A stretch of 37,803 nt of DNA from a virus, in the IMG/VR virus record IMGVR_UViG_3300025132_000011, positions 1-37,803 of that record. One strand, given 5' to 3'. Every line of letters starts with the position of its first letter. Within the stretch, counting starts at the first letter, position 1. Shown in pieces: positions 1 through 37,803 of the stretch. A program made the position numbers and the translations under genes. Below the pieces are notes generated by a model. It was not told where the DNA came from and did no database searches. It was given only the letters and a program-made list of their open reading frames with translations.

Positions 1-48
1 GCGAATGTAATGCCACCTGAAAGAGTCACTACTTCTGTGGATAAATTA
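1..48. repeat. Terminal direct repeat, left copy
   Basis: These 48 bases are identical to the last 48 bases of the window. The connector gene reads through in frame when the two copies are merged. This is what an assembler produces from a circular, circularly permuted or terminally redundant phage genome. The length alone does not show whether it is a biological end or an assembly overlap; I favour an assembly overlap. Confidence 0.9.
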
Positions 49-422
49 AATGTATAAGAAGCTGCACCCCACACCCATTTATCTGAGCTATTTTTTACAA
101 AATGTGTACTTGTGTCAGTAGAATTTACTTGGTTGATAGGAACATATAGATCATTTTCATTAGCTGAATCTGTTCCTAATTTATAATAATGTACATCATT
201 ATAAGCTGTAGAATTTACACCATCACCTACTTTAAATTTAGATAATCGTCTTTTTTCTCCAACAACAATATACCTATCCCATGACGGACTAGTGTTGTAA
301 GCTGTAGTCAACCTACGATTAGTTAAGCTGACTAAGTTTGCCTCTTCATTAGAAGTAAAGTCATTTACCCCGGCAAGTGCTTTTATTGTGTCGAATAAAT
401 CTTGATTAGATCGTAGTAGCAT
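1..422 (-). CDS. Head-tail connector / adaptor-like protein, N-terminal part (continues at 37803)
   Basis: The gene starts at ATG 422-420 (protein begins MLLRSNQDLFDTIK) and runs off position 1. It resumes at 37755 and ends at 37188, giving a 990-bp gene of 329 residues on the closed circle. The start overlaps the stop of the upstream 113-codon frame as TAATG. I recognise no named domain. A helical start, a charged C-terminal part and the position between the capsid genes and the receptor-binding protein fit a head-tail connector or tail adaptor. The role is inferred from context only. Confidence 0.75.
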   Translation of the reverse strand, partial: MLLRSNQDLFDTIKALAGVNDFTSNEEANLVSLTNRRLTTAYNTSPSWDRYIVVGEKRRLSKFKVGDGVNSTAYNDVHYYKLGTDSANENDLYVPINQVNSTDTSTHFVKNSSDKWVWGAASYTFNLSTEVVTLSGGITF

Positions 423-730
423 TATGCTTTATTAGGTGAAAGGTCTGAGTGTTTCTTATTGAAATATTGTAAAAATTCTTTGGACATAACTGTTTCGTGT
501 CCATACTTTGCGACAAGTCTGAAATATTCTCTTGCTGGAATAGTGGCTACACATTTACCAAGTGTTGGATGTGTTTTACCTTTTTCTTGTCTTGCTTCTT
601 TACGAGCTATGTCAGTGCGATTTTTTTCGCCCATCTTTTCTTGTAAGATAGCATTGTTGATAACATCAGCCATAGCTTGGCAGTGTTCTCCTTCGTCAAT
701 TTTGTTTTCTTTGAAATGTATAATGTTCAT
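422..730 (-). CDS. Small hypothetical late protein between capsid and connector
   Basis: The protein has about 102 residues from the ATG at 730 (MNIIHFKENKIDEG). The frame is open back to 763, but those upstream codons lie inside a terminator hairpin, so the longer form is unlikely. An internal ATG further in (MADVINNAIL) has GGAG about 14 nt upstream and is an alternative. The protein is soluble, mixed in charge and rich in Lys/Glu, with no recognised domain. It ends with a 1-base overlap into the connector gene, so the two are probably translationally coupled. Its position suggests head completion, but I have no sequence evidence for that. Confidence 0.6.
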   Translation of the reverse strand: MNIIHFKENKIDEGEHCQAMADVINNAILQEKMGEKNRTDIARKEARQEKGKTHPTLGKCVATIPAREYFRLVAKYGHETVMSKEFLQYFNKKHSDLSPNKA

Positions 731-733
731 AAT

Positions 734-765
734 AAAAAAGGGTGGCAGGTATCTGCCTACCACCC
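734..765 (-). terminator. Rho-independent terminator after the decoration-protein gene
   Basis: On the minus strand a 10-bp stem (arms 765-756 and 749-740) closes a 6-nt loop and is followed by six T (739-734). One pair is a G-U wobble on the minus strand but a mismatch on the plus strand, which supports the minus direction. It lies 14 nt after the putative decoration gene. It would limit read-through from the heavily expressed capsid genes into the connector and tail genes. Confidence 0.85.
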
Positions 766-778
766 TAAAGTTTTTTAA

Positions 779-1300
779 TTAGCTTGCATCATTTACAGCG
801 ACAAATGGGTCGATGTATTTGAAGAAGATATGTAACTTACCAGTTGTAAGAACTGATAATGCATCTGAACCACTTGTTGTGAACTTAGCAGTCAAGAAAT
901 CGTTAGCAGCAACTGCTACTGAGTTACCAGTGTTAGCATCACTACCAACAGTGAAACCATCACCAGAGTTGATCTCTGTAGTTACTTCAGTTGCATCAAC
1001 ATGAACTTGTTGTGCATCAATAAGCTCATCATCACCTGATGCAGCAGTTGCATGAAGACCAACATCTAAAGATAGATCGTTGTCAGAACCGCCATCAAAT
1101 GGTGTTTCGAGGTAAGTAGCGATTGATTCAATCGCTCCAATACGAGGGAACTTGAAGAGCGCTCCAGAGGTGTCTGCTGCGAAAGCAGTACCTGCGAAGT
1201 CGTTACCTTGTAAGTCCTCGGAAGTAATAGTTACTTGGTGTGTGAAACCACTAAGAGCGGCTTCATTAACTGTGAGTTTTGTTGTTCCTCTAAATGACAT
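779..1300 (-). CDS. Putative capsid decoration / minor structural protein
   Basis: The 173-residue protein is rich in Thr, Ser, Ala, Gly and Asp with alternating hydrophobic residues, as expected of an all-beta virion protein. No named family is recognised. It follows the major capsid gene by 18 nt and precedes a strong terminator, so the two share one high-level message. Size and placement match the decoration or cement proteins found beside major capsid genes. A small structural protein of the neck is also possible. Confidence 0.6.
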   Translation of the reverse strand: MSFRGTTKLTVNEAALSGFTHQVTITSEDLQGNDFAGTAFAADTSGALFKFPRIGAIESIATYLETPFDGGSDNDLSLDVGLHATAASGDDELIDAQQVHVDATEVTTEINSGDGFTVGSDANTGNSVAVAANDFLTAKFTTSGSDALSVLTTGKLHIFFKYIDPFVAVNDAS

Positions 1301-1318
1301 AATATTTTTTCCTTTCTA

Positions 1319-2329
1319 TTAAGTAATAATACCGTGTGCTTGTGGAGCATAAACACCTAGTGTTAATGCACAATCAACGAAACCTCTTTCTCCACCACCC
1401 AAGTTAGGAAGACGAGATGATCCCATAGGGATAAGCTCATGAACTCCATAATAAGCTGGGTTGATCAAGTAACCGTGGTCTTGAGCAGAAGTGTCAGGAG
1501 CAGTATCAGGATTCATGTTAACAATAGAAACTGTACCGAAGTCTGATTGATAGATCTCGATAGATAGTCTGATTGTTGTTGAACCCATCTCTGTGCTAAC
1601 ACGACGGATACCTTCAGAATTAGAAGGTGTACCTAAGTTACCTGCTGTACCTACGAAGCGAGCATAGTCTGCTAATTGCTGACGAAGTTTTGTGTCAGCG
1701 ATAAGTGTAAGATTATTTGCTTCACCATTCTCACGATAGATTGATTGAATGATTGCATTGAATGCAGACTCGTCAATAGCAGCACCTGCTGTAGAGCGAG
1801 AATCACCTGGTGTCTCGTACTCAGCTGGTACATCTGTATTGTCAGAAGCTAACCATTGTTTCAAACCACGAAGTTTGTATGGTAATGCTCCTGTTTCTGC
1901 TTGACGATCATTGTCTGAAAGCAATGTAGCCTCAACATCTCTCTTAAGCTCACGGATAGCTTTTGCTTCAGCTTGTGCAACTTTAGCAGGCCCTACTGAG
2001 TCCACAGCTTCTTGTAAGTCAGAAACCATGAAGTCACGACGGAACTTCTGTACATAGTTACCAAGACGAGCGCGGCTTGCGAACTTGTCTGTGAATGATG
2101 CAACATCAGCGCCTTCTGTGATTCCATCTGTGGAAGGTGCTGCCAATGAGTCTACTGTCCATTCAACGAATGTAGCATTCGCTTTTTGTTTGGAAGCAGA
2201 CGAAAGGACTGGAGTTTCCTCTGGCGCAAGGATTGTTAAAGTATCTGTTAAATCCTCACGGTTAGAGACACTTGAACCCTGTCCTGTAACGGGTGTTAAG
2301 CCCGGACTGAATGTATCTGATAATGCCAT
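1319..2329 (-). CDS. Major capsid protein, SU10-like
   Basis: The 336-residue protein begins with the pattern typical of the SU10 major capsid family (DUF5309, HK97 fold): a segment with EDLTDTLTILAPEETPVLSS, then residues around FVEWTVDSLA, a QKFRRDFMVSD segment, and a helix with LKRDVEATLL (a spine-helix-like region). The C-terminal part carries the late beta elements (DHGYLINPAYYG). It would form the icosahedral shell around packaged DNA. It sits between the scaffold and decoration genes, the standard morphogenesis order. A TATAAT-like hexamer lies just before the start, but no -35 supports it. Confidence 0.88.
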   Translation of the reverse strand: MALSDTFSPGLTPVTGQGSSVSNREDLTDTLTILAPEETPVLSSASKQKANATFVEWTVDSLAAPSTDGITEGADVASFTDKFASRARLGNYVQKFRRDFMVSDLQEAVDSVGPAKVAQAEAKAIRELKRDVEATLLSDNDRQAETGALPYKLRGLKQWLASDNTDVPAEYETPGDSRSTAGAAIDESAFNAIIQSIYRENGEANNLTLIADTKLRQQLADYARFVGTAGNLGTPSNSEGIRRVSTEMGSTTIRLSIEIYQSDFGTVSIVNMNPDTAPDTSAQDHGYLINPAYYGVHELIPMGSSRLPNLGGGERGFVDCALTLGVYAPQAHGIIT

Positions 2330-2341
2330 GATTAATTATAT

Positions 2342-3394
2342 TTATTTTGTTAATTGAAGTGTACGAAGTCTTATGAAATCATCTTTACTACCACTGCTTG
2401 CAAATTGACTTGATGCTGCAGCCACAGCTTTAGTTGAACTCTTAGTACGACTTGTCTTTGGAGCAGATGTAGCTCCTGTCCGTGGTGGATTGATACTTAC
2501 ATTATTATCTTTAATAAGTCTTCGACCATAGATACTATTCGCTGCATGAGCGATAAGGTATGGTAGTTGGGCAGCGACATCAGGCTCTACCTGTTTTTCT
2601 AATTTAGCAAATCTCTCATCTTTGATCATTGCCTCGTATTGTTTACGGGTGTCGTTGTCTTCTCCAGTCATCCAAGGAATTTCTTCTTTTGCTTTTGCAT
2701 CAAAAGTTTCCCTCATGACTTTACCTTGCTCTATAGTCTGAAGTGTATTAAGTTGATCTGGTAAATAGGTATCTCTAGCTTTCCGAGCCTGAAGTAAGTG
2801 TTTTCTTACATCTGCTTTAGTTAACTCTTTACCCTCAACCTCAGTAACCACATCTTCTGCTCCATAAGCATCTGATTCAAACAATACATCTTCTGCCCAC
2901 TCAATTATCTTGCTAACTTCTGTAGACTTTTCTTGCAAGCCTTTTATGTTATCAATTTCTTTGAACGGATTGTTTTCAACCTTTTGTGTAGGTTGTAATG
3001 CATCGCCTTTCATCTGTGCTTGGAGTGAAGCCAATTTTTCTTCAGCGGCTTTTCGTTTGGCTGTTAATTCACCAAATCTAGCTACTGCTCGGCTACCAAG
3101 TTTTTCCCCAAGATCCTTAAGATCATCTTCGGACATTTCATCCAAGTTGTACTGTGAAAGAACATCTTGTGATTCTTCTGCTACAGGTTGCTCAGTTACC
3201 TCTTCAGCCACTGGTACTTCTGTTTCAGCTTCCTCTACTTGCTGTGGGACTTCCTCTTGAATCTGCTCCTCCTGTACAGGGTCAGCTTTTTCCGTTGTCT
3301 GTCCTAATCGTCTGATGGCAAAATCAGCCGATGATATATTTTCCACTGTGTTTTTAGGTGTTTCAGCGATCTCACCTTTGATTTCATTTGTCAT
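2342..3394 (-). CDS. Capsid scaffolding protein
   Basis: The 350-residue protein has a strongly acidic, low-complexity N-terminal third (many Glu, Gln, Val, Pro), a Lys/Glu/Ala-rich coiled-coil segment near residues 105-135, more charged helix, and a basic Ser/Thr-rich tail. Highly charged, mostly helical proteins directly upstream of the major capsid gene are typically scaffolds that guide shell assembly and then leave. The basic tail is a plausible capsid-binding element. The call rests on composition and gene order. Confidence 0.78.
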   Translation of the reverse strand: MTNEIKGEIAETPKNTVENISSADFAIRRLGQTTEKADPVQEEQIQEEVPQQVEEAETEVPVAEEVTEQPVAEESQDVLSQYNLDEMSEDDLKDLGEKLGSRAVARFGELTAKRKAAEEKLASLQAQMKGDALQPTQKVENNPFKEIDNIKGLQEKSTEVSKIIEWAEDVLFESDAYGAEDVVTEVEGKELTKADVRKHLLQARKARDTYLPDQLNTLQTIEQGKVMRETFDAKAKEEIPWMTGEDNDTRKQYEAMIKDERFAKLEKQVEPDVAAQLPYLIAHAANSIYGRRLIKDNNVSINPPRTGATSAPKTSRTKSSTKAVAAASSQFASSGSKDDFIRLRTLQLTK

Positions 3395-3449
3395 AATTGT
3401 TCCACTTTCTTTGCGCCAAAGCGATTGCGAATAAATTCATTATAACATA

Positions 3450-3659
3450 CTAACCAAATCTTTTTTCTAACAATTTGATATTAGCTATCTTTAGTATCTG
3501 ATCATATGTTATTATACGACCACTCAACTGCTGAATTTTTTCAAACTCTGCATTGTGTAGTTCTTCTATACACTCTTCTCTGAGATCTCTGATCATAAAT
3601 ATAAATGATGCAAAGGATTCATGATTTGATAATGCTTTTAATGATTCGTCTAAGTTCAT
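3450..3659 (-). CDS. Small helical head-region protein
   Basis: The 69-residue protein is predicted mostly alpha-helical (SHESFASFIFMIRDLREECIEE, then a GRIITYDQILKIANI segment). I recall similar short proteins between portal and scaffold genes in other podoviruses but know of no assigned function. It starts 2 nt after the 211-residue gene. A 55-nt gap separates it from the scaffold gene. Confidence 0.65.
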   Translation of the reverse strand: MNLDESLKALSNHESFASFIFMIRDLREECIEELHNAEFEKIQQLSGRIITYDQILKIANIKLLEKRFG

Positions 3660-3661
3660 AA

Positions 3662-4297
3662 TTAGTATGTATATTTTGAGTCTCCAAAAAGTTCGTAGGG
3701 TTGCTCAAGCCAATCTTGATTCCACTTAAGACTTTCAGCAACTTCCCAATCAGGTATTTTCTTAATTGATTCTTCTGTAGATAATGATTCTGGTATCCAC
3801 TTCAATCTATTATTTGGGTAAATAGCTATTTGCCCATTCTTAAGACGAATTACATTTAATTCCTTATGTTCGTCCAATACATCTGTATCACCTACATCTA
3901 AATATCCCAAACCTTGTTTGTCGGGTAGTGAATCTATTGTAAACCAATAGTTTCCCTCAACTATTTCTCCTTCACCCATGTTCACTAACATAGGTACATC
4001 AGCTAGTTGTGCCTTATGAAATAACTCAATATCATTTGTAAAGCATTCCCACATCTGTATCTCAGTCAGAGGATATGCTTCGTGTTGTTTGTTGGGTAGT
4101 TTCCAATATAGATGATCGGGTCTAACCTTATCGTAACAAGCAGAAAACTCATCAACCCATACTTGAAAACATAATGGTCTACCTCTCAAAGATCTTACTG
4201 AAACAAGCCATGCTTCTTGGAACTCATCTTTACTGCCGCCCCATGCATCTTTTCGGATAAATACCCTAGCTTTTGGTAAATTGATATTTTTTGACAT
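3662..4297 (-). CDS. Hypothetical protein downstream of portal
   Basis: The 211-residue protein is rich in Trp, Asp and Glu and looks globular (for example AWGGSKDEFQEAWLVSVRS and several WxxP segments). I recognise no catalytic motif or membrane segment. The start overlaps the last base of the portal stop codon, so it is probably coupled to portal translation. The position suggests a head-assembly or connector-associated role, which is inference. Confidence 0.7.
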   Translation of the reverse strand: MSKNINLPKARVFIRKDAWGGSKDEFQEAWLVSVRSLRGRPLCFQVWVDEFSACYDKVRPDHLYWKLPNKQHEAYPLTEIQMWECFTNDIELFHKAQLADVPMLVNMGEGEIVEGNYWFTIDSLPDKQGLGYLDVGDTDVLDEHKELNVIRLKNGQIAIYPNNRLKWIPESLSTEESIKKIPDWEVAESLKWNQDWLEQPYELFGDSKYTY

Positions 4298-6372
4298 TAC
4301 ATAGTTTGAGTTTGTATACTTCCCATTTGTGCAGGTTTTGTTCCTATTCTACCTATCTGTGCATTTTGCTGTTGTTGCATTTGGAATGTATACTGCCCTT
4401 GATATTTCTCAAGGCGCTCTCTAAACATTTCGTCAGTTTGTAATCTTTGTTGTATATCTGGTTGTGATATGTATTGTTGTATCACTTGCATGGCTATCTG
4501 TGCGCCATTTGGTCTAGCTGGCATTTCAATACCTGAGAATATTTTTGATAAGTCATCAGTAACTTGTTTTACAACTTGTTGTTGTGATGCTTCTATTGGT
4601 TGTAGTATTTGATCAGCTAATGATGGATCAACTGCATTTGCAACCGCAGTAAGTAGACTATCAACATTTATTCTTCCATTTTTATCCATAGCAACTAGAT
4701 TTGCTAATTGACCTAACTTTTTCTCTTGTGTTTCAGGATCAGTGTTAAGTACATCATATGATAATGTAATGTCATAATTTTCGTCAGAATTACCTTTTCC
4801 AAATAATTCAGGATCAGGAGATCCAGTTACCCTAAAGAATATCTCATCAGGTCCGAATCTTTGGAAACATTTATATGCTAAAGAAATTGTTCTAGCACAA
4901 TGTCTTAAAAATTTATTTGTTAAAAATTGTAACTTTAAAGTGCTTACAGGGTGATCATCTAATCCCATGAGCCTGTCAGCTTGTTCTTGTAATGTTGTTT
5001 CAATTTCAACAGAACCAGTAGGTAATGGTGGTGTGGGACCAAAATCTACATCTCCTTTTCGTCTATATGGTATGTATCGACCAGGTCCATAGTCAGTTGG
5101 AGCTTGTCCTATTGGGTGCATGATAGGAGGCAATGTAGCCAAACTATTTCTATCAACCCTTGAATCTCTTTCTATCTTCACTTGGTTTTGTATACCACGA
5201 AGTAAGTCAGGAGCGGTTGTTGTATCATACAATCTTTTAGAATCCTCAGATAGCTTAGTAACTACGATAGGATAATCTTCATATCCATTAAGTAGCTCGT
5301 GTATTGCATATCCTTGTGTGCTTTCATCGCCATTATAATGTTTATGGAAAACGGTGTAATAGATTCCTTCTGAACCATCCTCTGGGTCAATCAACCGTTG
5401 ATATCCATAAATTAATTCTATAAGCTCTTCTGCTTCATATCCATAATCTTGTATTAAATTTGTTCTGCGACCTTCTTGTTGCTTTTCAATATCTGTAACA
5501 TCTACACCACGATAGTTTTCTATCATCTCTTCAACGAAGCCAGCATCCCAACCATCAGTAGTTACTTTTAATTCTAACTCTTGTGGAGTATAAAAACTTC
5601 TCCAAAAACAATATGGTGCTTTTTGTGGATCAGTAACATATGCTGGTAAGAAAAAGTCAAAGTCTGGTGCAAGGGTTTTGATCTCAGGAGCATTCACTTG
5701 TCTTTTAACAATAGGCAATTCTGCTTTACCAGTTTCCCTAAGTTCTTTGATTGCTTTCATTCCTCTTTCGTCTGATACACCAGGAAATGCAGATTGTAAT
5801 ACTGCAACAATTCTTTCATCAACTTGACCTACTTGAATTGCTTGAGCAACCTCAGGTGCTACTTGGGCTATTTGTCCTAGATCTAATTTCTGTAGAAACT
5901 TGCGATCCTCTCTTTGCCAACCCACATGAGTTATAAGTATACCTCTTTCTAGTAAATAGTTTACTCCTAGCTCCATTTCCTCATTAAATCTATTGATATA
6001 GCCAGATGTTGTCATCCATTTGAGGAAATTACTTACCACTTTAGATCTAGCAATATCGCCCACTTCAACAGGAAATGCACGAACATTTGCTCGATTTAGC
6101 CCAGACATAAGCATTGATACCAATCTTGTGATGCGCTCATCTATGACATGAGCTTCCATATCTGAAGCACCTTCCCAAGGGAAAGCATCAGCTCCATGTT
6201 TACGATGATCGCGGCTCTTGCCGGGCCAATAGTTTCGTCTGTTATCGTAAGAATCTCTACATAAATCAAAATATGGTTCTAGTTCTCGAACAGTTTGTTC
6301 GTAAGCTAGACGAAGATGTTGTATGTTTGGAGAGTCAGATATGTATGTAAGTGAGTTGACTTGTTCGTCCAT
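4297..6372 (-). CDS. Portal protein
   Basis: The 691-residue protein has the features of large podovirus portals. The N-terminal region has a WPGKSRDH segment and DAFPWEGASDMEAHVIDERI, the WEGASD-type element seen near the start of these portals. A long mixed core follows, and the C-terminus is Gln/Met-rich and helical (about residues 600-691), matching the crown/barrel region. It would form the dodecameric DNA channel at one capsid vertex and dock the terminase. It lies directly after the terminase genes and before the scaffold and capsid genes. Confidence 0.88.
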   Translation of the reverse strand: MDEQVNSLTYISDSPNIQHLRLAYEQTVRELEPYFDLCRDSYDNRRNYWPGKSRDHRKHGADAFPWEGASDMEAHVIDERITRLVSMLMSGLNRANVRAFPVEVGDIARSKVVSNFLKWMTTSGYINRFNEEMELGVNYLLERGILITHVGWQREDRKFLQKLDLGQIAQVAPEVAQAIQVGQVDERIVAVLQSAFPGVSDERGMKAIKELRETGKAELPIVKRQVNAPEIKTLAPDFDFFLPAYVTDPQKAPYCFWRSFYTPQELELKVTTDGWDAGFVEEMIENYRGVDVTDIEKQQEGRRTNLIQDYGYEAEELIELIYGYQRLIDPEDGSEGIYYTVFHKHYNGDESTQGYAIHELLNGYEDYPIVVTKLSEDSKRLYDTTTAPDLLRGIQNQVKIERDSRVDRNSLATLPPIMHPIGQAPTDYGPGRYIPYRRKGDVDFGPTPPLPTGSVEIETTLQEQADRLMGLDDHPVSTLKLQFLTNKFLRHCARTISLAYKCFQRFGPDEIFFRVTGSPDPELFGKGNSDENYDITLSYDVLNTDPETQEKKLGQLANLVAMDKNGRINVDSLLTAVANAVDPSLADQILQPIEASQQQVVKQVTDDLSKIFSGIEMPARPNGAQIAMQVIQQYISQPDIQQRLQTDEMFRERLEKYQGQYTFQMQQQQNAQIGRIGTKPAQMGSIQTQTM

Positions 6373-6399
6373 ATGTTTGTATTATATCATTGGTAGCAA

Positions 6400-6777
6400 T
6401 TACCTAAGTTTTGGAACTACTTGTTCATAAGTATCATCATTAATTTGCTTAAGACGAACCATTGTGAACTTTTTTGTCCAAGGTCTTAACTTGTGTGCTA
6501 TTTTCATTTTTACACACCCATTCTTTTCTTTTACATGAACCATAGCAAACATAGGATTTGGGCATAGATTCCTTACCCTACCCCTATATTCTTGTGGTTG
6601 TACATCTTTGATGGGTACATTGTCATCAAATAATTCTTGTCCTACTTCATCAATCCAAGTATTTCTACCTTTACCCGTTATTGACTCTTCTGTTAATTTG
6701 TTAAAAGCTATATCCATAGCTTGTTCAAAAGGAATTTCATACTCCTTTGCTAAATCTGTTAATCTGCGCTTTGCCAT
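6400..6777 (-). CDS. Hypothetical protein with IF2-N-like start
   Basis: The 125-residue protein begins RRLTDLAKEYEIPFEQAMDI. This resembles the small helical module at the N-terminus of bacterial translation initiation factor 2 and related nucleic-acid-binding proteins. The rest is basic, with Cys in a CPNP context and a KMKIAHKLRPWTKKF segment. It lies between large terminase and portal and overlaps the terminase stop by 1 nt. A nucleic-acid-binding role in packaging is possible; the IF2-N resemblance was judged by eye. Confidence 0.6.
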   Translation of the reverse strand: MAKRRLTDLAKEYEIPFEQAMDIAFNKLTEESITGKGRNTWIDEVGQELFDDNVPIKDVQPQEYRGRVRNLCPNPMFAMVHVKEKNGCVKMKIAHKLRPWTKKFTMVRLKQINDDTYEQVVPKLR

Positions 6778-8429
6778 TAATATCCCCCTACGGTGTTCAT
6801 TGTTGTATTAAGTTGTCCATTGTTTATATGGTCTGGACCTTCACCACCATTTGCCATCCTTAGATATCTCATTAAATCAAAAAAGTCTTTTAGTGCTTCA
6901 TCAGCTTTACCATTACTTCCATAGTTTATTAGTGAATCAATTAAGTTGCCACAACTTTCATGTATGTAACATCTTGGTCTATTGATTTCATCTATTGGTT
7001 CATTTGGATTATAACTGAACCATTCGTCTAGTGCATTTATTCCTATCTCTTCCATTCGCCCATCACTAGCCACAAAGCACATATCATATTCATCAAAGGC
7101 TGTGAATAAGTCATTGTTGTTTTCATTCTCTCTAGCAAAGTATCTTGAGTCACCTATTCTCTCAAATACTTCTATTCCTAGATCATCTTCAATATCTTCA
7201 AACAAATCTACATACCCCTCAACATTCAATCCTATCTTCTTTGAGGCAGGACCATATCTCCATTTTGGATCACCAAACAAAGCCCACTCTCCATATGTAT
7301 TTCTGTCGGGCCACTCTCTTGCAATGAAGACATCTCCATCTTCATCTACTGCCGCCCATAAGCTAACAAAGTTCCTAGCCCCGGCTGGGTCAACCACTTG
7401 ATAACAAGTAAAATCATCTGTGCTTATATCTGGGAACTTCATACCATACTTGTTTGGTTCATCACTCAACACATTTACCTCAGTATTGAACAATGGTAAT
7501 AGTGTAGTCATTGATTTGACTGGCACACCATATGCTCTTACTAGAATCTCTTCTTCGCTACGATCCTCAAGATCTTTGGCGATACGATCATATCCCCCAA
7601 AAGGATTTTCATCAGAATGTAAATATACAACTGATGCATCTCTACTTGGGCTATATTGTTTTATTGGTAATGCTCTATCTAACAACTCAGCTTCTCTTGT
7701 TGCTAATGTTTCTACTCCTTGTAGGTATTCATTTATAAATGGTGTGTACCCATCAATAGGAGTGAATCCTATCAATAGCTTTGAGTCCCTAGTTGCTAAT
7801 CTGAATCTAAGAGTGTTAACAAGTGTAGCATCTCCTAAGTATTCATCAAGCCATGCTCCTATATTCAGCACCTGTGGGCTAGGAAAGCCAAACTCAAATC
7901 CCTCAAGTATTGTTTGATTGTTAGTAAATTGTGTATAAGTCTTAAAGTCCACCCTAGTTCGGGTATCTGGAAATATAAATGAACTACCAGTAAATCCATT
8001 CTGCATAGAAAAGTTTATGTATCCCTCTATGCCTTTTGTCTTTTTACGAAACTCCTTGGGCATCATCTCCCATATTGCGGCTTGTTGAACTTTCACAGAT
8101 GTGTCAGCATTCTGTGAAAAGCATACAATGTGACCATCATTATTTTGAGTCACTGCTTCCATAACCAACTTAGCACACCCAGTAGTCTTACCTGATCTAT
8201 TACCACCTAGTGTTAAACACTCATTGTACTCAGCTAAACCATCTCTGATTCTATCCCAACCAGGAAGATCAAACCCATATTTCAGAGGATCTGTTTGAGC
8301 AGCAATAATCCTACCCTCATGCGCCTTATGTAATTCAGCTAATAATTGAGGATCTTTCTCAGCTAATAAAACTATCTCCTCATCTGTTGGGGGTTCTAGT
8401 AAAGGGTGTTGGCTAAATTTAATCTCCAT
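6777..8429 (-). CDS. terL: Terminase large subunit
   Basis: The 550-residue protein has a Walker A motif GGNRSGKT at residues 75-82 and a candidate Walker B/catalytic acid in the GAWLDEYLG segment near residue 190. A C-terminal nuclease-type region begins around VVDPAGARNF with a later acidic pair. These are the parts of a phage packaging motor: an N-terminal ATPase that translocates DNA and an RNase H-like nuclease that cuts the concatemer. The gene follows the small subunit and a short gene, overlapping the latter by 11 nt. Confidence 0.92.
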   Translation of the reverse strand: MEIKFSQHPLLEPPTDEEIVLLAEKDPQLLAELHKAHEGRIIAAQTDPLKYGFDLPGWDRIRDGLAEYNECLTLGGNRSGKTTGCAKLVMEAVTQNNDGHIVCFSQNADTSVKVQQAAIWEMMPKEFRKKTKGIEGYINFSMQNGFTGSSFIFPDTRTRVDFKTYTQFTNNQTILEGFEFGFPSPQVLNIGAWLDEYLGDATLVNTLRFRLATRDSKLLIGFTPIDGYTPFINEYLQGVETLATREAELLDRALPIKQYSPSRDASVVYLHSDENPFGGYDRIAKDLEDRSEEEILVRAYGVPVKSMTTLLPLFNTEVNVLSDEPNKYGMKFPDISTDDFTCYQVVDPAGARNFVSLWAAVDEDGDVFIAREWPDRNTYGEWALFGDPKWRYGPASKKIGLNVEGYVDLFEDIEDDLGIEVFERIGDSRYFARENENNNDLFTAFDEYDMCFVASDGRMEEIGINALDEWFSYNPNEPIDEINRPRCYIHESCGNLIDSLINYGSNGKADEALKDFFDLMRYLRMANGGEGPDHINNGQLNTTMNTVGGY

Positions 8430-8673
8430 TTAGTAATTCTCCATCCTCTCCATCTTCTTCTACCCCTTTTTCTTCCCAACAAATATCTAAAGGTTGACTA
8501 GCCATATCCATAGCAGTCTCTCTTACTAGCATTCTGCCTACCCTTGGATTAGTGTAATCATAATACATATCACCACTATCATCCATAACTATAAACATAT
8601 AGTTACTGAAGTGTTCGCCCAAGTTACCGCGAATCTTATCAAACAAATCATCATACTCACTAGTTATCGCCAT
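8419..8673 (-). CDS. Small acidic protein between terminase subunits
   Basis: The 84-residue protein has a globular N-terminal part (HFSNYMFIVMDDSGDMYYDY) and a very acidic tail (EEDGEDGE). I recognise no domain with a known function. It overlaps the small terminase by 14 nt and the large terminase by 11 nt, so all three are probably made together. It may be a packaging accessory protein, inferred from position only. Confidence 0.65.
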   Translation of the reverse strand: MAITSEYDDLFDKIRGNLGEHFSNYMFIVMDDSGDMYYDYTNPRVGRMLVRETAMDMASQPLDICWEEKGVEEDGEDGELLNGD

Positions 8674-9187
8674 CTGCTTCTATTACTTCCCCCTTAATTT
8701 TTTTTAACCTATCTTGTGCCGCCCTAAGTGTTTCCTCATAGTCCTCTTGTGTATATACCTTCCTATCCTCTGTAATTTGGGTAGCCTCCCCTCTAGCAGT
8801 CAAAGCCTCCCTAGCGGCATTCGCCTTTGCTATAGAAAGTTCCTTGAGATCCCTAAAGGTTGGCTCAAGCTCCCCTGTTTCCATTTTACCACGGACTGCA
8901 TCTATCAAGTCCTCCTCTAGGCTACTCATATTCATATAGTTTTGGGCAGCTATCTTACCTGACAACTCTCTGAACTTATTATGATAATCAGCATAATCTG
9001 TTAACACACTGATAACCGTAGCTCTATCAAAGTTATACTTCTTTACTAACCTGGTTTGACTATTGCCTACTGAATAAAGATATAATATCTTAGCAACCTT
9101 TTCTGGGTTATGCCTACTCAGACTCTTGATCTTCTGAATGTCTTTCTGTTTAACTATCTCATGGATAGCAGTTTGTATCTCATTCAT
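8660..9187 (-). CDS. terS: Terminase small subunit
   Basis: The protein has 175 residues from the ATG at 9187 (MNEIQTAIHE). An in-frame ATG at 9205 would add six residues. I prefer 9187 because AAGGA lies 8 nt upstream, whereas 9205 has no ribosome binding site and falls about 3 nt from the predicted transcription start. A helix-turn-helix-like segment (SQTRLVKKYNFDRATVISVL) fits DNA recognition, followed by a long helical oligomerisation region and an acidic C-terminus. It would recognise phage DNA and present it to the large subunit. It is the first gene of the late arm, next to a divergent promoter. Confidence 0.82.
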   Translation of the reverse strand: MNEIQTAIHEIVKQKDIQKIKSLSRHNPEKVAKILYLYSVGNSQTRLVKKYNFDRATVISVLTDYADYHNKFRELSGKIAAQNYMNMSSLEEDLIDAVRGKMETGELEPTFRDLKELSIAKANAAREALTARGEATQITEDRKVYTQEDYEETLRAAQDRLKKIKGEVIEADGDN

Positions 9188-9214
9188 CAAGTCTTCCTTG
9201 TGCATATGAAGAGA

Positions 9215-9241
9215 TTTATATTATTTTTTCTTGACAGTCAA
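9215..9241 (-). promoter_or_regulatory. Late-arm promoter upstream of small terminase
   Basis: On the minus strand TTGACT (9241-9236) is followed by a 15-nt spacer and TATAAA (9220-9215), placing transcription start near 9208. The -35 overlaps that of the divergent plus promoter because TTGACAGTCAA reads the same on both strands. The 15-nt spacer is shorter than the bacterial optimum of 17, which may make the promoter activator-dependent. Confidence 0.6.
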
Positions 9242-9257
9242 TGTTATAATGTATAAA
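9231..9257 (+). promoter_or_regulatory. Early-arm promoter with leader RNA
   Basis: TTGACA (9231-9236), a 15-nt spacer and TATAAA (9252-9257) predict a start near 9264. That is just before the nested inverted-repeat structure at 9266-9352. A closer TATAAT (9245-9250) lies too near the -35 to pair with it. It mirrors the minus-strand promoter exactly in spacing. Confidence 0.6.
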
Positions 9258-9263
9258 TCTTAA

Positions 9264-9352
9264 TAGCGGTGTACATCATATGTCCTTACATTAAGTAAAC
9301 CTTATTAAGTCACATTCTGATGCAAGACAGAATGTTTACTTAAGTATACCGC
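9264..9352 (+). ncRNA. Candidate structured leader RNA
   Basis: Outer arms GCGGTGTAC (9266-9274) and GTATACCGC (9344-9352) pair with one G-U. Immediately inside on the right, GTTTACTTAA (9334-9343) pairs perfectly with TTAAGTAAAC (9291-9300). An inner hairpin pairs ACATTCTG (9312-9319) with CAGAATGT (9328-9335) and competes for two bases with the second helix. The wobble favours the plus strand. The structure begins within 2 nt of the predicted plus transcript start. I do not recognise the class; it lacks tRNA T-arm and D-arm signatures. Confidence 0.5.
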
Positions 9353-9360
9353 ATTTGTGT

Positions 9361-9395
9361 AAAAAAAGAGAGCTACCACCGTGGTAACCCTCTTT
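9361..9395 (-). terminator. Rho-independent terminator in the control region
   Basis: Arms 9395-9381 and 9379-9365 form a nearly uninterrupted stem on the minus strand, counting two G-U pairs near the middle that are mismatches on the plus strand. Seven T (9367-9361) follow directly, the first three of them pairing at the stem base. It would end transcripts entering from 9.43 kb before they reach the terminase genes. Confidence 0.8.
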
Positions 9396-9433
9396 CCTAA
9401 AACCAATTAACATAGCCAGAACTGCTGGCTACG
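9361..9433 (-). ncRNA. Candidate small RNA of about 73 nt
   Basis: A minus-strand transcript starting near 9433 would begin with a hairpin (arms TAGCCAG/CTGGCTA, 9413-9431, 5-nt loop). An unpaired linker and a strong terminator hairpin at 9395-9365 ending in a T run would follow. No open reading frame of useful length fits. It would be antisense to the leader of the early arm. The boundaries are predicted, not measured. Confidence 0.55.
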
Positions 9434-9439
9434 ATAACC

Positions 9440-9467
9440 ATAATGTTGGGTAGATTATTTATGTCAA
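9440..9467 (-). promoter_or_regulatory. Promoter for the candidate small RNA
   Basis: Minus strand: perfect TTGACA (9467-9462), a 16-nt spacer, then CATTAT (9445-9440), which matches TATAAT at four of six positions. The predicted start near 9433 lies two bases before the first hairpin. Confidence 0.5.
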
Positions 9468-9596
9468 GCCTTATGAGTGAGGAATTTTTTTAAAGTCCAC
9501 CTTATACATATATATATATTTGACAGCCGTAAACACAAACCGCCCCCACCCCTCAATATGAATTAGACATAATGTTTATTGTGCGACAAAACTTTT

Positions 9597-9609
9597 GTTG
9601 ATTATCAAC
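9597..9609. promoter_or_regulatory. Palindromic operator-like site GTTGATTATCAAC
   Basis: Two perfect 6-bp arms around a single T overlap the -35 hexamer of the plus-strand promoter at 9598-9627. That position suits a dimeric repressor or activator. No matching regulator gene is identified in the window. Confidence 0.4.
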
Positions 9610-9627
9610 GACTTACGACATTATAAC
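9598..9627 (+). promoter_or_regulatory. Second plus-strand promoter for the early arm
   Basis: TTGATT (9598-9603), an 18-nt spacer and TATAAC (9622-9627) predict a start around 9634, 190 nt upstream of the first possible gene. The match is moderate. Confidence 0.4.
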
Positions 9628-9725
9628 TAGCATGGGAGCAGAAAAGTGACCATTTCATCAGCCGGGATTCCCTTTATTATATGAGGACTGCATTTTGTTT
9701 TGCTTATGAACAAGTATTTAAGGAG

Positions 9726-9765
9726 GGTACAATTGGGTGCAATCTAGTGCGATCTAATGCAGTCT
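9726..9765 (+). repeat. Four tandem 10-bp iteron-like repeats
   Basis: GGTACAATTG, GGTGCAATCT, AGTGCGATCT and AATGCAGTCT follow each other without gaps. The last three share an RRTGCRRTCT-like pattern and the first is more diverged. The period equals one helical turn, so equivalent bases face the same side of the DNA. Such arrays bind replication initiators or regulators; nearby AT-rich DNA supports an origin. No initiator gene is recognised. Confidence 0.5.
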
Positions 9766-9820
9766 ATAGCCGCTCCAACTAGGGTAAAGTTGGGTTTATT
9801 TAGTTACCCATGGTAGTAAA

Positions 9821-9934
9821 ATGAAAAAAAATTATGCCTCTCAAACACTGATAAATAAAGGGATTAGCAAAAAATATGAAAAAAAATGGGAATTTATTGT
9901 TGACGATCGATTGGTTATAGTATCCACTGATTAA
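9821..9934 (+). CDS. Possible 37-residue leader protein
   Basis: ATG at 9821 opens a 37-codon frame rich in Lys, Ile and Asp (MKKNYASQTLINKG start, VDDRLVIVSTD end). It stops 2 nt before the ATG of the next gene. No ribosome binding site precedes it and no family is recognised. The lysine-rich start may be chance in A-rich DNA, so this is a weak call. Confidence 0.35.
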   Translation: MKKNYASQTLINKGISKKYEKKWEFIVDDRLVIVSTD

Positions 9935-9936
9935 CC

Positions 9937-10416
9937 ATGGCAATTCAGCCTAATACAAAACACTTAAAAAATATGACTACAAATTCTTATACATCTAACC
10001 TTCCTTCTCTAACCTCTAATGGTATCACAGTGCCTCACAAAATGATTGTTGAGTTTGCTGATGTGCTAGACCACAATGGTGTAGCTGAGACATACTACTA
10101 TGTCAGCCCAGCATGGATCAAATATAGTGGTATCAGCTTTGATGCCTTCTTTGAGATGTACGACTGCCACTATCACTATGATGACAATGAGTTCATCATC
10201 GAGAAGGATGCCTTCCAGCATCTACTCAGAGCTATGCTCGACAGAGATAATACTGGTAGAGGTGAGTTCCCTATCCTTGTAACTAAGGAGTTGAAGCCAT
10301 GGAGGCACTATAGTATTCGCACTGATGCTAGTGCAGTCACTGCCCGTGATTGGAGAGAATACTCCAAGCATGGCAAGAGCATGAAAGCTCTCGCTGATGC
10401 CGCCTTAGGTAACTAA
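9937..10416 (+). CDS. Hypothetical early protein
   Basis: The 159-residue protein is rich in His, Tyr and Asp, with a HYHYDDNEF segment in the middle and no membrane segment. An alternative start 12 codons later (MTTNSYTSNL) is equally plausible, since neither has a clear ribosome binding site. It is the first sizeable gene of the early arm, where phages often place host-takeover proteins. Its family is not recognised. Confidence 0.65.
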   Translation: MAIQPNTKHLKNMTTNSYTSNLPSLTSNGITVPHKMIVEFADVLDHNGVAETYYYVSPAWIKYSGISFDAFFEMYDCHYHYDDNEFIIEKDAFQHLLRAMLDRDNTGRGEFPILVTKELKPWRHYSIRTDASAVTARDWREYSKHGKSMKALADAALGN

Positions 10417-10426
10417 AGGTTTATAG

Positions 10427-10448
10427 GAGTCTAGTTTCGGCTAGGCTC
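10427..10448 (+). terminator. Hairpin between early genes, possible weak terminator
   Basis: GAGTCTAG and CTAGGCTC pair (one G-U, plus strand) around TTTCGG. The downstream sequence is AT-rich but lacks a T run, so this may be an RNA-processing or stability element instead of a terminator. Confidence 0.35.
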
Positions 10449-10485
10449 TCATTAAACTTTTATTAACACTAAAACACTAAAAATT

Positions 10486-10824
10486 ATGACAAAATTATTA
10501 AATATTCAGACATCAGAAGATGTCATATTCACTAGCCCTTGGGTCACTGCTGAGGGTTTAAGACCACACCGTATTGTAATCAGAGATTTGGGGCCTGCTA
10601 CTCGCATGGTTTCAAATACCAAGTATACTTGTGATAAAGATGAGTATGTAGTACATGATGAAATACTGACAGACTATGAGGGCGATAGCATAGGTGCTAT
10701 GCTTACTTCCTTTCAGTCTGGCTATTATACCACTAGCATAGATGATGCCATCGAGGTATTTACTGATAGAGCAAAGCGATCAATCAGAAGAGGCACAGTA
10801 GCTAAGGAGGTGACATATGTCTAA
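10486..10824 (+). CDS. Hypothetical early protein
   Basis: The 112-residue soluble protein is acidic in its middle and ends with a basic segment (DRAKRSIRRGTVAKEV). No domain is recognised. The last codons contain AAGGAGGTGA, the ribosome binding site of the next gene, whose start lies inside this gene (8-nt overlap). It therefore belongs to the same translational unit as the genes that follow. Confidence 0.62.
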   Translation: MTKLLNIQTSEDVIFTSPWVTAEGLRPHRIVIRDLGPATRMVSNTKYTCDKDEYVVHDEILTDYEGDSIGAMLTSFQSGYYTTSIDDAIEVFTDRAKRSIRRGTVAKEVTYV

Positions 10825-11032
10825 AGAATTCTTCAAAAAATATTATGGGCAACTCAAAGGATTCAAGATTGAGTCATTTGAAATGGTAGATAGTGGTGAT
10901 GAATACATCAAAGACTTCCCTTGCTTTATCTTATCCAAAGGTAAGCAAAAGATCAGAATTGAGGTATCTCAGGATGAAGAGGGCAATGGTGGAGGATTCT
11001 TGTTCATTGGAGAGGTGGTGCAGAATGGCTGA
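10817..11032 (+). CDS. Hypothetical small early protein
   Basis: The 71-residue protein alternates beta-type segments (FKIESFEMVDSGDEYIKDF, then KQKIRIEVSQDE). The start has a near-perfect AAGGAGGTG ribosome binding site. It overlaps both neighbours by 8 nt. No family is recognised. Confidence 0.62.
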   Translation: MSKEFFKKYYGQLKGFKIESFEMVDSGDEYIKDFPCFILSKGKQKIRIEVSQDEEGNGGGFLFIGEVVQNG

Positions 11033-11222
11033 CTTCGAGGTAATTCATATTGATAGTGTTGGCACGATCCGTCGTGCCACACAATCTTTCATCAAAAAAG
11101 ACAAGGCCCAGTGCGCTCAAGACAACATTTGTTGGATGTGCAGAGATAGTATAAAATACAATCAAGGAGTCTTTTACCCAGACTTATGCAGACAATGCGA
11201 ATCAGACACATATGGAGACTAA
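11025..11222 (+). CDS. Small zinc-ribbon-like protein
   Basis: The protein has 65 residues from ATG 11025. The frame is open back to 10893, but the earlier start would bury it in the previous gene; 11025 has a GGAGAGG site about 9 nt upstream. Two CxxC knuckles (C36/C39 as CWMC, C55/C58 as CRQC) spaced 15 residues apart suggest a zinc ribbon. Small zinc-ribbon proteins of phages often bind nucleic acid or RNA polymerase, but nothing shows the partner here. Confidence 0.6.
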   Translation: MADFEVIHIDSVGTIRRATQSFIKKDKAQCAQDNICWMCRDSIKYNQGVFYPDLCRQCESDTYGD

Positions 11223-11227
11223 AATTT

Positions 11228-11452
11228 ATGAAAACAACAATAAAACACAATCACCTATTTAAGGTAAAAAATGACGATGAGGGCAGAGCCTTCATTAAAG
11301 TCCTCAAAGGGCTTATGAAAACTAGCAAATCATGCCACACTATCACAATCAAAGGTAGAAGCCCCAAGGGTGGATACAAAGCCTACAATGGCGGCTCAGA
11401 TGGGTATGTTAAATTAGATCAAGCAGAATACTTAGCAGTCTACATAAAATGA
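11228..11452 (+). CDS. Hypothetical small basic early protein
   Basis: The protein has 74 residues starting MKTTIKHNHLFKV. An earlier in-frame ATG at 11186 overlaps the zinc-ribbon gene; GGAG about 10 nt before 11228 decides for the later start. It is basic with a Gly-rich turn (GRSPKGGYKAYNGG). The stop overlaps the next start as ATGA. Function unknown. Confidence 0.58.
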   Translation: MKTTIKHNHLFKVKNDDEGRAFIKVLKGLMKTSKSCHTITIKGRSPKGGYKAYNGGSDGYVKLDQAEYLAVYIK

Positions 11453-11808
11453 TACACTTACTCTTAGCAATCGCATTTGTAGAAAGTTCATTCAATCCAA
11501 TGGCATTAGGGGATAATGGAGAGGCTCTTGGGCTTCTCCAAATCCACAAGGTTGTTGTGGATGATGTAAATAGAATCTATGGAAAGGATTTCAAATACCA
11601 TGATCGCCTTGATCCATTCAAATCAATGAGGATATTTGATCTATACACTAAACACTGGTTACCTAAAGCCAAGCGCAATGGTGCAACTGATATGATGGAT
11701 GAAGAGATCATAGCCAGAATATGGAATGGTGGCCCTAATGGATGGAAGAAAGATTCAACTATAGATTATTGGCACAAAGTTGCTAAATATTTACATAGTG
11801 GAAGGTAG
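11449..11808 (+). CDS. Lytic transglycosylase / lysozyme-like endolysin
   Basis: The 119-residue protein has the core of an SLT-type (lysozyme-fold) muramidase. The catalytic Glu is at position 12 in AFVESSFNP, followed by the GEALGLLQIH element (residues 24-33) and a C-terminal WNGGPNGW segment. It would cleave the glycan strands of peptidoglycan. It is single-domain with no binding module and no clear signal peptide, so export at lysis would depend on a holin. It sits in the early arm, far from the holin-like gene at 33.5 kb, and is coupled to the previous gene by ATGA. Confidence 0.8.
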   Translation: MIHLLLAIAFVESSFNPMALGDNGEALGLLQIHKVVVDDVNRIYGKDFKYHDRLDPFKSMRIFDLYTKHWLPKAKRNGATDMMDEEIIARIWNGGPNGWKKDSTIDYWHKVAKYLHSGR

Positions 11809-11838
11809 ATAACCGAATACATTTGACAAGACACTCAC

Positions 11839-11871
11839 AATGAGCCATAGAACCACCTATGGCTCATTTTT
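11839..11871 (+). terminator. Terminator hairpin enclosing the next start codon
   Basis: Eleven perfect pairs (11840-11850 with 11857-11867), extended by one A-T pair, close a 6-nt loop and are followed by T (to 11871). It follows the transglycosylase gene. The ATG at 11859 lies in the 3' arm of the stem, so forming the hairpin would both end transcription and mask that start. Confidence 0.75.
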
Positions 11872-12614
11872 ATGATTGTAAAAAACTAGATACCCCAAAA
11901 CTACTGAGCGATGTAACTACACTTAAGCAAGCTATCAAAGCAGGCCCTAAAGTTTTCGCATCAGTAACGACTATAATTGGACAGACCATCAAGCACCCAT
12001 TCCTGGATGGTATTCATAAACCAAGAAGTATGGTTAAGTTCGCCCGAATGGAAGAACATTGGGATAAGGATTGGAAAGACATTGAGCGCCTATGCTATGG
12101 GCAAGTAGAAGATCCAAATGGTAGCATAATCCCATCCTCAGAGTTTGGAACGAATGTACACAAATCTGCTGAGAAACTACTAGATTGTTATGTGCATGGT
12201 GATCCACCTAATTATAGTGAGTATGATGCATGGGCTGAACCCTTTCTGGATTGGATTATTGAAAAAGGTCATTCAATTGTATCCACTGAGTTACCTATAG
12301 CAGATGGATTAATAAAAACTTGTGGCACTATTGATGCAGTGATTAAAGATGCAATTACTGGCGAAATGATTTTATGTGACTATAAATGTCGCAAATCAAA
12401 ACAATTCTACGATAAAGATTTATGGCAACTAGCTATTGAAAGTTGGATGCTGAAGAGACGATACAAGCTAGATTACCTACCACAATGTATGTCTGTTTGC
12501 ATAGAGGTTGGTTCAAAACAACATCATCACAAATGGTGGACTAGAAAGGAACAAATAGAAGCTATTGAGATCGTCAAATTAATTTCCAAATTGTATTGGA
12601 AACTTAGAACATAA
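11859..12614 (+). CDS. PD-(D/E)XK nuclease, RecB/Cas4-like
   Basis: The 251-residue protein shows the RecB-family nuclease order: GTNVH (97-101), Glu144, GTIDA with Asp159, the DYK signature (Asp174-Lys176) and a downstream Gln190 in DLWQLAIES. These form a metal-dependent exonuclease site. With the ERF annealing protein downstream it would make a resection-and-annealing pair, in the manner of lambda Exo/Bet. An in-frame stop at 11841 rules out an earlier start. The ATG at 11859 lies inside a terminator stem and has no ribosome binding site, so the true start could be later. Confidence 0.8.
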   Translation: MAHFYDCKKLDTPKLLSDVTTLKQAIKAGPKVFASVTTIIGQTIKHPFLDGIHKPRSMVKFARMEEHWDKDWKDIERLCYGQVEDPNGSIIPSSEFGTNVHKSAEKLLDCYVHGDPPNYSEYDAWAEPFLDWIIEKGHSIVSTELPIADGLIKTCGTIDAVIKDAITGEMILCDYKCRKSKQFYDKDLWQLAIESWMLKRRYKLDYLPQCMSVCIEVGSKQHHHKWWTRKEQIEAIEIVKLISKLYWKLRT

Positions 12615-12624
12615 ACTAACACAT

Positions 12625-13563
12625 ATGAACAATGCTAATAATACCCAAAATACTACAAAAAAAACTCCCCTACGATACATCAGCCTATGCACAGGATATG
12701 AAGGAATCGGAATGGGAATTGAACGACTTGGCATCCCTCTTGAGCCAATCTTGTTCTGTGAACGGGAAAGATTCCCCATCGAAAACTTGGTTGATAAGAT
12801 GGAAAAGGGACAAATCCCTCCAGCACCTATCTGGACTGATCTTAAAACCTTGCCATACGAAAAGTTTTTGGGACAAGTCGATCTCCTCTCAGCCGGGTTC
12901 CCATGTCAGCCTTTTTCAAGTGCTGGCAACAAGCAAGGTGTGGATGACCCAAGACACCTCTTCCCATACATCCTCGATGGAATCAGGAGATGCAAACCAA
13001 AGTTTGTTCAATTGGAAAATGTTGAAGGAATCTTCAGTTCCAAAACATCCGATGGAGAATCAGTTCTCAAATATGTCTGCCGATCTTTGGAAGCAGAAGG
13101 TTACATCACTGAAGCAGTCGTGGTCTCAGCGAGTGAAATTGGCGCACCGCATCAAAGAAAGCGAGTCTTCATCCTTGGTATATCCAACTCCTTCTACGAC
13201 AGATGGAGAGGGTGGATCACAGATGAATCAAACAGAGATTACTTCAAAAGGATTCAAGACTATTCGCAAAGGGACGAACATAGCATATGGATCGAAACTG
13301 AGGGATGCAGTGGACAAGATAGAGAGTCAGAAGGATGGCAAGAAGTCATGGGCAACACCGACTGCGAGGGATTTCAAGGACACTCCGAACGACAAAAGTG
13401 GGATGGCGATGACACTTGGCAGACAAGTAAATGGATGGCAGCCTTCCCAAGCCGCCCAAATGAAAAACAAGCAGAATGGGAAGAATCAAGAGTCTTGGTC
13501 AACACCACAGGCAAGGGATCATCAACCGTCAGAGACAAAGGAGAAATGGGAGGCAAGAGCTAA
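12625..13563 (+). CDS. Cytosine-C5 DNA methyltransferase, catalytic half (frame 1)
   Basis: The frame has 312 codons. Residues 1-184 carry the ordered C5-methyltransferase motifs: cofactor loop LCTGYEGIGMG (motif I), GFPCQPFSSAG with catalytic Cys94 (IV), ENV at 131-133 (VI), and GAPHQRKRVFIL ending at 184 (VIII). After that the frame loses resemblance to the family (Trp/Asp/Arg-rich sequence) and stops at 13563. The missing target-recognition region and motif X are in the +1 frame. Skipping one base near 13177 joins the halves into about 515 residues, a normal family length. This may be a programmed frameshift, a real mutation or a sequence error; no homopolymer lies at the switch point. Confidence 0.75.
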   Translation: MNNANNTQNTTKKTPLRYISLCTGYEGIGMGIERLGIPLEPILFCERERFPIENLVDKMEKGQIPPAPIWTDLKTLPYEKFLGQVDLLSAGFPCQPFSSAGNKQGVDDPRHLFPYILDGIRRCKPKFVQLENVEGIFSSKTSDGESVLKYVCRSLEAEGYITEAVVVSASEIGAPHQRKRVFILGISNSFYDRWRGWITDESNRDYFKRIQDYSQRDEHSIWIETEGCSGQDRESEGWQEVMGNTDCEGFQGHSERQKWDGDDTWQTSKWMAAFPSRPNEKQAEWEESRVLVNTTGKGSSTVRDKGEMGGKS

Positions 13564-14173
13564 GGAATGGAAAGATAAAGGAATTAACTTGCACTTACCA
13601 CTCAATACACAAGTTCAGATAACTCAAGAGAATTGGGCTACACCAAGAGCAGGAGCAGTTGATAGCACAAGGCCCAATGGTAAAGGTGGCATACCACTAG
13701 CACAACAAGTCAAAGAAAGAGAGAATTGGGCTACACCAAACACGATGGATCAAATGCCTCCAAGAAGCTACGAAGCTGCGATGAAGCAAGCAACAAACCA
13801 AAGAAAAGGCAGAAGTAGCCCAAGCAATCTAAGGGAGCAAGTCGATCCAACTTGTGTGCAAGCATACAAGGATGCGAAGAATTGGCCCACACCTCAAGTT
13901 GGTGGACAAGATGAAAGAGCTGACACTCGCATAGCCAGAGGTAGGGATTTAAACCTACCTGCAAAAGCTACTCTAGATCAGCCAAAAGGATACCTTAATC
14001 CCTCTTGGGTGGAGCAGTTGATGGGTTTACCCAAAGGGTGGACACAATTGTCTTCAGCAGAGGCTGAGTCAGATAATCGAGTGCCAAGATTAAAACTGCT
14101 TGGTAATGGTGTTGTACCTCAGTGTGCTTCTAAAGCATTCGCAATTCTTTTTAACCAAATAATGAATGTATAA
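12632..14173 (+). CDS. C5 methyltransferase target-recognition and C-terminal half (+1 frame)
   Basis: The frame is open for 513 codons, but only the part from about 13178 resembles a methyltransferase. It begins VYPTPSTTDGEGG, continues with five further W-x-TP repeats, and ends with NPSWVEQLMGLPKGWT followed by LGNGVVPQCASKAF. The last is motif X, which completes the cofactor fold. The first 182 codons are out-of-frame translation of motifs I-VIII. Alone, the C-terminal half could not methylate. The 86-residue gene starts inside its last codons. Confidence 0.65.
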   Translation: MLIIPKILQKKLPYDTSAYAQDMKESEWELNDLASLLSQSCSVNGKDSPSKTWLIRWKRDKSLQHLSGLILKPCHTKSFWDKSISSQPGSHVSLFQVLATSKVWMTQDTSSHTSSMESGDANQSLFNWKMLKESSVPKHPMENQFSNMSADLWKQKVTSLKQSWSQRVKLAHRIKESESSSLVYPTPSTTDGEGGSQMNQTEITSKGFKTIRKGTNIAYGSKLRDAVDKIESQKDGKKSWATPTARDFKDTPNDKSGMAMTLGRQVNGWQPSQAAQMKNKQNGKNQESWSTPQARDHQPSETKEKWEARAKEWKDKGINLHLPLNTQVQITQENWATPRAGAVDSTRPNGKGGIPLAQQVKERENWATPNTMDQMPPRSYEAAMKQATNQRKGRSSPSNLREQVDPTCVQAYKDAKNWPTPQVGGQDERADTRIARGRDLNLPAKATLDQPKGYLNPSWVEQLMGLPKGWTQLSSAEAESDNRVPRLKLLGNGVVPQCASKAFAILFNQIMNV

Positions 14174-14426
14174 ATATGAAATCAAATATAAACACTCAGA
14201 TATGCCAAGGGAATACATGGGCAAGGCTTATAAATGGGCGAGGGATGAGGCGCAAGCGCTATCTTTCTTGTGCCGTAGTAAGCCTGATAAATATGGTTAC
14301 TGCACTCATAAAAAAGGTGCGAGGCTCAAAATAATATCAATAAAATGTATATCTCAGCAAACAAAATCAAAGACTATCGAGAAGCCAACAACCCAGGAGT
14401 CTGCCCAATTCTACTTAGAAAATTAA
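14166..14426 (+). CDS. Hypothetical small protein after the methyltransferase
   Basis: The 86-residue protein overlaps the methyltransferase stop by 8 nt and the next gene by 82 nt. The N-terminal 60 residues look like a compact alpha/beta domain (YKWARDEAQALSFLC, then GYCTHKKGARLKIISIK). The last 25 residues are polar and overlap the start of the endonuclease VII gene. I recall similar short phage proteins without a known function. Confidence 0.55.
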   Translation: MYKYEIKYKHSDMPREYMGKAYKWARDEAQALSFLCRSKPDKYGYCTHKKGARLKIISIKCISQQTKSKTIEKPTTQESAQFYLEN

Positions 14427-14842
14427 CTAAGGCAGTGGTAGATCATGATCACAAAACTGGTGAGGTTCGAGGTATCATTGATTTTAATGCTAACAATCTA
14501 TTGGGAGTCATCGAGAGAAAGTTTTTTAGCTACTGCTCTGGTGACCCCAAAGATTTGCCTGATGTGCTTAGAAGAATAGCAGATTTTTTAGAAAGACCAC
14601 CTACAGGTCATCTTCATCCTGTTGGATTGAATCAGTTAGTCGCTAAATTTAAAGGATTAAAGAAGCAAGAACAAATAAAATCACTCAAATCTTTCTACAC
14701 TATTGACAACGACTCACTAGAATGTTGTAATAATGTTCACGATAGGGTGAAGCTCTACCGAAAACTACTTAAAGAATTTTATGAAACAAAAACTACTAAA
14801 CATCGTGTCGGAGTTCAATGCTCCAAAAACACAATTCAATAA
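14345..14842 (+). CDS. Endonuclease VII-like recombination nuclease
   Basis: The 165-residue protein has the His-Me finger core of phage T4 endonuclease VII: VVDHDHKTGEVRG with catalytic Asp33-His36, then the Asn-rich FNANNLLG (Asn50/51) that supplies the metal-site Asn. These enzymes cut Holliday junctions and branched DNA before packaging. Of the four zinc-binding Cys of the T4 enzyme only one CP remains (Cys20); the CxxC partner and the CxxCN motif are absent. It overlaps genes on both sides. Confidence 0.75.
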   Translation: MYISANKIKDYREANNPGVCPILLRKLTKAVVDHDHKTGEVRGIIDFNANNLLGVIERKFFSYCSGDPKDLPDVLRRIADFLERPPTGHLHPVGLNQLVAKFKGLKKQEQIKSLKSFYTIDNDSLECCNNVHDRVKLYRKLLKEFYETKTTKHRVGVQCSKNTIQ

Positions 14843-15233
14843 GTTCGGAAATTTTTATTACCGAACACACGAGGATCAGAACAATGGACTGAAACCTCTT
14901 CTCAAAAAACATAATGCAGTGCTTATCATTACTGATGAGGTAAAAGAACTAGGTGGTGTATTATTCTGTGAGGCTACTGCTGCCTTGTACTGCACTGATA
15001 CCAACAAACTTATTGGTGCCGCTAAAGCCCAAGCTGGTATTGATCCAAAGAAAAAAGGCATGGACATCTCCATGACATTTGGTGCTGCCTCAAGTTATGC
15101 TAGGAAGTATGCAGTTAATGCACTATTTCTTTGTGATGATAATAAAGATGCTGATTCAACTCACACCTTTGATAAGAAACCTGTAACCAAACAATCACCT
15201 CAAGAATCAGAGGATGACGATTGGCTAGAATAA
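14781..15233 (+). CDS. ERF-family single-strand annealing protein
   Basis: The 150-residue protein has the ERF recombinase signature: FYYRTHEDQNNGLKPLL near the start, the GAAKAQAGIDPKKKGMDIS segment, and MTFGAASSYARKYAVNALFL with the following DDNKDAD. These proteins anneal complementary single strands in phage recombination. The acidic C-terminus (ESEDDDWLE) resembles the tails that recruit partners in ssDNA-binding systems. It overlaps the endonuclease VII gene by 62 nt and precedes a putative ssDNA-binding protein. Confidence 0.85.
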   Translation: MKQKLLNIVSEFNAPKTQFNKFGNFYYRTHEDQNNGLKPLLKKHNAVLIITDEVKELGGVLFCEATAALYCTDTNKLIGAAKAQAGIDPKKKGMDISMTFGAASSYARKYAVNALFLCDDNKDADSTHTFDKKPVTKQSPQESEDDDWLE

Positions 15234-15251
15234 TTTAACCAAATATATATT

Positions 15252-15479
15252 ATGGCTGAAAAATACGATAACACTAATGGTGGCGCTCTATTCCCAAATG
15301 ATAGGAAAGAGAAGCCCACACACCCTGACTTCCGGGGTAACATCGACATCGATGGTGTCGATTATTGGATTAAAGGATGGAAGAAAACATCCTCTAAAGG
15401 CATGAAGTTCCTATCACTAGCAGTGACCAAGAAAGAGGGAGCTAAAGCACAACCTGTTGTAGAGGAAGATCCATTCTAA
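15252..15479 (+). CDS. Small DUF736-like / putative ssDNA-associated protein
   Basis: The 75-residue protein starts with the pattern NTNGGALFPNDRKEKPTHPD and continues IDGVDYWIKGWKKTSSKGMK, a short beta-type domain I recall from many podoviruses, similar to DUF736. An acidic end (VVEEDPF) recalls SSB tails, and it lies directly after the ERF gene. A ssDNA-binding role is inference. Its stop overlaps the next ATG by one base. Confidence 0.62.
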   Translation: MAEKYDNTNGGALFPNDRKEKPTHPDFRGNIDIDGVDYWIKGWKKTSSKGMKFLSLAVTKKEGAKAQPVVEEDPF

Positions 15480-15859
15480 TGCAACCTAATCCACATTATG
15501 TAACTAACGAAACTGATCCTGCTTACTACGATAAGGAGTGGTATGATGAGTTTCGTCAGAAAGTAGTTGAGAAACTACTAGAGGTTACTGCACAAAAGAA
15601 TCATGACTACACTACTGGCGATAGTGCAACAAACCCTTTCGCTAATTTTGATAGATCAATAGATTTTGGTGTGCAACCTCTTACTGGTCTGTGTATTAGG
15701 ATGCAAGATAAATTTCAGAGAGCCATGACATTTGCAAAAGATGGTAAACTGAAAGTTACAGAGGGTAATGATCAAGTCGAAGATATATTCCTTGATTTGA
15801 TGGGTTACTCTCTTTTAGCTCTTGGTATGCTCGAAAGAGATAAACATATTGAAGAGTGA
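15479..15859 (+). CDS. Nucleotide modification-associated domain 1 protein (DUF1599-like)
   Basis: The 126-residue protein carries KNHDYTTGDSATNPFANFD, then GLCIRMQDKFQRA, and a C-terminal EDIFLDLMGYSLLALGML. This is the conserved layout of the DUF1599 / nucleotide modification-associated domain 1 family, an all-helical MazG-like group found in phages. A role in handling modified or non-canonical nucleotides is proposed for the family. Two C5 methyltransferase regions are encoded in the same genome. It is the last gene before a strong terminator. Confidence 0.72.
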   Translation: MQPNPHYVTNETDPAYYDKEWYDEFRQKVVEKLLEVTAQKNHDYTTGDSATNPFANFDRSIDFGVQPLTGLCIRMQDKFQRAMTFAKDGKLKVTEGNDQVEDIFLDLMGYSLLALGMLERDKHIEE

Positions 15860-15884
15860 TATTTTAACCCATTATCTAACCAAT

Positions 15885-15922
15885 GCTAGGCTCGTTCATA
15901 AGAGCGAGCCTAGCTTATTTTT
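15885..15922 (+). terminator. Terminator before the helicase operon
   Basis: GCTAGGCTCG (15885-15894) pairs perfectly with CGAGCCTAGC (15905-15914), and two more pairs can extend into the loop. TTATTTTT follows and leads straight into the ATG of the next gene at 15923. It separates the recombination genes from the helicase genes. Confidence 0.8.
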
Positions 15923-16102
15923 ATGAAAAAAACTGAAATGACAAAACTTAAAGAGGCAACAAGATTAGCAGTGAACACTGCAAATGAGTTAACACTCAGA
16001 GAACAAGCGGAATCAAATAGGATTCTTATAAAGGGATTACAACAAATACTAAAAAACATAGAGGAGACCATCTTAGAAATTGAATCAAATACCACACAAT
16101 AA
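15923..16102 (+). CDS. Small helical protein upstream of helicase
   Basis: The 59-residue protein is probably all helix, with a regular charged/hydrophobic pattern (EATRLAVNTANELTLREQAE, then QILKNIEETILEIE) typical of a short coiled coil. It starts directly behind a terminator T run without a ribosome binding site and overlaps the helicase gene by 23 nt. A helper of the helicase is conceivable from the coupling alone; no loader motif (Walker A) is present. Confidence 0.6.
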   Translation: MKKTEMTKLKEATRLAVNTANELTLREQAESNRILIKGLQQILKNIEETILEIESNTTQ

Positions 16103-17372
16103 AGATGCTGAAGAAGCTGTGTTGTGTTGTTGTTTGTTAGAAGATGATAATGATATTTTTACTAAAATATCAAAAGATATTTCAGAGGAAGACTTTTACT
16201 ACGATGACCACAAAATAATATGGGAAAAAATGTCAGAGTTAGCTGACAATAATTCCATAATTGATGTGGTTACACTCACAGAAAAACTACAAGGCGAATA
16301 CAATGATTTGGTGCATACCCCTTTGCATTTAAGTGGGGTTGTCACATCTACTTTATCATTACCCAACTACATATCAATTCTTAAAAAGAAAACTAGATTG
16401 AGGGCCATGCGCTATCAATTTAAGCAAGGTCTAGAGTTGATAGAAAAAGATTGTGATCCCACTCTTATTGAGGAGGATTTAAATAAAGAGCTTGAGCGCT
16501 ACAAACCTCTACCTGATGAGTCTACACACATTAAGAACTCATTAGATGTCATAGAACAAGAGGTAGAGCAAATGATGAGTGGGAAATACAAGCCAGAATA
16601 TATCAGAACTCATTTGAAGCATTTAGATGAGAAGATAAAGCTAGAACTTGGCACTGTATTCACTATAGCGGCTCCTACTTCTGTGGGTAAATCAGCCTTA
16701 GCTTTAAACATAGCTATGAAGTCATCAGCAAGGGATAATTCACACTCGCTCATATTTAGCCTAGAAATGCCTCAGAAACAGCTTTCTAAACGAATGGTGA
16801 GTGCTTTGTCTTGGACTAATTTCAGACAAGTAGAAGAGGCAGTAGCGAGCCAAGAAAATGTATCTAAGATCAATGATGCTATAGCTAAATTGAAAGCTAT
16901 GCCAATTGACACAATTCACTCAGTAAAATCTATAAGTCAAATAGCTTCTGATGTGAAAAGATTTGTTAAAGAAAAGAACACAAAGCTAGTAGTGATAGAT
17001 TACTTGCAACTGATTCCTTTTAATGCTGGTAGGATGGGCAAAGCTGATGGTATTGCTATGATATCTCAGAAGATAAAACAGATAGCATTAGAAAATAATG
17101 TGTGTATTGTCCTTTTATCACAATTAAATCGTGAGGGAGCTAGATCCGATTTCCCAGATTTATATCACCTCAAAGATAGTGGTTCAATTGAGAACGATGC
17201 TGATACTGTACTCATTATGAATTGTAAGGACAATAGCACTGAAGCTGCCAAAGCAGTAGATTCATATGGCCCATACATTCATGTAAACTATTTGATAGCT
17301 AAAAATAGAGAGGGAGAGAGAGGAGTTCGAGGACACTTTAAATTTTATGCCACATTTGGCTTATTTTTTTAA
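16080..17372 (+). CDS. dnaB: DnaB-type replicative helicase
   Basis: The 430-residue protein has the two DnaB parts: an N-terminal helical domain (HNKDAEEAVLCCCLLEDDN) and a RecA-like C-terminal ATPase with Walker A APTSVGKSA near residue 200, ALNIA directly after it, Walker B KLVVIDYLQLI, and DSGSIENDADTVLIM. It would unwind DNA at the phage fork. The start is TTG at 16080, 12 nt after GAGGAG inside the preceding gene; no ATG fits before the conserved N-terminal motif. No polymerase or primase gene accompanies it, so host enzymes are probably recruited. Confidence 0.9.
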   Translation: MNQIPHNKDAEEAVLCCCLLEDDNDIFTKISKDISEEDFYYDDHKIIWEKMSELADNNSIIDVVTLTEKLQGEYNDLVHTPLHLSGVVTSTLSLPNYISILKKKTRLRAMRYQFKQGLELIEKDCDPTLIEEDLNKELERYKPLPDESTHIKNSLDVIEQEVEQMMSGKYKPEYIRTHLKHLDEKIKLELGTVFTIAAPTSVGKSALALNIAMKSSARDNSHSLIFSLEMPQKQLSKRMVSALSWTNFRQVEEAVASQENVSKINDAIAKLKAMPIDTIHSVKSISQIASDVKRFVKEKNTKLVVIDYLQLIPFNAGRMGKADGIAMISQKIKQIALENNVCIVLLSQLNREGARSDFPDLYHLKDSGSIENDADTVLIMNCKDNSTEAAKAVDSYGPYIHVNYLIAKNREGERGVRGHFKFYATFGLFF

Positions 17373-17374
17373 TC

Positions 17375-17806
17375 ATGACTAACGGAAATTATAATTACAA
17401 AGACCGCCAAGACTGTCCAGATTCTGGAGAGATCTTGTTTGAACAATATCTAGAAGAAAGTGGGACGAAGTATCATCGAGTCGGTTTTGACTCACATCTT
17501 AACCCAGTAACAAACTTTTGGAAAGTTCACCCTACTATCAGAGCATTGCCAGACTACCTAGTGGAACATGAAAATGATCTCTCCTGGTGCCAAGTCAAGG
17601 GCAGTAATAATTTAAAGTTACATGACTATGTTGAGTATTGTAACTTTGAGAAATTATTTGCAGATCAATGTAGCTTTTATGTTGTCTTTTGCTTTAAAGA
17701 TACTAAACCTATTTTTAGAACAATGAAAGATATCGCCAACTCCATTGTGGGACAAGAGATCAAGCAGTGGCATGATGGTGTTAAATATATATCAGTGCCT
17801 TTATGA
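17375..17806 (+). CDS. Putative PD-(D/E)XK-like endonuclease
   Basis: The 143-residue protein shows an active-site arrangement of this superfamily: Glu23 in the first helix (LFEQYLEESG), Asp60 in RALPDYLVE, then WCQVKGS giving Gln73-x-Lys75, and an alpha/beta core ending FYVVFCFKD. Gln in place of Asp/Glu before Lys occurs in several members. The size suits a Holliday-junction resolvase-like or nicking enzyme. It lies 2 nt after the helicase gene. The assignment is from motif spacing only. Confidence 0.55.
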   Translation: MTNGNYNYKDRQDCPDSGEILFEQYLEESGTKYHRVGFDSHLNPVTNFWKVHPTIRALPDYLVEHENDLSWCQVKGSNNLKLHDYVEYCNFEKLFADQCSFYVVFCFKDTKPIFRTMKDIANSIVGQEIKQWHDGVKYISVPL

Positions 17807-17991
17807 CAAAAGAACAACTTAGAACCAATACAGTTGAAAGACTGAATACACGAATCGACATGATTCGAGAAGAGTCTAGAACTCTCTCCCATCGGATTGC
17901 TATTCTTGAAGAGCGAAGAAAAGAACTTCAAGAAAACAAAAGACACTTTAAAAATTTACTCCTCGAAATTGAGGGTAAGGTTGCATCATAG
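17803..17991 (+). CDS. Small coiled-coil protein
   Basis: The 62-residue protein is one long charged helix (RLNTRIDMIREESRTLSHRI, then EERRKELQENK), strongly predicted as a coiled coil. The start overlaps the preceding stop by 4 nt (ATGA). It is the last standard gene of the early arm. Function unknown. Confidence 0.6.
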   Translation: MTKEQLRTNTVERLNTRIDMIREESRTLSHRIAILEERRKELQENKRHFKNLLLEIEGKVAS

Positions 17992-17997
17992 TATACA
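17969..17997 (+). promoter_or_regulatory. Possible promoter for a short terminal RNA
   Basis: TTGAGG, a 17-nt spacer and TATACA lie over the end of the coiled-coil gene. A start near 18004 would give an RNA of about 88 nt ending at the 18.07-kb terminator. Confidence 0.35.
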
Positions 17998-18045
17998 ATA
18001 AGAAAAAAGGTAATGTGATATAGTAATATACACAACGGAGGTCAT

Positions 18046-18075
18046 ATGTCCGTAGTTGAATCCTTTGCCCACTAG
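18046..18075 (+). CDS. Nine-codon mini-ORF before the terminator
   Basis: The frame reads MSVVESFAH. It is preceded by GGAGGT (18037-18042), one of the strongest Shine-Dalgarno sequences in the window, though only 3 nt from the ATG. Its TAG stop is the last triplet of the terminator's 5' arm. A translating ribosome would block the terminator hairpin, so this could be a regulatory mini-gene, or chance. Confidence 0.25.
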   Translation: MSVVESFAH

Positions 18076-18092
18076 TTCGCTAGTGGGTTTTT
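18068..18092 (+). terminator. Strong terminator of the early arm
   Basis: CCCACTAG and CTAGTGGG form a perfect 8-bp stem closed by the stable tetraloop TTCG, then TTTTT. It separates the converging arms. On the minus strand the hairpin is followed by a mixed sequence without a T run, so it acts mainly on plus-strand transcripts. Confidence 0.9.
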
Positions 18093-18094
18093 GT

Positions 18095-21000
18095 TTAGTC
18101 ACCTAGTGGTGAAAACAATTCAAATGCCGCTCTAGTAGGAGCAAATGGTTCTGGTGATATTTGCTCTAGTACATTGCGAAAAGGACTTTTAGTATCTCTT
18201 GCTTTCTTCTTTCTCTTATCGACTCTTTCCCTCAAGGTTTCTCTTGTTTCAGGGAATCTGTATTGTAGCATATCAAATAAAGGTATATTTGTAAGAACTC
18301 TTGAATCTCGAACTCTATGCCCAAATGCATCAGCAAAAGATTTTTCTTCCATATCATACCAAGTTCCAAAAGTTATCTCACCGGCTTGCTGAGAAACATC
18401 TATAAATCTCATTAAAGGAACTGGTAGTGTAAAATCAAGTAATGTTCTACCTACACCCTCTTGTCTCATTTGATATAAGTGGTATTTATTGATACCAGCT
18501 ATACGAACAATACTATTGAATGTGTAATCGCTCAAGTAACCTTGTCTACCAGTAATCATATCTTTGATTACATCTACTGGTATACCCACTAGAGCAAAGA
18601 AAGTAATCATCTTAACTAAATTCTTAGTTCCCTCTTTCCTAGTAGCTGGATTCTTGATTTTTTGTATAGTTTCTTGATTGAAAGTATTAAGTTGTACAAT
18701 CATGAATGACTTCAAAGTATAAAGCCCTCGAAGATTTGGATTGTTCATTACTGCCAATGGCATTCTTAGTTCAGTCAATGGTTGATTCTCAAATAGTTTT
18801 CTTACTAAAGTAGATCCAATCAATGCTTTCTCCTCTTTTGATCTCTTTGCATGATCAATCTTCAAGGCACGAATCATTTGTTCAACTTCGCCCTCTCTTG
18901 TAACTCTTGGACCAATGTAGGTATTCAATTCTGCGAGCATCTTCTCAGCTTCTTGTAACTTTTTGCCCTTAAGCCCTCTCTTAACTGTACCATCAAGGTT
19001 TAAATCTTTTGCGATTCTTTGATATCTACGATAATTTGCATCCATCGTAGCCTCTTTCATTATAACATCTAGCTTTTGGAAACCAGTTACTTTTAATCCC
19101 AATTGTATCGCTTTAATAAATTTGTCATTATCTGTTTTAAACTCTTCTTGTATCCTAGTTGTATCTAAGAAATCTTCCGCCTTGAATGTTGTCTGCCCAG
19201 TAAATGCTCTTCCAATTGATCCAGCTACTTCTTGCTCATTATTGAGGGACATTAAAGATATATCATACAATTGAGAAAGAGTAGATGTTGGCTCAACTAA
19301 TAAACTGAAATAACTAAAGTTTCTAAACCAACCAAATATAGGATATTCTGGCGATGCATTCTTTTGCATCATCTTTTTATACATCTCAGGGAATGTGCTA
19401 AATATTTTTTCTTGTTTATGCTCATCCACATTAGGATCATTCATGATCTGTTGTATTGTGCGACCTACAATAGATGCTGGATCATACTCATACTCAATCA
19501 TACCATCAACTGGTTGTGATATCTTAGGAGCTTTCTGACCTGCAAATTTCAAAGTCTCAATGTGTGTAATCATTGATGAGAAATATTTAGACAATGCATC
19601 TCCTGGGTTGTCATAGAACTCTAACATATCATCGGGTATGAGTTCTATTTTTCTTGTGCCTGAAAATCTTGGTTGATTACCCTTAGTAAATTTACCATAT
19701 TTGTTAAGGTAATTTTCTAACTCAATAGCTTCTTCTGATGACTTAGGCATGATAGGAGCTAATGGATCGGGTAATTTTATTTCTCTGTAATCAGAGTATT
19801 GATTCTTTGCTACAAAATTTATTGCCGCTTGTTCTGTCTTGAATGTAGGGCCTTTACCTATTCCCTCTGTAGGATGTGCTATATATATTTTATAAACAGT
19901 TCTCTTGTTTTCTTTGCGCTGATTATTTATCAGTTTAATATATTCTTTAAATGTAACTGCTGATTGTGGGTCACCATATAATCTGAGTAATTTATCTCTT
20001 CCTTCTTTACTTAGAACTCTTGGAAAGTATTCTTCCAACTCTCCTATCTCCATACCTTGATCAAGTCCTTCTTGTCTAATCTTGGCTAGTTCTGTTTTAA
20101 CTACTTTGAATTCATTAAACATATCATACTTGCGAAGTAGATTATCTCTCTCATTAACTATGGCTAGTTGATCACTTCTGGTCATCTCACTATTATTAAA
20201 AGGACTAAACATAAGTATTTGTTTGAGTCTTTTTGAGTCAGTGGGATCTTTAATTTTTTTGTATTTTTTGCTTAAATTCTGTGTAGCCTTATGCGCTCTT
20301 AATATTTTCATATCACGAGTCAAAATAAAGTCAGTGAATATTCTTTCTATCCTTGGGTCTAGATCTCTAAGAACTTGTCCTACTGGTATTGTATAATTAT
20401 TAAACCAATTAGATAACCCTCTGCCTTTCTCTCCTTTAATTGTTGGTGGTTTACCCGGCTGCTTAGGTTCTGTTCTGCTACCTAAGAAATTATCAAGTGT
20501 TGGTTCAACCTGATCAGTAACTGGAGATATGATATCTTGTGTTTGTTTTACTAGAGTTTCATTGTATGGTTTAGCCTTTGGATCAAGAGTTGCTAATAAT
20601 CTAGCAGTGTCTCTAAAAATAAGTGTTGTTTCATTATCAATCAACACACTATCCTTGAGTTCAGTTGCTATATATTTTTGTGCGCCTTTAAGCAATCTAG
20701 TTACTTCTTGGTAGTTCTCACCATAGAATACATCTGTTTGTTCTGTGATAGTTCCATAGCTTGCTTTCTGTAGCACCACCCTAAAATACTCACCACCTAA
20801 TTGGTAGTTAGACATTTTTCTGCCATCATTGTAAGCAAGCTCTAGATCTTTCTTCTCTGACTCAGATAATTTAGCACCTAAAGAATCAAAAAAATCTATT
20901 GCATTTTCAGTTATACTAAGTGCCTTTTTGCCTACTGCTTTTCTAGCACCATTGACTCTATTATGCAGAGCAACTGCTGATACTGCATGGATAAGTTCTT

Positions 21001-24000
21001 CTCGCATAAGAGAAGAGTATCCTCTCTTATTCTCCATGCCCCCAAATTGTCTTATTACTTTCTTTGGATTTACTACTATCGAATGAGTAGATGGATTATA
21101 CATAGCAGTAGGATTATCCTTACTATAAGAAAACTTAAGAGCAAGCTCTTGAAGTTCTGGTCTATTTATAATCTCCTCAAAGTTCTTTCTAATATACTTC
21201 TCAGTATTCTGAAAAGCAATCTTCTGCTCTGTAGAAGTAAACTGAAGTGCCTCGTCTTTATCTCTAATGTCTTGAGAAGCACTTAAGACTTCTTGTTCGT
21301 CAGTAATTCTTTCTGAATCTGTTCGAGTGCTTCGTCCCCCGACTCTCGGATTAAATCCCTCAAGTTTGGTGGCAGCTTGTCTAACATATCCGCTAATTGT
21401 TTCGTTGGTTCTTGCATCTTTGTATCCTGCTTTATTAGTTTTATCTAGTATATAGAACCATCTTTGCGCTTGCATAGCAGATGGCTCAAGTTGTTTTATG
21501 CCTTGCTCTTTTAATTTTTTATTGAAAATTGTATTAAAAGTTCCAGCAAATTTTTGAAAGAATATTGCATCATCTACACCAACTGGCAAGCCAAATTCTG
21601 CTTTCTTACCATCTTCAGCTGGTTTGAACATACCTTTGAAGTATGATCTAATGAATCTAGATTCCCAAATATCAGTTGTAGTAAATTGACTTTCGCCATT
21701 AAGGTTGAGTGTGTATGCTCCAACTTTAGGACCAAACATAAACATTCTAGGTACTTGCATATCATCGCTAATAGCTTGTTTAGTAGCTTGATGTACAATC
21801 TCTTTGACATATCCTACATTAGTAACACTTGCGCTTTTTGAACTATATGATGATAGGGTTTTTTTGTATGCACTAATGTTAGCAATTGTATCAGTTTCTT
21901 TGAGGAAATCTAATGCTTCTTGAATACCACCTTTATCTTTGGCTATTTCAAGGACAGAAATAACAGCAGATCTCTTTACCTCCATGAGGCTCTTTATACG
22001 ATCCTCATCTTTTACTCCTTGTTCTTTTTGTATCTTAGATTCTTCTGCTGCAAATCTTAAGTATTCAATAGTAGTATCAAGGTTGTTTGTATCTTTGAAT
22101 ACCGCAAAAGTTCTTAATGCCTCTAATGTATTTGTAGGTAATGCAGTATTGGGGCTAGTAAGACCCATTATTGTTTTAAATAAATTATATTCAGAGTTAG
22201 GTATCTTTCCGTATATTTCTTCTATAACCTTCCTAGTTGCCTCTAAATCCTTATCATAGTATGTGAGGTAACTTGGATTATCTTGTAACCAATTGTATAC
22301 ATCTCTCACTGCTGCATCAGCGGCATAATCTAAATTAGATAAGTCTGGCTTTAATCTCAAACCAGTTGAATCAAGCATTCCTTGAAACCATGTAAAGAAT
22401 TGTTCATCATGTACATCTTTAAGATCTTCAAGTTGTATATCATCAACGGTCTTGGTAACAGATGTGTAATATCCTTGTGTCTGTATAAATGGTGCAATAA
22501 TTTTTTGAGTAAGTTCTGCTTGCATACCATTACCCATAAGCCCTCTAGCTAACTTAATATTAGATGGGTAGTTAGCATTGTTGTTAAGACCCATGAGCCT
22601 TGGATACATATCAGCAGTAACAAGATATGCTTTACCATTCTTGAGATAAATATCATCAAACTCTACTACTGTTTTCTTTTCTCCTTTTCTTTTACCTTGC
22701 TGTATAGTCTTTTCAACTTCTCTCCTACCAGTTTCAACAACCTCCATGTTTTTGGGTTTACCAGTTTTGGGATCAGTATCGGGTATAAATAAATATGCAT
22801 TCTGTCCCTTGAACTCACCCTCCTTTTTACCTGTGGCTATTTGTGCTGCCATGATAGTTCCTGTAGGTGTGCCAGCATATGACAACCCACTCATACCATT
22901 TGTGCCTATATGGAGATATGGTAAGTTTCTAGGGTATTCAAACCCGGCTTTGCCTTTTGTTTTAAATCTATCTGCTAAATTTCTGATATAAGATGTTTTA
23001 TCTTTGAAATATTCTCTAGATAATGCACCTTTACTTTGCTCTCTCTTTATTTGTTTTTTGAGAGCCACATACCAATCGCCAGTAATATTGTCTGCTCTTT
23101 CTTCATAGCCTAGAGCCTCTACAGATACAGGTTTTGATAACCTACTGGCTCTTACTATTAATCTTTTACGACTTTGTGCTGAACCTAAATATTTAGTATC
23201 AATTACATCCTCTGATATGAAGTAACCTTTTTTCTTGAGCGCTCTACGAATTTGAGCCATCTCAGGACTACCTTTATAATCAGCCACATTTTCTATGGTA
23301 ATAAGCGGTGGAGTAATTACATTGATTGATTCAACAATTTTCTTTGCTGATAGTTTATCTAAAAAGTATGGGTCTTCTGTTTTGCCCTCTGCAAATTCTT
23401 TTTCTTGTTTTATTCTAGCAGCTCTAGTCATGGCTGAGTAGCGCTTACAAACAGGAGAGTGGTGCATATAAGAGTTAGCTAGCTCAGGATGCTTGAGTAA
23501 CATTTGTTTCCAATCAACATCAGCGATGCTTTGGGCGGCAAAGTCTGTCCCATGTATCCTATTGTGTTCAGCTATAATTAGAGGATTATATTCAACAGCA
23601 AATACCTTTTTGAAATTCAAACCAGCCTGTGCTAAAGCTAACTCTAATGTGCCTCCACCTGAAAATGTACTACCAATTGCTATAGGAGTTCTGTCATCAA
23701 TATACTTTTTATTTAACTCCTTAGCTGGTGTGTTCTCTGTAAGTTTAGTGCCTCCTGCATGAAGGACTGCACCATCATAATAAGGTTCTGTAATAGTGTC
23801 ACTAGGAAATGTTTCTTCATCAAAGTATTGTTGCCTTGGAGCTTTACGATACTCCTCCATAATTTCTATCTCCTCATCTGATCTAGCATTTCTTGCATCA
23901 GATAATTGAATGCCTCCTGGTGTAAGTAAATTACCAGCAAAGAAATCCATACCCACATCAAAGTTTTCTAAAACTCTTATTCTACCTGTATCTTCTAATA

Positions 24001-25885
24001 ATACTTCGTCTTCTTGATATACATCGGGTTCAGATCTTGTTGTGCCTCTAGCTACTTGAAAAACATTATCATTATCAAGATATAGTATATTATTAACAGG
24101 AACTTTAGCCACAAGCATCTCTGGAGTAAGTTCTGATACATCAGTTCTTTTCTCTAGTATTTCATTAAATTCATCCTCTGACATTGCAGGATCAGCTATT
24201 TCATTTCTAAGATCTTCGACAGCTTGATCATATATTTCAATAGGAGCATCTGCAAATGTTCTAGTTTGATATGGATTCATTGTCCAACCAGCATTAAGAT
24301 TCTGAACATTATTTCTATTTCTAGGAGCTACTCTATATAAAGTAACTTCATCATTCTTATCAGCATATAATCTAGCCAAGTCTTGAGATAAACCTACTAC
24401 ATCAGAGTTTTCAGTTCTTTTTAACTCATTTATTGCTGCACTAGTTTGTTCATTTGATCTTTGTGGATTTTCTTTCCATTCTCTTAATGCTGTAAATTGT
24501 CTTTTTGCAGGACTCTTTATTTCTCTTGATGCTAAAACAAGATCTTCCCTATCGGATGGAGCTTTTAAATCAGATATCTTTACTCCTTTTGATGAATCAT
24601 AGTAACCCTTATATGTTTCTTTGAATCTTTCAATTGCTTCTTCTGGATCTTTTGCTTGTACCTCTATGGTTCTTTGTTCTCCATTATCTATATCTGTGTA
24701 GTCTAAATTAAACAATGGATCTGTTGGGACAATAGAACCTAAAGTTGAGCCAGTTTCTAATTCAAACCTTTGAAGCGCTTCACTTCTAACCTCTGATCCT
24801 ATTTTACCACTTTGAAAATCCATTGCAGTGCCACCTATAGCTCCTGCACCATAACCAATGGTAAATTCCATTGCTCTTTGTTTTAATGTATCAAGTGAGA
24901 AAAGCTCTCTGTCTTCATCATATAAAAGTTTAGCAGTAAGATCTAACATCATGCCATCGCCTAATGCCTCTTGAGATCCCTCTGCTAAACCTTTTGCATT
25001 AGCAGATGCCGCAGTTCTTTTGATTACATCCTTAAGTAAACCTTCACGAACTTTTCCACCTTTCCTTAACTGCTCTAATGTTTTTACTTGATTGTTAAAA
25101 AGCCCACCTAAATATTTGAATGCAGTAAATTCTAATGCGCCCGACAAAGATGAGTAGGTAACCATTGCCTTGAATCCAGTTTTTCTTTCACCTAGTGACA
25201 TATCTACCAAATCTTTACCCTTGATAGCTTCATAGTCATTTAAAGACTCATTCATTCTCATGGCTAAGATTTGTTGCATTACAGTAGCATCGCCTACTCT
25301 TTCTGCTGTTTTGGGACTAGCTCCAAGTTTTGATGCTATTCCTTTTCCAAATCGTCTTGTAAGAATTAAACCACCAAATTGGCCCAATGCTCTAAAGATT
25401 CCATTTGTTACTTTACCAGTTAATGATTGAGAATATTCAGTATCTGAGTTAAGGATTTGTGGTAGATCTTCTTTTGCAAAATCATCTATGGTTGCTCCTA
25501 ATGTCAGTAGCTTTTCTGATGCAGATTTTTCTGTATTTGCTATTCTGACATAATCTTCATAGCTTTGTTTTTTGGACTCATCGCTATTATTGAACTCCTC
25601 TTCGTTCATAATGCTCAGTCCTAGACCAGATGCTTTCAAAGCACCACTTACATTACCAGTAAAAGCATCACCACCTAAACCCAAGACTAGATTCTTAAGA
25701 CCATCTTGGAAAAATCCACCCTTGAGTTTTTTCTCAGTAAACCTATATTGATATATTGGGTGATCTCTTAATGTACCAACTGTAATAGTTAAATCATCAG
25801 CATCGCCAAATTTCTTACCATAATCGGTTTTACGAACTTTATCTGCGAAACTCTTAACATTCTCTTTAGGGAATAACTCTGACAT
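18095..25885 (-). CDS. Giant polyvalent protein: ART-like, C5 methyltransferase and zincin-like regions
   Basis: The 2596-residue protein is a fifth of the genome and last in the late arm, where podoviruses encode ejected internal virion proteins. Regions seen in order (approximate): 1-330 helical with hydrophobic Gly-rich segments; 500-640 ADP-ribosyltransferase-like, with LYR near 514 and the Q-E-D-E-V-L-L element (ExE) near 624; 735-1130 C5 methyltransferase, with TFSGGG (744), SPVC (812), ENV (865), SRKR (902) and GLMGNG (1116). Then 1180-1530 helical with GPKVGAYTLNLNG; 1560-1680 zincin-like with REELIHA near 1627; 1800-2596 helical, with PLMRF near 2490 recalling the PLxRFG C-terminal module. 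Such multi-enzyme proteins are thought to enter with the DNA and disarm or modify host targets. Confidence 0.85.
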   Translation of the reverse strand: MSELFPKENVKSFADKVRKTDYGKKFGDADDLTITVGTLRDHPIYQYRFTEKKLKGGFFQDGLKNLVLGLGGDAFTGNVSGALKASGLGLSIMNEEEFNNSDESKKQSYEDYVRIANTEKSASEKLLTLGATIDDFAKEDLPQILNSDTEYSQSLTGKVTNGIFRALGQFGGLILTRRFGKGIASKLGASPKTAERVGDATVMQQILAMRMNESLNDYEAIKGKDLVDMSLGERKTGFKAMVTYSSLSGALEFTAFKYLGGLFNNQVKTLEQLRKGGKVREGLLKDVIKRTAASANAKGLAEGSQEALGDGMMLDLTAKLLYDEDRELFSLDTLKQRAMEFTIGYGAGAIGGTAMDFQSGKIGSEVRSEALQRFELETGSTLGSIVPTDPLFNLDYTDIDNGEQRTIEVQAKDPEEAIERFKETYKGYYDSSKGVKISDLKAPSDREDLVLASREIKSPAKRQFTALREWKENPQRSNEQTSAAINELKRTENSDVVGLSQDLARLYADKNDEVTLYRVAPRNRNNVQNLNAGWTMNPYQTRTFADAPIEIYDQAVEDLRNEIADPAMSEDEFNEILEKRTDVSELTPEMLVAKVPVNNILYLDNDNVFQVARGTTRSEPDVYQEDEVLLEDTGRIRVLENFDVGMDFFAGNLLTPGGIQLSDARNARSDEEIEIMEEYRKAPRQQYFDEETFPSDTITEPYYDGAVLHAGGTKLTENTPAKELNKKYIDDRTPIAIGSTFSGGGTLELALAQAGLNFKKVFAVEYNPLIIAEHNRIHGTDFAAQSIADVDWKQMLLKHPELANSYMHHSPVCKRYSAMTRAARIKQEKEFAEGKTEDPYFLDKLSAKKIVESINVITPPLITIENVADYKGSPEMAQIRRALKKKGYFISEDVIDTKYLGSAQSRKRLIVRASRLSKPVSVEALGYEERADNITGDWYVALKKQIKREQSKGALSREYFKDKTSYIRNLADRFKTKGKAGFEYPRNLPYLHIGTNGMSGLSYAGTPTGTIMAAQIATGKKEGEFKGQNAYLFIPDTDPKTGKPKNMEVVETGRREVEKTIQQGKRKGEKKTVVEFDDIYLKNGKAYLVTADMYPRLMGLNNNANYPSNIKLARGLMGNGMQAELTQKIIAPFIQTQGYYTSVTKTVDDIQLEDLKDVHDEQFFTWFQGMLDSTGLRLKPDLSNLDYAADAAVRDVYNWLQDNPSYLTYYDKDLEATRKVIEEIYGKIPNSEYNLFKTIMGLTSPNTALPTNTLEALRTFAVFKDTNNLDTTIEYLRFAAEESKIQKEQGVKDEDRIKSLMEVKRSAVISVLEIAKDKGGIQEALDFLKETDTIANISAYKKTLSSYSSKSASVTNVGYVKEIVHQATKQAISDDMQVPRMFMFGPKVGAYTLNLNGESQFTTTDIWESRFIRSYFKGMFKPAEDGKKAEFGLPVGVDDAIFFQKFAGTFNTIFNKKLKEQGIKQLEPSAMQAQRWFYILDKTNKAGYKDARTNETISGYVRQAATKLEGFNPRVGGRSTRTDSERITDEQEVLSASQDIRDKDEALQFTSTEQKIAFQNTEKYIRKNFEEIINRPELQELALKFSYSKDNPTAMYNPSTHSIVVNPKKVIRQFGGMENKRGYSSLMREELIHAVSAVALHNRVNGARKAVGKKALSITENAIDFFDSLGAKLSESEKKDLELAYNDGRKMSNYQLGGEYFRVVLQKASYGTITEQTDVFYGENYQEVTRLLKGAQKYIATELKDSVLIDNETTLIFRDTARLLATLDPKAKPYNETLVKQTQDIISPVTDQVEPTLDNFLGSRTEPKQPGKPPTIKGEKGRGLSNWFNNYTIPVGQVLRDLDPRIERIFTDFILTRDMKILRAHKATQNLSKKYKKIKDPTDSKRLKQILMFSPFNNSEMTRSDQLAIVNERDNLLRKYDMFNEFKVVKTELAKIRQEGLDQGMEIGELEEYFPRVLSKEGRDKLLRLYGDPQSAVTFKEYIKLINNQRKENKRTVYKIYIAHPTEGIGKGPTFKTEQAAINFVAKNQYSDYREIKLPDPLAPIMPKSSEEAIELENYLNKYGKFTKGNQPRFSGTRKIELIPDDMLEFYDNPGDALSKYFSSMITHIETLKFAGQKAPKISQPVDGMIEYEYDPASIVGRTIQQIMNDPNVDEHKQEKIFSTFPEMYKKMMQKNASPEYPIFGWFRNFSYFSLLVEPTSTLSQLYDISLMSLNNEQEVAGSIGRAFTGQTTFKAEDFLDTTRIQEEFKTDNDKFIKAIQLGLKVTGFQKLDVIMKEATMDANYRRYQRIAKDLNLDGTVKRGLKGKKLQEAEKMLAELNTYIGPRVTREGEVEQMIRALKIDHAKRSKEEKALIGSTLVRKLFENQPLTELRMPLAVMNNPNLRGLYTLKSFMIVQLNTFNQETIQKIKNPATRKEGTKNLVKMITFFALVGIPVDVIKDMITGRQGYLSDYTFNSIVRIAGINKYHLYQMRQEGVGRTLLDFTLPVPLMRFIDVSQQAGEITFGTWYDMEEKSFADAFGHRVRDSRVLTNIPLFDMLQYRFPETRETLRERVDKRKKKARDTKSPFRNVLEQISPEPFAPTRAAFELFSPLGD

Positions 25886-25892
25886 AATGGTA

Positions 25893-26534
25893 TCATTTAT
25901 CTAGTAATGAAATAGGATTGTATGTTCTTGATCTTATAACTTGTTTGCCACCCTCAATAGCTCTAACACTAGGATCATCTTCACCAACTGGTACAAATTT
26001 GTCAAAACCAAACGGATTAGTAGCATCAATATCTAATGCTCTTCCTCCTAAAAATCTAGATAAGACATTTAAATAAGAGCCTTTTTCTACTCTCCTTACT
26101 GGATCACCACCTTTAGGAAACTCTATGCCTTCTTCCTCTAATTCTTCTTTTGCTTTAGCGAAAGTTGATGGAGCTACACTAGTGTCAGTATCATCAAATA
26201 AAGAACTCAGCGCAAGTAGTGTAACCTTACTAGACATATCTTCCCCAAATGAATCATATAAAGCGGAAGCAGCTTGAGTATAGTCAGCATCAGTAGCATC
26301 CATAACTTGATCCATCCCGGTAAGTTGTTTTAACTCAGGCATGGATTTAATCATTCCACTCATTAATTGAACGGTAGCTTTCTTTTTCTCTTTCTTTTCT
26401 TTTGCTTCAGCGATGCTTGCACCCACTTGAGTAAGAGCAGCTGCTTTTAAAGCGGCACCTTGGGTTACACCTTGTGCATAACCACTATAGTCTAAAAGCC
26501 TTGGATCTACTTGTGTTCCTGCTTGAAATCCCAT
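25893..26534 (-). CDS. Putative internal virion protein
   Basis: The 213-residue protein is Ala/Lys-rich and largely helical in its first third (AAALTQVGASIAEAKEKKEK), with an acidic middle and a C-terminal part ending NPISLLDK. It sits 1 nt after the 340-residue gene and 7 nt before the polyvalent gene, the usual place of ejected internal proteins. No named domain is recognised. Confidence 0.62.
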   Translation of the reverse strand: MGFQAGTQVDPRLLDYSGYAQGVTQGAALKAAALTQVGASIAEAKEKKEKKKATVQLMSGMIKSMPELKQLTGMDQVMDATDADYTQAASALYDSFGEDMSSKVTLLALSSLFDDTDTSVAPSTFAKAKEELEEEGIEFPKGGDPVRRVEKGSYLNVLSRFLGGRALDIDATNPFGFDKFVPVGEDDPSVRAIEGGKQVIRSRTYNPISLLDK

Positions 26535-26535
26535 A

Positions 26536-27558
26536 TTAACTTATCTTTGTATCCATCCATTTTCGGATGATGTTCTTTAACTTAGGTTTGTTTGAAATAA
26601 ATCGAGCAAATCTCTCGCCATGTTTCATATATAGGTTTCTAAACCAAGATGGGGATTCAATAAGCATCCATTGTCTAAATGCTAACCATCGAGGATTCCC
26701 TATACCATAGACCTCTCTAGCAACCCAACATCCAAGTATTGAACCAATCATTCCATATCTACCAGCAGTTTCAGTTGCACGAGCTTGTGCTTGTGCGCCC
26801 ATCAGATTCATGTTCTGAGATCTTTGTTGCATAGCCAAATTGATTCCTTGATTAGGATCAAATAATTGTGGACCTGCTTGTTGACCTGCTAACTGATATG
26901 CTTGACCATAAAGTTGTGAACCCATTTGTGTGGATTGTGCAGGTCTTCCAAATAAAAATTGTGATGGGTCTCCACCAATCGCTCTAGCTTGTTGAAAGCC
27001 CATGCCTCCAGCTTGTCTAGCTTCTGCTCTAAGTTGCGCCCTAGATGCCTCTCTTCCAAGTAATTCACCAGCTATAGTAGAAGCATCGCCTACTCTACCA
27101 CGAGATACACCAGCCATTCTAGCGGCTTGTTCTGCTTCTCTAGCTCTTTCAGGTGATAGCATACCCTCTGATTCTGCATATAATCTTTCTGCTTGTTGAG
27201 CTTGGAGATCAGCCATTCTAGCAGCTTTAGGATCAGCATCTCTAAGTGCTTGTGTAACTTGTCCACCTAATGTTCCAAGCATTGCTACTTCTCTCTCTTT
27301 AGCAGCTTTTTCTATAGGAGCAAATTCTTCTGATGCTCTTCTTTGTAACTCTATCAAACCTGGTTGACCATCAGTGCCAAATAATGCAGCTTCTTGATCT
27401 GCTAATTCAAGTTGTTGAAATTGTGGTCTAAATCTCGCTTCAGCACCAAGTAGTTTTTCTTGCAATGCAGGATCACCAATTGCATTTATGTAATCCGTAA
27501 TCGCCTCTCCTGGAGAGATCGGATCTGGTTGCTCTATAACTGTTTTTCCTTTTCCCAT
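26536..27558 (-). CDS. Putative internal virion protein with conserved CWVAREVYG-type C-terminus
   Basis: The 340-residue protein begins with a polar helical region, continues with Ala/Gln/Arg-rich helices (EAEQAARMAGVSRGRVGDAS) and a Gln/Gly/Met-rich linker. The C-terminal 65 residues (about 275-340) form a compact Trp-rich module starting CWVAREVYGIGNPRWLAFRQ. I recognise this C-terminal module from other phage virion proteins but know no function for it. Gene order suggests an ejected internal or tail-tip protein. Confidence 0.65.
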   Translation of the reverse strand: MGKGKTVIEQPDPISPGEAITDYINAIGDPALQEKLLGAEARFRPQFQQLELADQEAALFGTDGQPGLIELQRRASEEFAPIEKAAKEREVAMLGTLGGQVTQALRDADPKAARMADLQAQQAERLYAESEGMLSPERAREAEQAARMAGVSRGRVGDASTIAGELLGREASRAQLRAEARQAGGMGFQQARAIGGDPSQFLFGRPAQSTQMGSQLYGQAYQLAGQQAGPQLFDPNQGINLAMQQRSQNMNLMGAQAQARATETAGRYGMIGSILGCWVAREVYGIGNPRWLAFRQWMLIESPSWFRNLYMKHGERFARFISNKPKLKNIIRKWMDTKIS

Positions 27559-28022
27559 TATATTCTACTTAATTTTTTTAAAAACTTCTGTGGATACTCT
27601 ACCCTTTCTGGATGACCATTTTTCTGCCTAATGCTAATAATTTTTTTATCTGATATTTCTTTGTTCTTGCTTAGTAAATCAATCGCTAATTTTTGCATAA
27701 TATCTCTATTATCAGCAAATAAAAATGCTAAAAAAACCGTATCTGCATTGTCTCTATCTTCCTCCCAATTTTTAATAAAGTCCCAACCATCGTCATAATT
27801 ACAATTATACCACATATGAACACCCACAACTTCATCACCTTCATACACTACCGATATTGTATCTTTAGCTAAGTGATATGCTACCATTGTGGTTATGACA
27901 TCTTTATCCCAATCATCAAATACTTTTCCATTTTCCTTTCTTATACAATATCCCACTATGTCTTTTACTTTTTTAGGTACTCCATATATTTTTAACCAAT
28001 CACGAACAATACTCGCTTTCAT
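27558..28022 (-). CDS. Hypothetical tail-region protein, GNAT-like fold suspected
   Basis: The 154-residue protein has an alpha/beta pattern (TISVVYEGDEVVGVHMWYN, then a helix with NRDIMQKLAIDLLSK) that recalls the acetyltransferase-like fold of T7 gp13-type internal virion proteins. No acetyl-CoA pocket motif (Q/RxxGxG/A) is visible, so catalysis is doubtful. It ends on the first base of the next gene and lies among tail and internal virion genes. Confidence 0.5.
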   Translation of the reverse strand: MKASIVRDWLKIYGVPKKVKDIVGYCIRKENGKVFDDWDKDVITTMVAYHLAKDTISVVYEGDEVVGVHMWYNCNYDDGWDFIKNWEEDRDNADTVFLAFLFADNRDIMQKLAIDLLSKNKEISDKKIISIRQKNGHPERVEYPQKFLKKLSRI

Positions 28023-28023
28023 G

Positions 28024-28914
28024 TTATACTGCTACTAATGTAATATATCCTCCCCCAACTTCACAAAAATTATTATCTCCTGTAATCTGTATTGATAGAT
28101 AGTTTGTGTCAGTTGCTGTAACATCAGTTATATCTATAGTAGTTGTGGTCATAGAGGTGCGGGTAGTGGTATCAGACCCTTTACTAGTAGCAGTAGTCCT
28201 ATCTAAAATCTCACTTTCATATACAGTAATGTCTGTTCTTTGATTGCGAAGCACTACTTCAGTTGCCTTATAACCACTAGGAATATCATATGAGGCAACT
28301 GCCGTTTGTCCCAATGTCTGTGTAAATTTCTTACCATTATGAGCGCTGGTATCCCCAAAATCTCTTGGTAGTATTTTTATTCTAAGTCTATTATTAGGTG
28401 TACCTAGATTGACTTGAGCATCAACATATTTAGTATTAGCTATTTTGGTTGAGTTATCACTAGCTGTTTGGTCAGCACACTTAACACCATCTTGTAATGT
28501 AGTAGAACTAAGTATCATGCTTCCTTCTACTGCATTGGCTGCAATGGTTACTGCGCCATCATTTGCCATACTAACATCGCCACCAAGTGCTGCTGCAGTA
28601 AAACCAGTACCATCACCAATAAGTATTTGTGTATCAGCTACTGCCTTTGCGGATACTGAACCAGTTGAGTTATCATCTCTAACTAATACGGTATTAGCCG
28701 CAACCTGTTGCAACTTAGAGAATGTTACACCATCACTTGTACCTGTACTATCCTTAAGTTGAATCTTTGCTCCACTACTCCCGGTGTCTATCTGAAATGA
28801 TGTTGAATCAATAGAGTCAGTAGATATTTTTGCATTGTTTACAGCATCATTTAAACTGCTTGCTGTTACTTGGTTTCCTGTACTGAATGTATTACCTGTT
28901 ATGAATCTTGCCAT
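28024..28914 (-). CDS. Tail fibre / appendage protein
   Basis: The 296-residue protein is rich in Ser, Thr, Asp and Ala with repeated short beta segments (ILIGDGTGFTAAALGGDVSM, GAVTIAANAVEGSMI), the pattern of phage tail-fibre shafts. A KIANTKYVDAQV segment about mid-way is common in such proteins before the distal domain. The C-terminal part (about 180-296) is a beta-rich head that could contact the host. It overlaps the stop of the 758-residue tail protein by 1 nt. Confidence 0.72.
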   Translation of the reverse strand: MARFITGNTFSTGNQVTASSLNDAVNNAKISTDSIDSTSFQIDTGSSGAKIQLKDSTGTSDGVTFSKLQQVAANTVLVRDDNSTGSVSAKAVADTQILIGDGTGFTAAALGGDVSMANDGAVTIAANAVEGSMILSSTTLQDGVKCADQTASDNSTKIANTKYVDAQVNLGTPNNRLRIKILPRDFGDTSAHNGKKFTQTLGQTAVASYDIPSGYKATEVVLRNQRTDITVYESEILDRTTATSKGSDTTTRTSMTTTTIDITDVTATDTNYLSIQITGDNNFCEVGGGYITLVAV

Positions 28915-31190
28915 TATGTTGCTGGGTTAGTTGATCTAAATGTTTGAGTAGCTGATGTTTTAATTGTTTTGATTTTGGGTCTACCTAAAGTATTTTCTAT
29001 TTGAAACTGAGCGCCATAAGCCCTTTTATTTCCTATTCTACCACGAAGTGCAACATCTTCACCTGCCGGGATATTGCTTCCATTGTTAAATGAGCTTGCA
29101 TTTCCTAGTAATGAACCGCTATCCGTGAGTTCTAAATCAATATTTTCTGTTTGTAATTTAATACTAAAATCAGATGCAGTCTGTGTCGAACTCTCTGCTT
29201 GTATTGCAAAAGTATTATATTTCTTTCTACCTATATCATTGAAAGTATACATTCTTGTTTTAGCTAAACCTAAAATTGGGTCTGCTACCGCTGATCCTCC
29301 TACAGTAGTAATTGTTACATCACTGCCTGTTAAAGCCTCATCGGAAAAATTGGCATCATCTCCAGCTATTAAATGTATACCACCATCTATATTTGTAGAA
29401 TAAACACCCCTCTTTGATCCCATGCCTGCGACTATCAAATTAGTGTAGTGAAAGTTAGCTGATGAATTAATTTTATCTTCTGACTCCCATTGTCTTGTTA
29501 GGAAATTGTACACTAAAATGTGACTATTGAAATCATTGCCATCAAGTGGGACTGCTAAATAATATCTATTATCAAAATAAACTCCTACTGCTTTATCAGC
29601 AGCATCTTGATTTATCCTATCTATTGTTGCTGCTATAGGCTCTGATAGTGGAGTTTGTGTGCCGCGAAGATTGTATTCATCTAAGAACTCTAAACTATAC
29701 ACACCATCGTCTGATAAGAAAAATACATTTTTACCAACTTGTGCGATAGATTTTCTAGATAAACAACCAATCTCATTAGTTAAAAGTTGAGTTGTAGCAT
29801 TAGGGGGATTGACTGTGTTGGATACCCTATATATACTATTTTTATTAAACACTAATATCGAGTCTTCTGTAAATGAAACAACACCTACAGTAAAATCACT
29901 AGCACCTGCATTAAATCTAAATGAAGCATATATCTTATCATATGTATTTGAATCTAATATATCTGATACAATAAGTTCATCAAATACTTTTCTTGATGTA
30001 ATTGTTGCACTACCAGAACTACCAGATTGGTCGAACTGATATGGTACTATAAGTCTTCTTTGGTGCAGAATACCAAACTCTGGGCAGGGCATATGTATAA
30101 ATCCTAGTCCTTGTGAAACTGCTTTTGTAAATTTGGGATAAGTGCTTACTGCTGAATCTGCGACATCTGCTACAGTATCATCAAAAAAAGTAAATGTATC
30201 AGGAGAAGCACTTGTTACTTCGGCTATTGTAAATGAAGCATTTAAAGTTAAACCACTATCTCCAACTGTAGTGCATTTAATTGAATCCCCAACGGAGTAT
30301 CCATGATTTTCTAATCCAACTACTACCTTACCCGCAACTGCATCAAAAACAGTAGAAGTTTGTGTAGCATTAGCAGCATAATCTCCATTTGATACTTTGT
30401 TTATTGTTGGACTGCTTGTAATATTATTGGCTGCTAAGTCTACCTCTAATGCTATGTCTCCTTTTCTGAAAATGATAACTTTGTTAAATGCTTGTATCAT
30501 TTCAACTTCTGAAGTTACTGTTATTCCAGATCCATAATTTAATGTATATGTTTGTATGCTTGAGTTTGATGTGTTGAATGTGCTTGTTTGAACAGCTATA
30601 ACTGAGGTATTAGTAGCCATCAGTATGTAACTCTGATTGTCATTTGAGTTAGGATCAGAAAAAACACATGAACCATATACTTTGTTTACTGCCCCATCAT
30701 TTAAGATTGGATACTTAACAGTTACAGAAGCATCGGCTGCTCCAGTAAAACTCCCTGTTACAGTTAATTCATTTGTATCTGTTTTTGTATATGGATGGTC
30801 TGAGTCATTTGGGTCAGGATTTGAAATCCCAGATACATTAGATAGATTGATAGTACCACTACTTGCATACAAACTTCCAGTTATATTTGTTATAACCAAA
30901 TTGCCACTCTCAGTATCAGGATCAGCTATTGATGCATCTGTATCGTCTGCTGCTAAAGTAAAAGGTAAAACTAATGCATCAACACCAGTTCCTATAGGTG
31001 CTGATTTTATATCAGTTCCATTTCTTATATTCCATTCACCATTGCGATCAACTCTACCATTTTCACTTTTTTCTAATACCCCTATTGGTAATTGATCTGG
31101 GCGCAAACGATTATTGTATCCTATGAATCCTGAATCAAGATCTTGTAGGGTACGATCATCTTTAGAGCCATATGTTTCATATCTTGGCAT
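28914..31190 (-). CDS. Tail stabilisation / tubular protein
   Basis: The 758-residue protein is mostly beta-structured. The start (YGSKDDRTLQDLDSGFIGYNN) and blade-like repeats such as DSILVFNKNSIYRVS, GKNVFFLSDDGVYSLEFL and DNRYYLAVPLDG resemble the beta-propeller stabilisation/nozzle proteins of P22-like and T7-like tails. It would close or extend the short tail tube. It is the largest tail protein apart from the polyvalent giant and heads the tail-internal protein block. Confidence 0.75.
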   Translation of the reverse strand: MPRYETYGSKDDRTLQDLDSGFIGYNNRLRPDQLPIGVLEKSENGRVDRNGEWNIRNGTDIKSAPIGTGVDALVLPFTLAADDTDASIADPDTESGNLVITNITGSLYASSGTINLSNVSGISNPDPNDSDHPYTKTDTNELTVTGSFTGAADASVTVKYPILNDGAVNKVYGSCVFSDPNSNDNQSYILMATNTSVIAVQTSTFNTSNSSIQTYTLNYGSGITVTSEVEMIQAFNKVIIFRKGDIALEVDLAANNITSSPTINKVSNGDYAANATQTSTVFDAVAGKVVVGLENHGYSVGDSIKCTTVGDSGLTLNASFTIAEVTSASPDTFTFFDDTVADVADSAVSTYPKFTKAVSQGLGFIHMPCPEFGILHQRRLIVPYQFDQSGSSGSATITSRKVFDELIVSDILDSNTYDKIYASFRFNAGASDFTVGVVSFTEDSILVFNKNSIYRVSNTVNPPNATTQLLTNEIGCLSRKSIAQVGKNVFFLSDDGVYSLEFLDEYNLRGTQTPLSEPIAATIDRINQDAADKAVGVYFDNRYYLAVPLDGNDFNSHILVYNFLTRQWESEDKINSSANFHYTNLIVAGMGSKRGVYSTNIDGGIHLIAGDDANFSDEALTGSDVTITTVGGSAVADPILGLAKTRMYTFNDIGRKKYNTFAIQAESSTQTASDFSIKLQTENIDLELTDSGSLLGNASSFNNGSNIPAGEDVALRGRIGNKRAYGAQFQIENTLGRPKIKTIKTSATQTFRSTNPAT

Positions 31191-31209
31191 TTATTGCAAA
31201 TAAACTATT

Positions 31210-31986
31210 TTACTTTTTTCTAAATCCTCTTCCAGGGTCTGTTTTGAATTTAATAAAAGCTGACTTACCTCTCATAATAGTTCTTCCACCTTTACCAGAA
31301 AATTTTAATTTCTTAGAAGGAGTTTTCTTAATATCTTCTTTCTTGGTAGAAGTATTAGATGAAGGGGTAGTGTTAGTAGTAGTTTTATTAGTAGTAGTTT
31401 TATTTTTACTTTTGGTATTTTTACTTTCACTACCACCACCAAGCGCTTTATCAAGAATAGCAGATCCTCCCTCATACACTAAGATAGTCTTAAGTGCGCC
31501 TGTACCTTTACCTTTACCTTTGTTTCTTCCTCTCTTAAGCCTAGCTCTAGCTTGTCTGCGCCTTTCTGCTTGAGTAAACTTAGTAGCAGCATCTTTTTTA
31601 GGAGTAGTCTTCTTAGTAGGAGTAGTCTTCTTAGTAGGAGTAATTGTCTTTTTCTTAGGAGTCGTAGTTTTCTTAGGAGTAGTAGCCTTAGGTTTTGGGC
31701 TAGATGTATTCTTAGGTCTAGTTTTTGATTTAACAGGTTGAGTAGTCTTGGTCTTAGGAGTAGTGCTACGAGTAGTAGCTCTAGTCTTGGGCCTAGTCTT
31801 TGATTTCTTAGGTTTTACTGGGACACTTGATGTAGTTTTTGTTTTAGGTTTAGCTTTAACTTTAGGTTTAACTTTACCTTTAGGTTTAATTAATTTACCC
31901 CCTAAACCAATTCCTGTTCTTAAGGTTTTTGCTGTTCTTAGCCCAGCTAAAAGCTTTCCTGCTCCTAATATTAATGGTGCTGCCAT
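31210..31986 (-). CDS. Lysine-rich histone-H1-like protein
   Basis: The 258-residue protein has a short hydrophobic start (APLILGAGKLLAGL). About 110 residues of Lys/Thr/Pro repeats follow (KPK, TTPKK, TPTKKT), then a basic helix QAERRRQARARLKRGRNK, a Gly/Ala segment and another Lys/Thr/Asn-rich stretch. Composition is like histone H1 tails or bacterial PAKKA-type nucleoid proteins. DNA compaction inside the virion or at the host nucleoid is the likely role, inferred from charge. An 18-bp DNA repeat lies within it. Confidence 0.65.
   Translation of the reverse strand: MAAPLILGAGKLLAGLRTAKTLRTGIGLGGKLIKPKGKVKPKVKAKPKTKTTSSVPVKPKKSKTRPKTRATTRSTTPKTKTTQPVKSKTRPKNTSSPKPKATTPKKTTTPKKKTITPTKKTTPTKKTTPKKDAATKFTQAERRRQARARLKRGRNKGKGKGTGALKTILVYEGGSAILDKALGGGSESKNTKSKNKTTTNKTTTNTTPSSNTSTKKEDIKKTPSKKLKFSGKGGRTIMRGKSAFIKFKTDPGRGFRKK
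31601..31636. repeat. Two tandem 18-bp repeats in the lysine-rich gene
   Basis: GGAGTAGTCTTCTTAGTA occurs twice head to tail, followed by diverged partial copies. It encodes the TPTKKT repeats on the minus strand. The length of this tract may vary between related phages by slippage. Confidence 0.75.
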
Positions 31987-31988
31987 AA

Positions 31989-32189
31989 TTATCCTCTCTT
32001 TGTTTTTCTTTGTAACTTTTTAAGAGTTGATTTTGCACCTATGTTTTTAGGTGTACCCTTAATTGGTTTTAAGTTTTTACTTGGTGTAGCTTTAGCTTTT
32101 CGCTTAGGTGTAGCTTTAGCTTTAGCTTTTCGCTTACTAATTCTTTTTGCCATCTTCATGGCTGCTTGTGTTCCAAATCTTACTAGCAT
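31989..32189 (-). CDS. Small lysine-rich histone-like protein
   Basis: The 66-residue protein is over one third Lys/Arg, with repeats RKAKAKATPKRKAKATPSK. No hydrophobic core is evident, so it is probably disordered until bound to DNA or RNA. It lies 2 nt before the longer lysine-rich gene. Its composition suggests a nucleic-acid condensing protein. Confidence 0.6.
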   Translation of the reverse strand: MLVRFGTQAAMKMAKRISKRKAKAKATPKRKAKATPSKNLKPIKGTPKNIGAKSTLKKLQRKTKRG

Positions 32190-32190
32190 T

Positions 32191-32478
32191 TTATTTATTT
32201 CTCCTTTTTATCATTGTGAATATTAATACTGCAAAACCAGCAAGTAGAGCATATGTTGATGGCTCTGGCACTGTAAGTTCCGCAGATAGCCTATAGTCTA
32301 CTTCATCCCAATTATATTGGACTCCTTCGTAAAGTAAACCATCGTACTCATATCTTGCCCATTCTGGCAATGATGGTACATAAAAGTAATTTAAATCAGA
32401 ATTAATACTAATACTTGGATTCCATTCTGGTTCTATGATTAATTCTATTATTTCGGGGTATTCTGTTTCGTGGCTCAT
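32191..32478 (-). CDS. PEP-CTERM sorting-signal protein
   Basis: The 95-residue protein ends with a complete tripartite PEP-CTERM signal: VPEPST at 70-75, a hydrophobic helix at 76-90 (YALLAGFAVLIFTMI) and a basic tail KRRNK at 91-95. In bacteria this signal is cut by exosortase and the protein goes to the cell surface or matrix. Residues 1-69 are acidic and rich in Tyr, Trp and Pro, without the Sec signal peptide that cellular PEP-CTERM proteins carry. The start overlaps the preceding membrane-protein stop (ATGA). It lies in the late arm near the holin-like gene, so it may act at the envelope during lysis or exclusion. Confidence 0.78.
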   Translation of the reverse strand: MSHETEYPEIIELIIEPEWNPSISINSDLNYFYVPSLPEWARYEYDGLLYEGVQYNWDEVDYRLSAELTVPEPSTYALLAGFAVLIFTMIKRRNK

Positions 32479-32639
32479 TTTTTAAATAAAGATGTAAATA
32501 TTGATGCGAATTCTTTGAAAAATTTTTTAATGAAGTTATCTTTTGGTAAGAACATCATTATAATAGATATTATACCAATGTATGCAAATGCCATAGCCAT
32601 CAGGTCATCTTTGTAATTATCTATTATATAACTTATCAT
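32475..32639 (-). CDS. Small single-pass membrane protein
   Basis: The 54-residue protein starts MISYIIDNYKDDL, has one transmembrane helix at about 14-31 (AMAFAYIGIISIIMMFLP) and a basic amphipathic end FIKKFFKEFASIFTSLFKK. It overlaps the preceding and following genes by ATGA, so three genes are translationally linked. Position and topology would suit an accessory holin, antiholin or spanin-like component. No family is recognised. Confidence 0.6.
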   Translation of the reverse strand: MISYIIDNYKDDLMAMAFAYIGIISIIMMFLPKDNFIKKFFKEFASIFTSLFKK

Positions 32640-33523
32640 TGTGTTGGAGATACTGTACTATGAGGTTTTATGTCATCTATTGCTGCTATGCTGTCACTAA
32701 TTGGAGTCTTGACAAAAGGAATCTCAGATGTAGAGTTTGGGGATGTCTTGGTCGATGATTGAGTTTCTTGCACATCTGCACCTGTTTGTTTTGGGGATTG
32801 TTCTTGTGTATCTTCTGTGGTTGATTTCTCGGATTCTGTAGATGATTTATCTTGTTCTGCTTCTTTTTGGTCTGTATCTGATTTCTCTTCTGTAGATGAT
32901 TTACTTTGTTCTGCTTCTGATTCTCCTTTTTCTGATTCAGCTTCCGTTTGTTCTGATTCAGCATCGGAAGGACTATCGGAGGCGCTATCTTGTGAAGAAG
33001 AAGAGGATTCTGGTGTATTGCCCTCTTCAGAAGAAGATGATCCAGAAGTCGATTGTGGTTCGGAAACCTCGACCTTAGTTTCTACTGACTCAACGAAGTC
33101 TGTAGCCTCTGCTATTTGTTCAGCAATTACTTGTTGACCCCAAACATTTAAGGACTGAAAATCAATCATGTTATCAAAGAATTGTGGTATCTCAAATCTT
33201 TCTTCTACCACATCATTTGCAACCTCTGCTACAAAGATCTCAGTCCTAGCTTTAGCTATATCTACTTGTGTAACTGCGGCAGTAGATACTGCAACAGTGC
33301 CAGCAGTCCCAAGTTGAGTTACTTGAGTTACTACAGGCAAATCCTTGATTCTTTCAATTAACGATTTTTTAAGAGCTTTAGCGCCTTCTCTAGCAGACTC
33401 TTCAGCTTGCTTAATACTTTCTTTAATGTCTGAGGAATCAATAGTAGAACTTGTTTCGCCAAGCACTTCAGTGATTGAATCCCTGAGAGTTTGCAGTTCT
33501 TTTCTTGCTTTCCTTTTATCCAT
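32636..33523 (-). CDS. Acidic Ser/Glu-rich protein in the lysis region
   Basis: The 295-residue protein has a charged helical N-terminus (1-60), a weakly hydrophobic Thr/Val/Ala segment near 63-90 that could touch membrane, and a short globular part to about 150. A tail of roughly 140 residues dominated by Ser, Glu, Thr, Gln and Asp follows, with repeats such as EAEQSKSSTEE / EAEQDKSSTES. The tail is probably disordered and highly acidic, in contrast to the lysine-rich proteins nearby. Function unknown. Confidence 0.6.
   Translation of the reverse strand: MDKRKARKELQTLRDSITEVLGETSSTIDSSDIKESIKQAEESAREGAKALKKSLIERIKDLPVVTQVTQLGTAGTVAVSTAAVTQVDIAKARTEIFVAEVANDVVEERFEIPQFFDNMIDFQSLNVWGQQVIAEQIAEATDFVESVETKVEVSEPQSTSGSSSSEEGNTPESSSSSQDSASDSPSDAESEQTEAESEKGESEAEQSKSSTEEKSDTDQKEAEQDKSSTESEKSTTEDTQEQSPKQTGADVQETQSSTKTSPNSTSEIPFVKTPISDSIAAIDDIKPHSTVSPTQ
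32834..32918. repeat. Imperfect 31-bp direct repeat in the acidic gene
   Basis: TTCTGTAGATGATTTA plus the next 15 bases at 32834-32864 recurs at 32888-32918 with two adjacent differences (54-bp period). It encodes the duplicated EAEQ-x-KSSTE peptide and indicates recent expansion of the acidic tail. Confidence 0.7.
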
Positions 33524-33542
33524 TTACATTTACAACTCATAA

Positions 33543-33950
33543 TTATTTACTTACTGCTGCTGATCCGAAATAAAATGAAATGATGCTTATTATCGCAGTC
33601 TTAATTTCACCTAATATAACATATCCATGTAAAGTCTCATAGTTTGTACCTTTAATAAAACCAAACCATTTACTATACTCAGAAGCTACAGTAACTCCCT
33701 CTTCACTATGTGCTAATATGAATGGAGCTATAACCACACCAAATAACACTGTTAATACTATAATTCGTCTTGTCCAAGCACCAAAGGAATCTACCCTTTT
33801 TGCTGCTGCATCTGCACTTTCATCTGATGCTTTTTGTTTTTTAATCAAGCCTTCGGTAATTGCTGCTTGATTTTGAACCATTGTTCCAACTAGCTTAAAT
33901 ATAAAGCCTGAGAACCCACCTCCTAGCATTGCTATTAATTCTGTACTCAT
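33543..33950 (-). CDS. Holin-like protein with three membrane segments
   Basis: The 135-residue protein has hydrophobic segments at about 5-24 (LIAMLGGGFSGFIFKLVG), 63-81 (IIVLTVLFGVVIAPFILAH) and 112-130 (TAIISIISFYFGSAAVS), separated by a charged helix with KRVDSFGAWTRR. This matches the 3-TM holin family also seen in gene-transfer agents. It would open the inner membrane to release the muralytic enzyme, here encoded far away at 11.4 kb. The start overlaps the basic gene upstream by 4 nt. Confidence 0.72.
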   Translation of the reverse strand: MSTELIAMLGGGFSGFIFKLVGTMVQNQAAITEGLIKKQKASDESADAAAKRVDSFGAWTRRIIVLTVLFGVVIAPFILAHSEEGVTVASEYSKWFGFIKGTNYETLHGYVILGEIKTAIISIISFYFGSAAVSK

Positions 33951-34147
33951 ACTTCTAACTCCTCTCTATCTGGGAAGTCACGATAATCTTTAGTCATGTA
34001 TGACTCTTTATCTTCTTCTGATCTATTATCACTAAGTCCTAACTGTGTTCTTTTTTCAGCTATTGCTTTTTGAATTTTTTTTGCAGGTTTTTGTATTTTT
34101 GCTCTGGCTTTTTTTAAGGCTTTAACTCCTTGTGCTATCTTGCTCAT
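33947..34147 (-). CDS. Small protein, basic head and acidic tail
   Basis: The 66-residue protein has about 40 residues of Lys/Ala-rich helix (ALKKARAKIQKPAKKIQKAI), then an acidic end (SEEDKESYMTKDYRDFPDRE). The bipolar charge suits a nucleic-acid binding helix. It overlaps both neighbours by 4 nt. Family not recognised. Confidence 0.55.
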   Translation of the reverse strand: MSKIAQGVKALKKARAKIQKPAKKIQKAIAEKRTQLGLSDNRSEEDKESYMTKDYRDFPDREELEV

Positions 34148-34380
34148 AATTTCCTCCTGTGTTGATATGGTATTTTTTTGCTACTTGTTTTTGTTCGTTT
34201 AAATTTTGCTTTCTCTGCCGAAGACATTTCTGATTGAGTCTTTGGAGTTTTTGAGCTAATTCTCTTCGATGGTCTACAAGCTGGATATCCTCTGCTACTT
34301 CCTTTTGCTGATTTTCTTCCACAAGGTTTACCTGTTTTTACATCTACCCATTTCTCTTGATGCCATCTTCTTAGACTCAT
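34144..34380 (-). CDS. DUF5872-like small basic protein
   Basis: The 78-residue protein contains EKWVDVKTGKPCGRK, then GYPACRPSKRISSKTPKT and SSAEKAKFKRTKTSSKKIPY. I recognise this arrangement as the DUF5872-type family found in phages and giant viruses. Two conserved Cys in C-G-R and C-R-P contexts may bind metal. The biochemical role is unknown. It overlaps both neighbours by 4 nt within a run of tiny basic genes. Confidence 0.68.
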   Translation of the reverse strand: MSLRRWHQEKWVDVKTGKPCGRKSAKGSSRGYPACRPSKRISSKTPKTQSEMSSAEKAKFKRTKTSSKKIPYQHRRKL

Positions 34381-34544
34381 ACCTTCTTTCTCTTACTATA
34401 CCCAGGGGCAGTTTTCTTTTTTCCTCCAGGACCCTTTACTTGTCCTTTACATACACGAACTGCATATGAGTTAGCATAAGCTGATGGGTATACATCATAC
34501 TTTCTTTTGGCTGCTGCCTTACCTCTTGGACATAATTTACCCAT
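34377..34544 (-). CDS. 55-residue basic phage protein
   Basis: The protein starts MGKLCPRGKAAAKRKYDVYP and continues SAYANSYAVRVCKG, ending in a Lys/Gly-rich tail. I recall many phage and virome proteins of this form. The CPRGKAAAKRK and AYAN elements are the conserved core, and two Cys (5 and 32) could coordinate metal. The start shares a base with the upstream stop (TAATG) and the stop overlaps the next ATG. Function unknown. Confidence 0.65.
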   Translation of the reverse strand: MGKLCPRGKAAAKRKYDVYPSAYANSYAVRVCKGQVKGPGGKKKTAPGYSKRKKV

Positions 34545-34651
34545 TACACTTTTCTCCTTCTTAATACTTTAAAGTCAGCGCCTGTTATTTTGTTTCTTGG
34601 ATGCGCCACACGAGCAATTTTTTTTTGTTTTTGACTTAGTTTTTTTTTCAT
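34544..34651 (-). CDS. 35-residue basic phage protein
   Basis: The protein begins MKKKLSQKQKKIARVAHPRN and ends KITGADFKVLRRRKV. The K-I-A-x-V-A-x-P-R-x-K-I-T-G-x-D-F pattern is one I recall from many small-genome phages, which supports a real gene despite its size. It is 3 nt downstream of the DUF6321-like gene and overlaps the next start. It is probably nucleic-acid binding, judged by charge. Confidence 0.65.
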   Translation of the reverse strand: MKKKLSQKQKKIARVAHPRNKITGADFKVLRRRKV

Positions 34652-34654
34652 AGA

Positions 34655-34891
34655 TTAACACTTCCACCTTCTAAGTGCTAATGCCTTGCGAGTAGGTCTA
34701 CCTTTTTTGTCTCTCATAGGACCTTTTACACCAGACATTCTAGCACAAAATGATTTCTTTCTTGCCTTAGCCTTACCTTTAGGATTCTTAGAAGTAACTG
34801 GTGGTTTTAAATTAGCACCAGTCTTGCGCTTGAAATAAGCACGACCTGCCGCAGTTAAACCGCCTTTTTTACTTTTGTGAATCTTTCTCAT
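34655..34891 (-). CDS. DUF6321-like basic protein
   Basis: The 78-residue protein carries KKGGLTAAGRAYFKRKTGA, then LKPPVTSKNPKGKAKARKKS, FCARMSGVKGP and a closing GRPTRKALALRRWKC. These are the features I associate with DUF6321, found in phages and giant viruses. It is strongly basic with two conserved Cys. The role is unknown; structural DNA binding is plausible. It overlaps the upstream membrane-protein gene by 23 nt. Confidence 0.72.
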   Translation of the reverse strand: MRKIHKSKKGGLTAAGRAYFKRKTGANLKPPVTSKNPKGKAKARKKSFCARMSGVKGPMRDKKGRPTRKALALRRWKC

Positions 34892-35045
34892 TAAATTCTT
34901 TTAGTAGTTTAAGAATTGATAGGACTAAAAATACCATTGTAGCACACCCTACAACCATGCTAATTAGTTGATTAATCTCCTGTAATCCTAAACAAGCAAA
35001 AAAACCTGCTGATCCCATTGCTACTCTTGCAGTCATTTCTTCCAT
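34869..35045 (-). CDS. Small membrane protein
   Basis: The 58-residue protein starts MEEMTARVAMGSAGFFACLG and has a transmembrane helix around 29-48 (SMVVGCATMVFLVLSILKLL), with a weaker hydrophobic segment near 9-22. It overlaps the DUF6321-like gene by 23 nt. The small size and membrane segments resemble class II holins or antiholins, but the main holin candidate is at 33.5 kb. Family not recognised. Confidence 0.58.
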   Translation of the reverse strand: MEEMTARVAMGSAGFFACLGLQEINQLISMVVGCATMVFLVLSILKLLKEFNEKDSQK

Positions 35046-35049
35046 TTTA

Positions 35050-35301
35050 TTATGTTTTAAATTTTACTGATGTTTTAAGTGAACTAATTTCATCATCTGT
35101 TAAATGGCTATAATGAATAATATTTAATGCCCACTTTCCATTAGATAATTCTAGTGGGTAAGTTTTATATCGAGTAGCTCCATCTCCTCTAAAATATGGC
35201 AAGTTACAAGCAGATCCTTCAGCTTCAGCACGATCTAGTGCTGATTCAAAATCATCAAATACTAAATATCCTACTATTGGCTCTCCTTCTTCTGTGTTCA
35301 T
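35050..35301 (-). CDS. Hypothetical small protein after receptor-binding gene
   Basis: The 83-residue acidic, soluble protein (start MNTEEGEPIVGYLVFDDFES) ends with a helix LTDDEISSLKTSVKFKT. It begins 1 nt after the receptor-binding protein stop, as tail-fibre chaperones often do, but I see no chaperone family signature. Confidence 0.55.
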   Translation of the reverse strand: MNTEEGEPIVGYLVFDDFESALDRAEAEGSACNLPYFRGDGATRYKTYPLELSNGKWALNIIHYSHLTDDEISSLKTSVKFKT

Positions 35302-35302
35302 A

Positions 35303-36823
35303 TTAATAAATAGTATAATAATTGTTTATTTCTTGTCTAATGTCAGCAATATCTGACTCTATATCTGAATCAAATATAATAACCTCATCTACTTTACCAA
35401 TTGCACTTCTATCCCTTCTTACCGTATTGCCAAAGTTAGAAGCCATAATTCTTAAATCATCGGCACTATCAGTAAGAACTAATGTATCATTATTAGATAC
35501 TGGAGTAGCATTATTGGCATAAGCCTTTAGTGTATGATCTCCGTCACCATCTGGTCCTACACAAGTTCCAGCAACTGAAATTCTATCTCCCGGAGTGTAG
35601 CTAATGGTTGGAGCACCAGAATTTACGGTAGCACTGCCGCTAGTTTCATTGTTAAGAGAAAATGAGTCAGAGCTTAAAGTAACATTTAAGCCAATAGTGC
35701 CTTGATTTAATGTAGGAACATTTCTATTTGCACCAATTAATGTTGCAAGTTGTGTTGTAGTATAAGCATCATCTACTTTTCCTACCCAAATTAAACCAAA
35801 ATTATTACCCAAGTCCGTAGTTTGAATATCATCAATTACTAAATTTCTAGCATTAGGTTCAGATCCCCCAACTATTTCTTGCATAAAGACTCCAGTAAAA
35901 GCTCCATCGCTTATAATAAGAGGCTGAAGGGATGCACTTGTCTGTGTGGCATTTTTACCATTACCACTTTGGTCGTACCAAGTATCTACGAATCCATTTA
36001 TGTTTTGACCAGTAAAAGCATTTACAGTTCCAACTTTTGTAGCATTGGCAGCTGTGCCACTACCAGTATCTAGCCAATTGCTATTGTCTGCGCCATCACC
36101 AGCAAAAATATGCTCACCACTATTTATATTAATATTTAATAAAGCTCCAGTAGTCCTAAAGCCTATTCTGTTGATTGTAAAATCGTCTGTATCGCTACTA
36201 GTTTTAGTAGCTACAGCAGCTCCATCAATAGTTAGTGTATAATTGCCAGAACCATCTCTAGCAAAAATCATACTATACTTACGATATAATTCAAGAGGTG
36301 TAGATAAAGCAGAAAATACTCTTACCCCAGAAGCTACTCTAAATTTGCACTCATTAGCTTTTGTAAAAGTGAGTAAATCATCTCCATTAGTATCTTGAAA
36401 TATCCTAGTATCGTTAGTGTGAAAAGCATCAGCGGTAAACACTACATCAAAAGATATTGTAAAAGCTCCACTTAATGTAATACTAGTGTTGAAATAATTA
36501 TTCGTACTACCACCAGGGAAATGGGCAGCATTATTATATAAATCTAATATATCTTGACCTATAACAAATTGTTCCACTCCTCCAGATTCTATAGCACTAG
36601 CTGAGAAATCGTCTGTTGCATCATCTCTAGGTCTACGAACCGTTACAACTCTGCTGTTCATTGCACCAATGTCTCTCAATGAATAAGCAGCCGCAGCACC
36701 ACCAAATCTACGAGCTATTCCTAGATCTGTATATTCTCCACTAGAACCAGAAAGTAGATTCCATCCACCACCCAAGTTACCCTTAAGTTGACTAGAGCCT
36801 GATGCTAGTTTCTCTGAAGACAT
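35303..36823 (-). CDS. Receptor-binding tail protein with nested lectin-like domains
   Basis: The 506-residue protein contains the two signature parts of the arabinofuranosidase-B-like (ArabFuran-catal) module often used by phage tails: AAAAYSLRDIG plus VRRPRDDATDDF (43-75) and GFVDTWYDQSGNGKNATQ (277-294). Between them lies a concanavalin/LamG-like beta region (about 95-260: HFPGGSTNNYF, AFTISFDVVFT, YTLTIDGAAVA). A second such region follows (300-506), with VDEVIIFDSDIES at the end. Sugar binding on the host surface is the likely job; hydrolytic activity is not assured. Confidence 0.75.
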   Translation of the reverse strand: MSSEKLASGSSQLKGNLGGGWNLLSGSSGEYTDLGIARRFGGAAAAYSLRDIGAMNSRVVTVRRPRDDATDDFSASAIESGGVEQFVIGQDILDLYNNAAHFPGGSTNNYFNTSITLSGAFTISFDVVFTADAFHTNDTRIFQDTNGDDLLTFTKANECKFRVASGVRVFSALSTPLELYRKYSMIFARDGSGNYTLTIDGAAVATKTSSDTDDFTINRIGFRTTGALLNININSGEHIFAGDGADNSNWLDTGSGTAANATKVGTVNAFTGQNINGFVDTWYDQSGNGKNATQTSASLQPLIISDGAFTGVFMQEIVGGSEPNARNLVIDDIQTTDLGNNFGLIWVGKVDDAYTTTQLATLIGANRNVPTLNQGTIGLNVTLSSDSFSLNNETSGSATVNSGAPTISYTPGDRISVAGTCVGPDGDGDHTLKAYANNATPVSNNDTLVLTDSADDLRIMASNFGNTVRRDRSAIGKVDEVIIFDSDIESDIADIRQEINNYYTIY

Positions 36824-36825
36824 TA

Positions 36826-37185
36826 TTAGTTAGTAAATTCAGATGATTGTATAACAGAAGTTGTAGAACCAGTTCTTACAAATTTAGCATCCTCTGCGGC
36901 TTTTTTACTCCATGTATAAGAGCGACCTGCATAGAGTCTGTGACCATAATTTGCATTAGGAGTAGTTCCATCGTATGTTACAAATGCATCTGCATCTTGT
37001 ACATCTATTACAACAAACTTTGTTAATGAATCAAATGTAGTTGCTCCAGCAGTGTTACTACCATCATTAATTGTAGAGTCAGCAAGTATTGTGTGAGCAG
37101 CACTTGTGCTATCTACCTCCATTTTCCTGATTGTAGTTCCCTGTGTAGGATTTGGGTATAAGTTAGTTACGAATGAATTAGGCAT
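36826..37185 (-). CDS. Small beta-rich virion protein
   Basis: The 119-residue protein includes FVVIDVQDADAFVTYDGTTP and GHRLYAGRSYTWSKKAAEDA, a combination I recall from short structural proteins near the neck or tail of marine phages. It is probably an all-beta virion protein such as a head fibre or tail spike base. It lies 2 nt after the connector and 2 nt before the receptor-binding gene. Confidence 0.62.
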   Translation of the reverse strand: MPNSFVTNLYPNPTQGTTIRKMEVDSTSAAHTILADSTINDGSNTAGATTFDSLTKFVVIDVQDADAFVTYDGTTPNANYGHRLYAGRSYTWSKKAAEDAKFVRTGSTTSVIQSSEFTN

Positions 37186-37187
37186 GA

Positions 37188-37803
37188 TTATCTAAGTGTT
37201 CTATTGATATGAGTGGATATTTTCCGATTTAGAGAATTGTTATTATTTATTATATCAATTCGTTCAAGCTCTGATGCGAGGAACAAATCTGCTTTTTGTT
37301 CTTCCATGTCTGCTTTATCTAGCTGACCATCCATTCTAAGGAAATCGGCATACACAGAATGAGCTGTATAATTAAAAAATTCTGATGGGATTTGAGACCC
37401 AGATGTAAGAGAAGATATAACAACACCAGTTGTTTGATCTACTATGGGTTTTTTGTAAGTAACATAAACCTCGTCAAGATTTTCTGCATTAAGAACATTT
37501 GCTCCATTACTATCTACATAAAAATCATATTCTGTAGCAGATCTATTTAGAAATGATCTGTCTTTATGTATTCTCATGAAATCATTAATTTTTTGTTTTG
37601 ATTGTCTAGTATCACCAGAACTAGTGTAATCATGTGTTTCATCATATAGAACCACTTGTGCAGCGGATGTTCTTAATGTGCCACCTAAATTTGAAACATC
37701 GCCCCAATCTAATACATCTGCGGGTGAAGCTCTATTTTCGGTATCTTGTTGTGTAGCGAATGTAATGCCACCTGAAAGAGTCACTACTTCTGTGGATAAA
37801 TTA
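37188..37803 (-). CDS. Head-tail connector / adaptor-like protein, C-terminal part
   Basis: This is the continuation of the gene that starts at 422 and leaves the window at position 1. The frame is open from the right edge and a Met at 37784 is internal, not the start. It contains DYTSSGDTRQSKQKINDFMR and an acidic-basic helical end (LRMDGQLDKADMEEQKADLF) common in connector-type proteins. On the closed circle the protein is 329 residues. Confidence 0.72.
   Translation of the reverse strand, partial: NLSTEVVTLSGGITFATQQDTENRASPADVLDWGDVSNLGGTLRTSAAQVVLYDETHDYTSSGDTRQSKQKINDFMRIHKDRSFLNRSATEYDFYVDSNGANVLNAENLDEVYVTYKKPIVDQTTGVVISSLTSGSQIPSEFFNYTAHSVYADFLRMDGQLDKADMEEQKADLFLASELERIDIINNNNSLNRKISTHINRTLR
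37756..37803. repeat. Terminal direct repeat, right copy
   Basis: Exact copy of positions 1-48. Removing it gives a 37,755-bp closed genome with an intact gene across the junction. Confidence 0.9.

Follow-up and report, generated by a model that had tools for sequence, protein, structure and literature searches.

A late phage gene cassette encodes proteins with a conserved PEP-CTERM-type tail, possibly displayed through a host exosortase

Introduction

Why would a phage encode a small protein that ends in the sorting signal of a bacterial exosortase system? Exosortase (EpsH, Xrt) sorting has been described in bacteria, where both what it is for and what serves as its anchoring partner are poorly defined. 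Its PEP-CTERM substrates end in a [VI]PEP[SA] motif, a hydrophobic helix and a basic segment (models PF07589 and TIGR02595 for the substrates, PF09721 for the exosortase), and 97% of them carry a signal peptide (Haft et al., 2006; PMC1569441). A word search of that paper found no mention of phages, and the open-access literature, as represented chiefly by titles and the openings of abstracts, yielded no account of a phage-encoded PEP-CTERM protein; one Microcystis virus paper concerns host genes.

The DNA analyzed here, which we call the window, covers positions 1 to 37,803 (37,803 nucleotides) of virus record IMGVR_UViG_3300025132_000011. Its initial annotation described a textbook PEP-CTERM signal on a 95-residue late protein without a signal peptide, and proposed that the phage may feed this protein to the host exosortase, occupy the enzyme with it as a decoy, or use the motif as a tail anchor.

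Results

A PEP-CTERM module on a late phage protein

The gene in question (32191..32478, minus strand) lies in the late gene block and encodes 95 residues, divided into an acidic N-terminal tail, a conserved core of about 35 residues and a sorting-type tail. We consider its start codon fixed because it forms an ATGA, a 4-base overlap with the upstream stop codon, and because the initial MSHE is conserved. The N-terminal ectodomain (68 residues; 32275..32478, minus strand) contains the core NYFYVPSLPEWARYEYDGLLYEGVQYNWDEVDYRLS and is acidic, as judged from alignments and from charge counts across relatives. The C-terminal module (residues 69-95; 32194..32274, minus strand) consists of (T)VPEP, a hydrophobic helix and KRRNK, and the protein ends in LTVPEPSTYALLAGFAVLIFTMIKRRNK.

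Both curated models for this signal score the protein above their cut-offs, which bears out the existence of the tail: with PF07589 the score is 21.8 bits (gathering cut-off 20.7), residues 69-93 (32200-32274) aligning with the full model (positions 1-24), and with TIGR02595 it is 21.4 bits (cut-off 16). When the whole record was searched, this ORF was its sole PEP-CTERM match (23.5 bits, E 3.9e-6), and none of 14 control genomes contained one. Inspection and alignment revealed no hydrophobic segment or signal peptide at the N-terminus, as the initial annotation had stated. Judged by sequence, the window copy falls within the definition of PEP-CTERM but lacks the signal peptide that usually accompanies it.

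Outside the tail, the protein resembles little else. AlphaFold predicts an ectodomain of small strands plus helices (mean pLDDT 70.7), for which a fold search returned nothing below E 1.8, and profile and sequence searches found no significant match outside the tail to a PHROG, Pfam, PADLOC or PDB family. No homolog of the ORF was found among INPHARED phages, where the tail alone gave two weak Pseudomonas phage matches (E 3-8); the tail was not found in plasmids, nor the ORF family in genome contigs.

The gene closes a three-gene accessory cassette

Some 33 contigs, recovered in two IMG/VR scans, encode the same protein. In the window its gene closes an envelope cassette of three genes (32191-33523), all on the minus strand, and we refer to this last position as the slot. 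The middle gene (32475..32639), which shares the ATGA overlap with the slot gene and adjoins it in cassette loci, encodes a 54-residue single-helix membrane protein with a cationic amphipathic C-terminus. The first gene (32636..33523), which co-occurs with the other two, encodes 295 residues with a basic N-terminus, a weakly hydrophobic middle segment and a Ser/Glu-rich C-terminal half. Upstream lies a gene for a 135-residue membrane protein of holin-like character (33543..33950, minus strand; phrog_38283, E 1e-36, PHROG function unknown), which is not specific to the cassette since sister lineages have it too. Where the contigs extend far enough, the same order is seen: the holin-like gene, the genes for the Ser/Glu-rich and 54-residue proteins, and the slot gene.

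The 54-residue neighbor is 46-91% identical among relatives, and an IMG/VR scan with it yielded about 80 cassettes. Every readable slot gene among them encodes a C-terminal [VI]PE-x, a membrane helix and a basic end (one contig has no readable ORF in the slot), so that the tail-bearing gene is indeed kept among related phages. When the holin-like gene was used for scanning, with seeds from distant lineages, 80 loci were recovered: all three cassette genes were present at 2 of them, and none was detected at the other 78, many of which run on into the conserved late gene that comes next. The structural genome plan of the window is shared by phage C75C1 (OQ984151), whose terminase is 77% identical, and by sister IMG/VR phages, as is the holin-like gene, but these phages lack the genes for the 295-residue, 54-residue and PEP-tail proteins. 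Going by this distribution, the cassette is an accessory unit that is inherited as a block.

The surroundings of the cassette (31210-34891, minus strand) are rich in genes for short proteins that are Lys-rich and very basic (31210-31986, 31989-32189, 34144-34380, 34377-34544 and 34655-34891), whose order differs among relatives and some of which are 80-95% identical between phages. A Cys/Lys-rich ORF (33358-33540, minus strand; about 59-72 codons in the window and several relatives) begins a little upstream of the gene for the 295-residue protein (32636-33523), overlaps its start in another frame, and may be a real overlapping gene.

Two classes of slot protein share one kind of tail

The slot proteins fall into two classes. 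Class A, to which the window copy belongs, comprises 42 unique proteins in the cassette scan and 48 sequences when the window and others are included. These are 81-122 residues long, have no signal peptide, and have N-terminal tails that span 56-88 residues when the motif is counted in, with 11-20 acidic and 1-4 basic residues. The 12 unique class B proteins (197-206 residues) begin instead with a hydrophobic, Lys-containing, Sec-like signal, followed by an apparently secreted, beta-rich ectodomain of about 170 residues that is unrelated to that of class A. AlphaFold models class B (pLDDT 69.8) with an N-terminal helix at residues 2-27, strands, and a second helix at 182-204. No relative of this ectodomain was found in 141 genomes of the candidate host's class or among INPHARED phages. 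In a fold search it loosely resembled carbohydrate-binding modules, flocculins and a toxin binding domain (TM about 0.3), which we take to indicate a beta sandwich and nothing more specific; the best viral match was A0A516MBN4. Overall, the searches turned up no ectodomain relative with a known function.

Despite the unrelated ectodomains, the tails of one class B gene (L189) and one class A gene (L194) are 95% identical in DNA over 60 bases. This identity shows that the tail is a fixed module to which different ectodomains have been joined, and the phage lineage thus exchanges ectodomains on a tail that it retains.

The comparison also bears on topology. Class B is apparently exported by its signal peptide and has a like tail, so the cytoplasm is where its C-terminus should lie. 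The same N-out/C-in orientation, which is that of an exosortase substrate and which fits both the positive-inside rule and N-tail translocation, most likely applies to class A. The absence of a signal peptide, emphasized in the initial annotation, stands for class A but looks less paradoxical than it had seemed: N-tail translocation suits a short acidic N-terminal tail, and in orthologous slots there are versions that combine a signal peptide with the same tail. The Pf3 coat protein, a Sec-independent single-span protein inserted by YidC (PMC9360617), offers a likely parallel for translocation of an N-terminal tail without a signal peptide, but the class A tails are longer and bear a sorting motif, and these proteins are not known as virion coats. 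Short translocated tails have been assigned to the YidC/Oxa1 family and long ones to SecY, the figure of about 50 residues coming from the eukaryotic EMC (PMC7616256), and by that assignment class A tails may need both.

The motif is conserved beyond what the models score

The motif [VI]PE is present in all 42 class A and all 12 class B unique proteins. Within the 48 class A sequences, which are mutually related so that the counts are not independent, the proline is invariant (48/48) with CCA, CCT, CCG and CCC all in use, and so is the glutamate (48/48), encoded by GAA and GAG. The second proline is found in 44/48 and is followed by A or S in 48/48, and the helix beyond is variable. The mixture of synonymous codons at the invariant P-E points to purifying selection. 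In class B, IPE is kept and the next residue is M, L, S or P (PEM, PEL or PES in 11 of the 12).

It could be argued that an ordinary tail-anchored phage protein resembles PEP-CTERM by chance, given that PF07589, like other short models of hydrophobic tails, is able to score helices that are unrelated, and that the window copy clears the cut-off by a margin of just 1.1 bits. Chance, however, predicted that [VI]PE would not be conserved in relatives, and it is conserved throughout the family. Furthermore, the comparison loci of related phages contain 149 ORFs whose products finish with a helix and a basic end; [VIL]PE precedes the helix in 8, every one of them a slot gene, and in none of the other 141. 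We regard a chance likeness as very improbable.

The description of the signal as textbook holds for the window copy but not for its family. Among these phages, the window copy alone passes the Pfam cut-off: 18 related virus records and C75C1 contain no protein that does so, and 19 of the 48 class A members reach E<0.1. No class B protein exceeds the TIGR02595 cut-off (0/12; the best E, 0.94, comes from the one protein that matches), and none matches the Pfam model. Many family tails are Lys-rich instead of Arg-rich, and the second proline is often lost, with PES, PEQ, PEA, PEM and PEL as variants at the third motif residue. By model score, the wider phage family, and class B most of all, is PEP-CTERM-like rather than a member.

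This drift of the second proline and the Arg cluster, together with the close likeness to host tails described below, would also be expected of a relic, that is, a captured host PEP-CTERM tail that now acts only as a membrane anchor and keeps its PEP by descent. Descent alone sits poorly with a P and an E that are invariant in 48 class A sequences, through four and two synonymous codons, respectively, while the flanking helix is free to vary, and with the retention of the motif in class B after the ectodomain was replaced. We consider a relic quite improbable.

A lysis function also needs to be weighed. Unimolecular spanins, such as T1 gp11, have an export signal, a beta-rich periplasmic domain and a C-terminal helix, a layout that class B, but not class A, resembles. 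Given that the slot gene follows a holin-like membrane protein and two further predicted membrane proteins, it might encode a spanin-like lysis protein anchored in the inner membrane, its tail serving purely as an N-out/C-in anchor, that acts on the peptidoglycan or outer membrane with its 54- and 295-residue neighbors. However, no lipobox or N-terminal cysteine was found in slot proteins of either class, class A lacks an export signal, and the sister phages with the same holin-like gene do without the whole cassette, so lysis does not need it. A pure anchor would also leave the invariant [VI]PE unexplained, and overall this function appears unlikely.

Other features of the window

Embedded in a late protein of 2596 residues (18095-25885, minus strand) is a C-5 cytosine DNA methylase domain (PF00145; residues 737-1130, E 1e-12); like P1 DarB, this protein might be carried in the virion and counter restriction. 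Another methylase of the C-5 cytosine type (12625-14173, plus strand) is apparently split over two frames: PF00145 positions 2-232 are found in 12625-13563 and a C-terminal-like remainder in frame 12632-14173. Its C75C1 counterpart is a single gene of about 480 codons, and the split may reflect a frameshift, an assembly error or a programmed shift. The genes at the two ends of the window (422-763 and 37188-37784) are near neighbors in the circular phage C75C1, and the window therefore probably represents an almost entire genome that was opened there. C75C1 also has annotated gamma-glutamyl cyclotransferase and amidoligase genes (L020:20149-22830), for which no homolog was seen in the window.

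Candidate host

A collection of 84,980 genomes contained one homolog of the phage portal protein, on a 10-kb contig of an uncultured Opitutae MAG that also encodes two exosortases and at least 9 PEP-CTERM proteins. In the candidate Opitutae-related family, an exosortase (PF09721) was found in 44/44 genomes, including this MAG, and PEP-CTERM proteins in 42/44. The host is probably a lineage of marine Verrucomicrobiota with an exosortase, an assignment based on that one contig, which is wholly phage-like and subject to the errors of MAG binning, and on tail similarity. The initial annotation's expectation of an exosortase-carrying host is supported to this extent. No exosortase-like ORF was evident, by size and kind, in the phage record itself.

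The tails of the candidate family read VPEPSTYALLAG...RRR, with V in 37/41, P in 41/41, E in 41/41, P in 39/41 and S or A in 37/41, and a nearly invariant R-R (40/41 and 39/41). The motif residues that class A conserves are thus the ones fixed in host tails, whereas the R-R has no equivalent in the many phage tails that are based on Lys. The best host tail, VPEPSTYALLAGFAAFIFVAIRRRNS, is identical to the window tail at 19 of 24 positions (79%), which further weighs against a chance likeness; it comes from an AT-rich genome of about 1.3 Mb, with a GC content of 39% at the locus versus 37% for the window. In a sample consisting of the candidate family and its class, the signature PEPSTYAL-x-AG was found in 17/44 candidate-family genomes versus 3/108 other class members (Fisher p 3e-8). 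The profile built from the phage family likewise matches tails in candidate-family genomes, some of which coincide with PEP-CTERM matches.

Distant homologs of the portal and terminase occur in other verrucomicrobial genomes (L156-L161, in G157, G123 and G204), one of them inside a 3.75-Mb contig, which suggests prophages distantly related to the window lineage. One such prophage-like region (L156) gave a weak tblastn match, but the stretch read contains no motif-bearing C-terminal helix, and we take the match as chance. The Opitutae phage P8625 lacks a tail protein of this kind.

A VPES variant also occurs among the candidate-family tails, so the second proline may not be strictly required in true substrates. 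This matters for the proposal that the tail is a decoy, which, acting as a substrate analogue that is cleaved poorly or not at all, would bind the exosortase and halt the display of host PEP-CTERM proteins or of an EPS-associated coat, thereby easing release or altering adsorption. Such an inhibitor is conceivable because the P-E core is kept while the second proline and the Arg cluster drift, as expected of a mimic freed from turnover, and the gene does lie in the late block. But the host tails, too, include a variant without the second proline, and a decoy requires no large or well-conserved ectodomain, whereas the ectodomains of both classes are conserved and one is a secreted domain of about 170 residues. 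We judge a decoy to be rather unlikely.

Discussion

We favor, with a probability of roughly 55%, the reading that a marine phage lineage, probably infecting Verrucomicrobiota, uses the host exosortase as a display system, by means of a conserved PEP-type tail, interchangeable ectodomains (one class of which has no signal peptide) and a dedicated three-gene cassette. That the tail itself serves as a sorting signal for the host exosortase seems somewhat more probable than this full account. The C-terminal module would have been copied from that of an exosortase-carrying host, or have evolved to match it. The short acidic N-terminal tail of class A would cross the membrane N-out without a signal peptide, probably with assistance from YidC and Sec, which would place the PEP motif at the periplasmic face and the basic end in the cytoplasm. 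The host exosortase would then cut at or near the motif and hand the ectodomain, whether the acidic one of about 70 residues or the secreted beta domain of about 170, to the cell surface, just as the PEP-CTERM proteins of the host are handled. We infer cleavage and display by analogy with that system, whose motif, helix and basic end the phage tail matches and whose topology it probably shares. The phage version differs in being virus-encoded, in lacking a Sec signal peptide in class A, in belonging to a multi-gene late cassette rather than a single-gene operon and, among relatives, in its Lys-rich tails and variable third motif residue.

As to purpose, our tentative suggestion is receptor masking: late in infection, the displayed ectodomains might mask or block surface receptors, which would both exclude superinfecting phages and spare the progeny from adsorbing to debris. 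We lean toward this possibility because the ectodomains change on a tail that stays fixed, and because there are known cases of phages that employ sorted envelope proteins in this way, as T5 does with its outer-membrane lipoprotein Llp (PMC9586334). Llp and its counterpart Cor of T1-like phages are likewise small, phage-made envelope proteins on a host sorting route for which receptor masking has been proposed. They differ in that they follow lipoprotein sorting, whereas the slot proteins have a C-terminal tag, no lipobox and a putative function; also, superinfection-exclusion proteins are described as early-expressed (PMC9586334), unlike the late-block slot gene.

If this reading is true, a virus would be supplying a substrate, the slot protein, to the PEP-CTERM/exosortase pathway. 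A conserved signal with swapped cargo would suggest that nothing but the signal is needed for a portable tag, and the phage proteins would offer natural minimal substrates (an ectodomain of 70 residues, no signal peptide, second-proline variants) for studies of exosortase specificity. The tail, which matches the dialect of one host family, may also serve as a host marker. More broadly, the cassette points to envelope remodeling by phages of Verrucomicrobiota, of which very few have been isolated.
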